A stretch of DNA of 64,000 nucleotides from Bacillota bacterium (GTDB lineage Bacteria; Bacillota; Clostridia; UBA1381), in contig JAIKVQ010000182.1 in NCBI GenBank assembly GCA_024685565.1, forward strand, positions 75,672 to 139,671, given 5' to 3'. A model generated the notes under the pieces. That model had not been told where the DNA came from. It saw only the letters and a program-made list of their open reading frames with translations, and searched no databases. Numbering within the stretch: the first letter of the stretch is position 1; each line of letters opens with the position of its first letter. Below, piece after piece: positions 1 to 64,000 of the stretch. Both the position numbers and the translations under genes were made by a program.

Positions 1-2
1 AG

Positions 3-101
3 GTGATTGCCGAAGTGTATAACGAAATAAACGGCATTGATTTTGAGGCGTTTGACCGCCTGATGTTTGAAGGCAAAGGTCACGGACTGTTTGAAGATTA
101 A
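3..101 (+). CDS. 3' end of a truncated CDS, unknown function (…VYNEINGIDFEAFDRLMFEGKGHGLFED*)
   Basis: Open frame from window edge to TAA at 99-101, followed by a GAGCC-GCAA-GGCTC hairpin. Confidence 0.5.
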   Translation: MIAEVYNEINGIDFEAFDRLMFEGKGHGLFED

Positions 102-180
102 AAACACTATTTCGGAACGAGCCGCAAGGCTCTGTTCCTCGTAGTAATATACACAATTTACGCCCTCTATCTTTGTGTAA

Positions 181-230
181 TATATATCGCTGAAATGACT
201 TGATATATATGCGATTAAGAGGTAATATGT
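181..230 (+). promoter_or_regulatory. Repeated promoter/operator, copy A
   Basis: TTGATA (200-205), 17 bp, TAATAT (223-228); dyad TATATATC-N13-GATATATA overlaps the -35. Confidence 0.7.
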
Positions 231-273
231 GACTACCGAAAGGGACAAAAACACAATTTTGGAGGAAACGAAA

Positions 274-540
274 ATGACAAACTTTACAACGATTGAAAAC
301 CTTGACATGGGATTGAGACCTGCTTACGATGCACTCATCCGCTACAAGCACCACGTTTGCGTGGCAAGGCAAAACTACAAATGCGAATACGAAGCCGAGA
401 TTTACGAGTTTGTTGACGAGCCTGAAACTGACGGCTTCTCGGAAATCGAATGCCGCCTCGCCTTGATTGAAAAGGCAGACACGAAGTTTTCGGACAGCGG
501 CTCGGCAATCAAATGGTGCTTCGATAAGCTCGACAAATAA
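274..540 (+). CDS. Small hypothetical phage protein (88 aa)
   Basis: ORF with RBS ggagg upstream of ATG 274; cassette 1. Confidence 0.65.
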   Translation: MTNFTTIENLDMGLRPAYDALIRYKHHVCVARQNYKCEYEAEIYEFVDEPETDGFSEIECRLALIEKADTKFSDSGSAIKWCFDKLDK

Positions 541-560
541 GCCACACCCCACGCCCTGCA

Positions 561-585
561 AAGAGCCGCAAGAGGCTCTTTTGCT
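561..585 (+). terminator. Hairpin AGAGCC-GCAAGA-GGCTCT followed by TTTT
   Basis: Stem-loop plus T-run directly after the 274-540 ORF. Confidence 0.5.
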
Positions 586-626
586 TGTTGTAATATACAC
601 AATAAACCCTCCGAATGTTTGTGTAA

Positions 627-676
627 TATATAGTGCTGAAATGACTTGATATATATACGTTTTAGAGGTAATATGT
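627..676 (+). promoter_or_regulatory. Repeated promoter/operator, copy B
   Basis: TTGATA (646-651), 17 bp, TAATAT (669-674). Confidence 0.7.
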
Positions 677-705
677 ACTCAACAAAAGACAAGGAGGGCA
701 AAACG

Positions 706-894
706 ATGCCGAAACTTTACAAATTTTACGAACTCATAAACAGGAACGCACTGGTAACCTTAACCGAACACACCCTTACAAAAACCTACTTTGAAGGAAG
801 CGTTAAGGACATCCCCGACAGCTACGATGATTGGAACGTCACAGACTTCTGCGTTTCAAACAGCGGCGATTTTCTTTTCAAGATTGCGAAATAA
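706..894 (+). CDS. Small hypothetical protein (62 aa)
   Basis: RBS aaggagg then ATG 706. Confidence 0.6.
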   Translation: MPKLYKFYELINRNALVTLTEHTLTKTYFEGSVKDIPDSYDDWNVTDFCVSNSGDFLFKIAK

Positions 895-907
895 GGAGGA
901 TACGAGA

Positions 908-1114
908 ATGTGTGATTTAACAAAGATTTCCGAAAGGACAAACAAACTTTACAACGAGCTTGCAAGGAAGGTTTACGGAACGGACGATGAATACCGCTAT
1001 ATGCTTGGGGTGAACGGGATTAACGAGGTCTGCTTCACAGACTGGCGCACCCACACCGAAATCAAAGGCAACAGGGCTATTCAGAAAGCAATCAAGGAAA
1101 TCCTCGCAAAATAA
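908..1114 (+). CDS. Small hypothetical protein (68 aa)
   Basis: RBS aaggagg, ATG 908. Confidence 0.6.
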   Translation: MCDLTKISERTNKLYNELARKVYGTDDEYRYMLGVNGINEVCFTDWRTHTEIKGNRAIQKAIKEILAK

Positions 1115-1135
1115 GGAAACCCGAACACAACGGGA

Positions 1136-1192
1136 CGAGCCGCAAGGCTCTGTTCCTCTTTTACAGGCAAGACCGAAAGGTCTGTTTTTTAT
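1136..1192 (+). terminator. Double-hairpin terminator (GAGCC-GCAA-GGCTC, then AGACC-GAAA-GGTCT-GTTTTTT)
   Basis: Two tetraloop stems and a T-run; near-identical copy at 1773-1829. Confidence 0.7.
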
Positions 1193-1252
1193 GCCTTTCA
1201 ACGCCTGTAAAACGCTGTAATATACACAATAAAACCCCTGTATGTTTGTGCA

Positions 1253-1303
1253 GTATATATCGCTGAAATGACTTGATATATGTGCGTTTTAGAGGTAATA
1301 TGT
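1253..1303 (+). promoter_or_regulatory. Repeated promoter/operator, copy C
   Basis: TTGATA (1273-1278), 17 bp, TAATAT (1296-1301). Confidence 0.7.
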
Positions 1304-1335
1304 ACTCAACAAAAAACGAAAGGGGCAAAAAAGCC

Positions 1336-1515
1336 ATGACAAAGAAAGAATTAGAAAAACTCGTAAAAATCGTAAACCAGAACGTTGTAACGATGGAAAA
1401 CAGAACAGACCTTGAAAGGCACTACAGCGATGAAGAAGACTTCTTCGACATTGCGGTTTGGGAACTCAAAACGGTGCTTACCGCCGCATACGAACTCGGA
1501 AGAAAGAGCAAATAA
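1336..1515 (+). CDS. Small hypothetical protein (59 aa)
   Basis: ORF with RBS-like aaagggg upstream of ATG 1336. Confidence 0.6.
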   Translation: MTKKELEKLVKIVNQNVVTMENRTDLERHYSDEEDFFDIAVWELKTVLTAAYELGRKSK

Positions 1516-1533
1516 GAAGGGAGCAACAAAACC

Positions 1534-1749
1534 ATGAAGAAAATCACAGTTAACGAAGAAGCAATCAGAAGGCTACAAAAAGATGGTGAATACCGCTTCC
1601 CTGGACTGACAAGAGAACAATCAAAGAAAGCGGCTACCGACCTTGCAAAAGCAACCATGAACGAGGACAGAAAAAACGGAATCGACAGCAACTTCGGAAT
1701 CGCAAGAGATGCCTTCGGTTACTACTATGCGGCGCAGATTAACGCCTGA
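1534..1749 (+). CDS. Small hypothetical protein (71 aa)
   Basis: ORF with RBS-like gaaggga upstream of ATG. Confidence 0.6.
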   Translation: MKKITVNEEAIRRLQKDGEYRFPGLTREQSKKAATDLAKATMNEDRKNGIDSNFGIARDAFGYYYAAQINA

Positions 1750-1772
1750 AAACTAAAATCGAAAACAACAGG

Positions 1773-1829
1773 ACGAGCCGAGAGGCTCTGTTCCTCTTAT
1801 ATACACAAGACCGAAAGGTCTATTTTTTA
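1773..1829 (+). terminator. Double-hairpin terminator, second copy
   Basis: GAGCC-GAGA-GGCTC and AGACC-GAAA-GGTCT-ATTTTTT. Confidence 0.7.
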
Positions 1830-1851
1830 TGCCCACATTCGGAGGTGAGAA

Positions 1852-3453
1852 ATGAGAAAATTGAAAGGCTACAAGCCTACGCAGTTTATGGCTGAAGGCT
1901 CTGTGTATGATAAAACGGCGGCAGATTACGCCGTAGGCTTTATTGAATGCCTGTGCCATACCAAAGGAACATGGGCAGGAAAACCGTTTGAACTGATTGA
2001 TTGGCAGGAGCAAATCATACGGGACATTTTCGGTACGCTGAAACCTAACGGCTATCGTCAATTCAACACGGCATACATCGAAATACCAAAGAAAATGGGA
2101 AAGAGCGAGCTTGCGGCGGCAGTCGCTCTTTTATTGTGCTGTGGTGACGGTGAGGAACGTGCCGAGGTGTACGGATGTGCCGCAGACCGACAGCAAGCCT
2201 CAATAGTTTTTGAGGTGGCGGCGGACATGGTCAAAATGTGTCCTGCCCTTGCAAAGCGTGTAAAAATCCTTGCTTCACAAAAGCGGCTTGTTTTCCTGCC
2301 GACCAACAGCTTCTATCAGGTACTGTCAGCTGAAGCGTACTCGAAACACGGCTTTAATATACACGGCGTGGTATTCGATGAGCTTCACACGCAACCGAAC
2401 AGGAAGCTCTTTGATGTCATGACGAAGGGGTCGGGCGATGCGAGAATGCAACCCTTGTACTTCCTCATCACAACCGCAGGAACGGACACCCATTCCATCT
2501 GCTACGAAACACACCAAAAGGCAGTCGATATTCTTGAAGGCAGAAAAATCGACCCGACATTTTATCCCGTCATTTACGGCGCAGACGAAAACGATGACTG
2601 GACAGACCCGAAGGTGTGGAAAAAAGCAAACCCGTCCCTCGGCATAACGGTCGGCATTGATAAAGTCGAAGCCGCCTGTGAATCGGCAAAGCAAAACCCT
2701 GCGGAGGAAAACTCGTTCAGACAGCTTCGTTTGAATCAATGGGTAAAGCAAGCGGTCAGGTGGATGCCGATGGAAAAATGGGACAATTGCGCCTTTGCAA
2801 CCGATGAGGATGAACTGTATGGTCGTGTCTGCTACGGGGGACTTGACCTTTCCTCCACTACGGATATAACGGCGTTTGTACTTGTCTTTCCTCCGACAGA
2901 TGAGGATGACAAATACACCGTGCTTCCGTATTTTTGGATACCCGAAGACAACATTGACCTGCGAGTGCGGCGTGACCATGTCCCATATGATTTATGGGAA
3001 AGGCAGGGATATCTGCAAACCACCGAGGGAAATGTCGTGCATTACGGCTTTATAGAAAAGTTTATAGAATCGCTCGGTGAGAAATTCAACATCCGAGAAA
3101 TCGCCTTTGACCGTTGGGGTGCTGTGCAGATGGTGCAAAACCTCGAAGGTATGGGGTTCACGGTCGTGCCTTTCGGACAGGGATTTAAGGATATGTCCCC
3201 ACCGACAAAGGAACTCATGAAACTCGTGCTTGAGGAAAAGCTCGCACACGGCGGTCACCCAGTCCTGCGATGGATGATGGATAACATTTATGTCCGCACC
3301 GACCCTGCAGGAAACATAAAACCCGATAAGGAAAAATCGACAGAAAAAATTGACGGTGCTGTTGCTACGGTCATGGCTCTCGACCGAGCAATCAGGTGCG
3401 GCAACGACACAAGCGAGAGCGTATACGATGAACGAGGCATTCTGTTTATTTAA
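1852..3453 (+). CDS. Phage terminase large subunit
   Basis: 533 aa; EIPKKMGKSELAAAVALLL ATPase motif and VVFDELHTQ Walker B-like; first gene of the packaging/capsid order. Confidence 0.93.
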   Translation: MRKLKGYKPTQFMAEGSVYDKTAADYAVGFIECLCHTKGTWAGKPFELIDWQEQIIRDIFGTLKPNGYRQFNTAYIEIPKKMGKSELAAAVALLLCCGDGEERAEVYGCAADRQQASIVFEVAADMVKMCPALAKRVKILASQKRLVFLPTNSFYQVLSAEAYSKHGFNIHGVVFDELHTQPNRKLFDVMTKGSGDARMQPLYFLITTAGTDTHSICYETHQKAVDILEGRKIDPTFYPVIYGADENDDWTDPKVWKKANPSLGITVGIDKVEAACESAKQNPAEENSFRQLRLNQWVKQAVRWMPMEKWDNCAFATDEDELYGRVCYGGLDLSSTTDITAFVLVFPPTDEDDKYTVLPYFWIPEDNIDLRVRRDHVPYDLWERQGYLQTTEGNVVHYGFIEKFIESLGEKFNIREIAFDRWGAVQMVQNLEGMGFTVVPFGQGFKDMSPPTKELMKLVLEEKLAHGGHPVLRWMMDNIYVRTDPAGNIKPDKEKSTEKIDGAVATVMALDRAIRCGNDTSESVYDERGILFI

Positions 3454-3467
3454 AAGGAGGACGAAAC

Positions 3468-4823
3468 ATGGGAATTTTTACAGGACTTTTCAGGTCGAGG
3501 GATAAGCCGAAAGACAGGACGGTCGGGTCAAGCTACAGTTTTTTCTTTGGCGGCACGACATCGGGCAAATCGGTAAACGAGATGTCCGCTATGCAAATGA
3601 CAGCAGTGTATTCCTGCGTGAGGATACTTGCCGAAGCTGTCGCAGGGCTTCCGCTTCATCTTTACAAATACCAAGAAAACGGGAGCAAGGAAAAAGCAAT
3701 CGACCATCCGCTATATAGACTTTTACATGATGAGCCGAATCCCGAAATGTCGAGCTTCGTATTCCGTGAAACGCTTATGACCCACCTTTTACTATGGGGC
3801 AATGCCTATGCACAGATTATCCGAAACGGCAAAGGCGAAGTAATCGGGTTGTATCCGTTGATGCCCAACCGAATGTCGGTTGACCGAGACATGGACGGTA
3901 AGCTGTGGTACACCTACACCCGTTCTTCTGACGAAGCACAGACAATGAAAGGTACGACCGTCAAACTCTATCCATACGATGTGCTTCATGTCCCTGGGCT
4001 TGGCTTTGACGGACTTGTCGGTTATTCCCCGATAGCAATGGCAAAGAACGCTATCGGCATGGGTATTGCCTGCGAGGAGTATGGAGCGAGGTTTTTCGCA
4101 AACGGGGCGGCTCCAAGCGGTGTTTTGGAACACCCAGGGACTATTAAAGACCCCGTAAAAATACGGGATAGTTGGAACGCCACCTTCAAAGGCAGTGGCA
4201 ATGCTCATAAGGTCGCTGTCCTCGAAGAAGGCATGAAATATACACAAATAGGAATATCCCCTGAACAAGCGCAGTTTCTTGAGACGAGGAAATTCCAAAT
4301 CAACGAGATAGCTCGTATTTTCAGAGTGCCGCCGCACATGGTCGGTGACCTTGAAAAGTCGAGCTTTTCTAATATTGAACAGCAGTCATTGGAGTTTGTA
4401 AAATACACGCTTGAGCCGTGGATTGTCAGATGGGAGCAATCGCTTATGCGTGTGCTTCTCTCGCCTGACGAAAAGCGTGATTACTTTTTCAAATTCAACT
4501 TGGAAGGACTGCTCCGTGGTGACTACCAAAGCAGGATGCAAGGTTATTCAATAGCCCGTCAAAATGGGTGGATGTCGGCAAACGATATCCGTGAGCTTGA
4601 AAACCTCGACCTTATACCTGCGGAATATGGTGGTGACCTTTATTTGATTAACGGGAATATGCTACCGCTTAATCGAGCAGGTGCATTTGCCGATAATGAT
4701 AAAAACGAAACCCGAAAGGAGGAAAATCACGATGAAAACACCCAAGACGAGACGGTTTTGGAACTGGACAAAAAACGAGGAAACACAGGAAAGAACGCTC
4801 CACTTAAGCGGAACAATCGCTGA
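3468..4823 (+). CDS. HK97-family portal protein
   Basis: TAVYSCVRILAEAVAGLPLHLYK, RIFRVPPHMVGDLEKSSFSNIEQQSLEFVKYTLEPW. Confidence 0.94.
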   Translation: MGIFTGLFRSRDKPKDRTVGSSYSFFFGGTTSGKSVNEMSAMQMTAVYSCVRILAEAVAGLPLHLYKYQENGSKEKAIDHPLYRLLHDEPNPEMSSFVFRETLMTHLLLWGNAYAQIIRNGKGEVIGLYPLMPNRMSVDRDMDGKLWYTYTRSSDEAQTMKGTTVKLYPYDVLHVPGLGFDGLVGYSPIAMAKNAIGMGIACEEYGARFFANGAAPSGVLEHPGTIKDPVKIRDSWNATFKGSGNAHKVAVLEEGMKYTQIGISPEQAQFLETRKFQINEIARIFRVPPHMVGDLEKSSFSNIEQQSLEFVKYTLEPWIVRWEQSLMRVLLSPDEKRDYFFKFNLEGLLRGDYQSRMQGYSIARQNGWMSANDIRELENLDLIPAEYGGDLYLINGNMLPLNRAGAFADNDKNETRKEENHDENTQDETVLELDKKRGNTGKNAPLKRNNR

Positions 4824-5526
4824 AGAGAGTTGGTTTGATGACGATGTCACCCCGAAAGCCTTTGAAAGCGAACTGAAAGCCGAGGACGGCGATGTCGTTG
4901 TTTGGATTAACTCGCCAGGCGGTGATTGCTTTGCGGCAAGTCAGATTTACAATATGCTGAAGGAATACAACGGAAAAGTGACGGTGAAAATTGACGGCAT
5001 CGCCGCTTCTGCCGCTTCGGTCATTGCTATGGCAGGTGACAGTGTATATGTATCGCCCGTGTCGATGATTATGATTCATAACCCGTTGACCGCCGCATTC
5101 GGTAACGCCGATGATATGCAAAAAGCGATTGAAATGCTTGATAGCGTTAAAGACAGCATCGTTAACGCCTACGAGCTTAAAACAGGTCTTTCACGCTCGA
5201 AAATCTCGCACCTTATGGACAACGAGACATGGATGGATGCATACAAGGCTGTGGAGCTTGGCTTTGCCGATGAGGTGCTGTATGCAAAGGGTGAAGAAAA
5301 AGACGAGGAAGACGAGGACGAGGACGGTCAGGAGCCTACCCGTAAGCCTCCCGAAAACTCTATGCTGTTTTCTCGCCGTGAGGTAAACACCAATATTGTA
5401 AACAAGGTTTCGGAGCATTTCAAGAATCAGGCTCCTGCGTCCGAGCCGAAAGAACAACCCACCACCAATGAACGCTCTGTTGATATGCTCATGGAGCGTC
5501 TAAATCTAATTAAAAAACATATTTAA
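4732..5526 (+). CDS. ClpP-like head maturation protease
   Basis: INSPGGDCFAASQIYNML, GIAASAASVIAMAGD; RBS aggagg before ATG 4732, overlapping the portal 3' end. Confidence 0.92.
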   Translation: MKTPKTRRFWNWTKNEETQERTLHLSGTIAEESWFDDDVTPKAFESELKAEDGDVVVWINSPGGDCFAASQIYNMLKEYNGKVTVKIDGIAASAASVIAMAGDSVYVSPVSMIMIHNPLTAAFGNADDMQKAIEMLDSVKDSIVNAYELKTGLSRSKISHLMDNETWMDAYKAVELGFADEVLYAKGEEKDEEDEDEDGQEPTRKPPENSMLFSRREVNTNIVNKVSEHFKNQAPASEPKEQPTTNERSVDMLMERLNLIKKHI

Positions 5527-5543
5527 CAGGAGGATTTTTTGTT

Positions 5544-6731
5544 ATGACTATTTTAGAATTGAGAGAGAAAAGAAACAAGACATGGGAAGCGGCGAAAGCT
5601 TTTCTTGACACACATCGTTCAGAAAAAGGCACTCTTTCTGCCGAGGACGATGCCACCTACACAAAAATGGAACAGGACATTGAGGACTACGGCAGAGAAA
5701 TTGCAAGGCTTGAAAGACAGGCGGCTCTTGATGCCGAGCTTGCAAAGCCTGTAGGTGAGCCGATTAAAAACACACCTTCAGGCGCAAAACCTGAAAAGAC
5801 AGGTCGTGCTTCGGACGAGTATAAAAAGCAGTTTTGGAATGTCCTCAAGAGCAAAAACCCCGTGCATGAAGTAGTAAACGCACTTCAAATCGGAACGGAC
5901 TCCGAGGGCGGTTATCTCGTGCCTGACGAATTCGAGCGCACCCTTGTACAGGGCTTGGAGGATGCAAACATCATCAGACAGCTTGCGAAGGTTATCAATA
6001 CTGACAGCGGCGAGCGCAAAATCCCCGTTGTGGCTTCTCATGGCAGTGCGGCTTGGATTGCGGAGGAATCGGCTCTCACCGAAAGCGATGATGTTTTCGG
6101 TCAGGTTACGCTCGGAGCGCATAAGCTCGGTACTCTGATTAAGGTGTCCAACGAACTCTTGAGCGACAGCGTATTCGACCTTGAAAGCTATATGGCGAGC
6201 GAATTCGCAAGACGAATCGGTAATGCGGAGGAAGACGCCTTTATCAACGGCAACGGCACGAACAAGCCTACAGGTATCATCACAAGCGCATCTGCAGGTG
6301 TTACAACGGCGGCGGCTTCGGCTATCACCCTTGATGAAATCATCGACCTTTATCATTCTCTTAAAACGCCGTACAGAAAGAACGCTTCCTTCATTATGAA
6401 CGATGCAACCATTAAGGTTATTCGTAAAATGAAGGACGAGAACGGTCAGTATTTGTGGCAACCGTCCGTCAGAGACGGTGAGCCTGACACGCTCCTCGGC
6501 AGACCGATTTATGCTTCTTCGTATATGCCCACTATCGCCGCATCCAATGTGCCGATTATTTTCGGTGACTATTCGTATTATTGGATTGCCGACCGTCAGG
6601 GCAGAGTGTTTAAGAGACTGAACGAACTTTATGCAGGAAACGACCAGACAGGCTTTCTCGCTACACAGCGTGTTGATGGCAAGCTCACTCTTGAAGAGGC
6701 GGTTAAGAAGCTCACAATGAAAGCATCTTAA
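5544..6731 (+). CDS. HK97-family major capsid protein with N-terminal delta/scaffold region
   Basis: GGYLVPDEFERTLVQGLEDANIIRQLAKV; coiled N-terminus. Confidence 0.94.
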   Translation: MTILELREKRNKTWEAAKAFLDTHRSEKGTLSAEDDATYTKMEQDIEDYGREIARLERQAALDAELAKPVGEPIKNTPSGAKPEKTGRASDEYKKQFWNVLKSKNPVHEVVNALQIGTDSEGGYLVPDEFERTLVQGLEDANIIRQLAKVINTDSGERKIPVVASHGSAAWIAEESALTESDDVFGQVTLGAHKLGTLIKVSNELLSDSVFDLESYMASEFARRIGNAEEDAFINGNGTNKPTGIITSASAGVTTAAASAITLDEIIDLYHSLKTPYRKNASFIMNDATIKVIRKMKDENGQYLWQPSVRDGEPDTLLGRPIYASSYMPTIAASNVPIIFGDYSYYWIADRQGRVFKRLNELYAGNDQTGFLATQRVDGKLTLEEAVKKLTMKAS

Positions 6732-6746
6732 TTGGGGGCGTGAATA

Positions 6747-6926
6747 ATGAAACTACGAATTACTAAAAGCTGTGCAGGTGACACTTTCAGTTTTATCGCA
6801 AATCAGACAGCCGAGGTTGAGGACAGCATCGGTGCTGATTTGGTTTCTGCAGGTTACGCCGAGGAAATCAAAGAAGCAAAACCTGCCGCTACAAAGGCAG
6901 GTGCGAAAAAGAATGCTGACGCTTGA
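6747..6926 (+). CDS. Small hypothetical protein (59 aa) between capsid and connector
   Basis: Read directly: MKLRITKSCAGDTFSFIANQTAEVEDSIGADLVSAGYAEEIKEAKPAATKAGAKKNADA*; below ORF track cutoff. Confidence 0.6.
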   Translation: MKLRITKSCAGDTFSFIANQTAEVEDSIGADLVSAGYAEEIKEAKPAATKAGAKKNADA

Positions 6927-7170
6927 TACAGTAAAGGAATTTCTGCGCATCGACCATGACAGTGAGGACGGGTATTTATCCGTCCTCATTCTTTTAGCAA
7001 AGGAACTATGCGAAAACTACCTGCGGCACGAACTTCCGACCGAAAAGGTCGAGGCAATCGAACAGGCACAGCTTCTCGTTGTAGCGCACTTTTTTGAAAA
7101 CAGAAACGGTGCGCCTGTTCCGTCTGCAATTTACAGGCTTTTGGATGCGCATAGGAACGAGGTGTTTTAA
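6913..7170 (+). CDS. Phage head-tail connector (gp6-like)
   Basis: MLTLDTVKEFLRIDHDSEDGYLSVLILLAKELCENYL. Confidence 0.85.
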   Translation: MLTLDTVKEFLRIDHDSEDGYLSVLILLAKELCENYLRHELPTEKVEAIEQAQLLVVAHFFENRNGAPVPSAIYRLLDAHRNEVF

Positions 7171-7661
7171 TGAATTTCTCTAAACTACGACACAGGATTA
7201 TTTTCCTGCGCCCAACGGACGAAACGGAAAACTCTATGGGTGAAACCGTGCCGAGGTACAAACCGTTCAAGCCTTATATTCCTCTTCCGCTTCAGGTTGA
7301 GGGTGGGCGTGTATATCTGTCGCATGATGAGGACGGTAATGCCGTGCTGATTGATGAGGACGGACAGACGATTGCGCATAAACTCGCACTTAAAGACTAC
7401 TCGGTGGCGGCTCTTGTCTCCCCGATGAGCGGTCGAGAGTATGAGGAAAGTCAGAAGCTCCGTGCCGAAACCACCTACAAAATTGCGACACGCTTCTTTC
7501 GTGGCATCAAACCCGAACATCGTATTCTATACGACAACCGTGAGTTTGACATCGTTTCCGTTCTTGACCTCGGCGGCAAACACGATGAGCTTCAAATCAT
7601 CGCCGCCGAACATGACAGCAAGACTGCACAGACCTTTGACAGCGGTGAGTATGATGGCTAA
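7170..7661 (+). CDS. Phage head-tail adaptor/head closure protein
   Basis: Synteny and sequence pattern MNFSKLRHRIIFLRPTDETENSMGETVPRYKP; partner of downstream gp10-like gene. Confidence 0.7.
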   Translation: MNFSKLRHRIIFLRPTDETENSMGETVPRYKPFKPYIPLPLQVEGGRVYLSHDEDGNAVLIDEDGQTIAHKLALKDYSVAALVSPMSGREYEESQKLRAETTYKIATRFFRGIKPEHRILYDNREFDIVSVLDLGGKHDELQIIAAEHDSKTAQTFDSGEYDG

Positions 7662-8121
7662 AAAAAGTGATACTTTTGGTTTTGAGGATTTAGAAAAGGC
7701 ATTCAAACGTATTGAAGGCAAGTACAAATCCAAAGGCGATGCATTTTTAATGAGTATGGCAAAGGTGGCGGCTACGAGGACGAAGTCGAAAACACCCCTG
7801 GGCAAGACAAAGAAGCTAAAGGGTACTTGGCGTACCAAAAAACCCAAGACCTACGGCAAAGCTCGTGTGGCTCGTATGCAGTCAGGCAATCGTTATGCCC
7901 ACCTTGTCGAGCGAGGTCACGAGGTCGTACACGGCGGCAGTACGAGAGCCTCAAATGGCAGAAAACTTAATGCTTTGGGGCGAAAGGTGCGTGGCGTTTC
8001 TGTGGGCGGTCGTACACAAGGGGCGCACATGATTTCCGAAGCCATGAACGATATTGAAGCGACCTTCGGAAAGTCGGCTGAAAAGCTCCTTGACGAACTC
8101 ACAAGAGAGGTGCAGTTATGA
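7651..8121 (+). CDS. HK97 gp10-like tail completion protein
   Basis: SRTPLGKTKKLKGTW-type motif, YAHLVERGHEVVHGG. Confidence 0.8.
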   Translation: MMAKKSDTFGFEDLEKAFKRIEGKYKSKGDAFLMSMAKVAATRTKSKTPLGKTKKLKGTWRTKKPKTYGKARVARMQSGNRYAHLVERGHEVVHGGSTRASNGRKLNALGRKVRGVSVGGRTQGAHMISEAMNDIEATFGKSAEKLLDELTREVQL

Positions 8122-8573
8122 TAACGATAAAAGACATTCAAACGGCTGTTGCAAAAAAGCTGAAGGATAACGGGTATACGGTTATTGCTTCCGAAGTCAA
8201 AGAGGGATTTCAAAAACCTGCTTGCTTCGTGGATGTCATGCCCGTTTCGGTCGAGCTTCAGAATGTTTATAGCGAGCTTGTAACCGACAGCATTGAAATC
8301 TCCTTCTTTCCTTCTGTCGAAACACGGGAGGAACTTGTAACAACCGCAGAGCATTTCAAACAAATATTTTTATACTCCACCATTGCCGTAAACGATAGGT
8401 TTTTATCGGTCAATGAAATCACCTTTGACTATGAGAAACCTGCGCTTGTGGCAACTTTTGATTTGGAGTATTTGCAGGAAACAGGCATAGACATCGAAAC
8501 TATGCCGAAAATGAAACATTTATCAGAAAGAGTGGTGACAGAGTCAAATGGGACTTCCGCAGATTATAATTGA
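8118..8573 (+). CDS. Phage tail terminator family protein
   Basis: MITIKDIQTAVAKKLKDNGYTVIASEVKEGFQKPACFVDV; position upstream of sheath. Confidence 0.75.
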   Translation: MITIKDIQTAVAKKLKDNGYTVIASEVKEGFQKPACFVDVMPVSVELQNVYSELVTDSIEISFFPSVETREELVTTAEHFKQIFLYSTIAVNDRFLSVNEITFDYEKPALVATFDLEYLQETGIDIETMPKMKHLSERVVTESNGTSADYN

Positions 8574-9603
8574 ATTTAAAAAACTCGCTGAAACCCTTAT
8601 CACAAGAAGTGAGCGAGGCATTGTCGCTATTATTGTAAGGGACAACAGCAATGTGAGAACAAGCTATTCCTACTCGAATGAAAGCGAAGTTATCAAAAGC
8701 CATTTTACGACAAATAATCTGTCGTACCTGCACTTGGCATTCCTCGGCTCGCCGTCAAAGGTGCTTGTAGAACGCATCGGGACGGAGGACACGCTTGATG
8801 CGGTTTTGGAACGGCTGAAAATCAAAAAATGGAACTATCTGACCATGCCCGATGCAACAAGCAATGAAGCTACGGCTTTGGCAGATTTCGTAATTGAACA
8901 GCGTGACACCTACCATAAAACATTTAAATTGGTAGCGGCAAACACGGCTTCCAACCACGAGGGCGTTATCAACTTCACGACCGCAGAAATCAAAGTGGAA
9001 TCCAAAACATACACCACAGCAGGTTTCTGTCCTCGAATCGCAGGTGTTCTTGCAGGTATGCCTGTTAACCGAAGTGCAACATACTATGCACTTCCCGAAG
9101 TGGACAGCATTGAGGAAAGTGCTTCACCCGATGCGGATATCGACAATGGTCAGCTTATCCTCATCAATGACGGCACAAAAATCAAAATTGCAAGGGGCGT
9201 TAATTCCCTTACGACCATTACCGATGCAAAGAGTGATGATTTCAAGAAAATCAAAATCATCGAGGCGGTTGACATGATAAGGGACGATATCCGCACAACC
9301 TTCGAGGACGATTTTGTCGGCAAAACCGAAAATTCCTACGATAACAAAATCGTATTCTTGGCGGCGGTAAACAAATACTTCCGTGACCTTGCATCCCAGG
9401 GCGTGTTATACGACCAGTTTGATAACAAGGCTGAAATCGATATTGAAGGCAATCGTGAATGGCTTTCCCTGCACAAAGATGTGTCCACATGGGACGATGA
9501 AAAAATCAAGACCGCAAACACGGGTACGAATGTATTTGTCAAAGCAAATATTCAAGTGCAGGATGCGATTGAGGACTTGAAATTTAATGTCTATATGGAG
9601 TAA
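8548..9603 (+). CDS. Phage tail sheath protein
   Basis: LPQIIIEFKKLAETLITRSERGIVAIIV; ARGVNSLTT; indicates a contractile tail. Confidence 0.92.
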   Translation: MGLPQIIIEFKKLAETLITRSERGIVAIIVRDNSNVRTSYSYSNESEVIKSHFTTNNLSYLHLAFLGSPSKVLVERIGTEDTLDAVLERLKIKKWNYLTMPDATSNEATALADFVIEQRDTYHKTFKLVAANTASNHEGVINFTTAEIKVESKTYTTAGFCPRIAGVLAGMPVNRSATYYALPEVDSIEESASPDADIDNGQLILINDGTKIKIARGVNSLTTITDAKSDDFKKIKIIEAVDMIRDDIRTTFEDDFVGKTENSYDNKIVFLAAVNKYFRDLASQGVLYDQFDNKAEIDIEGNREWLSLHKDVSTWDDEKIKTANTGTNVFVKANIQVQDAIEDLKFNVYME

Positions 9604-9618
9604 AGGAGGTAAACGGTA

Positions 9619-10059
9619 ATGGCAGTAAAACCCACAGCACCCCGTGTCATGAACGGTAAATGGGGCATGGTTTATCTTGACGGTGAGCCTGTCTACGAGA
9701 CCGATTCTTACGAAGCGAAGGTGTCAATTGAACGTGAGGACGTTGACTTTGTCGGTCAAATGGCAAAGGACTCGAAAATGACGGGTCTTACAGGTGAATG
9801 GTCGATGAAAGTTAAAAAGGTCTTCTCAAGAGGCGCACAGCTGTTGTCTGAAAAAATCAAGAAGGGACACGATGTCCGTATTCAGATTATTTCAAAGATT
9901 GATGACCCCGATGCCTACGGCTCGGAACGCCTTGTTGTTGAGAACGCTTGGTTTAACGACCTTACGCTTCAGAAGTTTGAGAACGGGAAAATGATTGATG
10001 AGGAATATTCAGGCGGCTTCACCGATTATTACTTCCCCGATATTGTTAAAGTGAGGTAA
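9619..10059 (+). CDS. Phage tail tube protein (XkdM-like)
   Basis: VMNGKWGMVYLDGEPVYETDSYEAKV. Confidence 0.9.
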   Translation: MAVKPTAPRVMNGKWGMVYLDGEPVYETDSYEAKVSIEREDVDFVGQMAKDSKMTGLTGEWSMKVKKVFSRGAQLLSEKIKKGHDVRIQIISKIDDPDAYGSERLVVENAWFNDLTLQKFENGKMIDEEYSGGFTDYYFPDIVKVR

Positions 10060-10065
10060 AAACAC

Positions 10066-10443
10066 ATGAATAAGAATACAAAAATCACTCTGCAGGAGCT
10101 TATAAAGCGCAAGGAGCAAATGCTCGAAAGTAAGAACAAGCTGAAAACGAAGGAACTTTATGTTGCTTCGCTTGACGGTACTATCACCGTTGAATGCCCG
10201 ACCTCTTCAATGGCAAAAGAGGCACAGGAAATGGACAACGGCGATGCGTATATGGTTTACCAGTGCGTGAAGGAGCCTAACCTTAAATCGAAGGAACTGC
10301 GTGATGCATTCGGTTGCGTAGAGCCTATGGAGATTGTCGAGAAGGTCTTTGCCGCAGGTGAAATTCCGCAGATTGCTTTGGAGTGTCTGAAGCTCGCAGG
10401 GTATGTTGACAGCGTAAAGGCGGTTGACGATATAAAAAACTAA
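10066..10443 (+). CDS. Tail assembly chaperone, 0-frame product (XkdN-like)
   Basis: Position between tube and tape measure; ends at a slippery heptamer. Confidence 0.85.
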   Translation: MNKNTKITLQELIKRKEQMLESKNKLKTKELYVASLDGTITVECPTSSMAKEAQEMDNGDAYMVYQCVKEPNLKSKELRDAFGCVEPMEIVEKVFAAGEIPQIALECLKLAGYVDSVKAVDDIKN

Positions 10444-10481
10444 TCCGAAGTGACGGAGAACTCGCAATGCTCTGTCACTTC
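10434..10481 (+). promoter_or_regulatory. -1 programmed ribosomal frameshift signal
   Basis: A AAA AAC in 0 frame at 10434-10440, spacer TAATCC, stem GAAGTGACGGAG (10447-10458)/CTCTGTCACTTC (10470-10481). Confidence 0.88.
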
Positions 10482-10613
10482 CTAAATCGTGGCATTTTGC
10501 CTGAACACATAATCAACCTCCCGTTCCCTGAAAAGGTCTTTTATAAAGGGTGTTACGAAATCTATGTGGAGGATGAATATGAGAAGTATAAAGCACTTTC
10601 AGGAGGTGGTTAA
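10440..10613 (+). CDS. -1 frame extension of tail assembly chaperone (57 codons, …LIRSDGELAMLCHFLNRGILPEHIINLPFPEKVFYKGCYEIYVEDEYEKYKALSGGG*)
   Basis: Open in the -1 frame from the slippery site to TAA 10611-10613, just before the tape measure start. Confidence 0.82.
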   Translation, partial: LIRSDGELAMLCHFLNRGILPEHIINLPFPEKVFYKGCYEIYVEDEYEKYKALSGGG

Positions 10614-10615
10614 CA

Positions 10616-12619
10616 GTGGCTAAAAATATCGGTGCAACACTATCTCTAAAGGACAATAACTTTTTTACCACTATCAAAAACGCCACCAACTCCCTGAACG
10701 GTTTTCAGAAGCATACGACAAACGCAACGGGTAGTCTTAAAAAGATGGGGTCACAAAGTAAAATGTCAGGTGATTCCCTCGCCTCTCTTGCGAAGAAGGC
10801 TCTCGGCGTTGTTGCGGCGTATGCTTCTTTTCGTCAGGTCATCTCGATAGGAAAAGAATGCGTGGAGCTTGCGCAGAAAGCCGAGGAAGCAAACGTCCGC
10901 TTGAACACCATAATGGAGCAAATCCCTGGCATCACGGACAGCGCAAAGGTAAGCGTGGCAAATCTCTGCAAAGAAATGTCACAGCAAACCACCATAAGCG
11001 CAACGGCACAAAAAAGCGGTGCTTCACAGCTTGCTTCATTCCAAATGTCGGCAGACAGTATTGAAAAACTACTTCCGCAGTTAAACAACTTGGCGGTCGC
11101 AAACTACGGTGTTAATGTTTCGTCCGACCAAATGATACAGGCGGCAAATATGCTCGGTAAAGCGTATTCAGGTCAAACAGGTGCGCTGTCCCGTGCAGGT
11201 ATTGTCATGACCGATGCACAGGCTAAAATGCTTAAAACAGGTGATGACGCAACAAAGACCGCCGCTTTGGTAGAAATCCTACAGCAGAACTTCGGTGACC
11301 TCGCAAAAGAGATGGCGAACACCAACGAGGGACGAATACTGCGGTTAAAAAATGCTGTGGCAGGAATTAAAACCACAGTCGGTCAGGCTCTGCTTCCTGC
11401 CGTTACGACCGTAGTCGGGTATATCGCAGATAAAATCCCGACAATTATGAATTTAGTCGAAGGTGCTATTGAGAAAGTAAAAGTGCCTTTGATTTGGCTG
11501 AAGGACAATGCACTCCCTCCGCTTATTTCCGCATTCGGTGCGGTTAAGGATTATGTCGTGAGCGCATTTGATAATATCAAGAGCGCAATTGAGCAAAACA
11601 GCGACAAAGTAAACGGCTTGGGAACGGTGGCTTCCAATATAGGAACTGTCCTTAAAAATGCGTTTGAACTTTGCAAACCGACCCTTATTTGGCTTAAGGA
11701 CACGGCTCTTCCTGCACTTGTTAATGTGTTCGGTACGGTCTTGAACGCTATAACAGGCATTGCAAATTTCTTTGTTAATAATTGGAGCCTTATAGCCCCA
11801 ATCATAATAGGAATTACAGCGGCTATTGTAGCTTATAAAGCAATCGTCCTTGTAGTAAATATCGTAACACAGGCGTGGACGGCAATTCAGACGGTTTTGA
11901 ACATAGTTTTAACGGCTAACCCGATAGGCATTATCATAGTTGCAATCGGTGCGCTTATTGCCATTGCCGTGGCACTATGGATGAATTGGGACAGCATCTG
12001 CCAGTGGTGTATGTCTGCCTTCGGTGCGGTCAAAGACTTCTTCGTTTCGGTCGGAACAGCAATCGGTGATTTCTTTGTCGGGCTATGGACTGGCATCAAG
12101 GATACAGCCGTTTCTGTTTGGACTGGCATTACAGGCTTTTTATCGGGCGCATGGAACACGATATCAAGTGCGGTTACTTCCGTCTTTACAGGAATCGGAA
12201 ACACAATCAAAAATGTGTGGAACGGCATCGTAAATTCGATTAAGGGTGCTATTAACAAAATCATCGGTGCTATCAATGGCATGATACGAGGTGCGGTAAG
12301 CGGAATAAACGGACTTATAAACGGCATCAACAATGTTACTGGTGCGGTTGGTATTCCTGCCATTCCGACATTTACTGCGCCGCAGATACCGCTTCTTGCA
12401 AACGGCGGTATTGTACGGACGGCAGGTAGCGTAATTGTGGGCGAAAAAGGCGCAGAGATGTTAACGCTCCCGAAGGGCGCACAGGTAACTCCACTTAATA
12501 AAACGACCAACACAAATAACAACGAATTCAATATTTACATTAACGCCGATGGCAAGTCGGTCGATTCTATTGTGAACGAGCTTGTTCCGAAATTAAAACT
12601 TGCACTCGCAAATCTGTAA
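10616..12619 (+). CDS. Phage tail tape measure protein
   Basis: 667 aa, hydrophobic centre, C-terminal VIVGEKGAEMLTLPKGAQVTPLNKT. Confidence 0.93.
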   Translation: MAKNIGATLSLKDNNFFTTIKNATNSLNGFQKHTTNATGSLKKMGSQSKMSGDSLASLAKKALGVVAAYASFRQVISIGKECVELAQKAEEANVRLNTIMEQIPGITDSAKVSVANLCKEMSQQTTISATAQKSGASQLASFQMSADSIEKLLPQLNNLAVANYGVNVSSDQMIQAANMLGKAYSGQTGALSRAGIVMTDAQAKMLKTGDDATKTAALVEILQQNFGDLAKEMANTNEGRILRLKNAVAGIKTTVGQALLPAVTTVVGYIADKIPTIMNLVEGAIEKVKVPLIWLKDNALPPLISAFGAVKDYVVSAFDNIKSAIEQNSDKVNGLGTVASNIGTVLKNAFELCKPTLIWLKDTALPALVNVFGTVLNAITGIANFFVNNWSLIAPIIIGITAAIVAYKAIVLVVNIVTQAWTAIQTVLNIVLTANPIGIIIVAIGALIAIAVALWMNWDSICQWCMSAFGAVKDFFVSVGTAIGDFFVGLWTGIKDTAVSVWTGITGFLSGAWNTISSAVTSVFTGIGNTIKNVWNGIVNSIKGAINKIIGAINGMIRGAVSGINGLINGINNVTGAVGIPAIPTFTAPQIPLLANGGIVRTAGSVIVGEKGAEMLTLPKGAQVTPLNKTTNTNNNEFNIYINADGKSVDSIVNELVPKLKLALANL

Positions 12620-12631
12620 GGAGGGATTTTA

Positions 12632-13027
12632 ATGGACATATTTTTGAGCGTTAATAACCGTGAACAGGTTATCTGCATTCCTGTCCTTCCTTCCGAGTTT
12701 ACCGTATCAAAGCCACGCTCCAACGAGGTTTTTGAAACGGTGTCGCAGGGTGAACTGAACTTAATCGGCAAAAGCGGATTAAAAAACATTTCATGGGATA
12801 GTTTCTTCCCATCAAGGGACTATCCCTTCTTGCGTGACAGAAGCGACACGGCTTTCGGTTATCTTTATACACTTGACACTTGGTACGAGCAGAAGCTCCC
12901 GATGCGGCTCATCATTACCGAAACGCCTATCAATATGGCTTGCACCATAGAGAGCTTTTCCTACACGATTAAGAAAGACGGCGATATGCATTACAGCATT
13001 ACGCTTTCGGAGGTGAAGTTAATCTAA
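12632..13027 (+). CDS. XkdP-like tail/baseplate protein without LysM domain
   Basis: Synteny and VICIPVLPSEFTVSKPRSNEVFETVSQGELNLIG. Confidence 0.75.
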   Translation: MDIFLSVNNREQVICIPVLPSEFTVSKPRSNEVFETVSQGELNLIGKSGLKNISWDSFFPSRDYPFLRDRSDTAFGYLYTLDTWYEQKLPMRLIITETPINMACTIESFSYTIKKDGDMHYSITLSEVKLI

Positions 13028-14553
13028 TGGGCGCAGTAATAGAAAGTGCGGTGAATTGGGCTGTCAGTATTGCAAACGACAACTCGCACGGTTACGACCA
13101 AAACAGCAGATGGGGCGTTGATTATGACTGCTCCTCTTTAGTTATTTCTGCCTTCGAGCAAGCAGGTGTTAAGGTAAAAACAGGCGGTGCGACCTATACA
13201 GGAAACATGAAAAGCGTGTTCTTAAAATACGGCTTTTCGGATGTAACAGGTCAGATTAATCTGTCAAGCGGTGGTGGATTAAAACGAGGCGATGTGCTTC
13301 TTAACACCACCCACCATACTGCGCTTGTCGTGACGGACGGCGGCGGCACAATCGTTAACGCCTCTATTAATGAAAACGGTAAAACCACAGGCGGCAAAAA
13401 AGGTGACCAGACGGGCAAAGAAATCTATACAAGAGGCTATTACAATTATCCGTGGAACTGCGTCCTGCGTTACACGGGCGATGATTCGGTAGCACCTGCG
13501 TCCTCTTCCTCGTCAGGCTCGACAACAGAAAAGGAACACACCCTTTCAGATAAATTCGGGACGGGCGGCAATACTGTCCGTGCGGACTTTTCTCTTTCAA
13601 GAGATGAGAAATATAAACTGCTTGCGGACGGTGTGGATATTTCAAGCTACGTGGGCGGTCTCTCGTGGCAGAACACCATCGATGAGCTTGCGACAAAGAT
13701 GAACTTTGAAGTAGCAAAATCGGCTACAAAGTATGTCAACACCTACACGCCGCAGGTCGGGAGCATTATAAACCTGTTCACAAACGGTGAGATTTTCCGA
13801 GGAATCGTAATCGCCGTTGATGATGCTGACGAGGCGAAAAATAAATACACGATTATGGATTTCGGATGGTACTTGAATAAATCGAAGGAAACGTACCAAT
13901 TTAACAACATGACAGCGCATAAAGCCATAAGCAAGGTTTGTGCCGATTTCAATATCCCTATTGATACGATTCCCGAACTGAATACCGAAATAAAACAAAT
14001 CTATGTTGATAAGACTGTGTCAGATATTATTTCAAACATCCTCGAACTATGCGGCGGCGGTTACAATTTCGATGTTACTCCACAGGGGCTTCGTATATAC
14101 AAGTACGGCGCATATTATGCGTATCCTGAATTTCGGATAACACCGAACACGCCTTTGATTTACTCCCCCTCGCTCCGTGGTGGTGTGTCGCATTCGGTTT
14201 CTATTGAGGATATGAAAAACAGCGTCAAGGTCATAACCGATGCCGACAGCGTTTATACCGTTCAGACCGTTTTGAAGGATACGGACAGTATTTACAAATT
14301 CGGTGTGTTGCAGGAGGTCGTTAAAATCGACCCCGAAAAGGAAAACGCAAATACTGTGGCGCAGTCGAAACTTGCCGAACTGAACAAGCAATCGGAGAGT
14401 TTTTCCTTCGAAATGATAGAGGCTGTGGACAGTTATACGAGGGCAGGAATGGCAATTGATATTGACGAGGTGCGCTACTTGATTGAAGGCACGAGCCACA
14501 GCATAAAAGACGGTATCCATCATGTAAAAGTCGATTTGCGGAGGTGGTCATAA
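13027..14553 (+). CDS. NlpC/P60 endopeptidase fused to XkdQ-like baseplate hub
   Basis: N-terminus YDCSSLVISAFEQAGV … HTALVVTDGGGTIVNAS; C-terminal hub region YKLLADGVDISSYVGGLSWQN. Confidence 0.85.
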   Translation: MGAVIESAVNWAVSIANDNSHGYDQNSRWGVDYDCSSLVISAFEQAGVKVKTGGATYTGNMKSVFLKYGFSDVTGQINLSSGGGLKRGDVLLNTTHHTALVVTDGGGTIVNASINENGKTTGGKKGDQTGKEIYTRGYYNYPWNCVLRYTGDDSVAPASSSSSGSTTEKEHTLSDKFGTGGNTVRADFSLSRDEKYKLLADGVDISSYVGGLSWQNTIDELATKMNFEVAKSATKYVNTYTPQVGSIINLFTNGEIFRGIVIAVDDADEAKNKYTIMDFGWYLNKSKETYQFNNMTAHKAISKVCADFNIPIDTIPELNTEIKQIYVDKTVSDIISNILELCGGGYNFDVTPQGLRIYKYGAYYAYPEFRITPNTPLIYSPSLRGGVSHSVSIEDMKNSVKVITDADSVYTVQTVLKDTDSIYKFGVLQEVVKIDPEKENANTVAQSKLAELNKQSESFSFEMIEAVDSYTRAGMAIDIDEVRYLIEGTSHSIKDGIHHVKVDLRRWS

Positions 14554-14819
14554 TGGACGGCATAACAGAACTTGCAAAGCTACTGAAGGAACGTGAAAAC
14601 GAAACGGGATACACCCCCATATTCGGGACTATTATAGAGCTTCCAAATACGAAAATCCGCATCAGCGACAAAATCATATTAAACGACAGCTATATTAAAT
14701 CGCTTTTTGATTTCAAACAGCAAAACAGCGACCACGAATATATTTATCTTGGCTGTGAGGTGGTCTTGCTTCCATACCAAAACCACCAAAAATTTATACT
14801 TGTGGGGGTGATACGATAA
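14544..14819 (+). CDS. XkdR/DUF2577-like baseplate protein
   Basis: MDGITELAKLLKEREN start; position. Confidence 0.8.
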   Translation: MVIMDGITELAKLLKERENETGYTPIFGTIIELPNTKIRISDKIILNDSYIKSLFDFKQQNSDHEYIYLGCEVVLLPYQNHQKFILVGVIR

Positions 14820-15244
14820 TGTTCCCCGAAACAAACGATATTTCCTTTTCGTCCGCATCCGACAGTTATGGTACAAAGTCATATTTGTTTGACTTTGACA
14901 CGGGCGATTTTGTTGTCCGAGACGGAAAACTTGTAGAATGCGACGGCTTGGAAGCGGTCAAGGTATGGATTGAGAAAATCCTACGGACTGAAAAAGGCAG
15001 ATTCAAAATATACGATGACACTGAATACGGTGCAAAACTTGAGGACTTGATAATCGGAAACAGTTATTCTGTGGCATTCATCGAATCGGAGCTAAAGCGA
15101 GAAATCGAGGATGCTCTCCTCCAAAATCCGCAAATACGCTCCGTTACCAATATACAAATTACAAGAGACATTAACACTTTAACGGTTGAATTGGAGGTGA
15201 AGCTCGGTGACGAAGGAGGAAATTCTATCACGGTTACTGTCTGA
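14819..15244 (+). CDS. XkdS/DUF2634-like baseplate wedge protein (W-like)
   Basis: FDFDTGDFVVRDGKLVECDGLEAVKVWIEKILRTEKGRF. Confidence 0.88.
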   Translation: MFPETNDISFSSASDSYGTKSYLFDFDTGDFVVRDGKLVECDGLEAVKVWIEKILRTEKGRFKIYDDTEYGAKLEDLIIGNSYSVAFIESELKREIEDALLQNPQIRSVTNIQITRDINTLTVELEVKLGDEGGNSITVTV

Positions 15245-16241
15245 AATCTCGAATGAGTACGACAAAACAGTCGGCTCATTTTTTTATGACGTGGAACAGC
15301 CTGTGTCGACCGAACTTGAAACCGTGTACGGTCAGGTCGAGGACATCTTAAAAAACGGTTTTGCAAAGACAGCCGAGGGCGAATACCTCGACAACAAGGT
15401 GCTTGAACAGGGCTTGACCCGAAAAGCGGCAACGGCATCTACTGTCACGGTTAAGGTTACAGGAACGCCGAGCAGTAGCGTTTCTGTCGGAGATAAGGTC
15501 GCTTCTGATGAGCTTGTTTTTACCGTAATAGAAAATGCTGTTCTTGATTCAGGCGGCATTGCTTATGTTACAGCAAGCTGTGACACGCTCGGCAGGATTG
15601 GAAATATACCAATCGGTGCAATTAACAAATTCCCTGTTACGCTTCCTGGACTTGTGTCGGTTACCAATGAGGAAGCGGCATCGGGCGGTTATGACGAGGA
15701 AACGGATGACGAACTTCGAGAGCGATATTTTGAAAAGGTGTCGCTTCCTGCGACATCGGGCAGTAAATACCACTATGTTGCATGGGCAAAAGAGGTCAGC
15801 GGCGTTGGCGATGCGAAGTGCATCCCTCTTTGGAACGGTAACGGAACTGTTAAGGTGATTATTATAAATTCCGACAAGGAGGCGGCTGGCTCGGCTCTTA
15901 TAAACGAAGTCGCATCGCATATCGAAGAAAACAGACCGATAGGTGCTTCGGTAACGGTAGAAAGTGCTACGCCCCTTACCATAAACATTTCCGTTTCGCT
16001 CGTTCTTGCAAACGGGGTTACAGAGGAAATGGCTCGGAACAGAATATCAAACAGCGTCACTGAATTTCTGCAGAAAAAAGCATTCTCTTCCTCGTACATT
16101 TCCTTTGCACAGATTGGCGGCTGTATTCTGAACTGTGACGGTATTATTGATTATACCGACCTGACCTTAAACGGGGATACGGAAAACATCGAAGTTTCGG
16201 AAACCGCCGTCCCCGTGTTGGGAGGTGTTACGATTGTTTGA
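15207..16241 (+). CDS. Baseplate J/gp47-like (XkdT-like)
   Basis: GEYLDNKVLEQGLTRKAATASTVTVKVTGTPSSSVSVGDKVAS, ETDDELRERYFEKVSLPATSGSKYHYVAWAKEVSGVGDAK. Confidence 0.93.
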   Translation: MTKEEILSRLLSEISNEYDKTVGSFFYDVEQPVSTELETVYGQVEDILKNGFAKTAEGEYLDNKVLEQGLTRKAATASTVTVKVTGTPSSSVSVGDKVASDELVFTVIENAVLDSGGIAYVTASCDTLGRIGNIPIGAINKFPVTLPGLVSVTNEEAASGGYDEETDDELRERYFEKVSLPATSGSKYHYVAWAKEVSGVGDAKCIPLWNGNGTVKVIIINSDKEAAGSALINEVASHIEENRPIGASVTVESATPLTINISVSLVLANGVTEEMARNRISNSVTEFLQKKAFSSSYISFAQIGGCILNCDGIIDYTDLTLNGDTENIEVSETAVPVLGGVTIV

Positions 16242-16875
16242 GGGTATGCCGAATTACTATAAAAAATCTGCGGTTATGAAAGCAATCGTGGACAGCATTG
16301 AAGCGGAATTCAGACGGTTACAAAATGAAACCATCTTGACGGAAAATCAATTCTTTGTCGTGCTTTCGGACAGGGATATTTCAAAGCATGAACAAGATGT
16401 CGGGCTTGACCCTGACTCGGAAGCAGATATTGAAACTCGCAGAGGTCGTGTTCTTTCAAGACTCCGTGGCACGGGTACAGTCACCAAGTCGATGATGAAA
16501 AATGTAGCAAAGTCGTTTATAAACGGCGAAATAGAAATCATCGAATATCCATCGGAATACGCCTTTGCGGTGAAATTCACTTCAAAAACAGGTGTGCCGT
16601 ATAACCTCGCTGACATTCAAGCTATGGTCGAGGAAATAAAACCTGCCCACCTTGCGGTAGAATATATTTTCACTTACAGGCTGTGGCAAGATATTTTATA
16701 CGAGCTTGAAAATTGGAACGAAGTAAAAACCTACACATGGGAATTCTTGTTGACCTTTGAGGTCGTAAAATCCCTGTTGATTATAGGAAACTTTGTCTAT
16801 TTCTGTCCCGAAGACAAAGGTAATGCAAAAGTGGTGTGGGACGGGAATAGAGCTTATGCAAGATTGGAGGATTAA
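16225..16875 (+). CDS. XkdU/YmfQ (DUF2313)-like tail protein
   Basis: Synteny; GTGTVTKSMMKNVAKSFINGEIEIIEYPSEYAFAVKF. Confidence 0.82.
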   Translation: MLRLFEGMPNYYKKSAVMKAIVDSIEAEFRRLQNETILTENQFFVVLSDRDISKHEQDVGLDPDSEADIETRRGRVLSRLRGTGTVTKSMMKNVAKSFINGEIEIIEYPSEYAFAVKFTSKTGVPYNLADIQAMVEEIKPAHLAVEYIFTYRLWQDILYELENWNEVKTYTWEFLLTFEVVKSLLIIGNFVYFCPEDKGNAKVVWDGNRAYARLED

Positions 16876-16877
16876 AA

Positions 16878-18821
16878 ATGGCGAATATTCATCCTAACGA
16901 TATCGGTCTCGCAACCTACGCCGATGTCGGCAATGTGGAAAGATTAAGAACGAGTGCAAAGACTGTGGTTGAGGCAATCAACGAAATTTACCAGACAGGC
17001 GGCGGTGGCTCCTCAATTGACGAGAATCAGTTTTATGTGGATGGCGAAAACAACGTCATTGTAGGAAAAAACAATGCTGTTCGTGGAAGTAATAACCTTA
17101 TTATCGGCTCGAACAATATTATCGTTGGTAATAACGTAAACCTTATTGGCGGTAACAAAACCGTTTACAAAGAGCCGAATGCTTATTTTTACATTACTTG
17201 GATCGACACCGATGGTAAAATTTATTATGATAACTATGACTACGATGCTGACCAACAACTCCCACCACCTTTTGAAATCGGAGACAAGGTTATTTTTTCT
17301 CTTGTATTGCAATGGACTGATGAGAATTGGGAGGATTGGGTTTCTGTTGATTCGGGACTGCAATTATGTGAAATAAGCGAAATAAGTGAAAGTTATTTTA
17401 AAGTCATCGGATTAAGCATGAGTTTTGACCCACCCGATGAGATACACACCGTTTTGGACTGTCCGTATATAAATAATTTTGTGGCTTTAAATGACAATTT
17501 CTCATATGAAGGGAATATAAAAGCATTAGTCATGGGAACTGAAGCATCGGGAACAAACAGCATATCCTTAAACAGTGGTCATGCAAAGGGGTCATACAGC
17601 TTGGCGGCGAACTATTCCACAGCATCGGGAAACTATGCGGCATCGTTTGGTTACGGCAAAGCGGAAGCTCTTTATTCCTTTGCGGCAAACAGCAGTCAAG
17701 CACACGCAGAGCGAAGTGCCTCTTTTAACGCATCATATAATTATTCACCGTATTCGTTTTCTTGTGGTAACTATACAAGAATATACGGAAGACCATTAAA
17801 ATGCACTTCTCTAAATAATGCGGCAAAAACGCTTACAATTGAAAGCGGACAGGATACAACAAATATTGTGGGCAAAAAAATAATCATCCGCTGTTATAAT
17901 AAAAATAATAGTTTCTTGTTTAAAGAAGCAACAATCAGCAGTATCAATAATAATGTTTTAACGCTGACAGATGTGTCTTTTTCGACAAATACTTATGCTG
18001 AAACGTTATTACCTCAGCCGTATGCTTTTGTTTTAGATACGTCATCAAATTACACGTTAGCTGATTTTGTAAGTGGTTATTATAGCATAGCATCGGGTAA
18101 ATACAGTTTTGCTCACGGGATTCATGTCCATTCGGCGGCTCACGGCGCATCTACTTTTGGAAAATACGGTAACAACGAAGAAATGTTTTCTTTAGGTCTT
18201 GCAAACGGTGAAACTTTGAAAACCCCTGGCATGGCTTTCTTGGTACGTTCAAATGGTAATGTGTCGGCGGACGGAGAATATTCATCTCCATGTGCTGACT
18301 ATTCGGAGTTTTTTGAATGGGCGGACGGTAATCCCGAATCGGAAGACCGTACAGGGTATTTTGTAAGACTTTCAGGCGATAAAATCATAAAATGCGATGA
18401 TTTTGAAACGCCTCTCGGAATAGTATCCGCTACACCTGCAATTGTCGGTGACAGCGGTGAAATGCACTGGCAAGGCAAATTTGTAACAGACGATTTCGGT
18501 CGGGTACAATACCACGATGTTGTCGTTCCTGCAGAGTTGGACGAAGAAGGAAATGTTTTGATTGAAGAACATATAGAAAGTCAGCCTATTCTTAATCCCG
18601 AATGGAATGCAGAAACAAAATATATACCGAGAAAAGACCGTCCCGAATGGGCAACGGTCGGTGTGCTCGGAAAACTTATTGTTTACGATGACGGAACATT
18701 AGAGTCGGGTGATGTATGCAGATGCGGCGAGGGCGGTATTGCTGTAAAATCTATCGAAAACGGATACCCTGTTCTGAAGCGAATAGCTGATGACAAGGTT
18801 TTGATTTGGTTTAAGGGGTGA
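16878..18821 (+). CDS. Tail fibre with YadA-head-like repeats and C-terminal peptidase G2-type autocleavage domain
   Basis: SLAANYSTASGNYAASFGYGKAEALYSFAA… repeats; CADYSEFFEWADGNPESEDRTGYFV…GIVSATPAIVGDSGEMHWQGKF. Confidence 0.8.
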   Translation: MANIHPNDIGLATYADVGNVERLRTSAKTVVEAINEIYQTGGGGSSIDENQFYVDGENNVIVGKNNAVRGSNNLIIGSNNIIVGNNVNLIGGNKTVYKEPNAYFYITWIDTDGKIYYDNYDYDADQQLPPPFEIGDKVIFSLVLQWTDENWEDWVSVDSGLQLCEISEISESYFKVIGLSMSFDPPDEIHTVLDCPYINNFVALNDNFSYEGNIKALVMGTEASGTNSISLNSGHAKGSYSLAANYSTASGNYAASFGYGKAEALYSFAANSSQAHAERSASFNASYNYSPYSFSCGNYTRIYGRPLKCTSLNNAAKTLTIESGQDTTNIVGKKIIIRCYNKNNSFLFKEATISSINNNVLTLTDVSFSTNTYAETLLPQPYAFVLDTSSNYTLADFVSGYYSIASGKYSFAHGIHVHSAAHGASTFGKYGNNEEMFSLGLANGETLKTPGMAFLVRSNGNVSADGEYSSPCADYSEFFEWADGNPESEDRTGYFVRLSGDKIIKCDDFETPLGIVSATPAIVGDSGEMHWQGKFVTDDFGRVQYHDVVVPAELDEEGNVLIEEHIESQPILNPEWNAETKYIPRKDRPEWATVGVLGKLIVYDDGTLESGDVCRCGEGGIAVKSIENGYPVLKRIADDKVLIWFKG

Positions 18822-18827
18822 TAAGTT

Positions 18828-19448
18828 ATGCCGAGAGAAACAACAAATTACAATTTCCAAAAACCGTTATATACAGAAAATGCGGATATTGCAGTAATAA
18901 ATGCCGACCTTGACAGTATTGATACGGCATTAACGCCTACGGTTTCTGCCGTAACCGCTCCTACAAGCGGCTCTACGGGCGGTAAGCTCTCGGTCGTACT
19001 CGGGTGGATAGCAAACAGACTGAAAGCCATAACGGGGCTATCCTCTTGGCAAGCTACTCCTTTCGTAAATTTGGAGGATTGCAAAAATCACATATTAAGC
19101 GGAACTCATGCAACAGCCTCACAATCTTCGAGTGGATTTATGAGTGCGGCGGATAAGGCAAAGCTCGACAATGCAACCGATTCCAATGTAGCAAGTCGGC
19201 TCATTATTCGTGACAGCGGCGGACGTGCAAAAGTGGCAAGCCCGTCATCGACATACGACATTGCAAACAAGACTTATGTGGACACGAACTTCGTCAAGAA
19301 AAATGCCGATACGACCATGACGGCGAAGCTCACGGCGCAGTCAAACACCTCGTATACGACAAAGCAGGTCAGGAATATTGTTTTTTGGACGAGCGGTGAC
19401 ACCCCTCCAACAACCAGTAATGGCGATGTCGTTATCAAAACTTTTTAA
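18828..19448 (+). CDS. Tail fibre-associated protein
   Basis: MPRETTNYNFQKPLYTENADIAVINADLDSIDTAL; position. Confidence 0.6.
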   Translation: MPRETTNYNFQKPLYTENADIAVINADLDSIDTALTPTVSAVTAPTSGSTGGKLSVVLGWIANRLKAITGLSSWQATPFVNLEDCKNHILSGTHATASQSSSGFMSAADKAKLDNATDSNVASRLIIRDSGGRAKVASPSSTYDIANKTYVDTNFVKKNADTTMTAKLTAQSNTSYTTKQVRNIVFWTSGDTPPTTSNGDVVIKTF

Positions 19449-19459
19449 GGCGGTGATGC

Positions 19460-20326
19460 GTGGTGGCAACAATAGGTTTCACATACGATTATCCGTATAC
19501 CTACTACAACGAGGAACGAGGGCGTTTTACTTGGCAGTGGTCTGAATCGAGAGTGACTCTGAACAGGTGTTACACATACCCCGTTCAGTTTAATTCCTCA
19601 CTGCCGAAATGCTCACACATCAACCTTGACCTTGAAATTGAAAACACAGGAAGCGGAACGGTACTTGATAGAAGTTGGGATTTTTACGTTTATAGGGACA
19701 GCTACGGTTGGTATGAAGCTATGACATTTACACTCCCAAGTGACGGAAAATATACAATAGATTGTGATTTGAATGATTACAACATTTCTAAATTAGCCTT
19801 TGTGCCATCGTCAAATCCAGGGTCGAGCAGAACATGGACAACGGGATGCAGTATAAATCAAATTCGTATTACTGAAACTCTCGAAATAAACGAACTCGCA
19901 TCAGGCACATTTCAGTACGGAGTGTTCACAAACCGTTCGGGAGTAAAAAAGGATTTGACAGAAGTTTACGCCAATATAGGTGGAACGCTTACACAAGCAA
20001 CAAACATATTTGCTAATGCGAATGGTACGCTTGTCTCGCTTGCTCCTGTTTATTCAGCCTATTTGAGGACGGAATCTGAAATAATGTATTTATATAAATT
20101 CATTCCACCTTCGGACGGGACATATAAAATAAAAGTTAAGCGACAATCGGGAGACCACGAAATACGTTTTTATGACGGTGAATTCACACAACTTTATGAC
20201 GGATATTTTTATGACAGGAGCTTTTCCTTAACGGAAGGCTCCGTTTATTATATTACACTAACGCACTATTACGCCAATACCGATGTTGGCGAAAGCTATC
20301 TGCAAATTTATAAGGAGGGCGTATGA
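19460..20326 (+). CDS. Hypothetical tail/receptor-region protein
   Basis: ORF with GTG start between fibre and spike genes. Confidence 0.6.
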   Translation: MVATIGFTYDYPYTYYNEERGRFTWQWSESRVTLNRCYTYPVQFNSSLPKCSHINLDLEIENTGSGTVLDRSWDFYVYRDSYGWYEAMTFTLPSDGKYTIDCDLNDYNISKLAFVPSSNPGSSRTWTTGCSINQIRITETLEINELASGTFQYGVFTNRSGVKKDLTEVYANIGGTLTQATNIFANANGTLVSLAPVYSAYLRTESEIMYLYKFIPPSDGTYKIKVKRQSGDHEIRFYDGEFTQLYDGYFYDRSFSLTEGSVYYITLTHYYANTDVGESYLQIYKEGV

Positions 20327-23300
20327 AATTCAAATTCAAGGTCACGGGCGATAAGCTGACCGTAACCGAAAAAAACATACCAACATATACGGGCAATATC
20401 AACACCTATGAATGCGAGTTTGAATTCAGTCGTTCTTGGGGCGATATTCCCGTTAGAATAGCAGTTTTTAATAATGTGCTTGTTATTCTTGATAATAACA
20501 AATGCCATATTCCTGCGGAACTTCTCTGCAATCAAGGCAGGATTGATGTAGGCGTATTCGGCACAAACGAAAACGAAGCCTTAAAACGCATATCGACAAA
20601 CCTCATAAGCATTAGTGTTGCGACAGGTGCATACCGTGAGGGTGTTGCTCCCACAGAGCCGACCCCCGAATTTTGGGAACAAGCGATGCGGCTATGGGAA
20701 ACAAAAGCAGATGCCGATTCGGTGAATAGCAGATTGACCGTTTTAGATGAAGCGACAAGCAATTTAACGCAGAGTGTTTCTTCGCTTGAAGCGGCGCAAG
20801 CTGAAACAGCTTCTCGGCAAACTACAGCCGAAAACAAGATAAACGCACTTCAAGGTAGTACAGCACGGCACGAAACAAGTATATCGTCATTGACGGGGCG
20901 TGTTTCTACTCAAGAGGCAAATATGAATACTGCCAACACGAACATTGCAAATATTACTGCTCGAATGCAAAACGCTGAATCAAAGGCGCAGGAAATTGAG
21001 GATGCCGTTTCTGATATAGACGGTAGACTTGCCGAGGTCGAAACAGAAGCAGAAGCCATGTCGGAATCCATTGCAGATATTGAAGCGGATGTTCAGGCAA
21101 CCGACACAAATGTCGGTGAACTTGATTCTCGCCTTTCTGACGCAGAAGCGGACATTGAGGATATCAAAACCCGACCCCAAACGGGTCACACCTTTAACAG
21201 ACAATTCAACGTTTCGGGCGGTTTCGTTTCTGTTGGGAACAAGAAATCCGAAGTTGTTATTGACCTTCAGGACATAGTTTCGGCAGGGTCAGGCGGTTAT
21301 AGGGTGGATTTGCCAAGCGATAATGCGGCAAAAATAACATGGCGAGGTGTCACGGATATTGTCATACCAACCTCAACATCAACGAGCTATGGCTCTGTTT
21401 CAAATAAGTACGGGAAAATAATATCGTCCGTTAGTGGTACGCTTATAAGCCTCCCTGCAGGGGTCGATTATACGCCTGATATGGACTTGACAAAGTATGA
21501 CACTCTTTCGATTTTTCCGCTTATGCGAGATGAGTATGTTGATAAAGACGGGTACGCTTACAGTTTTGGGAATCGTCTCGTAACCTCCGTGGAGTCTGCC
21601 GCAGTAAGAACTTCATATTACCGTTGGCTCGATTCGGACGGCAACACACAAACATATTCGGATTGTGACGGCATCACCCTTGTAAATCTGTACTACAAAG
21701 ACAGCGGAAATTTCAACGACAACAGTATATGGAATCAGCGAACTTGGAATACGGGAACGGGACTGAACGGAAATGAGTATTACATCTTAAACGGACAGAC
21801 CCAAAACAAACTCGAACAGTTTACTACTTCATGGGGATTGTTCCCACACATAAGACCCTCAAGTAATGACGAAGTGCCGTATTTTTATGTGACGGTCAAA
21901 AAGGCTGACGGCAACCTGATACAGCTTAAAACGGTCAGCTATACCGAGTTTATGCTCGATAACGAACTGAATGTCGCAACGATGGATGTAAACGGCAGAG
22001 CGTACTTGAAACCGCATCCCGATTTGCTGTTTTCCTTGAACGGGAGCAAGTTTATTTGTATTGACGGCAAAATTGCATTCAAGAACATCTATGCGATTGT
22101 AAAAATGGAAGGGAGCGAACTTCACAAGTCTGCAGAGCCGATTGAGAACGTTATAAAAACCTACGCAAACGGCAAATTGTATTTTATTCCGCATGAAGGA
22201 GTATCTGAATACGCATCAGCCTTTGACGGGAGTTTTTATACTAAAAACTATGACATACTTCCCGAAGCCGCATATTCCGATATTCAGCTTGGCGAGGTTT
22301 ACGGCGGACATGAAGGAATGTTAAAGCATTCGATTATTCCTTTGCCGTCATCAAATCTCGGCACGAAGTATGCACCAAACGGACACATTTCAAACTCAAG
22401 GACTGTTCCGTTTCCGAGTGTCACAGGTACAAAGGGAACGCTCTATGCCACTAACGGGATGCGTATTGAAATTCCTGAATTGTTTTCGTACAAGACCGTT
22501 TATGACGAATGCAACGAAACACAACTTATAAAGCGTTTTTCAGATGAGGTACTGTTAACGGCTGATATGATTTTGAGCTTTGAGAGAATCGGAACGTCAA
22601 ACGGAGCGATTGCAAAATTCCGAATTCCAATCACATCTGATGAAAATGCTCCTGCGGTCAACAGCGCAAGCACAGCCGCAAACATTCTGCAATCAGGATT
22701 TGAAGTGAAAAGCGAAAACGACATAACGGCTTATACTACTTTCGGCTATGATAAATACGCAGTTGCTTTTACCTATGCGGCAAATTCGGATTATGCCGTT
22801 CTTACCATCGCACAAAACTATGGAGGTGGGCTTGCGGAACTGAAACAGGGCATAAAACTTGCACAGTATAAATTCAGGTACGAGCTTGCCGAGCCGAGGA
22901 TAAAACGGAATGTCGACAAGTTGTATATACAAAGCGGCGATTCGGTTTCATTTGTCTGCGATGACGGGTTTGTGTCCTATAAAAACATTCTGCTTAAGGC
23001 TCCTGAAAACACGGAAGCGGCTATCGGTATGATGCGTCCTACGGTGAAAAACATAAATGATTTGAATTACCGTGTGGAAAATATCGAAGTGTCTAAAGAC
23101 TACGGCAAAATTGGCAAGGGCGATGGTGTAACCGATGACACACAGGCAATTCAAACAGCCATCGGACAAACGGCAAATATCAACCCTTCGTTTTCTCGTG
23201 AAGTTGTTTTGACATCGGGCGTCTATCGAATTTCCTCGCCTCTTAAAATGAATGTCGAACAGATGACACTCCGTGGTGAAGGTGAAGTTATCCTGTGGGC

Positions 23301-25236
23301 AACCGAGGACAATTACGAGCCTATAATCCGTGTTATGGCAGGTGGCTGTAAAATCGAAAACATCAAAATTTATCTTGCAAAAACTGATGACGATACGAAC
23401 TACACCAATACGGGCAAACCCTACTACGGTTATTTGAAATCGTATAAAGAAACAGCCGCCGCAAATGCCGAAGGCAATGGTCACTATTGCGGAATTTATG
23501 TTGATACAGGCGGCGTGTTCGGTGACGGTGAAGGCGTGTACGGATTTTATAATCTCACAGTCAGGGACGTTACCGTTCAGGGCGCATTTCGATACTCGAC
23601 AAAATTCATCGAAAAATCCTACGGGGTGTACTTCCCGAAGACAGGCTACTGCTATTTCACAACCATAGACAATTGCTTTTTTAACTCGGTTATGTGCGGA
23701 CTTTACCTCGGTGGAGGTCAGCCGAGCGATGTGCATTGCAAATTCGATGTCGGTGAAGACATTTATGGACTTGGCGCATTAAGTAATGCTAACACTTTTC
23801 AGCACCGAAACTGCTATAACATAATGGGATGCAGGTATGGTGTGATTGCATACTCTTATGGGAACACGCTCCGAATTGACGGACAGGCATCGGGCGAGGA
23901 TAGTATGAATCCCTATGTTTACGATGGAGACGAACGAGAGATGCCGCTTGATGAAAATACCGCATGGGTGGAAAACACACAGGCATATCGGTACAATTCT
24001 GCAACGGACGAGTTTGAGGCGATTGAGGGCGAAACCGTTATGGGCTTTCCTGCCGAGATTGGACTTTGGCGTAAGGTTACCGATGCAGGTGTTTTAATGC
24101 ATGGCAAGAGCAACTTAATTGAAGAGATGATTTTTGACCACCAAAGGACAACCTACGGTGCTATTTATTTAACCTCTAAATCGTCTTGCTGTATGTATAC
24201 CTCGTATTCTGCTTCAAGCGTGGCTTACGGCAGAACGGGATTAACTTGGATGCGTGATATGTATATCCCTATTGAAAAGGATGCAAACGGCAAATACGTC
24301 AAATGGGCGTTGTGGCGTAGCAGGGACACAAGTGAGAATGCCACCGATTGCGGATTTAACAATAGAGCTATCAATGCAAACACACTTATAAACGAGCATC
24401 GCTTCGGCGCAGGTATGATTTCATCCCTTGATAAATACGGCTTAAGCCTTGCATTGCCGAGGACAATTGACAAAACGGACGATGTTGCGGCTTATGCGGA
24501 TAAGGTCGGGTCGGTCAAATGCTACTATGTCAATGCCAATAACGAGGAGGAAGAAATAACCGAGTTTTGGCGAGGGCATCCGCAAAAGAATAAAACGGTA
24601 ACGGACATTTCACCGATTTTCAGACCCGAATGCAACATTCCGCTTTTCGGAATAGCCACAGGCTTTACCTTCAAACAGATACCGACACATGACCACCCCA
24701 TAATCATCGAGATTGATTTCGGCAGAAGCATTATGGGTATTTCAAGCGGCATCATACGCTTTAACCGCTTTATTTGTGCGGATATTTGTTTTTCATATTT
24801 CATCAACGATGAATGGACTCCTTACTTCAACCGTTATGAAGGAAATATGAATGCCGAGTTTTTATGGAACACCTACAATTTCAACGGAACTCATAACGCT
24901 CGCCATTTAATCGATAAGGTGCGCATAAAACTCGGTGATGCGTATATGCCGATGCTCGAAAATGCAGTTAATTACAATGACGGAGAAACATCAAAAACAT
25001 ATCCTGCAGGGACGAAATATAATCCCGATGGTTTTGTTGGTATAAGCAAAATCTTTATTGCCGATGTGAACGGTGGCGGTCGTGCTTTTATGACAAAAAG
25101 CGGAGGTGACGTTTATGGGGACATAAATGCGGATGGACGTTTGGAAAGCAAAAGCGGTATTGTAAAGCTCGGCAATACCTCGCTTACGGAAGAGCAGTTA
25201 CAAAAACTATTAAATCTGATTGATGAGGAGGATTGA
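20323..25236 (+). CDS. Giant tail spike (1637 aa): BppU-like N-terminus, coiled coil, pectate-lyase-type beta-helix
   Basis: VTEKNIPTYTGNINTYECEFEFSRSW; heptad-rich 150-270; DYGKIGKGDGVTDDTQAIQTAI. Confidence 0.85.
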   Translation: MKFKFKVTGDKLTVTEKNIPTYTGNINTYECEFEFSRSWGDIPVRIAVFNNVLVILDNNKCHIPAELLCNQGRIDVGVFGTNENEALKRISTNLISISVATGAYREGVAPTEPTPEFWEQAMRLWETKADADSVNSRLTVLDEATSNLTQSVSSLEAAQAETASRQTTAENKINALQGSTARHETSISSLTGRVSTQEANMNTANTNIANITARMQNAESKAQEIEDAVSDIDGRLAEVETEAEAMSESIADIEADVQATDTNVGELDSRLSDAEADIEDIKTRPQTGHTFNRQFNVSGGFVSVGNKKSEVVIDLQDIVSAGSGGYRVDLPSDNAAKITWRGVTDIVIPTSTSTSYGSVSNKYGKIISSVSGTLISLPAGVDYTPDMDLTKYDTLSIFPLMRDEYVDKDGYAYSFGNRLVTSVESAAVRTSYYRWLDSDGNTQTYSDCDGITLVNLYYKDSGNFNDNSIWNQRTWNTGTGLNGNEYYILNGQTQNKLEQFTTSWGLFPHIRPSSNDEVPYFYVTVKKADGNLIQLKTVSYTEFMLDNELNVATMDVNGRAYLKPHPDLLFSLNGSKFICIDGKIAFKNIYAIVKMEGSELHKSAEPIENVIKTYANGKLYFIPHEGVSEYASAFDGSFYTKNYDILPEAAYSDIQLGEVYGGHEGMLKHSIIPLPSSNLGTKYAPNGHISNSRTVPFPSVTGTKGTLYATNGMRIEIPELFSYKTVYDECNETQLIKRFSDEVLLTADMILSFERIGTSNGAIAKFRIPITSDENAPAVNSASTAANILQSGFEVKSENDITAYTTFGYDKYAVAFTYAANSDYAVLTIAQNYGGGLAELKQGIKLAQYKFRYELAEPRIKRNVDKLYIQSGDSVSFVCDDGFVSYKNILLKAPENTEAAIGMMRPTVKNINDLNYRVENIEVSKDYGKIGKGDGVTDDTQAIQTAIGQTANINPSFSREVVLTSGVYRISSPLKMNVEQMTLRGEGEVILWATEDNYEPIIRVMAGGCKIENIKIYLAKTDDDTNYTNTGKPYYGYLKSYKETAAANAEGNGHYCGIYVDTGGVFGDGEGVYGFYNLTVRDVTVQGAFRYSTKFIEKSYGVYFPKTGYCYFTTIDNCFFNSVMCGLYLGGGQPSDVHCKFDVGEDIYGLGALSNANTFQHRNCYNIMGCRYGVIAYSYGNTLRIDGQASGEDSMNPYVYDGDEREMPLDENTAWVENTQAYRYNSATDEFEAIEGETVMGFPAEIGLWRKVTDAGVLMHGKSNLIEEMIFDHQRTTYGAIYLTSKSSCCMYTSYSASSVAYGRTGLTWMRDMYIPIEKDANGKYVKWALWRSRDTSENATDCGFNNRAINANTLINEHRFGAGMISSLDKYGLSLALPRTIDKTDDVAAYADKVGSVKCYYVNANNEEEEITEFWRGHPQKNKTVTDISPIFRPECNIPLFGIATGFTFKQIPTHDHPIIIEIDFGRSIMGISSGIIRFNRFICADICFSYFINDEWTPYFNRYEGNMNAEFLWNTYNFNGTHNARHLIDKVRIKLGDAYMPMLENAVNYNDGETSKTYPAGTKYNPDGFVGISKIFIADVNGGGRAFMTKSGGDVYGDINADGRLESKSGIVKLGNTSLTEEQLQKLLNLIDEED

Positions 25237-25241
25237 TTTGC

Positions 25242-25652
25242 ATGAAGGAACTATGGAACACTACACAATTTTTATTTGCCGCAGTGGGCGGTTGGCTCGG
25301 TTGGTTTTTGGGGGGATGTGATGGTCTGTTGTATGCACTGATAGCGTTTGTTGTTATTGACTACATAACAGGATTCATGTGCGCCGTGCTTGACAAAAGA
25401 CTGTCGAGCGAGGTGGGCTTCAGAGGTATTTGCAAAAAGGTACTCATTTTTGCGCTCGTAGGTATGGGTCACATCCTTGACACGCATATTATCGGGTCAG
25501 GGTCTGTTTTACGAACAGCAGTTATTTTCTTCTACATTTCCAATGAGGGTGTATCACTTTTGGAAAACGCAACACACCTCGGTCTGCCCGTTCCGAAAAA
25601 GATAAAGGTTATCTTGGAACAGCTACACGACAGAAGCGAGAAGGAGGATTGA
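25242..25652 (+). CDS. Phage holin (phage_holin_4 type)
   Basis: GGWLGWFLGGCDGLLYALIAFVVIDYITGFMCAVLDKRLSSEVGFRGICKKV. Confidence 0.9.
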   Translation: MKELWNTTQFLFAAVGGWLGWFLGGCDGLLYALIAFVVIDYITGFMCAVLDKRLSSEVGFRGICKKVLIFALVGMGHILDTHIIGSGSVLRTAVIFFYISNEGVSLLENATHLGLPVPKKIKVILEQLHDRSEKED

Positions 25653-25655
25653 CAA

Positions 25656-26489
25656 ATGCAGATTATTGAAAGCATTTTGACGAAAAACCCCTGTTATACC
25701 GCAGGACGGACAATCACGGTAAAGGGGCTGATGCTCCATTCCGTAGGCTGTCCGCAACCTAATGCCCAAGTTTTTATTCAGAATTGGAATCGCCCTGATT
25801 ACAAGAATGCCTGTGTTCACGGTTTTATTGACGGAAACACAGGCATTATTTATCAAACGCTCCCGTGGAATCACAGAGGTTGGCACGGCGGCGGCTCTTC
25901 CAATAACACGCATATCGGAGTTGAAATGTGCGAGCCTTCCTGTATTAAGTACACACAAGGCTCCTCCTTCACCTGCTCCGATAAAGCGGCGGCACAGGCT
26001 TCGGTCAAAAAGACTTATAATGCCGCCGTTGAGCTTTTTGCCATGCTCTGCAAAAAATACAATCTAAATCCTATGAAGGACATTGTTTCTCACCGTGAAG
26101 GTCATGCGATTGGCATAGCGACAAATCACGGTGACCCTGAACACCTTTGGAAAGGCGTGGGGCTTAATTACACGATGGACGGCTTCAGAGCCGATGTAAA
26201 ATACACTATGGAAAGCGAGGATGAAAAACCTATGACTACGGAGGAAAGAACGAAGTTTAACAAACTTGTCGATGCGGTCGGCACTCTTGCTGAAAAGGTC
26301 GACAAACTGGAGCATAAAATGATTTACGCTTGGGTTGACGACAATATGCCCGAATGGGCAAAGCCTACCATTACGAAGCTCATCAATAAAGGCTATCTCA
26401 AAGGCGATGAGGAAGGAAAACTAAATATTGATGATAATATGCTCCGTATGCTCGTCATTAATGACCGTGCAGGAATATATGGTGAATAA
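25656..26489 (+). CDS. N-acetylmuramoyl-L-alanine amidase endolysin
   Basis: GLMLHSVGCPQPNA, WHGGGSSNNTHIGVEMCEP, SHREGHAIGIATNHGDPEHLW. Confidence 0.93.
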   Translation: MQIIESILTKNPCYTAGRTITVKGLMLHSVGCPQPNAQVFIQNWNRPDYKNACVHGFIDGNTGIIYQTLPWNHRGWHGGGSSNNTHIGVEMCEPSCIKYTQGSSFTCSDKAAAQASVKKTYNAAVELFAMLCKKYNLNPMKDIVSHREGHAIGIATNHGDPEHLWKGVGLNYTMDGFRADVKYTMESEDEKPMTTEERTKFNKLVDAVGTLAEKVDKLEHKMIYAWVDDNMPEWAKPTITKLINKGYLKGDEEGKLNIDDNMLRMLVINDRAGIYGE

Positions 26490-26496
26490 CAGAACT

Positions 26497-26527
26497 GCCC
26501 ACTGATGTCTCTTTCAGTGGGCTTTTT
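26497..26527 (+). terminator. Rho-independent terminator after endolysin
   Basis: GCCCACTGA-N8-TCAGTGGGC-TTTTT. Confidence 0.85.
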
Positions 26528-26568
26528 CTTATGCTTAAAAAGAGGTTAAGCATACTTTTTGGTACAGA

Positions 26569-26602
26569 CCAAAATGTAATTGGTTTTTTCAAAAATGTAA
26601 TT
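26569..26602 (-). repeat. Two ~21-bp iterons AATTACATTTTTGAAAAAACC (reverse orientation)
   Basis: Units begin (minus strand) at 26602 and 26581; 18-bp core matches units at 33284-33345. Confidence 0.65.
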
Positions 26603-26697
26603 TTGAGACCGCAAAAACCACCATATAATGCGGAGTTTGGGCTGTGGCACTTTTTCCAAAATCCGCATTTTTGCCTGATAAAGAAACTCTTTATAAA

Positions 26698-27555
26698 TCA
26701 AATCTCCTCATTTTCGTCATCGTAATCAAACTCTGAATCATCATTGTCCTCGTCAAGGTAATAGTCCTTTGAATACAGCTTATTCATAAACAATTTACCG
26801 ACAGGATTTTTACGTTTTCCATTGTAGGCAATTATCATGGCTTCCGCATATCCTAACGAGCCAGGTCGTCTGTCGTGGGCAGTCCTGCCGAGAGTTTTAG
26901 GTGAAATTGCTCCTATCTTTTCAATAAACACCTCATCGTCAAGCGTGTCCCTGTATGTGACTATGAGCTTCGCTATGGCATTTAAGATGTTAGCTGAAAA
27001 AGAGTTTATATCGCCTTCCCATGTTGCAACACAAAGCCTTAAAACATGATTGAGAACTTGAACGCCGTACTTGAAATAAATGCTTTCCAATGTCGAAACT
27101 GCACTAATAACCCCAGGAGCTTTTCCCGTGCCAATCGTTAATCCGTATGACTCGACAAGCTCTTTTATCATTTGCTGGTCGTGGTTTCCTGCTTCAATAT
27201 TGGCGCAGAAAATTTCATAGGGTTGTAACTTTTTTGTGTACTTCATCTGATTTGCAAAAATATCCGCCTCATGCTCATAAGTCAAATCATCATAAACCAT
27301 GCACCAAACAGGAGTGTCTTGCGACCCTGAAACTAAAAGAATTGTCTCTATCGTGTGCTGTCCGTCAAAAACATAATTTATTCCGTCCCTTCGGCTCACT
27401 TTTACAGGGTTTATCTGATACAAATCAAAGTTTTCTGCCACCTTTTCCACATGATAAACAGATAGATTTCTCTGGTAGTCTTGATTGGAAACGAGGTTTT
27501 TTATCGGTATCTGTTCAAAATGCACTTTGGGTACAAATTGTGAGTAATCGGACAT
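26698..27555 (-). CDS. ParB-fold protein (DUF6551-like)
   Basis: IPIKNLVSNQDYQRNLSVYHVEKVAENFDLYQINPVKVSRRDGINYVFDGQHTIE. Confidence 0.75.
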   Translation of the reverse strand: MSDYSQFVPKVHFEQIPIKNLVSNQDYQRNLSVYHVEKVAENFDLYQINPVKVSRRDGINYVFDGQHTIETILLVSGSQDTPVWCMVYDDLTYEHEADIFANQMKYTKKLQPYEIFCANIEAGNHDQQMIKELVESYGLTIGTGKAPGVISAVSTLESIYFKYGVQVLNHVLRLCVATWEGDINSFSANILNAIAKLIVTYRDTLDDEVFIEKIGAISPKTLGRTAHDRRPGSLGYAEAMIIAYNGKRKNPVGKLFMNKLYSKDYYLDEDNDDSEFDYDDENEEI

Positions 27556-28511
27556 TATTCTGCCTCCTTAAGAAGGTTTAGCATTTCGTTTATGGTTGAC
27601 TCCAAACCATGTAACGAGCTTATGAGTTTTGTTTTTGCCGTTTCGGAAATAATCGCAAGGTTGGCATTAACTTTTGTGCGGTTAATAGAGCTTATCCATG
27701 ATGACATGGTAAGGGTAAGCTCCGTCACTTCCGCATCGGGGTCGAATTCAGGCATCTGCTTAACGCTCGGACTGTTGTTTTTTATTAAAGCCTGCGGATT
27801 ATTCTGTATTGCATTTCTTGATTTGCTGTACTGAAGGTATGGGTTTTTCCTTCGATTCAGCCGCTGATTGATTTTGCTTAATTCCTCGGCTGAAAGATGG
27901 GACATTTCTACTATGTTGTTATGCGAGATTTTATACCGACCCGACAGGATTTTGGGTACTAATTCAGGCTCCTTTGACCCGATGGTTTCAAGTGCCCTCG
28001 TATAAATCGCATACTTTTGAACGGTCGCAGTGGACACATGGTTTTCGTCAGCTATGCGCTCCGCCGTTTTATGGGTAGAAACCGAAGCTCCCTGCATTTT
28101 TTCGATATCCCCTGGGGCAAGGTCATCGGAATCGCTGTATTGATTGAGACCGTTAGGGTTTTTCTTGCTTTGCAGGATTTTTTCTGTTTCATACTGCATC
28201 CCAATTAAAAACCTCCTCGTTTCATTGGATATGTTCCTTCTGCCGAGTTGATTTGCGCAAATCCAAGCAATTACCTCTTCGTCACACTCGAAGGCTATCT
28301 CGACAGTATTGAACGGGATGTCGTGCTTGGTACATATTTCGTAGCGGTTATGCCCGTCAACTATATACCCATTCCATGTTATTATCGGGTCAAGACAGCC
28401 GTCTTTCAAAATGTTCTCTTCAAGCTGTAAATATTCTTGTTGATGTAACGGTCGGATGAGGTTTTTAAATTCCTTTTTAATTTTAAGTTGTTTGTGGCTC
28501 CCATAATACAT
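27555..28511 (-). CDS. ParB N-terminal domain protein
   Basis: LEENILKDGCLDPIITWNGYIVDGHNRYEICTKHDI. Confidence 0.82.
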   Translation of the reverse strand: MYYGSHKQLKIKKEFKNLIRPLHQQEYLQLEENILKDGCLDPIITWNGYIVDGHNRYEICTKHDIPFNTVEIAFECDEEVIAWICANQLGRRNISNETRRFLIGMQYETEKILQSKKNPNGLNQYSDSDDLAPGDIEKMQGASVSTHKTAERIADENHVSTATVQKYAIYTRALETIGSKEPELVPKILSGRYKISHNNIVEMSHLSAEELSKINQRLNRRKNPYLQYSKSRNAIQNNPQALIKNNSPSVKQMPEFDPDAEVTELTLTMSSWISSINRTKVNANLAIISETAKTKLISSLHGLESTINEMLNLLKEAE

Positions 28512-28897
28512 TAATTCTCACCTTCTTTTTCAATTGGGGTAAGTGTATCTAACGAAAAAACTGCCATGTTATGTGTCGGAACAATCGTGCCCATTAAGCG
28601 GTAGGAATAATCCGTGTCAAGCTCATCTACAAGCTCACAGAGCTTTTGTATAAAATACTTGCTGTAAAACTCAATGGAGTTTTCTGCCATCATGTCAATC
28701 GGTCTTATACGCTCCGAGTTTTCGTGCGGCTCGTTCGGTTTCAAAGCTCGTATTGCAACATACTTGTTATTCGGATTTACAAGCAATTGTATGTGCTTTG
28801 GGTCACCCATCATGTGAAGCAGTGATTTGTGAATCCGAATCCTTGATTTTTTTAGGTCAATGGCGATTGTGATAGGAGGCATTGCTGTCGCAATCAT
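28511..28897 (-). CDS. Stand-alone copy of recombinase C-terminal domain (128 aa)
   Basis: IQLLVNPNNKYVAIRA…FYSKYFIQKLCELVDELDTDYSYRLMGTI aligns to the 31558 recombinase C-terminus. Confidence 0.7.
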   Translation of the reverse strand: MIATAMPPITIAIDLKKSRIRIHKSLLHMMGDPKHIQLLVNPNNKYVAIRALKPNEPHENSERIRPIDMMAENSIEFYSKYFIQKLCELVDELDTDYSYRLMGTIVPTHNMAVFSLDTLTPIEKEGEN

Positions 28898-29667
28898 ATA
28901 GTGCCGCCTCCTCCCATCGGTATTGTTTCAGGAAGCATGGGAACAACTGAAGCATCGGTTTCGGTTTCTGTATTATCCTCTCGCTCTTCGTTGTTACCAG
29001 TAGTCTTTGTGTCCTGAATTGAATACACTGCATAGCTGTCAACAATATTAATCTTCATCGCCTTTTGATGTTCTGCAAACGGTAAACCGAACTGGTCTTG
29101 CCATTCCGCAGGAAAAACAGGAACTCTTGCGGTCTTGTGCTTTTCACCTTCAGGGCTTGTCCGCTGATAAACTTCCGTTGAGGTCAGGTCAAATGCCAGG
29201 AGGTACTCGTCATTTGAATGGATAATGTTTCCGAGGATTTTGTATCGGTGGTTTGTGTCCCATTCCATAAGCGAGAATATTTTTGCAAAAAACAGCTTGC
29301 AGGTGATTTGTCTTGGTTTCCTTTTTCCGTCCTTTTCCGAGATGTTGCACCACTTAAAAGCGTCCCTCGCTTCATCGGGGCAGGGTCGTAGGGCGAGAAT
29401 TTTATTATTCCTATTTATCAATACCTGTGCGTACTGACAGTTTGGGAATTTGGCGAGGCAAGCCGCATTAACATAGAACTTGTAATTGTTGAAGCAGACG
29501 GACGGCTCACGCATATGCGCAAAAAACTCTCTGCGCACAACTTGAAATCCCTCAAAGTCAAAATCCTCTCCCATTTCGAGGACTTCGTCATTTTCTGTAA
29601 TTGAGGGTGTGTTTGTGTTTGCTTCGTTGTAGTTAGCTGATGGGAATCCATTTTCAAATTGATTCAT
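28894..29667 (-). CDS. Stand-alone copy of recombinase C-terminal domain (about 257 aa)
   Basis: DFDFEGFQVVRREFF…VLINRNNKILALRP…SLMEWDTNHRYKILGNI…FPAEWQDQFGLPFAEHQKA. Confidence 0.72.
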   Translation of the reverse strand: MNQFENGFPSANYNEANTNTPSITENDEVLEMGEDFDFEGFQVVRREFFAHMREPSVCFNNYKFYVNAACLAKFPNCQYAQVLINRNNKILALRPCPDEARDAFKWCNISEKDGKRKPRQITCKLFFAKIFSLMEWDTNHRYKILGNIIHSNDEYLLAFDLTSTEVYQRTSPEGEKHKTARVPVFPAEWQDQFGLPFAEHQKAMKINIVDSYAVYSIQDTKTTGNNEEREDNTETETDASVVPMLPETIPMGGGGTI

Positions 29668-31558
29668 AGTTTGTTTCCTCCTGTAGGTTGATTTCACCTA
29701 ATTCCTGTTTTATATAAGCTCTTAATTCTTCAAAGCTCGTGATATTGATTTTTTTACCTGTATCAATGAACTGCCCTTCCATACGAAGTTTCCAATCCAT
29801 CTCGGTTTGGGCGTTTAGCTCGGCATAGCTTTTTTCATGTACATAATACTGTTTGCCGAAGTTGGTAGTCCACTCTTCAGGTATTGCTTTGATGCGTTTG
29901 CCGTATGGCGTTAAAGGCTTATAGGTTATATACGAATCCTTGCCATCATCCGCTGTACTCGGAATGAGGTACGGCTTTAAAAACGCTTCCGAATTTGCCG
30001 TGTCGAAAATATATACCTTGTCGTTTCCGCTTTCAAATAATGTACCCGTAATCCTATAATTAAAATCCGTGTTCCAACCGAAGAGAGAATAAAGGGTGTC
30101 ATAAAAGGCTGTGATTGGTATTGTTCTCGGCTGATATTTCTTGTTTGATTTCTTTGAGCAAACCACACTTTGCCGATTACTGCTGTCCGTTGTCCTTACG
30201 GCGAACTTACGGGTGATAGGATTTACCAATAATTCTATATTGTTTTTCTCTGCAAACTTATTGGTACACATCGCACTTAACCGCATGGACTTGTCAAAGA
30301 AATTTATGTATGGCTTGTTGTAGTTATCAAACAATTCTGTACGAGCCACTTCAAAGCCTCGCAAATCGAAGTCACCTGCGCTTACCGTCACGTTGATTTC
30401 GCTTTTATCATGTAGCAAAGGATTGTCTACCTCCGAATAACCGCCCGAAGATGCCTTCATAAAATCGTCCTCTTTGAACGCCGCCCACCTCGGATAAATA
30501 ACGACAAAGCCCTGAAGGACACCTTCGTTGATTACCTTTAATTCGGGCATGAAAGTGCGGTTTTTGTATTTGGCATTATCAAGCATTTTCTGAACGGCAA
30601 TGAAGTCCTCTCGTGACACGATGGCTTCGTGGTGATTTTTATATCGGCTTCGAGGTCGCTGACCTGTGTTTTTACGGGATTTATGGTCTCGGTAGTTTGG
30701 AGTGAAAGTCTTTCTCGTAAACACATCGCCGCAGTGCCGTTCATTCCTTAATATTTGCACAATCCCTCCTGGCGTCCATTTAATATTGCCAAGATATGAT
30801 TTGCGACCTAACGCAATCAGGGCTTCAGCTATTTGCTTTGTAGAATATCCGAAAAGATACATATAGAATGTGAGCTTGACGGTAGGTGCTTCAGCAGGAT
30901 TGATTATTAAGTTTCCTTCTTCATCGTGTGTGTAACCGAGGAGCTTCGGCGTAAGCGGTATGCCGTTATCCAATCTCATGCGCAAGGAGGTCTCCATGCT
31001 CCTGCTTCGTGTATGCGATTCTTCCTCTGCCATTGTTGCAACGAAGGAAAGAGCTAACTGCGAATCGTCATCCAATGAGAAGATTGCTTCCGATTCAAAG
31101 AAAACGCCTACGGGTGACTTCATTTCGGAAAGCTCTCTGACCATACCAATGGTTATCATTATGTTTCTCGCAAACCTCGACACGCTTTTTGTAATGATAA
31201 GGTCGATTTTACCTGCACGGCAATCTGCTATCATTTGATTAAACTCATCACGATGAGCGAGAGAAGTGCCGCTGATGCCTTCATCGGCATAAATTTTAAC
31301 AAGCGTCCAATTTGGATGGCGGCGAACAAAATCCTCATAATACCTTTGCTGAAGCTCGAAAGATGTCGTTTGCTGTTTACTGCCCGTTGACACTCTTGCG
31401 TAAATTGCCACACGCTGATGCGCTTCGTTATCATAATAGTCGGTTTGCTTTTCCGCAGGTATATACTCGTAGTTTTCGGGGTCAACCTGTATGTGCATCC
31501 TGCGGCGGATTTTTTCTTTCTGTGCTTCCCGAATCATCCTTTTGCTGTCATCAATCAT
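29654..31558 (-). CDS. Large serine recombinase with noncanonical C-terminal domain, no Cys-rich ribbon
   Basis: RVAIYARVSTGSKQQTTSFELQQ, IITKSVSRFARN, then DFDLRGFEVARTELF…IPEEWTTNFGKQYYVHEKSY. Confidence 0.9.
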   Translation of the reverse strand: MIDDSKRMIREAQKEKIRRRMHIQVDPENYEYIPAEKQTDYYDNEAHQRVAIYARVSTGSKQQTTSFELQQRYYEDFVRRHPNWTLVKIYADEGISGTSLAHRDEFNQMIADCRAGKIDLIITKSVSRFARNIMITIGMVRELSEMKSPVGVFFESEAIFSLDDDSQLALSFVATMAEEESHTRSRSMETSLRMRLDNGIPLTPKLLGYTHDEEGNLIINPAEAPTVKLTFYMYLFGYSTKQIAEALIALGRKSYLGNIKWTPGGIVQILRNERHCGDVFTRKTFTPNYRDHKSRKNTGQRPRSRYKNHHEAIVSREDFIAVQKMLDNAKYKNRTFMPELKVINEGVLQGFVVIYPRWAAFKEDDFMKASSGGYSEVDNPLLHDKSEINVTVSAGDFDLRGFEVARTELFDNYNKPYINFFDKSMRLSAMCTNKFAEKNNIELLVNPITRKFAVRTTDSSNRQSVVCSKKSNKKYQPRTIPITAFYDTLYSLFGWNTDFNYRITGTLFESGNDKVYIFDTANSEAFLKPYLIPSTADDGKDSYITYKPLTPYGKRIKAIPEEWTTNFGKQYYVHEKSYAELNAQTEMDWKLRMEGQFIDTGKKINITSFEELRAYIKQELGEINLQEETNYESI

Positions 31559-32165
31559 TTGGGAGCCTCCTCATGCCGTCTTCAGGCTCATAGTCAGAGT
31601 CGGGTAGCAATTCCATTCCCGAAGGCAAAAACTGCGTATCGTGCAGGTCGTTTTGATAGTAGGATGCCAATGTGAATATATCTTCTGAAATAAAATATAT
31701 TCCAATCGGCGGTTTTTGACCAGCAAGAATCCGTGAGCAGAATGTGACTTCATGTATTTTCTTTGATACATTCGATATTTTCTGCGTGATTATCAGGTTA
31801 ACTTTTCCGTCCATTGCATCGCAAAGAAGCCTGCTCCATTCTTTTGCCGATTCCATATTGGGTGCTGACTGTCCTTCATCGATATAAAAATCCACCAACT
31901 CCCAATTGGGACAAAGACCAATCGTGTCCAAGAATTCTTTTTTGTGATAAGCTAAATAGTTATCGTATTTTGTTTGATTGAAAAACCTGATATAAATTCC
32001 AACTTTGTATGGAACTGAAGTGTTAGGTCGCTCATGCCTGATGCTTTGCAACCATGTTTTGTGTTCGGCAATCTTAATCGCTCGCTCCGATTCGTCACCG
32101 AACGTTAAGGAAAACTGTGGTGTCGAGATTTCACTTAACTTTTCGTAAATGTCAAGCTCGTCCAT
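31551..32165 (-). CDS. Catalytically degenerate serine recombinase paralogue (N-terminal domain only)
   Basis: KVGIYIRFFNQ… versus RVAIYARVSTG…; IITQKISNVSKK versus IITKSVSRFARN. Confidence 0.82.
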   Translation of the reverse strand: MDELDIYEKLSEISTPQFSLTFGDESERAIKIAEHKTWLQSIRHERPNTSVPYKVGIYIRFFNQTKYDNYLAYHKKEFLDTIGLCPNWELVDFYIDEGQSAPNMESAKEWSRLLCDAMDGKVNLIITQKISNVSKKIHEVTFCSRILAGQKPPIGIYFISEDIFTLASYYQNDLHDTQFLPSGMELLPDSDYEPEDGMRRLPND

Positions 32166-32324
32166 ATATACTTACCCTCCATTATAAAAAATATCTTATC
32201 GTGTATTTTATAGCGAGCTGACGAACAAGTAAATATCCCCACAGTCAGAATGTGACTATGGGGATAGATTTTTGAAAAAAAAAATAATTTTTGGCACAAA
32301 AAAGTGAGAACGGGTAATTCTCAC

Positions 32325-32684
32325 TTAATAATCTTCTTCTTTTTTCGGCTTGTGAAGCGTTGATTTTACTTCGGAAACTATTTTTAATATTGCTTCTATT
32401 TCGGTTGGCGAACAATCATCGAGCATTTCGGAAAACTCTTTTTTATATATGCTGTTTACTTCAGGCACATCTGAACGCAAGATTAAATCGGCAGAGACCT
32501 GAAGTGCCTCTACAATCTTCACAAAAGTTACAATCCACATATTGCTTTTTCCAAGCTCGATATCGCTTATGTTTGAGGGGGCAAGGTGTGCACTGAATGC
32601 GAGGTCGTTTTGTGTCATTCCCTTTGAAACACGGATTTGCCGTATTCGCTGTCCTATCTCTTTCAAAATAGTTTTGTCGTCCAT
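32325..32684 (-). CDS. XRE-family transcriptional regulator
   Basis: GQRIRQIRVSKGMTQNDLAFSAHLAPSNISDIELGKSN. Confidence 0.92.
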   Translation of the reverse strand: MDDKTILKEIGQRIRQIRVSKGMTQNDLAFSAHLAPSNISDIELGKSNMWIVTFVKIVEALQVSADLILRSDVPEVNSIYKKEFSEMLDDCSPTEIEAILKIVSEVKSTLHKPKKEEDY

Positions 32685-32699
32685 TAATTACACCTCTTA

Positions 32700-32815
32700 T
32701 CGCCAATAGACTATATTTTCCTTATAGTTTATCACCACCTAACGGTATCGTGAATAGCGAGGTGACTATATTACAGCCGATAAGGTATAATTGAAGTGAA
32801 ATATTTTTTAAAGGA
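32700..32815. promoter_or_regulatory. Divergent control region between two XRE genes
   Basis: Direct GACTATATT at 32709 and 32764; ACTATA-N7-TATAGT; CACCT…AGGTG; GTGACT-N18-TATAAT for the plus-strand gene. Confidence 0.5.
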
Positions 32816-32826
32816 GGGCATATATT

Positions 32827-33186
32827 ATGTCACTAAATTATACTCTTATTGGCAAACACATCAAGGAGGTTCGTAAAAAAAGAAAGCTCACTCAAGAGAA
32901 ACTTTCCGAAATCATCGACAAGTCACCAAGCTACATAAGCTACATTGAAACGGGCAAAAAACAGTTAAGTCTTGAAACGCTTGTTGATATTGCAAATGCG
33001 CTAAAGGTTAATGCCGATAGGCTTTTGTCATACAACATTGAATTCGGAAATGACCAAAAGGATGACTTCTCTCCAATTCTTGAAGGCTGTACCCCATTTG
33101 AGAAAAAGGTCATAACCGACACAGCAAAGGCGTTAAAAAGAACTTTACGGGATGCACAAATGCCCGATTCGTATCATCGGTATTAA
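32827..33186 (+). CDS. XRE-family transcriptional regulator
   Basis: GKHIKEVRKKRKLTQEKLSEIIDKSPSYISYIETGKKQLSLETLVDIA. Confidence 0.92.
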   Translation: MSLNYTLIGKHIKEVRKKRKLTQEKLSEIIDKSPSYISYIETGKKQLSLETLVDIANALKVNADRLLSYNIEFGNDQKDDFSPILEGCTPFEKKVITDTAKALKRTLRDAQMPDSYHRY

Positions 33187-33283
33187 AACAATTTTAGCCC
33201 GAACAATATTTTAATACAATAAACCTGCAGTCGAAAACTTGACATACGGTATAAATTGTAGTTTATACATTTTCAAGATTTTT

Positions 33284-33345
33284 AATTACGATTTTGAAAA
33301 AATGAATTACATTTTTGAAAAATCAATTATGTTTTTGGAAAAGGC
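33284..33345 (+). repeat. Three 20-21-bp iterons AATTACATTTTTGAAAAATC-like
   Basis: Units start at 33284, 33305, 33325. Confidence 0.65.
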
Positions 33346-33400
33346 GAGATTTTTGGCTTTTTTTGTGATACAATTTTTTAATATGAAAGGAAGTGCCTTT

Positions 33401-34090
33401 ATGGTTTTTTTAACGGGAGATATTCATGGTAACCCTTCAAGGGTAATTGAATTCTATAAAAAGTCGGGGTTTTCGGATTCCGATGTAATAATAATTCTCG
33501 GTGATGTGGGAGCAAATTATTATACGGGTAGCAGGGACGCATTGGTAAAATCGATGCTGAATGGCATCGGCGTTGACATTCTGTGCATACACGGAAACCA
33601 CGAGATGCGCCCTGCAAATATACCATCCTATCATTTGACCGAATGGAACGGCGGCAAAGTATGGATTGAGGACGAATACCCACACTTGCAATTTGCTAAA
33701 GACGGCGAGATTTATAGCATTGAAGGAAACCGTTATATTGCAATTGGCGGAGCGTACAGCGTAGACAAGTATTATCGCCTGGCTATGAATTACGGATGGT
33801 GGGAGGACGAACAGCCCTCGGATGAAATAAAACAATATGTAGAAAAGCAACTTGAAGAGAACGAAATCAACATTGTGCTTTCCCACACCTGTCCCCTGAA
33901 GTACGAGCCGACAGAGGTTTTTCTTTCGCAGGTCGACCAATCAAAGGTTGATAAAAGCACAGAAATATGGCTTGATAAAATTGAGGACAATTTAAAGTAC
34001 ATGGCGTGGTTTTGCGGTCATTGGCATACCGACAAGCGAATAGATAAAATGCATTTTCTCTTCGAGGGTTGGGATGTAGTCAAAAATTAA
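33401..34090 (+). CDS. Calcineurin-like metallophosphoesterase
   Basis: GDIHGNPS, ILGDVGANY, IHGNHEMRP, LSHTCP, GHWHTD. Confidence 0.88.
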   Translation: MVFLTGDIHGNPSRVIEFYKKSGFSDSDVIIILGDVGANYYTGSRDALVKSMLNGIGVDILCIHGNHEMRPANIPSYHLTEWNGGKVWIEDEYPHLQFAKDGEIYSIEGNRYIAIGGAYSVDKYYRLAMNYGWWEDEQPSDEIKQYVEKQLEENEINIVLSHTCPLKYEPTEVFLSQVDQSKVDKSTEIWLDKIEDNLKYMAWFCGHWHTDKRIDKMHFLFEGWDVVKN

Positions 34091-34109
34091 AAAGAAGGAA
34101 GGTAAAAAT

Positions 34110-34523
34110 ATGAGCTTGAAACGCCTTATAGAAAACATGGAACGCATTAGTCGCAAAGACCTGTCGGAGCATTTGGATGATTATCTTGAACGGTGTGATA
34201 AAGAGGACATTGCTTTTGTTATTTCGGATGAAGGCAAAGACGACCTTATTCTGTGTCCTGCCCATTGGTTTGGGATTGTTGCGGACACGGATTTTGAAAA
34301 CATTGTAGGATGCGCTTTGAGGTATTCCATTGGAAGAAATACATATATGCCTACGGTGGTAGCTAATTATGTAAAAAGGCATATAGACCTTTTCGGTAGG
34401 GTTTCGGTCGAGGTAATGATTCGGGACATCGACAGAGAATTGCAGTGCGACATTCCTCAAGCGGATGTTTGGGCATCATTAAAAAGTGATTTAGAGGCGC
34501 ACCGTGAAACCATGCTTAACTGA
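34110..34523 (+). CDS. Hypothetical protein, N-terminus Phd/YefM-antitoxin-like
   Basis: ISRKDLSEHLDDYLERCDKEDIAFVISDEGKDDLILCPAHWF. Confidence 0.5.
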   Translation: MSLKRLIENMERISRKDLSEHLDDYLERCDKEDIAFVISDEGKDDLILCPAHWFGIVADTDFENIVGCALRYSIGRNTYMPTVVANYVKRHIDLFGRVSVEVMIRDIDRELQCDIPQADVWASLKSDLEAHRETMLN

Positions 34524-34534
34524 AAGGACACGCT

Positions 34535-34723
34535 ATGGAAATGGTAACAATTTCGTTTGAGGTTGATTCTGAATTACTGAAAGAAGCTGAAAAAATATTC
34601 AGCCTCTACGGACTTTCGGTCGAGGAAGCCTGTATACTATTTATAAAAGAAACGATTAAATGTGGCAAAATCCCATTTGATTATACAGCGGAGGTTTTGA
34701 AAGCCGCAAAGAAAGAAGGTTAA
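34535..34723 (+). CDS. RelB/DinJ-like antitoxin
   Basis: ISFEVDSELLKEAEKIFSLYGLSVEEACILFIKETIKCGKIPF. Confidence 0.78.
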   Translation: MEMVTISFEVDSELLKEAEKIFSLYGLSVEEACILFIKETIKCGKIPFDYTAEVLKAAKKEG

Positions 34724-34726
34724 TAG

Positions 34727-35977
34727 ATGGGCAAAATATTATACACTCCGCAAATAAACCATTACATTCATACTTTGGGTGACCGTCAAAATTATTATTC
34801 TGATTCTTTATATCAGTATGATAAAAAGGCTTATAAAGACATTGATAAAATTTTTGAGCTTCTTGAAAAAATCTCACCCGTAACCGAAAACGGGTGTCGT
34901 GAATTATGGTTTCGAGCCGAGCGTGGAAGTATTGAGCAGTGGGAAAAATACGAAGATTTATATGAATTGGGAGAGGTTGAAAACCGTGAAGAATACGAGG
35001 ATTTATGGTTATGCCACTGTCCGAAAGAAGTAGAGTGGTACAACTTTACGGCGGTGGAAGACAAGGAAATCCAATACAGGGCTGTTCTTTTAGGTAATAG
35101 ACCCGTGATTGTAATAGACCCGAAACGGCAAAAAGGCTTTGAACTCGAAATAAGTGATTTGACAGGTTGGTTGGTAGAGCAAATTCAAGAGGCTATCAAA
35201 AAACTGGAAGATGGAACGTACATGGATTATGTTCGGGACAACCTGCCACCTGAACACAAAACAGGGACTATCAAGCAAAAATACTTATGGGAAATGTATC
35301 CGCACATAAAAGAAGAGCTATTTAAAGGCTTAACCGATAATGACCTTTCAGAGTTTGTGGCATTTGCAGAGGCGCAATGCCAAGATTGGGAAGAAAATAC
35401 GACCCATCTTGATTCAATGACCGCAGGTGATTTTTTCCGTTTCTGTGCTATGGGTTATAAAGCGATGGGTTACACGGATTGCGACAAGACACCCAAAGAG
35501 CAATATAAGTCTCATGCGGATGGCAGGGACGATGGTCTTTTAGACCTTGACATCGATTCTGCCGATGCTTTTGAGGAGTGGCTAACAAGCACCCGAATGC
35601 GTATCGGTCATCCCTTTGAAGTTTGTCGTGGCGGTAATTCTACACATATATCTCTGTATCCGCACAAAGATGAAAATGGGTACTTCTTACGATTGGATGG
35701 GTCTTCGGAGGCACGGTCGAATGAAACGATGAAGTTTTATTTAGCACTTTGCCGTGCAGGAATTCCTGTATATCTTTCAGATGCGGACGTTTTGATAGAC
35801 AGAGTTAAAGGCGAAGAAAAAGTCGGGGTCGTTCCGCAAGGGATAATCCCGAAATATAGACACATGGATTTTCCAAAAGAAAAAGTAATATCCTTTATGA
35901 ATCTTCCCTACGATGAAGAGGAAAAAGTGGCTAAAAAATGCGTATGGCAGGATATTACCGAGGTACACTTGTTGTAA
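34727..35977 (+). CDS. Hypothetical protein (416 aa)
   Basis: Long ORF 3 nt after the RelB-like gene; no family recognised. Confidence 0.75.
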   Translation: MGKILYTPQINHYIHTLGDRQNYYSDSLYQYDKKAYKDIDKIFELLEKISPVTENGCRELWFRAERGSIEQWEKYEDLYELGEVENREEYEDLWLCHCPKEVEWYNFTAVEDKEIQYRAVLLGNRPVIVIDPKRQKGFELEISDLTGWLVEQIQEAIKKLEDGTYMDYVRDNLPPEHKTGTIKQKYLWEMYPHIKEELFKGLTDNDLSEFVAFAEAQCQDWEENTTHLDSMTAGDFFRFCAMGYKAMGYTDCDKTPKEQYKSHADGRDDGLLDLDIDSADAFEEWLTSTRMRIGHPFEVCRGGNSTHISLYPHKDENGYFLRLDGSSEARSNETMKFYLALCRAGIPVYLSDADVLIDRVKGEEKVGVVPQGIIPKYRHMDFPKEKVISFMNLPYDEEEKVAKKCVWQDITEVHLL

Positions 35978-36005
35978 GGAAAAACCTGTAATTGGAGGTG
36001 AGATA

Positions 36006-36566
36006 ATGGGCAGAGTGCTATTTACGGCTGACTTGCATTTCGGACACGAAAATGTTATACAATTTGATAACCGTCCGTTCTCTTCGGTCGAGGAAATGGA
36101 CAAGGAATTGATACGCCGTTGGAATAATAAGGTTGAAAAGTGCGACCTTGTATATGTTCTTGGCGATATGATTTGGAAAACAAAAAACGATGAAGCCGAG
36201 GCGATAATTAAATCCCTGAACGGTCAAATTATTCTCATCCGAGGAAATCACGACCGCTTTTTAAGTAATGCAAAAGCAAAGAAGGCTCTCGCAGGGGTTA
36301 AGGACTTTGACGATATTACGGTAAAACTTGAAGATGGCACAAACCGCCGTTGCATTTTAAGTCACTATTTTATGCCGTTTTATAATTGCCACCATTACCA
36401 TGCCATTCATCTGCACGGGCATTCGCACGATACACATGAAGCATTGAAAGAGGTGGAAATTGCAAAACAGCTTAACGATGAAGGCTTTATCAATCAAATC
36501 TATAATGTGGGGTGTATGCATTGGAATTATGCGCCTGTCACTCTTGATGAGCTATTGAAAACTTAA
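36006..36566 (+). CDS. Metallophosphoesterase, phage type
   Basis: FTADLHFGHENVIQFDNRPF, VLGDMIW, IRGNHDRF, LSHYFMPF, LHGHSHD. Confidence 0.88.
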   Translation: MGRVLFTADLHFGHENVIQFDNRPFSSVEEMDKELIRRWNNKVEKCDLVYVLGDMIWKTKNDEAEAIIKSLNGQIILIRGNHDRFLSNAKAKKALAGVKDFDDITVKLEDGTNRRCILSHYFMPFYNCHHYHAIHLHGHSHDTHEALKEVEIAKQLNDEGFINQIYNVGCMHWNYAPVTLDELLKT

Positions 36567-36573
36567 TAGAAAT

Positions 36574-36608
36574 GAAAGCCTATAAAATTTTTTATGGGCT
36601 TTTTTTGT
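36574..36608 (+). terminator. Rho-independent terminator
   Basis: AAAGCCTATAAAA/TTTTATGGGCTTTTTTT. Confidence 0.75.
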
Positions 36609-36679
36609 TTAGACCGTCAGTTTTTACCGTTTCCCGTGGCTATATTATGAGAGGCAATTTTTAGAAAAGAGGTTTTAAC

Positions 36680-37081
36680 ATGACGGTCAATGAATCCGAA
36701 CTAATCACACGCCTTCAGAAAAAGGGATATGGTTATAAACGAATTTCAACAGAAACAGGAATTCCTCTAAATTCTGTAAAGTCGTTTTGCCGCCGTCACC
36801 CTTTGGATGAAGTGGAACAACTAAATATCGAAAAGAATGCTTGTCAGTTTTGCGGTAAACCTATCACCCAAATTGAGCATCAAAAAAGAAAAAAATTCTG
36901 CTCCTATGAATGCAGGATTTCATGGTGGAATGCGCACAGGAGCGAAATGGCAAAAAGAATTGTGATTAAAAGAAAATGCCATTTTTGCGGAAAAGAATAT
37001 GACAGCGTACCATCGAAGCGAAAAAAGTATTGTTCGAGAGATTGCTTCGTTTCCGCTATGAGGAAGGGGTGTAGTGAATGA
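36680..37081 (+). CDS. HTH protein with two C4-type zinc finger motifs
   Basis: GYGYKRISTETGIPLNSVKSFCRRH; CQFCGKPI…FCSYEC; CHFCGKEY…YCSRDC. Confidence 0.78.
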   Translation: MTVNESELITRLQKKGYGYKRISTETGIPLNSVKSFCRRHPLDEVEQLNIEKNACQFCGKPITQIEHQKRKKFCSYECRISWWNAHRSEMAKRIVIKRKCHFCGKEYDSVPSKRKKYCSRDCFVSAMRKGCSE

Positions 37082-37239
37082 ACGTGGATATCAGAGAGCA
37101 AATCCGTAAATACAGACAGGCGATGTCCCTTGCAAAAGCAATGCTTGAACGGGGCATAATCACCACCGAAGAGTACGGTAAAATTGATAAAATTATGACC
37201 AATAAATACGGTGTAAATTCGTCTACTATATATCGCTGA
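37078..37239 (+). CDS. SHOCT-domain protein (53 aa)
   Basis: Below ORF-track cutoff; read as MNVDIREQIRKYRQAMSLAKAMLERGIITTEEYGKIDKIMTNKYGVNSSTIYR*. Confidence 0.75.
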   Translation: MNVDIREQIRKYRQAMSLAKAMLERGIITTEEYGKIDKIMTNKYGVNSSTIYR

Positions 37240-37275
37240 ATTGCTTGATATAATGCGGCTTTAGAGGTAATATGT
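37227..37275 (+). promoter_or_regulatory. Repeated promoter/operator, copy D
   Basis: TTGATA (37245-37250), 17 bp, TAATAT (37268-37273); overlaps SHOCT stop. Confidence 0.7.
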
Positions 37276-37296
37276 GACACGATGAAGGAGGTGATT

Positions 37297-38595
37297 ATGT
37301 TGGAACGGGAAATCAAAAAAGTTAAGTTTACAGCACCGTTGCAGAAGCAAGGGACAAGAGTTGCGGCATACGCTCGTGTTTCAAGCGGCAAAGAGGAAAT
37401 GCTCCACTCCCTGTCAGCACAGGTCAGCTATTACAGCAACCTTATTCAAAACCGTGTCGGTTGGATTTACGCAGGTGTTTATGCTGACGAAGCAATAACA
37501 GGAACGAAGGACTCAAGAGAAAATTTCCAAAGGCTGATTGATGATTGCAGAGAAAGAAAAATTGACTTAATAATAACTAAATCCGTTTCACGATTTGCAA
37601 GGAATACAGTTACGACCCTGAATGCAATTCGAGAATTGCGAGACCTCGGAATCGATGTTTATTTTGAACGAGAGAATATTCACACCTTAAGCGCAGAAGG
37701 CGAACTGCTTATCACGCTTATCGCCTCATACGCACAGGAAGAGAGCCGTTCTGCAAGCGAAAATCAAAAATGGCGAGTACGAAAAAATTTTCAAGACGGA
37801 CTACCCTGGAATCAATACATTTATGGTTATCGTTTTGAAAAAGACCGCTTTGTAGTTATCCCCGATGAAGCAAAGGTGATAAGGCACATTTGTGATTTGT
37901 ATTTATCGGGAATGGGCGTTATAGCCATTGAGAAAAAGCTGAACGAAGAAGGATATAAAACTCGAAGCGGATGCGCATGGTCGCAAACCAGTGTCAGAGC
38001 CATTCTTGGAAATTATAACTACACAGGAAACCTGATACTTCAGAAGACTTATCGCAAAGACCACATCACAAAGAAAAAGCTCGTAAATAACGGCGAGCAT
38101 CCGAAATACCATGTGGAGCATTCCCATGAAGCGATTATTCCTCTTGACCTTTATAACGAAATCCAAGAGGAGCATAGGCGGCGGTCTATAATTGCAAACA
38201 GGCAAACGTGCGCAAGAGTACATAAACCGTTTTCAGGAAAAGTTTTCTGCGGATTGTGTGGCAAGGGCTATAAGCGAAAGAAAAGAGCCACAGGTTTTAC
38301 TTGGATTTGTAATACCTATAACACCTACGGAAAAGCACAATGTCCGTCAAAGCAGATTCCCGAAAATACGCTCGAATCGCTCATTGTCGATGTTACCGAC
38401 AACATTGAGGAGATTGAGCGCATCGAAATTCTGCCTGAAAACACCGTAAGGTTTATATTGAAAGACGGTCAAACCGTGGAGCGTACATGGAAAGACCGTT
38501 CAAGAAGCGAGAGTTGGACGGCTGAAATGAAAGAAGCCGCAAGGCAAAAAACTACGGAAAGGAATCAAAAACAATGGAAAGAACTGTTACAGTAA
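37297..38595 (+). CDS. Large serine recombinase 1 of pair
   Basis: RVAAYARVSSGKEEM, IITKSVSRFARN, CGLCGKGYKRKKRATGFTWIC. Confidence 0.94.
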   Translation: MLEREIKKVKFTAPLQKQGTRVAAYARVSSGKEEMLHSLSAQVSYYSNLIQNRVGWIYAGVYADEAITGTKDSRENFQRLIDDCRERKIDLIITKSVSRFARNTVTTLNAIRELRDLGIDVYFERENIHTLSAEGELLITLIASYAQEESRSASENQKWRVRKNFQDGLPWNQYIYGYRFEKDRFVVIPDEAKVIRHICDLYLSGMGVIAIEKKLNEEGYKTRSGCAWSQTSVRAILGNYNYTGNLILQKTYRKDHITKKKLVNNGEHPKYHVEHSHEAIIPLDLYNEIQEEHRRRSIIANRQTCARVHKPFSGKVFCGLCGKGYKRKKRATGFTWICNTYNTYGKAQCPSKQIPENTLESLIVDVTDNIEEIERIEILPENTVRFILKDGQTVERTWKDRSRSESWTAEMKEAARQKTTERNQKQWKELLQ

Positions 38596-40151
38596 TTCCT
38601 CAAACAATAAACCCCATGACAAGAATGTCGCTTACGAATCCAACAAAAAGAAAAACGGCAGGTTATGCGAGGGTTTCAACCGACAGCGAGGAACAGCTTA
38701 CAAGCTATGAGGCGCAGGTGGATTATTACACAAAATTCATAAAGAAAAACCCACAGTGGGAATTTGTAAAGGTATATACCGATGAAGGCTTAACGGGTGT
38801 TATGCGAAAACACCGTGACGGCTTCAACGAAATGATAAAGGACGCTTTGGAAGGAAAAATCGACCTAATCATAACAAAATCGGTCAGCCGATTTGCAAGA
38901 AATACGGTCGACACGCTTGTGACCGTTAGAGAATTAAAGGACAACGGCGTAGAGGTATATTTTGAAAAAGAAAATATTTACACCCTCGACAGCAAGGGTG
39001 AGCTTTTTATAACGATAATGTCAAGCCTTGCACAGGAAGAGAGCAGGAGTATTTCCGAGAATGTAACATGGGGTCACAGAAAACGATTTGCAGACGGAAA
39101 ATTCAGCCTTGCATATAAGAATTTTCTCGGCTATGAAAAGGGCGAAGACAAACTGCCGAAGATAGTCAAAGAAGAAGCGGAGCTTGTGCGAAGAATATAC
39201 AGTATGTTTATTGACGGAAAAACCCCAGGGGCTATTGCAAGGCAGTTAACAACGGAGGGCATACCGACACCTGCAAATAAAGAAAAGTGGCGAGCAACGA
39301 CAATTCAGAGCATTCTCACAAATGAAAAATACAAAGGCTCCGCACTTCTTCAAAAAGGGTTTACCGTCAGCTTCCTCACAAAAAAGAGAAAAGTCAACGA
39401 AGGCGAAGTGCCGCAATACTATATTGAGCATAGCCACGAAGCGATTATTTCACCTGACGAGTTTGATTTGGTACAACAGGAAATGGCAAGACGTGAGAAG
39501 ATTGGTAATAAGTACAGTGGCAACAGCATTTTTTCCTGCCGTCTGATTTGCGGAGACTGCGGCAGTTTCCTCGGCTCTAAAGTATGGCAGTCAAACACAA
39601 AATACAGAAGAACAATATGGCAATGCCGTGACAAATTCAAAAACGAGAAAAAATGTGAAACGCCGCACTTGACCGAGGACGAAATCAAGATGCGATTTCT
39701 TTCGGCTTATTCACAGCTTTTGGAAAACCGTGACGAGCTTATAGAGGACTGCCGCCTGATGCAGGATGCCCTCACCGACACCACAGAGATTGACGAGGAA
39801 ATTGAAAGGCTCGACATGGAAATCGAAGTTGTAAATGGTCTTATCCGTCAGAGCATTACAGAAAACGCTACAACGGCGCAAAATCAAGATGACTACAACA
39901 AAAGGTACAACGAGTACGCCGAGCGATACGAAAAGCTGAAAAACCGAAAGGATAAACTTGAGGAAGAAAGGAGAAAGCGTAACCTTGAGGCAACCGCCAT
40001 AGGCGGATTTATGTTTGAGGTCATGGAGCTACCAGAGCCTCCGTCAGCTTTCGACAACAAGTTATGGATTGCATCGATTGACTATGCCACCATTTATAAG
40101 GACGGACGGATGGTTTTCAAATTCATAAACGGTGCGGAAATTGAAGCGTAG
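38574..40151 (+). CDS. Large serine recombinase 2 of pair
   Basis: AGYARVSTDSEEQLTSYEAQ, IITKSVSRFARN, LICGDCGSFLGSKVW, coiled coil. Confidence 0.94.
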   Translation: MERTVTVIPQTINPMTRMSLTNPTKRKTAGYARVSTDSEEQLTSYEAQVDYYTKFIKKNPQWEFVKVYTDEGLTGVMRKHRDGFNEMIKDALEGKIDLIITKSVSRFARNTVDTLVTVRELKDNGVEVYFEKENIYTLDSKGELFITIMSSLAQEESRSISENVTWGHRKRFADGKFSLAYKNFLGYEKGEDKLPKIVKEEAELVRRIYSMFIDGKTPGAIARQLTTEGIPTPANKEKWRATTIQSILTNEKYKGSALLQKGFTVSFLTKKRKVNEGEVPQYYIEHSHEAIISPDEFDLVQQEMARREKIGNKYSGNSIFSCRLICGDCGSFLGSKVWQSNTKYRRTIWQCRDKFKNEKKCETPHLTEDEIKMRFLSAYSQLLENRDELIEDCRLMQDALTDTTEIDEEIERLDMEIEVVNGLIRQSITENATTAQNQDDYNKRYNEYAERYEKLKNRKDKLEEERRKRNLEATAIGGFMFEVMELPEPPSAFDNKLWIASIDYATIYKDGRMVFKFINGAEIEA

Positions 40152-40163
40152 GAGGTGTTTGAA

Positions 40164-40769
40164 ATGAGCGAAAAAATCTATCATATAGAGCTTGATGACT
40201 GTGCGACCCCTGCTTTTGTTACTTTTGGGAAAGACTATTATGGCACAATGAATGACGTGGAAGAGTTTATAAGCAAATTTAAGTCAGGCGAAAGGCAGGA
40301 GTTAATTGAGGCGTTTAGAGAATATAAACAAGGCAATTCTGATGTGGAAATTCCTGTCGGGTTTTGGAAAAGCAAGATGCTCGAAGAAGTAAAGGTCTAT
40401 GGCAAAAAACAGATTTCTTGCGGCGAGTACGAATGGGAACATATAAACATTTGGGGCTTCCCATATTACATGAAATGTGATGCCTTGCGGTCATCGCATT
40501 ATTGGATAAAAGACGGCGAAAAATTATGTAGAATTATAAAAGTGAAATTTACCAATCTCCAGTACAAAAACACCCTCGGTAAATATAAGGAGATTGGAAT
40601 GATATGGGGATTTCCGCACATTATTGAATTCGGGACATACAACACCCTCATGGTTGTAGAAAAACGATTTGAAACAGTGAATGAACTGAAACAGAATATG
40701 CACTCTTTTAATTCCGTGTCCGATATGGATTTTACTGCTTTCTGCAACGACATCTTTGCCGATGGTTAA
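40164..40769 (+). CDS. Hypothetical protein (201 aa)
   Basis: RBS aggagg then ATG 40164. Confidence 0.65.
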   Translation: MSEKIYHIELDDCATPAFVTFGKDYYGTMNDVEEFISKFKSGERQELIEAFREYKQGNSDVEIPVGFWKSKMLEEVKVYGKKQISCGEYEWEHINIWGFPYYMKCDALRSSHYWIKDGEKLCRIIKVKFTNLQYKNTLGKYKEIGMIWGFPHIIEFGTYNTLMVVEKRFETVNELKQNMHSFNSVSDMDFTAFCNDIFADG

Positions 40770-40798
40770 AATCAAGAATAACAAACGGTACAAAGAGC

Positions 40799-40831
40799 CG
40801 TGAAGCCGATTATGCAGTTTCACGGTTTTTT
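40799..40831 (+). terminator. Rho-independent terminator
   Basis: CCGTGAA…TTCACGG-TTTTTTT. Confidence 0.8.
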
Positions 40832-40913
40832 TCTCTTTTGGATTGAATTTTCGATGATTTTGAGGTATAATACAAAAAGTAATAAATTTTTTCTTTTCGG
40901 GGGTAAAAGTGAT

Positions 40914-41327
40914 ATGTGGATTGTATTTGCTGTCCTATCTGCTGTTTTTGCGGCTCTTACCTCAATATTGGCAAAAATCGGAATAGACGGAGTAAACTCA
41001 AATCTTGCAACGGCGATACGAACTGTCGTAGTAGTTATTATGGCTTGGGGTATGGTGTTTTTAACTCATGCACAAAGCGGTCTTACGGAAATAAGCAAAA
41101 AAAGCTGGCTGTTCCTGATATTGTCGGGACTTGCGACAGGCGCATCGTGGTTGTGTTATTACAAAGCACTACAAACGGGTGAAGTGTCAAAGGTAGTCCC
41201 CATCGACAAGTTGAGCGTTGTAATAACGCTTATACTGGCTTTTGTTTTCTTGCATGAAGAGTTTACGGCAAAATCACTGATAGGTTGTATTCTGATTGCC
41301 GCAGGAACTCTGATAATGGTGTTGTAA
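40914..41327 (+). CDS. EamA-family (DMT) single-domain transporter
   Basis: LSAVFAALTSILAKIGIDGVNSNLATAIRTVVV…IDKLSVVITLILAFVFLHEEF. Confidence 0.88.
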   Translation: MWIVFAVLSAVFAALTSILAKIGIDGVNSNLATAIRTVVVVIMAWGMVFLTHAQSGLTEISKKSWLFLILSGLATGASWLCYYKALQTGEVSKVVPIDKLSVVITLILAFVFLHEEFTAKSLIGCILIAAGTLIMVL

Positions 41328-41342
41328 TTAGCACTCTTCTTA

Positions 41343-41443
41343 CAGGGGGGTGCAGTTTTTGTCAGGGGGGGGGTGCAAATTCTCACAGGGGGGTGCACTT
41401 TTTCCGTGAGGGGGGGGTGCAAAATTCTCCAAGGGGGGTGCAT
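41343..41443 (+). repeat. Array of five G6-G9 tracts, each followed by TGCA
   Basis: G-runs of 6, 9, 6, 8, 6 nt starting at 41345, 41365, 41388, 41410, 41433. Confidence 0.9.
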
Positions 41444-41468
41444 TTTATCAAAATTGACGTTACTTGCC

Positions 41469-41511
41469 AAAAATAGAGTTCTATTCCGTCAGGAAATAGA
41501 ACTCTATTTTT
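41469..41511 (+). terminator. 17-bp perfect stem-loop
   Basis: AAAAATAGAGTTCTATT-N9-AATAGAACTCTATTTTT. Confidence 0.7.
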
Positions 41512-41580
41512 AATTTTGTCAAGGGACTTGAACATTAAGAAGGCACACACCTACAAAACAGTCCTGTCATCCCGACCACG

Positions 41581-41611
41581 TCGGAACGGACTTTGCTCCG
41601 TTCCGATTTTT
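41581..41611 (+). terminator. Hairpin with T-run
   Basis: TCGGAACGGA-CTTTGC-TCCGTTCCGA-TTTTTG. Confidence 0.6.
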
Positions 41612-41754
41612 GTTTGCAGAAAAATCAGTCACACGCGCCGTCGTTCCTCCTTTTTCGCAAAAAGGCACGTTTGCGTCGGCTATTCGCTTGCAAGTGCGCT
41701 CATAACGCCTTTGGCTCACTACCACTTTTTTGCGATTGTTCCTGTTTTTTTGCA

Positions 41755-41788
41755 TAAAAAATTCCGTAACGCTTTGCATTACGGAATT
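41755..41788 (-). terminator. Terminator of GGGtGRT gene
   Basis: Minus strand AATTCCGTAA…TTACGGAATTTTTT. Confidence 0.75.
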
Positions 41789-41803
41789 TCATAGATAAAC
41801 AGT

Positions 41804-42805
41804 TTACTTATTCATAGCTTCCTCGACTGCAACTGCAACCGCAACGGTCATACCAACCATTGGGTTATTGCCTGCACCGATCAATCCCATCATTTCAACA
41901 TGGGCAGGAACTGATGAAGAGCCTGCAAACTGGGCATCGGAGTGCATTCTTCCCATTGTATCTGTCATACCGTAGGAAGCAGGACCTGCTGCCATATTGT
42001 CGGGGTGCAGGGTTCTTCCTGTACCACCGCCTGATGCAACGGAGAAGTACTTTTTACCTTGCTCAACACACTCTTTTTTGTATGTGCCTGCAACAGGGTG
42101 CTGGAAACGTGTCGGGTTGGTTGAATTACCTGTAATAGAAACATCAACGCCCTCGTGATGCATAATTGCGACACCCTCGCGGACATCATCTGCACCATAG
42201 CAACGAACTTTTGAACGCTCGCCGTTTGAGTATGCAGTTTCTTTTATGATTTCAAGTTTACCTGTGTAGTAGTCAAACTTGGTTTGGACATAGGTAAATC
42301 CGTTAATTCTTGAAATAATCTGAGCTGCGTCCTTTCCAAGACCGTTTAGAATAACACGCAAATCTTCTTTTCTTGCCTTGTTGGCGGAACGTGCAAGGCC
42401 AATTGCGCCTTCAGCTGCCGCAAAGGATTCATGACCTGCCAAAAATGCAAAGCATTTTGTTTCGTCACGAAGGAGCATAGCGCCAAGATTTCCGTGACCT
42501 AATCCCACTTTTCTATCATCTGCAACCGAACCGGGGATACAGAAGGACTGCAATCCCACACCGATTTTTTCTGCTGCGTCAGCGGCTTTTGTGCAGCCGT
42601 CTTTGATTGCAATTGCTGCGCCTACGATATATGCCCAGCAAGCATTTTCAAAACATATGGGCTGGATACCTTTAACGATATTATATACGTCAATCCCCTT
42701 ATCGTCACAAATTTTCTTTGCTTCTTCGATTGAAGAGATACCGTGCTTTTCAAGCTCGGCGTTTATCTGGTCAATTCTTCTTTCATAACTTTCAAATAAT
42801 GCCAT
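41804..42805 (-). CDS. GGGtGRT protein
   Basis: VASGGGTGRTLHPDNMAAGPASYGMTDTMGRMHSDAQ. Confidence 0.9.
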   Translation of the reverse strand: MALFESYERRIDQINAELEKHGISSIEEAKKICDDKGIDVYNIVKGIQPICFENACWAYIVGAAIAIKDGCTKAADAAEKIGVGLQSFCIPGSVADDRKVGLGHGNLGAMLLRDETKCFAFLAGHESFAAAEGAIGLARSANKARKEDLRVILNGLGKDAAQIISRINGFTYVQTKFDYYTGKLEIIKETAYSNGERSKVRCYGADDVREGVAIMHHEGVDVSITGNSTNPTRFQHPVAGTYKKECVEQGKKYFSVASGGGTGRTLHPDNMAAGPASYGMTDTMGRMHSDAQFAGSSSVPAHVEMMGLIGAGNNPMVGMTVAVAVAVEEAMNK

Positions 42806-42821
42806 AACAAAGTACCTCCTC

Positions 42822-43514
42822 TTATTCGTGTCTCGGGTCAATCAGCTTTACAGCATCGTCAACCCTGCCGTACTGACCCGAGGCCTTTTTGAGTGCCTCG
42901 CCTGCGTCGGTACCATTTTTAATCATTTCCATCATTTTGCCGAGATGAACGAACTTGTAACCGATAATCTCGTCATTTTCGTCTACTGCGATGTGTGTTA
43001 TATAACCCTCCGCAAGTTCCAAATATCTTGGACCTTTTTTGCGAGTTGCATAGGTTGTACCCGTCTGTGAACGAAGACCCTTTCCCAAATCTTCAAGACC
43101 TGCACCGATGGGGAGCCCGTCCTCAGAAAAGGCTGTCTGCGTTCTTCCGTAAACAATCTGGAGGAACAGCTCGCGCATGGCGGTATTTATTGCATCGCAG
43201 ACTAAGTCTGTGTTAAGGGCCTCTAAAATTGTCTTACCTATAAGAATTTCGGAAGCCATTGCCGCTGAGTGAGTCATACCTGAGCAGCCGATTGTTTCAA
43301 CAAGTGCCTCCTCAATAATACCGTCTTTAACATTCAAAGTGAGCTTGCATGCACCTTGTTGCGGAGCACACCAGCCAATACCGTGTGTGAGACCTGAAAT
43401 GTCTGTAATTTCCTTAGCCTGAACCCACTTGCCCTCTTCAGGGATAGGTGCAGGGCCATGATATGCGCCCTTTGCCAAAGGACACATAGCTTCAACTTCG
43501 CTTGAATATTTCAT
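42822..43514 (-). CDS. Iron-sulfur cluster assembly scaffold-like (NifU-N/IscU-like)
   Basis: VETIGCSGMTHSAAMASEILIGKTILEAL; adjacent to GGGtGRT gene. Confidence 0.85.
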   Translation of the reverse strand: MKYSSEVEAMCPLAKGAYHGPAPIPEEGKWVQAKEITDISGLTHGIGWCAPQQGACKLTLNVKDGIIEEALVETIGCSGMTHSAAMASEILIGKTILEALNTDLVCDAINTAMRELFLQIVYGRTQTAFSEDGLPIGAGLEDLGKGLRSQTGTTYATRKKGPRYLELAEGYITHIAVDENDEIIGYKFVHLGKMMEMIKNGTDAGEALKKASGQYGRVDDAVKLIDPRHE

Positions 43515-43761
43515 TCAAAATAACTCCTTTCACTCTTTCCTAATTGTTAATTATATCACAAATTTTACAATATGCAAGATAAAATTCTAAAGTTTATAAT
43601 CATTTTTCCCGTAAATAGATAAATCATTTTAAAAACTTTATCGGAGGAAGAAATTGTCATAACACAAAATATGGATGTTAACATGGAGTTTACAACCCAT
43701 GATACTTTCTTGACATTTATGACTGTTAGTGGTAAAATAAAAATGGGGTGTTATACAAATT

Positions 43762-45207
43762 TTGGGAGAATATATTTTTTGTATGACTGATAATCTAATG
43801 GGAAGGATCGTCGAAGTGAAAGAAAAAAAATCAACTAAACACCGCGTCGGCGGTATTTCAGCAAACCTATTTGCTTTTTCATTTGTTGTGATTGTTACTA
43901 TTGCGCATATGGTAATTATTTTTCTCATAATCAATGTAAATTGGTCAAGCAACGAACTGCTCAAGTTAATGGAGCGTTCCGGAGCTTATCAGATTGATGC
44001 TACAAGTATGCAGGCGAGCAATACTGTTATGTCGGAAACTTGCAGTAACTATATACAAAGGCCGATTGATAACGGCGGTTCGCCTAATATAAGCGGGCTT
44101 AAGAAATATGCAAAAGAGCTCAATTCAGAAAGTCGGGCGGCTGCGGTTGCAGAACGTTTCAAACAATATGAAGTAAGTGACGAAGTGCGTTCGTATATTG
44201 AGAATGCAGCAGAATTATCGGAACAAATGAAGGATATTCAGATGCACGCCATTGCTTTGATGGCCTCGGTATATACGATTCCTTCAATACCTGAGCTTTC
44301 TGAAATAGAGAGCAGACAATTGACACAAGAGGAAAAAGCTATGTCCCTGGAGGAACGCGTAGCATACGCGCGACAATTAGTTTTGGAAAGAGATTATGTG
44401 CAGCTGAGGTATTATATTGCTGAGAATATAGATAATTGTAATAAAACGTTGCAAAGTGAGTTTTCACAAGCTTCGGCAGAAATAAAACAGCACGTTGCAA
44501 AAATGCGTATTATATTATGGATTGCAATTATAGCTGTTATTCTCGTCCTAAGTTGTGCGTTTATTATGTTTTATAGTTTAATAGTAAAACCTTTAAACGA
44601 TTATTCTAAAGATATTTCGGCTAATCAGAGAATTAAAAAAAATAGTGGAGTATTGGAAATGCGGCAGCTTGTGACGGCATTTAACGGACTGTGGAGTAAT
44701 CGCAACGAGTTGGAATCTATTCTTCGCGCTGCGGCGGAGAATGATGTGCTAACTGGTTTGCCTAACCGCTATTGTATGCAACGTGATTTGCTAAGGATTG
44801 ATGTTAATGGTAATACTATGGCTGTGTTGTTGTTCGATGTAGACTTTCTTAAAAGAGTCAATGACACTGAAGGCCATTTGGCGGGAGATAATTTAATTTG
44901 TGCAACGGCTGACTGTATCAAGGAGTGTTTCGGAACGGAAAACGCCGGCAATTGCTACCGAATAGGAGGAGATGAGTTTGTAGTACTGATGTTCGGATGC
45001 GATGAGGCTGAGGTAAAAACACGAATTGACAGATTTAAAATGATTCTAAAGGATAAGAATATCACAGTTTCTGTTGGCTATGCTTATACTGATAATGCGG
45101 ATAACGATAGCTTTGCAGAAATGATGGAAGAAGCAGACAGGAGTATGTACGAGAAAAAGAGACATATTCATGATATATATGGTGCCGTAAAGAACGGTGT
45201 TAGCTAA
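43762..45207 (+). CDS. GGDEF-domain diguanylate cyclase, membrane-bound
   Basis: CYRIGGDEFVVLMF; two hydrophobic segments flanking a putative sensor region. Confidence 0.9.
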   Translation: MGEYIFCMTDNLMGRIVEVKEKKSTKHRVGGISANLFAFSFVVIVTIAHMVIIFLIINVNWSSNELLKLMERSGAYQIDATSMQASNTVMSETCSNYIQRPIDNGGSPNISGLKKYAKELNSESRAAAVAERFKQYEVSDEVRSYIENAAELSEQMKDIQMHAIALMASVYTIPSIPELSEIESRQLTQEEKAMSLEERVAYARQLVLERDYVQLRYYIAENIDNCNKTLQSEFSQASAEIKQHVAKMRIILWIAIIAVILVLSCAFIMFYSLIVKPLNDYSKDISANQRIKKNSGVLEMRQLVTAFNGLWSNRNELESILRAAAENDVLTGLPNRYCMQRDLLRIDVNGNTMAVLLFDVDFLKRVNDTEGHLAGDNLICATADCIKECFGTENAGNCYRIGGDEFVVLMFGCDEAEVKTRIDRFKMILKDKNITVSVGYAYTDNADNDSFAEMMEEADRSMYEKKRHIHDIYGAVKNGVS

Positions 45208-45228
45208 TAGTAAAGCGGAGAATTTGCC

Positions 45229-46974
45229 ATGAAGAAGAATATTGTGAGAGCTTGCTCTGCGGAGACGGGGCAGGGAATTAGTAACTTTTACATAGACAGA
45301 AAACCGCCAGGGGTTCTGTTTGTTGTTTTATTGCTTGTTTACATTTTGGCTGCAGTTTTTGTTAACATTACAGCACAATTAGAGTCGAATCTTGTGTTTT
45401 TTGGACAGGCAGTACAACTTAGCTTTTTAACTGGTGCAATATCAAGCGTTGCTAATCTTTGTGCTATCTTCTTAGTAATATTCTATAGTAAGCATGGATT
45501 TATTGCGTCTATAATCATTCTTCTTGCTCAGTTCCCAAATCTTATTATAGAGTTTATTTTCAAACATAACTATTTTGGAATTACAGGATTTTTTGTAAAT
45601 ATTCTTACCGTTTTGGCAGTTTGTATAATATATATTAACAAAAAAAAGGTTGAAAGGTATCAGATTACAATACAAGAATATGCAGTTACAGATAGGCTTA
45701 CAAAACTTCCGAACAGGATTGCTTGCTCTATGCATATGGACGAGCTTATCAAGTGCAATAAGCCGTTTGTTGTTGCTATTATGAATTTGAATAATTTTAA
45801 GAGTATTAACAATGCATTGGGACAATCTATCGGAGATGCAATACTGTCAGAGATTGCCATAAGGTTGAAGGAAACCACGATTAGGGATACATCAGGTACA
45901 AGTGTTTTTCTTGCTTATAACGGTGGTGATGAATTTACATTAGTTATTAACAACTATCGTGACAGCGACGAACTTGTTAAAGTTCTTGAATATTATAAAG
46001 CCACTTTGAATGATACAATTACATTTAAAGAATGTGAATATTTTATATCGGCACGTATCGGATATGCGGAGTATCCACGGGATGCGAAAAGTAGCGAAGA
46101 CCTATACATTTGTGCGCTTACGGCGGTGACAAACGCAAAAAAAGATAGAGGTAAAAGCCATATCTGCGGATTTATGTCAAATATGTATAGTGCCGAGCGT
46201 GAAATCGACATGGAAAGAAAAATCCGTGAAGCATTGAAAGAAGGGCGTGTATACTTTTATCTTCAGCCACAGTATAATATAATGCATAGGCTTAGAGGAT
46301 TTGAGGTGCTTGCCCGTATTTGTGATAAAGATGGTAACATTATCAGCCCTGTCGAATTTATTCCGATTGCAGAAAAGGCTGGCTTGATTGATAGTATTGA
46401 TTATACTGTATTTAGAAATGCATCAAAATTTTTGGGAGAACTCATACGTCATACGGGTACAGATATTATACTCAGCGTTAATGTATCTGTAATGCACCTT
46501 ATGAAGAAAAATTTTTTGAGTGAAGTTCAGGAAATCCTTGAAAAATCTGACGTTCCTGCCAATAGGATTGAAATTGAGATTACCGAATCAATTATGATTG
46601 ATTCTATTGATGAGGCGGTACGGAGTATAAGTGAGCTTAAAAAGATGGGATTTAGGATAGCAATTGATGACTTTGGTACAGGATATTCTTCATTAAGCTA
46701 CTTGAACACATTTCCCGCGGATATTTTAAAGGTAGATAAGTCTTTTATTAAAAAGATAAGTTCGGGAAGTTCCCATGAAAAATATGTTGCTGCAATTATC
46801 TCTATTGGTCATATAATGAACTTTGGTGTAGTCGCGGAAGGAGTTGAAACAAGCGAACAGCTTGAAATCCTGCGAAATGTGGGCTGTGACTACATTCAGG
46901 GATTTTATTGGGGGGAGCCCATGCCGCGCGAAGAAGCTGAAAAACTTGTTATTGAAAACGAAAGAAAACCTTGA
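45229..46974 (+). CDS. GGDEF-EAL c-di-GMP protein, membrane-bound
   Basis: AYNGGDEFTLV; FEVLARICD (EAL variant), EIEITESIMID, AIDDFGTGYSSLSYL. Confidence 0.92.
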   Translation: MKKNIVRACSAETGQGISNFYIDRKPPGVLFVVLLLVYILAAVFVNITAQLESNLVFFGQAVQLSFLTGAISSVANLCAIFLVIFYSKHGFIASIIILLAQFPNLIIEFIFKHNYFGITGFFVNILTVLAVCIIYINKKKVERYQITIQEYAVTDRLTKLPNRIACSMHMDELIKCNKPFVVAIMNLNNFKSINNALGQSIGDAILSEIAIRLKETTIRDTSGTSVFLAYNGGDEFTLVINNYRDSDELVKVLEYYKATLNDTITFKECEYFISARIGYAEYPRDAKSSEDLYICALTAVTNAKKDRGKSHICGFMSNMYSAEREIDMERKIREALKEGRVYFYLQPQYNIMHRLRGFEVLARICDKDGNIISPVEFIPIAEKAGLIDSIDYTVFRNASKFLGELIRHTGTDIILSVNVSVMHLMKKNFLSEVQEILEKSDVPANRIEIEITESIMIDSIDEAVRSISELKKMGFRIAIDDFGTGYSSLSYLNTFPADILKVDKSFIKKISSGSSHEKYVAAIISIGHIMNFGVVAEGVETSEQLEILRNVGCDYIQGFYWGEPMPREEAEKLVIENERKP

Positions 46975-46994
46975 ACCAAAGGTTAAGGTTTTTT
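46965..46994 (+). terminator. Terminator after GGDEF-EAL gene
   Basis: AACCTTGAACCAAAGGTTAAGGTTTTTTTA. Confidence 0.65.
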
Positions 46995-47257
46995 TATTTT
47001 GTGTATATCCGCAAAATTTATTTTGAAACTACAATGATTCTAAATAACCTTAATAGCCACACAAATCTTAACAATGTTCCTAAAAAGCTGAAATTGCATA
47101 AAGAGAATTGAATTGAAAAACGTTAAGGGTAAATCCAAACATCATTTAGGGGGCAAAAACGCAAGTACATAAAATAACAATTTATGTTGTTTGTTTGCGC
47201 CTGATGCGGTACCTTCTTGATTTTATTGCGTTTCCTCTTTTCTAAAATCATAAAAAA

Positions 47258-47290
47258 ATAACCTTAAAGTTTTACCTCTAAGGTTATTCT
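47258..47290 (-). terminator. Terminator of guaA
   Basis: Minus strand AATAACCTTA-N12-TAAGGTTATT-TTTTT. Confidence 0.75.
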
Positions 47291-47313
47291 TAGTTAATAA
47301 TTTACAAAATTCA

Positions 47314-48846
47314 TTATTCCCACTCAATTGTTGCTGGAGGTTTTGAGGTTATATCGTAGACTATGCGGTTGATGTGTTTGACCTCATTTACAATACGGTT
47401 TGATGCAGTTTCAAGAACATCATAAGGTATTTTTGCCCAGTCCGCAGTCATAAAATCGGTGGTCGTTACAGCACGGAGCGCCAAAGTATAGTCATAAGTT
47501 CTGAAATCACCCATAACTCCAACGCTTTTCATATCTGTTATGACAGCAAAGTACTGGTTTATATCCCTTTCAAGCCCCGCATTTTTAATTTCCTCACGGA
47601 AAATTGCATCAGCATCACGCAGGATTTCCAATTTTTCCTCCGTAATCTCTCCTATTACCCTTACGGCAAGTCCCGGTCCTGGGAATGGCTGACGCCAAAC
47701 GAAGTTTTCGGGGAGTTCAAGTTCAATTCCCAAACGTCTAACTTCGTCCTTAAACAAGTCACGCAAAGGCTCTACAATTTCCTTAAAATCAACACACTCG
47801 GGAAGACCGCCGACATTGTGGTGGCTCTTTATAGTAGAGGCATCGCCTGCGCCCGATTCTATAACATCAGGATAAATCGTGCCCTGCACCAAAAAGTCAA
47901 CCTTGCCGATTTTCCTTGCCTCAGCCTCAAATACGCGGATAAATTCCTCACCAATTATTTTACGCTTTTTCTCAGGCTCGGTAACGCCTGCAAGTTTGCT
48001 TAAAAATCTATCCTTTGCATCAACTCTTATGAGATTTATATCATACTGCTTTCTGAAAATATTTTCGACCTCATCGCCCTCGTTCTTGCGCAAAAGTCCG
48101 TGGTCAACGAAAACGCAGGTGAGTTGGTTGCCGACAGCTTTATGTATCATAACCGCAGCAACGGAGGAGTCAACGCCTCCTGAAAGTGCGCAAAGCACCT
48201 TTTTATTACCGATTTTTTCCTTTAATGCGGCAATTGATTTTTTTGCAAAATCGCTCATCAGCCAGTCACCTTTGCATCCGCATACATTATAAAGGAAGTT
48301 GCGGAGCATTTTTTTGCCCTCAGGAGTATGATTTACTTCAGGGTGGAATTGCACACCATAAAGGCGCTTTTTTTCGTCTGCAAACGCTGCTGCAGGGCAG
48401 GAATCGGTTGTTGCAATGACTTTAAACCCTTCAGGCAACTTGGATACAAAGTCGGTATGGCTCATCCAGCAGGAAGTTTCGGCATTTATGCCGTCAAAAA
48501 TCTTGCTGTTTTCAAGGTGCAGACTGCATTTTCCGTATTCACGCATTTTTGCTGGTTCAACCGCGCCTCCCAAAATATGTGCCATAAGCTGTGAGCCGTA
48601 GCAGATACCTAAAACAGGTACTCCCAAATCAAAGATTTCCTTATCTATTTTAGGAGAATTTTCTTCATAAACACTGTTAGGACCGCCCGTAAAGATAATA
48701 CCTACAGGTTTTTTTGCCTTTATCACATCAATGCCTTTGCTGTAAGGCATAACCTCACAGTAAACATTACATTCTCTAACACGGCGCGCGATAAGCTGGT
48801 TATACTGTCCGCCAAAATCAAGCACTAATACCAATTCGTTGTCCAT
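47314..48846 (-). CDS. guaA: GMP synthase (glutamine-hydrolysing)
   Basis: [52 protein letters not shown]-terminal PPATIEWE. Confidence 0.97.
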
Positions 48847-48908
48847 AAAACAAGTTCCTTTCAAGGTTTTTCAAAATTATAACATTTTATTTTTAATTTT
48901 TCAATACA

Positions 48909-48931
48909 AAAAGCCCCGAAATCGGAGCTTT
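48909..48931 (-). terminator. Terminator of pckG
   Basis: Minus strand AAAGCTCCGATTTCGGGGCTTTTTG. Confidence 0.75.
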
Positions 48932-48938
48932 TTGCAAA

Positions 48939-50714
48939 TTATTTTAAATTATTTTCCAGTTTTTGGAGTTCTTCGGCAATTTCCTTTGGAAGTCTGTCGC
49001 CGAATTGTGCAAAATATTCTTTCTGATTTTCAACGTCCTTGAGCCAAACCTCTTTATCGACTGTCAAAAGTTCTTTCAATGTATCCATATCTAAGTCTAA
49101 ATCGGTTATGTCAATATCTTCGGGCTTTGGCATAAAGCCGATAGGACTGTCGACAGCACCTGCTTTTCCTTTACATCTGTCCAAAATCCACAAAAGCACG
49201 CGCATATTATCGCCAAATCCGGGCCACATAAAGTTACCGTTATCGTCCTGTCTGAACCAGTTTACGTGGAAGATTTTAGGAGCTTTTTCAGGGTCCATTT
49301 TCTTTCCCATTTCCAGCCAATGACCGAAATAGTCAGCCATATTATAGCCGACAAAAGGCTTCATAGCCATAGGGTCGCGTCTTACAACTCCGACTTCGCC
49401 TGCAGCAGCTGCCGTTGTTTCCGATGCCATTGTCGCGCCTACGAACACACCGTGTTGCCAATCTCTTGCCTGATATACTAAAGGCGCACATTTAGCGCGT
49501 CTGCCGCCAAATACGATTGCATCAATCGGTACGCCCTGCGGATTTTCAAATTCGCTTGAGATACATGGGCAGTTTACAGCAGGTGCGGTAAATCTTGAAT
49601 TTGGATGAGCAAGTTTGTTGCCCTCGGCGATATATTCGGGCCCGTTGACTTTTTTGCCCGTCCACTCAATTGCATTTTTGGGCGGATTTTTGTCAAGACC
49701 TTCCCACCAAACGGTGTTATCGTCAGCATTTATCGCAACATTTGTAAAGATAGTATTCTTTTTTGTTGCCTGCAGCGCGTTAAAGTTTGTTTTTTCTGAA
49801 GTACCTGGCGCAACGCCGAAGAAACCTGCTTCGGGGTTTATTGCATAAAGTCTGCCGTCAGGGCCTATTCTGAGCCACGAAATGTCATCGCCTACCGTCC
49901 ACACCTTATATCCCTTTTTGCGCAGATATTCAGGTGGGATAAGCATTGCAAGATTTGTTTTTCCGCAGGCGGACGGGAAAGCGGCGCATATATATCGCAC
50001 TTCGCCCTGCGGATTTTCAAGCCCTAAGATAAGCATATGCTCGGCCATCCAGCCTTCTTTCATACCAAGGTATGATGCAATTCTGAGGGCGAAACATTTT
50101 TTGCCCAAAAGAACATTTCCGCCGTATGCAGAATTGATTGACCAAATTGCAGAATCCTGAGGGAACTGTACAATATAGCGTTCGTCGGGGTTTACATCTT
50201 TTTTGGCGTGCAGACATTTTACAAAATCTTCGCTGTCTCCAAGCTGCTTGATTACTGCATCGCCGATTCTTGTCATAATCGCCATATTAAGAACTACATA
50301 TATACTATCGGTGAGCTCTATGCCGATTTTGGAAAACGGCGAGCCTACAGGACCCATGGAGTAGGGTATAACATACATAGTTCTTCCGTTCATGGAATTT
50401 TTGTATAACGCACGGAGCTTTTTATACATTTCGTCAGGAGCCATCCAGTTGTTTATCGGACCTGCCTCTTCCTTTGTGGGAGTGCAGATAAAAGTTCTGT
50501 CCTCAACACGTGCAACGTCATTTGGGGCAGTTCTGTGATAGTAACAGCCCGGCAGCTTTTCCTCGTTTAATTTAATCATTTCACCTGTTTTAACGGCTTC
50601 GGCTCTTAAAAGTTCAAGCTGTGCCTCGCTGCCATCAATCCATACTATTTCTGAAGGCGCGCACATAGTAGCCATTTCGTTAATCCAAGCGTTTACGGTT
50701 TTATTATTTGTCAC
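48939..50714 (-). CDS. pckG: Phosphoenolpyruvate carboxykinase (GTP)
   Basis: AAFPSACGKTNLAMLIPP; WTVGDDISWLRIGPDGRLYAINPEAGFFGVAPGTS; GTG start with aaaggagg RBS. Confidence 0.96.
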   Translation of the reverse strand: MTNNKTVNAWINEMATMCAPSEIVWIDGSEAQLELLRAEAVKTGEMIKLNEEKLPGCYYHRTAPNDVARVEDRTFICTPTKEEAGPINNWMAPDEMYKKLRALYKNSMNGRTMYVIPYSMGPVGSPFSKIGIELTDSIYVVLNMAIMTRIGDAVIKQLGDSEDFVKCLHAKKDVNPDERYIVQFPQDSAIWSINSAYGGNVLLGKKCFALRIASYLGMKEGWMAEHMLILGLENPQGEVRYICAAFPSACGKTNLAMLIPPEYLRKKGYKVWTVGDDISWLRIGPDGRLYAINPEAGFFGVAPGTSEKTNFNALQATKKNTIFTNVAINADDNTVWWEGLDKNPPKNAIEWTGKKVNGPEYIAEGNKLAHPNSRFTAPAVNCPCISSEFENPQGVPIDAIVFGGRRAKCAPLVYQARDWQHGVFVGATMASETTAAAAGEVGVVRRDPMAMKPFVGYNMADYFGHWLEMGKKMDPEKAPKIFHVNWFRQDDNGNFMWPGFGDNMRVLLWILDRCKGKAGAVDSPIGFMPKPEDIDITDLDLDMDTLKELLTVDKEVWLKDVENQKEYFAQFGDRLPKEIAEELQKLENNLK

Positions 50715-50952
50715 GGTTTTTACCTCCTTTGTCAATGAAAACCTAAATATGTAATGTAATATAATATGCTGAAAAACCAAATTTTCCGCCATTATAAAAA
50801 TATTATATCACAAAAAATGTGTTTTGTGAAGAGTATTTTATAAAAATTTTGTAAACTTATGGAATATTTTATTATTTACAGGGGATATGCAAATAATTTT
50901 AAAATATATGTTGACAAAAAAAAGATTGTGTGGTAAACTCTAATAGTTGCAC

Positions 50953-51027
50953 GGCTCCTTGGTCAAGCGGTTAAGACTCTGCCCTCTCACGGCAGCATCG
51001 GGGGTTCGAATCCCCCAGGAGTCACCA
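50953..51027 (+). tRNA. tRNA-Glu (anticodon CTC), CCA encoded
   Basis: Cloverleaf read by eye: GGCTCCT/AGGAGTC acceptor, CTGCC-CTCTCAC-GGCAG anticodon arm, GGGGTTCGAATCCCC T arm. Confidence 0.93.
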
Positions 51028-51102
51028 AAAATCGGCAAATTTCGACAGAAAGTTGCCGATTTTTACTTATTTCTAATTTTGAAAAGTCAGGAGGTGTTTC
51101 TT

Positions 51103-52842
51103 ATGATAAAAAAGCTTTTAGGTTCTTTAAGAGAGTATAAGGCGCCTACTGTAATTACGCTTTTGCTGATACTGGGTGAGGCGGTGATTGAAACCTTTAT
51201 ACCTTTCATAACAGCAGATTTAGTAAACAAAATTCAGCAGCAGGCACAAATAGAAGAAGTGCTTAAAACCGGAGCTTTGCTGATTATTATGGCTGTGCTG
51301 TCCCTTTTATGCGGCGGTGCGGCGGCATTTACCTGCTCCTATGCTTCGGCGGGCTTTATAAAAAATCTGAGAAACGATATGTTCTGCAAAATACAGACCT
51401 TCAGCTTTGAAAATATAGACAGGTTTTCATCATCCTCGCTTGTAACAAGAATGACGACCGACGCGAATAATGTGCAGATGTCATTTATGATGCTGATAAG
51501 GATTGCACTAAGGAGTCCTTTAATGCTTATATTTTCAATAGTAATGGCATACATAATGGGCGGAGCGCTTGCTTCGGCATTTGTTGTTGCTGTTCCCGTG
51601 CTCGGTATAGGACTTTATCAGATTGCAAGAAGGGCAATGCCTGCTTTCCGCAGGGTTTTCAAAAAATATGACCGTATGAATGAGTCTATTGAGGAAAATA
51701 TCCGGGCTATGCGCATTGTCAAGGGATTTTCACGCGAAGAATACGAAAAGAATAAGTTCAAGGACGCAGCGGAGGATATTTGTATTGATTTTACCAAGGC
51801 GGAAAAACTTATTGCACTTAATATGCCCCTTATGCAGCTTTGTATGAATTTTAATTCGGTATTTATACTGTATGTGGGCTCAAAAATGGTTATAAACCGT
51901 ATAGGAAATGTTGGAATAGGTCAGATTTCCGCAATGCTTTCATACGGCGTGCAGGTCTTGATGTCGCTTATGATGCTTTCTATTATTTACGTTATGCTGA
52001 CAATGTCGGCAGAATCCGCAAAAAGAATAGCAGAGGTACTTGATGAAACGCCGATGCTCAAAACGGCTGAAAATCCGAAAAAGACGGTTGATGACGGTTC
52101 GGTTGAGTTTAATAACGTCAACTTTAAATACAGTGCAAAAGCTCAAAAATGTGTTCTTTCCGACATAAATATTAAAATTCCTCAAGGCACAACCGTCGGT
52201 GTAATTGGAGGAACCGGTTCGGGTAAATCGTCGCTTGTGCAACTTATTCCGAGACTTTATGATGTAACGGACGGAAGTGTCACAGTAGGTGCAATAGATG
52301 TACGTGAATATGACATAGAAACCCTGAGAAATGCGGTTGCTATGGTTTTACAAAAAAACCTGCTTTTTTCGGGAACTATAAAGGAAAACTTGATGTGGGG
52401 AAACAGCCAAGCAACAGATGAAGAAATCAAAGAGGCTTGCACTATTGCCTGTGCGGACGAATTTATCGAGTCTTTCCCCGATAAATACGAAACAAAAATA
52501 GAACAGGGCGGAACTAACGTTTCGGGAGGACAAAGGCAACGCCTCTGTATAGCCCGTGCGCTTTTAAAAAAGCCTAAAATTCTTATACTTGACGATTCCA
52601 CAAGCGCTGTGGATACCAAGACAGACTCATCTATAAGAAAAGCACTTTCTGAGTATATGCCTGAAACGACGAAATTTATAATAGCTCAGCGCGTGTCCTC
52701 CGTTCAGGACGCGGATATGATAATAGTTATGGATAACGGCAGAATCTCAGCGACAGGAACACACGACGAGCTTTTAAAATCAAGCGGAATTTACCGCGAA
52801 ATATTTGAGCAACAGACAAACGGGGGTGATGCTGATGAGTAA
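51103..52842 (+). CDS. ABC transporter permease/ATP-binding protein
   Basis: GVIGGTGSGKSSLVQL, NVSGGQRQRLCIARALL, ILDDSTSAVD. Confidence 0.95.
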   Translation: MIKKLLGSLREYKAPTVITLLLILGEAVIETFIPFITADLVNKIQQQAQIEEVLKTGALLIIMAVLSLLCGGAAAFTCSYASAGFIKNLRNDMFCKIQTFSFENIDRFSSSSLVTRMTTDANNVQMSFMMLIRIALRSPLMLIFSIVMAYIMGGALASAFVVAVPVLGIGLYQIARRAMPAFRRVFKKYDRMNESIEENIRAMRIVKGFSREEYEKNKFKDAAEDICIDFTKAEKLIALNMPLMQLCMNFNSVFILYVGSKMVINRIGNVGIGQISAMLSYGVQVLMSLMMLSIIYVMLTMSAESAKRIAEVLDETPMLKTAENPKKTVDDGSVEFNNVNFKYSAKAQKCVLSDINIKIPQGTTVGVIGGTGSGKSSLVQLIPRLYDVTDGSVTVGAIDVREYDIETLRNAVAMVLQKNLLFSGTIKENLMWGNSQATDEEIKEACTIACADEFIESFPDKYETKIEQGGTNVSGGQRQRLCIARALLKKPKILILDDSTSAVDTKTDSSIRKALSEYMPETTKFIIAQRVSSVQDADMIIVMDNGRISATGTHDELLKSSGIYREIFEQQTNGGDADE

Positions 52843-54727
52843 AAAAGGTAATCCCCGTACAATAGGGAGAGTTATAAAAACACTTTTTTCGTTTTATCCC
52901 GTACTTCTTCCCGTAACCTTGTTTTGCATTCTGTTTTCCTCAGCAGCAGCGGCGGTTCCTGATGTTTTTATACAAAAGGTAATAGCCATAATTGAAAAAT
53001 GGGGAGCGTCAGGTAATTGGGAGGCTGCCAAATCTGAACTTGTACCTACAATGCTTGTTCTTATTGCCATTTATATTGTGGCGCTCGCTGCAGTATTTAT
53101 ATACAATCGGCTTATGGCGGTAATAACGCAGGGATTTCTCTCCAAAATGCGCCGCAAAATGTTTGACGGAATGCAAAATCTGCCCATACGCTATTTTGAC
53201 ACCCATAAAACGGGCGATATAATGAGCCGTTATACAAATGACATTGATACCCTCCGTCAGCTTGTATCGCAGGCGATACCGTCGCTTTTAAGGGCGGGAG
53301 CACTTGTAATTTGCGTATTTTTCGTAATGCTTTATTATAGTATATGGATGACGCTTATTCTCCTTGTGGGCGTGGTGTTTATGATATACGTTTCAAAAAA
53401 AGCGGGAGGTGGCTCGGCAAAATACTTCATAAGACAGCAGAAATCCATAGGTAAAACCGAAGGTTTTATTCAGGAAATGATGAACGGACAGAAAGTAATA
53501 AAGGTATTCTGTCATGAAGATGCGGTTAAAGAGGATTTTTATAAGTTGAATGACGAGTTGAATGCTGATAGTTACCGTGCACACGCGTACGCAAATGTAC
53601 TGGGTCCCATAATTATGAATATAGGAAATGTGATTTATGTTATCATGGCGGTTGCAGGGGGGCTTTTCTACCTTTTGGGAATACATAATATTGCCCTTTC
53701 TCTCAATCCTGTGTTTTCGCTTTCAATTGCGGTTACTTTTCTTAATATGACAAAGCAGTTTACGGGAAACGTAAATCAATGTTCACAGCAGATAAATGCA
53801 GTAGTTATGGCACTTGCGGGTGCACAGCGCATTTTTGAGCTTATGGACGAACTGCCTGAAGCGGATAACGGGTATGTAACGCTCGTAAATGCTGTAATTG
53901 ATAAGGACGGAAATATAACCGAAACCGAAAAGCATACGGGCAAGTGGGCATGGAAGCACCCGCACGGCGACGGAACGCTTACATATACCAAACTTTCAGG
54001 TAATGTAACGCTTGATGAAGTGGATTTTGAATATGAAGAGGGAAAGCCTGTTCTTCACAATATAACAGTTTTTGCAAAACCCGGGCAGAAGGTCGCTTTT
54101 GTGGGCGCGACAGGTGCAGGAAAGACGACAATTACAAATCTTATAAACAGATTTTACGATATTGCGGACGGAAAAATACGTTACGACGGAATCAATGTAA
54201 ATAAGATAAAAAAATCCGATTTGAGACGCTCTTTGGGAATAGTACTGCAGGAAACAAACCTGTTTACAGGCAGTGTTATGGATAATATACGCTACGGAAA
54301 ACTTGACGCAACAGACGAAGAGTGTATAAAAGCTGCAAAGCTCGTCGGCGCAGATGATTTCATAACAAGGCTTCCCGAGGGATATGAAACAATGATAACC
54401 AATAACGGTGCAAATATATCCCAGGGACAGCGGCAGCTTATTGCAATAGCAAGGGCTGCGGTAGCCGACCCGCCTGTCATGATACTGGACGAGGCAACTT
54501 CAAGCATAGACACCAGAACGGAGGCGATTGTACAGCGGGGTATGGACAGTCTTATGAAAGGGAGGACCGTTTTCGTAATTGCACATAGACTCTCTACTGT
54601 TAAAAACTCAGATGTTATAATGGTTATGGAAAAGGGAAGAATTATAGAGCGCGGAAGCCATAAGGAACTTATAGAGAAAAGAGGAAAGTATTATCAGCTT
54701 TACACAGGCGCGTTTGAATTGGAATAA
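52835..54727 (+). CDS. ABC transporter permease/ATP-binding protein
   Basis: AFVGATGAGKTTITNLINRFYD, NISQGQRQLIAIARA, ILDEATSSIDTRTE; overlaps preceding half-transporter. Confidence 0.95.
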   Translation: MSKKGNPRTIGRVIKTLFSFYPVLLPVTLFCILFSSAAAAVPDVFIQKVIAIIEKWGASGNWEAAKSELVPTMLVLIAIYIVALAAVFIYNRLMAVITQGFLSKMRRKMFDGMQNLPIRYFDTHKTGDIMSRYTNDIDTLRQLVSQAIPSLLRAGALVICVFFVMLYYSIWMTLILLVGVVFMIYVSKKAGGGSAKYFIRQQKSIGKTEGFIQEMMNGQKVIKVFCHEDAVKEDFYKLNDELNADSYRAHAYANVLGPIIMNIGNVIYVIMAVAGGLFYLLGIHNIALSLNPVFSLSIAVTFLNMTKQFTGNVNQCSQQINAVVMALAGAQRIFELMDELPEADNGYVTLVNAVIDKDGNITETEKHTGKWAWKHPHGDGTLTYTKLSGNVTLDEVDFEYEEGKPVLHNITVFAKPGQKVAFVGATGAGKTTITNLINRFYDIADGKIRYDGINVNKIKKSDLRRSLGIVLQETNLFTGSVMDNIRYGKLDATDEECIKAAKLVGADDFITRLPEGYETMITNNGANISQGQRQLIAIARAAVADPPVMILDEATSSIDTRTEAIVQRGMDSLMKGRTVFVIAHRLSTVKNSDVIMVMEKGRIIERGSHKELIEKRGKYYQLYTGAFELE

Positions 54728-54774
54728 AGAAAACGGTACTGCACCTAAAAGGCACAGTACCGTTTTCTTTATTA
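54722..54774 (+). terminator. Long perfect stem-loop terminator
   Basis: AATAAAGAAAACGGTACTG…CAGTACCGTTTTCTTTATT. Confidence 0.85.
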
Positions 54775-54801
54775 GAGGTAGTTTACAGCACAGCTGCCCG
54801 A

Positions 54802-54987
54802 TTAGTTTCGACAGCATCTGCAGTAGCAGGAATTGCAACATCTTTGGCATTGATTACAAGAGCTGCCTTGATTGTTTTGGCAACCGCAATTTGAGTTGTT
54901 ATTGCCGAAAATGCTTTCTACCAAGCTGTTATTGTTACAGCAGCGATTTGAGCATCTTGAGCAGTTATTATTATTTCTGCAACACAT
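54802..54987 (-). CDS. Cys/Asn-rich small protein (61 aa, 16 Cys)
   Basis: ggggaggtgaattat RBS then ATG TGT TGC AGA; MCCRNNNNCSRCSNRCCNNN…. Confidence 0.7.
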   Translation of the reverse strand: MCCRNNNNCSRCSNRCCNNNSLVESIFGNNNSNCGCQNNQGSSCNQCQRCCNSCYCRCCRN

Positions 54988-55163
54988 ATAATTCACCTCC
55001 CCAAATATGTAACGCCTCCTGCCGCTTATTAATATACTATTCCGAAAATCTTATATTGTGCGGTATTTTATATAGATAATATGTCAATGAAATTTCATAT
55101 AAAAAATAATGCTGCCACTTGTGCTGGCAGATTTTATATGCTATACTGTAGAGGAGAAGGGCG

Positions 55164-56516
55164 GTGACGGAGTTGGAAATATCTGTAAGCGTCGGTGCGG
55201 AGCAGGTGCTTAAAACACTTGAAAATGCGGGATTTAAGGCTTATATTGTAGGAGGAGCGGTACGCGACAGTATTATGGGCATTACTCCGTCCGATTACGA
55301 TATTGCTACAAACGCAAAACCTTATCAAGTAAAGGCGCTTTTTTCGAGAACAATAGATACGGGATTGAAACACGGGACTGTGACGGTGGTTGAGAATAAG
55401 ATTGGATTTGAGGTTACTACCTTTCGTACGGAGGGTATGTATAACGATATGCGCCACCCTGAAAGCGTAGCTTATGTTGAAGATATTGAAACCGACTTAA
55501 AACGCCGAGATTTTACTGTAAATGCTATGGCGTACAGTTTAAAATACGGATTTTTAGACTGTTTCGGCGGTGTTTCCGATATAAACAGCAAAATTATCCG
55601 CTGTGTTGGAAACAGTGAGCAAAGGTTTAAAGAGGACGCTTTAAGAATGCTGCGCTGCATAAGATTTGCCGCATGCCTTGGCTTTGATATTGACGTTGAG
55701 GCAGAAAATGCTATAAGAAAATGTGCAGTATTGATAAAAAATGTAAGCAGTGAGAGGATTTTGTCCGAGCTTAATAAAATTCTTTTGAGTGATAATCCTC
55801 AAGAACTGTACCTTTTGTATAAAACGGGGCTTATGCGCTATATCCTGCCTAATCTTTGTGCATGTTTTTCTACTGAACAGAATAATAAATATCATATATA
55901 CAATGTGGGCGAGCATATTATGGCGACTGTCGGGAACGCGCCTAAAGACTTGATTTTGAGATGGGCAGCGCTTTTGCACGATATAGGCAAGCCTGCGTGC
56001 CGAAGCTGTGACGCAAACGGAATATACCACTTTTACGGACATCACCGTGAGAGCATGAGAATAGCGAATGATTTACTGCATAAGCTTAGAATGGACAAGG
56101 ATTCAATTCACGACATTTTAGTCCTGATAGAAAACCACGATGTACATATGGATTCATCACCTACAGCGGTAAAACGTATGCTTGCACGCACAGGCGAACA
56201 GCTGTTTTTCAAGCTTTTGCAGCTGCAAACAGCAGACAATATGGCAAAAAACCCTGCATACATAAACGACAGAATATCAAAGATAAAAACAGCAGGGGAG
56301 CGTGCTCAGCAGATTATAGCAGAGGGACAGCCATATACCGTATCCCAGCTCCAGATAAACGGCCGCGACCTTATAAAGCTTGGATACAAGGCAGGACGGG
56401 AGATAGGCGATGCGCTGAGATTTTTGCTCGATGAGGTTTTGATAAATCCTGACCTTAACAGCCGTGAATATCTTATAAAAAGAGCAATACAGTTAAAAAG
56501 AGGAAATCTGCTTTAA
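55164..56516 (+). CDS. cca: CCA tRNA nucleotidyltransferase
   Basis: AYIVGGAVRDSIMGITPSDYDIATNAKP; RRDFTVNAMAY; LLHDIGKP HD motif. Confidence 0.94.
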   Translation: MTELEISVSVGAEQVLKTLENAGFKAYIVGGAVRDSIMGITPSDYDIATNAKPYQVKALFSRTIDTGLKHGTVTVVENKIGFEVTTFRTEGMYNDMRHPESVAYVEDIETDLKRRDFTVNAMAYSLKYGFLDCFGGVSDINSKIIRCVGNSEQRFKEDALRMLRCIRFAACLGFDIDVEAENAIRKCAVLIKNVSSERILSELNKILLSDNPQELYLLYKTGLMRYILPNLCACFSTEQNNKYHIYNVGEHIMATVGNAPKDLILRWAALLHDIGKPACRSCDANGIYHFYGHHRESMRIANDLLHKLRMDKDSIHDILVLIENHDVHMDSSPTAVKRMLARTGEQLFFKLLQLQTADNMAKNPAYINDRISKIKTAGERAQQIIAEGQPYTVSQLQINGRDLIKLGYKAGREIGDALRFLLDEVLINPDLNSREYLIKRAIQLKRGNLL

Positions 56517-56535
56517 CGAGTGATTTTCTCTTTTT

Positions 56536-57966
56536 TTATGTAACAAAAAAGTCAGGAAAAAGCTCTATTTTTATTTTCAGGCGGCGTGTTATGAAGAAAT
56601 AACTCATTATCAATTCGCATATCACACCGACTGTTAAAGCAATTGCCGCACCCAAAATGTTTATATTTGGTATTCTTATAAGAATAAAACAAAGCGGAAT
56701 GCTTATCATGTACGATATAAAGCCAAATAAAAACGGTGCAAAGGTTCTTCCCGAGGCATATTCAGCAGCAGAGACCACGCTAAGAATGGGCGCAAAAACC
56801 AAAAGCGGAGATGCTGCATTGAGCATTGAAGAATATATTGAGCAACCGAATAACATATCGGTTATCTGGTTGCTGAAAACTATAATTACGGCACATATGG
56901 GCATAGAAATAAAAAGCATAATTTTTATTATGCGTGACAGGTCCTTGCCAAGCGACGTATAGTCGCCTTTTGCAAAGTGCTTTGCAGCAAGAGGAAAAAG
57001 TGAAACGGAGAATATTCTTAAAAGTCCGGCGGGAAATCGTATTACCGTCAAAGCATACCCAAAAAATGCCCCGTAAAGCCAGCTTGAGCCTTTGAGTGTA
57101 AGCTGATTTAATGCTGTTACAGTATTAAAAACGGAGGTGTAAGGTGAGTATTTGAGCAAGAAAGCTTTAGCTTGACTTTCGGAAAACCGTATAGCTAAAA
57201 GACTGTTTCGTATGACGGCGTTTTCCGCAAGCTCAAGACTGCTTAAAATAATTGCGTATACCGTAAGCGGAAGAGCATATGCCATAAGTGATTTGCGGAT
57301 TTTTCGGCGGATTCTGAAGTCTGCCGTTCTGATTTTCTTAAAAAAAGGCACGAAAAATATAAAAAGGACAGCGGTGGCGGACGCTTCGCCCAATGTGATT
57401 GCAAGTGTACCGCCAAAGGCTGCATATGGTGCGGAAAACACGCATAAAAACGAGGTCAAAAGATACGCTAAAGCTAACTTTACTAAGGATTCAAGCACTT
57501 GTGATACAGCACATGGGAACATATTTGAGTATCCTTCAAAACAGGCTTTCACCGCCGTACCTGCTGCAACGATAAAGACGGAAGGGGAAAGTGCGGCTAT
57601 AGCGTATTCAGCACCCAAGTCCTTCATAGCAGCTCCGAAAAACCGGCGTGTTAAAAACATTATAAGGCTGAGAAGAAGTCCTAAAAAGCACATAACAGAA
57701 ACGACAAATCCAAGTCCTGCATAAATGTTACAGTCATTTCCTGATGAGCGCTCTTTTGATATAAAATGCGTAACTGCAAGCGGTATGCCGCCGCACGCCA
57801 ATGTTAGAAATACGGAATATACGCATAGGGCGCTTTGATAAATTGCCATACCCTCTTCCTTTAAATAATGCGTAAGAATGATTTTTTGCACAGCTGAAAA
57901 AATCTGTGAGAAAGTACCTGCTGCAACAAGATAAAATGTGTTTTTTGTGTAAGAAAGCTCGTTCAT
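56536..57966 (-). CDS. SpoVB/MurJ-type oligosaccharide flippase
   Basis: Many hydrophobic helices; YTKNTFYLVAAGTFSQIFSAVQKIILTHYL. Confidence 0.85.
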   Translation of the reverse strand: MNELSYTKNTFYLVAAGTFSQIFSAVQKIILTHYLKEEGMAIYQSALCVYSVFLTLACGGIPLAVTHFISKERSSGNDCNIYAGLGFVVSVMCFLGLLLSLIMFLTRRFFGAAMKDLGAEYAIAALSPSVFIVAAGTAVKACFEGYSNMFPCAVSQVLESLVKLALAYLLTSFLCVFSAPYAAFGGTLAITLGEASATAVLFIFFVPFFKKIRTADFRIRRKIRKSLMAYALPLTVYAIILSSLELAENAVIRNSLLAIRFSESQAKAFLLKYSPYTSVFNTVTALNQLTLKGSSWLYGAFFGYALTVIRFPAGLLRIFSVSLFPLAAKHFAKGDYTSLGKDLSRIIKIMLFISMPICAVIIVFSNQITDMLFGCSIYSSMLNAASPLLVFAPILSVVSAAEYASGRTFAPFLFGFISYMISIPLCFILIRIPNINILGAAIALTVGVICELIMSYFFITRRLKIKIELFPDFFVT

Positions 57967-58169
57967 AAATTGTGGCTCCGTTAAAAATATGGTTTAAAAA
58001 GTGTATTTTTTTGTAAAAACCTGTCAAAATCTACAAAATTGTGGTATAAAATTGAAAAAAATTGCTAAAATTTTACCTAAACCTATTGACAAGCATAAAT
58101 CTTTATAATACAATACATACTCGTAAGGGAGTGGTAAAATTCCCAAAAACTGTATAGGAGGAAGATTTA

Positions 58170-58445
58170 ATGAATAAGACAGAATTGATTGCAGCTGTTG
58201 CGGAGAATGCTTCATTGACAAAGAAAGATGCTGAAAAAGCTATAAATGCCGTAATTGGTGCCATAACAGGCGCTTTGGCTGATGGCGATAAGGTTCAGCT
58301 TGTTGGCTTCGGTACATTTGAGGTTAGAGCAAGAGGAGCAAGAACAGGTAAGAACCCAAGAACAGGCGCTGCCATAAAGATTGCAGCATCAAAGGTTCCT
58401 GCATTTAAGGCAGGCAAGGCTCTTAAGGTTGCTGTAAACAAATAA
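58170..58445 (+). CDS. hup: HU-family DNA-binding protein
   Basis: [32 protein letters not shown]…[26 protein letters not shown]. Confidence 0.97.
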
Positions 58446-58454
58446 GTAAAAGCT

Positions 58455-58496
58455 AAGGAGCTTCCCCGCTATCGAGGAAGCTTCTTTTTCTTTTAG
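58455..58496 (+). terminator. Terminator after hup
   Basis: GGAGCTTCCCCGCTATCGAGGAAGCTTCTTTTTCTTTT. Confidence 0.75.
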
Positions 58497-58523
58497 AATT
58501 TATTATGCAAAAAGAGGAATGTT

Positions 58524-58763
58524 ATGAGACTGGATAAATTTCTTAAGGTGTCGAGGCTTATAAAAAGGCGTGCGATAGCAAATGAGGCCTGCGATGCACA
58601 GAGAATAGAAGTAAACGGACGTGTTGCAAAAGCGTCCTATGACGTAAAAGTCGGGGATATAATATCTATCCGTATGGGAGAAAAGGTGATAAGGGCGGAA
58701 GTTTGCGAGGTAAAGGAACATGCACTTAAAAACGATGCTCCGCTTATGTATAAGCTGTTGTAA
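58524..58763 (+). CDS. rqcP: S4-domain RNA-binding protein (RqcP/YabO-like)
   Basis: MRLDKFLKVSRLIKRRAIANEACDAQRIEVNG; synteny with yabP-yabQ. Confidence 0.9.
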   Translation: MRLDKFLKVSRLIKRRAIANEACDAQRIEVNGRVAKASYDVKVGDIISIRMGEKVIRAEVCEVKEHALKNDAPLMYKLL

Positions 58764-58813
58764 TATATTGAATTTCTCTTTCATATCTTTAAGGTATGAA
58801 AGGGTGTGTTTAT

Positions 58814-59083
58814 ATGGATGTGCAGCTTGAAAAAATGCAAGTTTTGGAGCTTAAAAACAGGGAAAAACTAACCGTAAATTTAGTGGAAAATGTTGAACAT
58901 TTTTCTGGCTCTGAGGTTGTCTTAAGGACAGCGACCGGAAGACTCAAAATAGTGGGCAGTAACCTGCGTCTTGAAGATTTATCAAAACAAAACGGCGGAA
59001 TTGCACTTTCGGGCAAGATAGATAGTATGAGCTTTGCGGAAATAAAGGATAAGCGAAGCTTTTTAAAGGATATTTTAAAGTGA
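58814..59083 (+). CDS. yabP: Sporulation protein YabP
   Basis: KLTVNLVENVEHFSGSEVVLRTATGRLKIVGSNLRLEDLS; synteny. Confidence 0.88.
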   Translation: MDVQLEKMQVLELKNREKLTVNLVENVEHFSGSEVVLRTATGRLKIVGSNLRLEDLSKQNGGIALSGKIDSMSFAEIKDKRSFLKDILK

Positions 59084-59544
59084 ATATGTTTCTTTTAACA
59101 TCTGAGGAGCTGTCGACTTTTTTTGCAGCCCAGGGGATAGCGATTGTTTTAAGCCTATTTTACGATTTATTAGAGAGTTTGAAACCCCAAAAAATTACAA
59201 GTGCGGTATCGGGCTTTTTTGATGCATTCGCATGGTTCTCAGTAGGTTGTGGCTTTTTTACACTGTGGCAAAGATTTCTTGCGGGTGAGTTTCGTTGGTA
59301 CACCGTTTTGGCATTTTTAATAACCGTTATGTTGTATTATTTAACAATACATAAACCTGCATTTACAGCATATTGCATAATTGTTAAAAAAATTTATTCT
59401 TTTTTTAATATAATTTTCAAATTTCTCTTGACAGTGTGGTTTTTTTTGGTTAAAATTACTATGTATATATCCGGTATTTGTAAAAGAATATACTCAGTTG
59501 ATTATGAGGGTAATTGCTATGAAAAAAACCAACGTAAGAATTGA
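59080..59544 (+). CDS. yabQ: Sporulation protein YabQ
   Basis: Membrane protein overlapping yabP; synteny. Confidence 0.82.
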   Translation: MNMFLLTSEELSTFFAAQGIAIVLSLFYDLLESLKPQKITSAVSGFFDAFAWFSVGCGFFTLWQRFLAGEFRWYTVLAFLITVMLYYLTIHKPAFTAYCIIVKKIYSFFNIIFKFLLTVWFFLVKITMYISGICKRIYSVDYEGNCYEKNQRKN

Positions 59545-59812
59545 TATTACGAAGATAATTATGGCAGTTACGGCTATACTTGCCGTAGCTATGGTCGGCA
59601 AGGGTTTTGCCGTTTCTCCTATAATTGCGGCAAATAATGAAATGGCACAAAAGATACAGGAGGATATAGATAAGGAAAACCGCCGCATAGAGGAGCTTGA
59701 TTTAGCTCTTGAGAACGCGGGAACAGATGAATATATCGAAAAAATTGCAAGAGAAAAATTGGGTATGATAAAAGCAAACGAAATTGTTTTTATTGACATA
59801 TCCGGACAATAA
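59519..59812 (+). CDS. Septum formation initiator (DivIC/FtsB-like)
   Basis: One TM, coiled coil, EYIEKIAREKLGMIKANEIVF. Confidence 0.88.
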   Translation: MKKTNVRIDITKIIMAVTAILAVAMVGKGFAVSPIIAANNEMAQKIQEDIDKENRRIEELDLALENAGTDEYIEKIAREKLGMIKANEIVFIDISGQ

Positions 59813-59832
59813 TAGGGGGAATTTGTAAGCTT

Positions 59833-60267
59833 ATGGCTTTGAAAATCGGTAGTATTGCCTCGGGTAAGGTACAAAGCGTTATGCCGTTCGGAGCATTTGT
59901 ATCACTTCCTGACAATAAATCAGGGCTTGTTCATATATCTGAAATAACAAATGAATACATAGAAAATATCAACGACTATATTAAGGTCGGGGAAACGGTC
60001 AGCGTAAAGGTTTTGGATATTGATAAATCGGGTAAAATAAGTCTTTCGATAAAAAAAGCCAAGGTGATAGAACCAGAAACCAAAAAAAGTACCGCCCGTG
60101 TCCGTCCTGCGGACATTGACTGGAGCGGAAACTCAGGCAAGGACTTGTCATTTGAAGATAAACTGTCTAAGTTTAAAAAGGACGCAGATGAAAAGATGCT
60201 TGCACTAAAGCGCTCACATGAATCAAAGCGCTCAGGAGGGTATCGCAGGGGCGGCAGTACATATTGA
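59833..60267 (+). CDS. S1 RNA-binding domain protein (YabR-like)
   Basis: GSIASGKVQSVMPFGAFVSLPDNKSGLVHISEI. Confidence 0.9.
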   Translation: MALKIGSIASGKVQSVMPFGAFVSLPDNKSGLVHISEITNEYIENINDYIKVGETVSVKVLDIDKSGKISLSIKKAKVIEPETKKSTARVRPADIDWSGNSGKDLSFEDKLSKFKKDADEKMLALKRSHESKRSGGYRRGGSTY

Positions 60268-60327
60268 TAATAAAAGGGGCGTTTCGCCCCTTTTTGTTGA
60301 TTTTTACCTATTACGGAGGAATATGAA

Positions 60328-61773
60328 ATGAAAGATAAACTAAATCTTACCTTGCTTACCGATTTTTATGAATTCACGATGTCAAACGGCTTTTTTTGCG
60401 AGGGAATGGGAAATAAAACGGCATATTTTGATATGTTTTTCAGAACTATCCCATCAGATGGCGGATTTGCCATTATGGCAGGCGTCGAACAGCTGATTGA
60501 CTATTTCAAGAACCTGAAATTTACAAGTGAAGATATAGAATACTTAAGAAGTAAAAAGATTTTTAACGAGGAATATTTAAAATACCTTGAGAACTTTAAA
60601 TTTGCCTGTGATGTATGGGCAATACCCGAGGGTACGCCCATTTTCCCGCAAGAGCCTATTGTTACGGTGAGGGGACCTGTGGCGCAGGCACAGTTTTTGG
60701 AAACAATGATACTGCTTACCATAAACCATCAGAGTTTAATCGCAACAAAAGCTAACAGAATTGTACGCGCAGCGGACGGCAGACCTGTTATGGAGTTTGG
60801 CTCACGCAGGGCACAGGGCGCGGACGCAGCAATTCTTGGAGCAAGGGCGGCGTATATAGGCGGTTGCAGCGGTACGGCATGTGCGATTGCCGACAGAGAC
60901 TATAAAGTTCCCGCACTTGGGACTATGGCGCATAGCTGGGTACAGCTTTTCGACAGTGAATATGAGGCATTTTTGGCATATGCAAGGCAGTATCCTGACA
61001 GCTGTATGCTTTTAATTGACACATATAATGTTTTGGAATCGGGGCTTCCAAACGCAATAAAGGTTTTTGACGAAGTTTTAAAGCCTATGGGCAAGCGCCC
61101 CAAGGGAGTGCGGATTGATTCGGGGGATATAACATACCTTTCCAAAAAATGCCGCAAAATTCTTGATGAGGCAGGTTATCCCGACTGCGGAATATGCGCA
61201 TCAAATTCGCTTGATGAATATATAATCCGTGATACCCTTATGCAGGGTGCGGAAATTTCCTCCTTTGGCGTGGGCGAAAGGCTTATAACATCTATGGAGT
61301 CGCCGGTTTTCGGGGGCGTTTATAAACTTGTCGCAGTAGAGGACGATAACGGAAATATTATTCCGAAAATAAAGATTTCCGAAAATGTTGCAAAAATCAC
61401 TACCCCAGGATTTAAGCAAGTTTACAGGCTTTATTCTAGGGAAACGGGAGCGGCGATTGCCGATGTTGTAGCATTAAGGGGCGAAACGATAGATGACTCA
61501 AAGCCGTACGAACTTTTTGACCAGGAGCATACGTGGAAGAAAAAGACGGTCACAAATTTTTATGTACGCCCACTGTTAAAACAGATTGTAAAAGCAGGAG
61601 AATGTGTCTATGAAACACCGCCTCTTGAGGCGCTTAAAGAGTATTGCTCGCTCGAGGTGGACAAGCTATGGGACGAGGTAAAAAGATTTGAAAATCCGCA
61701 CAAATACTATGTGGATTTATCAAAACCGCTTTGGGACATTAAGTACAAGCTTTTGTCGGAGTTTCAAAAATGA
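60328..61773 (+). CDS. pncB: Nicotinate phosphoribosyltransferase
   Basis: LLTDFYEFTMSNGFF; MEFGSRRAQGADAAILGARAAYIGGCSGT; GVRIDSGDITYLSK. Confidence 0.94.
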   Translation: MKDKLNLTLLTDFYEFTMSNGFFCEGMGNKTAYFDMFFRTIPSDGGFAIMAGVEQLIDYFKNLKFTSEDIEYLRSKKIFNEEYLKYLENFKFACDVWAIPEGTPIFPQEPIVTVRGPVAQAQFLETMILLTINHQSLIATKANRIVRAADGRPVMEFGSRRAQGADAAILGARAAYIGGCSGTACAIADRDYKVPALGTMAHSWVQLFDSEYEAFLAYARQYPDSCMLLIDTYNVLESGLPNAIKVFDEVLKPMGKRPKGVRIDSGDITYLSKKCRKILDEAGYPDCGICASNSLDEYIIRDTLMQGAEISSFGVGERLITSMESPVFGGVYKLVAVEDDNGNIIPKIKISENVAKITTPGFKQVYRLYSRETGAAIADVVALRGETIDDSKPYELFDQEHTWKKKTVTNFYVRPLLKQIVKAGECVYETPPLEALKEYCSLEVDKLWDEVKRFENPHKYYVDLSKPLWDIKYKLLSEFQK

Positions 61774-62804
61774 AAACCTTGATTGTAGAAAAAATAGATG
61801 AAAAATCCCTGTCTGCTTTAGGTCAAATCATAAAAAATGATGGAATTGTGGCATTTCCGACCGAAACAGTTTACGGACTCGGTGCAAGTGCTTACAGCGA
61901 AAATGCGGTAAAAAAGATATATGAGGCAAAGGGCAGACCCTCTGACAACCCTTTGATTGTGCATCTTGCAGATAGCGCGGATATACCGAAGGTAGCAAGG
62001 GAAATTCCTGAAGATGCAAAAAAACTTATAGAAAAATTTGCCCCGGGTCCATTTACGCTCATTTTGAAAAAACAGCCGAACATTCCTAATATAGTTACGG
62101 CAGGACTTGATACAGTAGGCGTAAGAATACCCGAAAATCCTATTGCAAGAGCCTTTATAAAGGCGGCAGGGGTTCCGATTGCAGCACCGAGCGCAAATAT
62201 TTCGGGAAAGCCGAGTCCTACAAAGGCGCAGCACGTAATTGCTGATTTAAACGGCAAGGTTGACGCCATTATTGCAGGCGGAGATTCAACAGTGGGGGTT
62301 GAATCAACTATAATTGACGTAACGGGCGAAATCCCTACTATCCTGCGCCCGGGCGGGATAACAAAAGAGGATATAATATCGGTTTGCGGACGGGTAAAAA
62401 TTGATGATACAATTCTTTCGGGCTTAAAAGGGAATGAAACACCAAAATGCCCTGGTATGAAATATAAGCACTATGCTCCCGACGCAGAGATTACGGTGGT
62501 TGAAGGCGGTCAAAAACAGACCGCAGACAAAATAAAAGAGCTGGTAGCGTCTGACAGGGAAAAGGGTATTAAAGTGGGCGTTTTATCTGCTTCACACGAT
62601 GAGTACGGCGCAGATTTATACATCTTTGAGGGCATAAACAATCAGGAATTTGCAAATATCCTTTTTGGCGCCCTTCGCGAATTTGATGAAAACGGCATAG
62701 AAAAAGCATATGTGCAGATGTGCATGAAGGACGAAATGGAGCTTGCCGTAAAAAACAGGTTGTATAAATCGGCAGGCTATAGAATTATATATGCAGGAGA
62801 ATAA
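61770..62804 (+). CDS. tsaC: L-threonylcarbamoyladenylate synthase
   Basis: GGIVAFPTETVYGLGASAYS-type motif; KGRPSDNPLIVHL; SANISGKPSPT; C-terminal YwlC extension. Confidence 0.94.
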   Translation: MKTLIVEKIDEKSLSALGQIIKNDGIVAFPTETVYGLGASAYSENAVKKIYEAKGRPSDNPLIVHLADSADIPKVAREIPEDAKKLIEKFAPGPFTLILKKQPNIPNIVTAGLDTVGVRIPENPIARAFIKAAGVPIAAPSANISGKPSPTKAQHVIADLNGKVDAIIAGGDSTVGVESTIIDVTGEIPTILRPGGITKEDIISVCGRVKIDDTILSGLKGNETPKCPGMKYKHYAPDAEITVVEGGQKQTADKIKELVASDREKGIKVGVLSASHDEYGADLYIFEGINNQEFANILFGALREFDENGIEKAYVQMCMKDEMELAVKNRLYKSAGYRIIYAGE

Positions 62805-62806
62805 GA

Positions 62807-63244
62807 ATGAATATACTTTTTGTTTGTACGGGAAATACCTGCCGTTCGGCAATGGCGGCGGCACTTTTCAATAAAATAGCTATAGAAAAAAATCTTGATG
62901 TGCGTATTGAATCGGCAGGGATTTTTGCGCTTGACGGCGAGCCTGCATCAAATGAGGCGGTAATTGCCATGAAAAAGTATGATATTGACCTTTTGGGACA
63001 TCATGCACAGAGTATAAATACTGAACTTATAGAGAAAAGTGATTTAATCCTTACGATGACTAAGGCGCATAAAATGGTTTTGGAGCAGTCGGCTCGAGGA
63101 AAGGTATTTACACTGTGTGAGTATGCAGGTCTTGATTCTGATATAGACGACCCATACGGCGGAGATGTAGTGGAATATGAGGAGTGCGCCGAAAAACTGT
63201 ACAATGCGCTTATAAAGGTGGCGGAAAAGCTTGGAAATAGTTAA
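62807..63244 (+). CDS. ywlE: Low-molecular-weight protein phosphatase (YwlE-like)
   Basis: NILFVCTGNTCRSAMAAALF; DIDDPYGGD. Confidence 0.9.
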   Translation: MNILFVCTGNTCRSAMAAALFNKIAIEKNLDVRIESAGIFALDGEPASNEAVIAMKKYDIDLLGHHAQSINTELIEKSDLILTMTKAHKMVLEQSARGKVFTLCEYAGLDSDIDDPYGGDVVEYEECAEKLYNALIKVAEKLGNS

Positions 63245-63662
63245 AATGACAGACGCCGACTGCATTGAGCTTGCAGAGCTTGATAAAAAGTGCTTTTCTG
63301 TACCTTGGAGCAAGCAGTCCTTTTTAGAAGAAACCAAAAATCCGCTTGCTATATATCTTTTAGCAAAGGATAATGGTAAAATTCTTGGATATTGCGGTTT
63401 TTGGCGTGTTTCGGGCGAGGCACAGGTTACCAATATTGCTGTTTTGCCTGAATACAGACGAAAAGGAATAGCGAAAGCGTTGGCGGAAGAAATGCTTAAA
63501 ATTTGCACAGATGATGAGCAAATCGTTTTAGAGGTGCGAAAAAGCAACAGTGCCGCAATTTCGCTTTATGAACAGTTGGGATTTATAGAAGCGGGAGTCA
63601 GAAAGCACTTTTATCACGACCCCGAAGAAGATGGAATTACAATGTTACGGAGAAAAATATGA
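63231..63662 (+). CDS. rimI: Ribosomal protein alanine N-acetyltransferase
   Basis: [43 protein letters not shown]. Confidence 0.92.
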
Positions 63663-64000
63663 CGGATAAATTTATTCTGGGAATAGAAAGCTCGTGTGAC
63701 GAGACGGCGGCGAGCATTGTAAAAAACGGCAGGGAAATTCTGTCGAATGTAATAAATACACAGGTGGACTTTCATAAAAAGTACGGCGGAGTCGTGCCTG
63801 AAATAGCATCGCGCAAACATATAGAAAATATTGATTCTGTAATAGATGAGGCGCTTTTTAGTGCAAATATGACCCTTTCCGATATTGATGCAATCAGCGT
63901 AACATACGGACCGGGGCTTGTGGGAGCACTTTTGGTGGGTGTATCAAGTGCCAAAGCGCTTTCTTTTGCAACGGGTAAGCCACTTTGTGCCGTAAATCAT
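63659..64000 (+). CDS. tsaD: tRNA threonylcarbamoyltransferase TsaD, 5' part
   Basis: [25 protein letters not shown]…[13 protein letters not shown]; runs off the window. Confidence 0.95.

Follow-up and report, generated by a model that had tools for sequence, protein, structure and literature searches.

In tailed phages, the production of a short and a long tail assembly chaperone from one gene by means of a frameshift is standard. The -1 frameshift giving rise to gpG and gpGT of phage lambda was, together with its equivalents in long-tailed phages, reportedly described by Xu, Hendrix and Duda in 2004. In lambda, the long form constitutes the minority product and links the tape measure with the tube protein (PMC5009743). 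A counterpart in a phage of the Bacillota is found in the Bacillus phage SPP1, where genes 17.5/17.5* encode a tail chaperone ahead of the tape measure gene and a -1 frameshift is predicted (PMC6316719).

The locus analyzed here very probably operates in the same manner: judged by its sequence, it would employ a -1 programmed ribosomal frameshift to yield a pair of proteins of the gpG/gpGT type. It is located in a stretch of 64,000 nt, in the following termed the window, which according to Pfam and phrog profile matches holds a contractile-tail prophage encompassing genes for terminase, portal, protease, capsid, connectors, sheath, tube, chaperone, tape measure and baseplate proteins as well as an amidase and an integrase. 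The tail genes are arranged in the order sheath (8548), tube (9619, PF09393), chaperone (10066) and tape measure (10616), so that the chaperone gene occupies the place between tail tube and tape measure genes that is characteristic of gpG/gpGT-type systems. The features of the locus are compiled in Table 1. Two further observations concern the surrounding genes. Positions 2-131 of phrog_23201 are matched by a small ORF following the tape measure gene (12632-13027), and positions 120-223 of this family by the C-terminus of the amidase (25656-26489), which gives the impression of one known protein divided over a tail gene and the endolysin. An ORF of 1637 residues at the late region's end (20323-25236) displays weak, short matches only, to tape-measure and other tail families.

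Table 1. Features of the frameshift locus, numbered from the first nucleotide of the window.
Feature	Position	Strand	Basis
0-frame ORF, 125 aa, XkdN-like tail assembly chaperone (gpG-equivalent)	10066..10443	+	PF08890, phrog_4976
Weak Shine-Dalgarno-like AAAGGCGG, possible minor stimulator	10416..10423	+	10 nt upstream of heptamer
Slippery heptamer A_AAA_AAC, 0-frame phase	10434..10440	+	sequence
-1 frame extension, 57 codons + TAA, T-like domain of the predicted fusion (LIRSDGELAMLCHFLNRG...ALSGGG)	10440..10613	+	translation, pN/pS
0-frame stop TAA, directly 3' of heptamer, part of 6-nt spacer	10441..10443	+	sequence
Putative stimulatory hairpin, 12-bp stem of 5' arm GAAGTGACGGAG (10447-10458) and 3' arm CTCTGTCACTTC (10470-10481), 11-nt loop (10459-10469)	10447..10481	+	fold and covariation
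Tape measure protein, GTG start	10616..12619	+	phrog_58, E 1.4e-44

The identity of the 0-frame product is well defined, as it scores 42.9 bits against PF08890 (Phage_TAC_5, XkdN-like; curated cut-off 27) and matches phrog_4976, annotated as 'tail assembly chaperone', with an E-value of 3.9e-41. Moreover, its AlphaFold model (pLDDT 89) shares the fold of YqbN from B. subtilis (3KLU; Foldseek probability 1.00, E 6.5e-4, TM 0.56-0.59). The C-terminus of the chaperone (...IKN*) coincides directly with the slippery site, and since the last codons read ATA AAA AAC TAA, the heptamer is in phase for tandem slippage. An in-phase heptamer of the X_XXY_YYZ type is hence present near the end of the 0-frame ORF, where it opens a -1 ORF. 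The long frames of the window contain 183 such in-phase heptamers, but only the one at the end of the chaperone gene has a 0-frame stop next to it together with an open -1 extension and a strong stem. The designation 'textbook' frameshift, chosen in the first-pass annotation, is supported overall but requires one qualification: in E. coli, the heptamer A_AAA_AAC is much less shift-prone than A_AAA_AAG (reviewed in PMC5009743).

Downstream of the heptamer, the spacer TAATCC (10441-10446) separates the slippery site by 6 nt from the putative hairpin, and the usual spacing for such stimulators is 6-9 nt (PMC5009743). The stem comprises one G-U pair (10455 with 10473) among its 12 pairs and the hairpin folds with an MFE of -18.1 kcal/mol (z = -2.99); a stem of equal strength occurred at none of 1500 random window positions. 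The heptamer with its phase and spacer as well as the dimensions of stem and loop, as given in the first-pass annotation, proved exact when read from the sequence. An Rfam search of the frameshift region yielded a weak, meaningless match only. As an additional stimulator, the Shine-Dalgarno-like element upstream of the heptamer was considered (best anti-SD duplex in the window, -6.8); since the excess of such elements across the family over synonymous shuffles is small (p 0.018), an upstream stimulator is not claimed despite its presence in the window.

Conservation in related phages had been suggested as a check on the frameshift and was assessed by a survey of same-family genomes, viral contigs, genome contigs, a phylum-wide PF08890 search in Bacillota and annotated phages, which gave 110 non-redundant usable loci across Bacillota. 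The check turned out in favor of the signal, as an in-phase heptamer is present in 109 of these loci and its phase, the extension and the stem are conserved as well. The sequence AAAAAAC accounts for 105 of the heptamers and AAAAAAG for four, while the distance to the 0-frame stop is 0 nt in 91 of the 109 loci, 3 nt in 17 and 54 nt in the remaining one. Among 70 same-family genomes, 16 carry the chaperone gene, some of them twice, and AAAAAAC is in phase in each of the resulting 19 loci. The single locus devoid of an in-phase heptamer belongs to the Streptococcus phage EJ-1, in which one extra A upstream of A6C, relative to phage MismyG, places chaperone and extension in a single ORF; unless the deposited sequence is in error, the fusion is natural. 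The genome that harbors the window itself possesses a second XkdN-type chaperone gene (C92:27263-27625), situated about 58 kb upstream on the same contig and 65% identical. This copy features its own A_AAA_AAC, -1 extension and a hairpin in a different register, followed by the start of a tape-measure-like ORF, so that two tail clusters reside on one contig.

Structure downstream of the heptamer is likewise a property of the family. In a simple ungapped search, in which the strongest stem with a 5' arm starting in each 6-nt bin was recorded, a single sharp peak emerged 6-11 nt after the heptamer, with a mean best-stem energy of -13.2 kcal/mol over 72 loci as opposed to a background of -2.4 kcal/mol (sd 0.53) elsewhere in the same loci. 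Stems below -9 kcal/mol occupied the peak bin in 78% of the 72 loci, compared with a few per cent in the background. When the extension was shuffled among synonymous codons, thereby keeping both protein and codon usage, the observed stems of 95 loci averaged -13.6 kcal/mol versus -5.7 kcal/mol for the shuffles, and 60 of the 95 loci reached p 0.05 or better; on the other hand, 20 of the 95 fell short of -9 kcal/mol and are without a convincing stem by this simple search. Covariation was evaluated in 24 same-register sequences, which were chosen because they pair in the register of the window: 97.2% of their cells are paired and double compensatory changes are seen in 11 of the 12 pairs, a level of pairing and covariation attained by none of 500 shuffles and by no slid version of the register. 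The sequence of the window thus points to a putatively stimulatory stem 6 nt downstream of the slippery site with support from covariation, i.e. the downstream structure typical of gpG/gpGT-type signals.

The position of the 5' arm is 4-9 nt from the heptamer in nearly all strong-stem loci, whereas that of the 3' arm differs between clades. Loops of 11 nt occur in the clade of the window and loops of about 15-17 nt in that of the second copy. Brevibacillus phages have loops of about 25 nt, the PBSX-like PBP180 and Streptococcus phage MismyG of about 46-48 nt. Still longer ones are present in others, among them C. difficile phage JD033 and a Terrisporobacter phage (about 55-78 nt), and in Lactobacillus phage phiAQ113 (93 nt), the family as a whole ranging from 4 to over 90 nt. 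In the Terrisporobacter, JD033 and phiAQ113 phages, the local hairpin is replaced by stems of 12-15 bp, the arms of which lie 74-93 nt apart. On a tree of chaperone plus extension, at least 22 changes of register and at least 10 changes between short and long loop classes were counted, these numbers being approximate because the tree was built quickly and contains many weak forks, and because the registers stem from the ungapped search. The existence of several stem registers holds regardless of the tree.

Taken together, the following course of events would explain the locus. Ribosomes translating the chaperone gene would meet A_AAA_AAC with the stem 6 nt downstream lying at the mRNA entrance and opposing its unwinding. 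Most of them would stop at the adjacent UAA and release the 125-residue chaperone, while a minority would move back by one base (AAA-AAC to AAA-AAA) and continue for 57 further codons, giving a predicted chaperone-T fusion of about 182 residues. In analogy to lambda gpG/gpGT, the tape measure protein may be coated by the short form, and the long form, which is the rarer of the two, may recruit tail-tube subunits, with both forms leaving the mature tail. Slippage in this host, its rate and the roles of both forms in assembly are what we infer from the features described. A more far-reaching proposal regards the XkdN-family signal as a design of its own: a near-invariant A_AAA_AAC, weak in E. 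coli, would directly adjoin the 0-frame stop and thereby put slippage in competition with termination (stop in the A site, with the P-site tRNA-Asn slipping). The driving force would come from a stem that keeps its 5' arm 4-9 nt downstream but has repeatedly exchanged the 3' partner, 4 to over 90 nt away. We consider this proposal rather unlikely in its entirety.

The -1 frame is open from 10440 to the TAA at 10611-10613 and ends 2 nt before the GTG of the tape measure gene, precisely as the first-pass annotation had stated for its 57 codons and as translation confirms; the AGGAGG ribosome-binding site of the tape measure gene is encoded inside its last codons. When the window was compared with 16 close relatives, pS in this frame amounted to 0.59-0.88 against a pN of 0.05-0.17, whereas the other two frames of the same DNA gave ratios above 1 in the same comparison. 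The extension evolves, as this substitution pattern indicates, as a protein under purifying selection, which is an indirect sign of its translation. Aligned extensions share the consensus LI..D.EL.MLHHYLQRG and the AlphaFold model of the extension is helical (pLDDT 93). Such a protein could in principle be the product of a separate small gene that starts at ATG 10467 with GGAG (10455-10458) as its ribosome-binding site, or that is reached by re-initiation after the UAA. In line with this, the GGAG is located 8 nt before the ATG in the window, the -1 ORF appears as a hypothetical protein of its own in several phage records and an ATG is present at codon 10 in 35 of 95 relatives. However, the conserved part of the extensions begins at the heptamer rather than at a start codon, so that the codons ahead of ATG 10467 are retained as well, while the first 30 codons contain no ATG in 32 of the 95 relatives and a start of any kind preceded by a Shine-Dalgarno-like motif is seen in just 28 of the 95. 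The GGAG is moreover buried in the 5' arm of the hairpin, with the ATG in the loop and at the edge of the 3' arm, the fusion of EJ-1 is one ORF, and the in-phase heptamer in 109 of 110 loci would be left unexplained. An independent start at ATG 10467 was accordingly rejected on account of codon conservation and the absence of the ATG in many relatives, and a separate gene in either form appears highly improbable.

An origin of the fusion prior to translation was weighed in the same way. Slippage of RNA polymerase on runs of A is a known mechanism, and the six-A run found in 109 of 110 relatives might in this manner give rise to mixed mRNAs. Yet the polymerase is indifferent to reading phase, while the phase is that of A_AAA_AAC or A_AAA_AAG in every case. 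The run never exceeds six A and the preceding base is T or C in all 109 loci. In addition, the conserved stem, being positioned 4-9 nt downstream, is not yet transcribed while the polymerase resides on the run. Transcriptional slippage was thus rejected on phase, run length and stem position, and we regard it as scarcely credible. The notion of a chance A6C at a gene end beside a degenerate remnant, be it a decayed fusion or a sequencing error, accords with the chance-level frequency of AAAAAAC in the window (42 copies versus 40.1 expected from shuffled DNA), owing to which the heptamer alone means little, but is of negligible probability given that phase, stop position, extension protein and stem are conserved among independent genomes and viral contigs, about 110 loci in all, and that the extension is under strong purifying selection.

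Ribosomal frameshifting, the reading preferred here, would provide a large family of Bacillota myophages and phage-like elements with a second chaperone product that is omitted from their records: the 16 phage records of the XkdN family that were inspected, representing 15 phages, include no annotated joined frameshift product, and in several of them the -1 ORF is annotated as a separate hypothetical protein. A role can also be suggested for the unnamed family phrog_10264 (function not known, 57 positions). It matches 38 of 51 aligned extensions and hence probably is the T-like domain that frameshifting would add to the fusion, predicted as a gene of its own. The T domain itself gave no match to PDB sequences and nothing significant in a fold search of predicted viral structures. 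No report of XkdN frameshifting was found in the open-access papers searched; Xu et al. 2004 may include one, and no priority is claimed. The traits that run through the family are that A_AAA_AAC is used almost exclusively, that the stop lies 0 or 3 nt behind it and that the stem relocates. The XkdN family constitutes a natural data set on the maintenance of a frameshift stem across replacements of its partner strand, and on why these phages retain A_AAA_AAC beside a stop.

With regard to described systems, the frameshift of tail chaperones is already known and the locus of the window is a new member. By the Pfam cut-off and by fold, its chaperone belongs to the XkdN/YqbN family of PBSX-like and other Bacillota myophages (PF08890; 3KLU), with which it shares the gene order and from which it shows no difference in kind. 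The fold of the HK97 tail assembly chaperone (2OB9) is possibly related (Foldseek probability 0.82-0.90, TM 0.46-0.53), though the E-value is not significant (0.25-0.28) and sequence identity is 12-13%. Like SPP1 17.5/17.5*, the locus represents a tail chaperone of a Bacillota phage with a predicted -1 frameshift ahead of the tape measure gene; SPP1, in contrast, is a siphophage with the heptamer UUUUUUC and a much longer frameshift product, comprising 297 residues against 173 of the short form (PMC6316719). The term 'gpGT-equivalent' used in the first-pass annotation is right for the system; a function of the T part resembling that of lambda gpT is assumed by analogy, since the structure searches matched it to no known T domain. 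In comparison with lambda, the extension is short (57 codons) and a sequence relation of its T part to gpT was not found. The XkdN family further differs from lambda-type systems by its nearly invariant heptamer A_AAA_AAC and by a 0-frame stop that follows 0 or 3 nt after it, whereas the mean heptamer-to-stop distances reported with PRFect amount to 36 nt for the Xu set and to 26 nt for SEA-PHAGES (PMC10885494). What the window and lambda gpG/gpGT have in common is the tail chaperone gene directly before the tape measure gene, the in-phase X_XXY_YYZ near its 3' end with structure downstream, and a -1 extension that ends at the tape measure gene.
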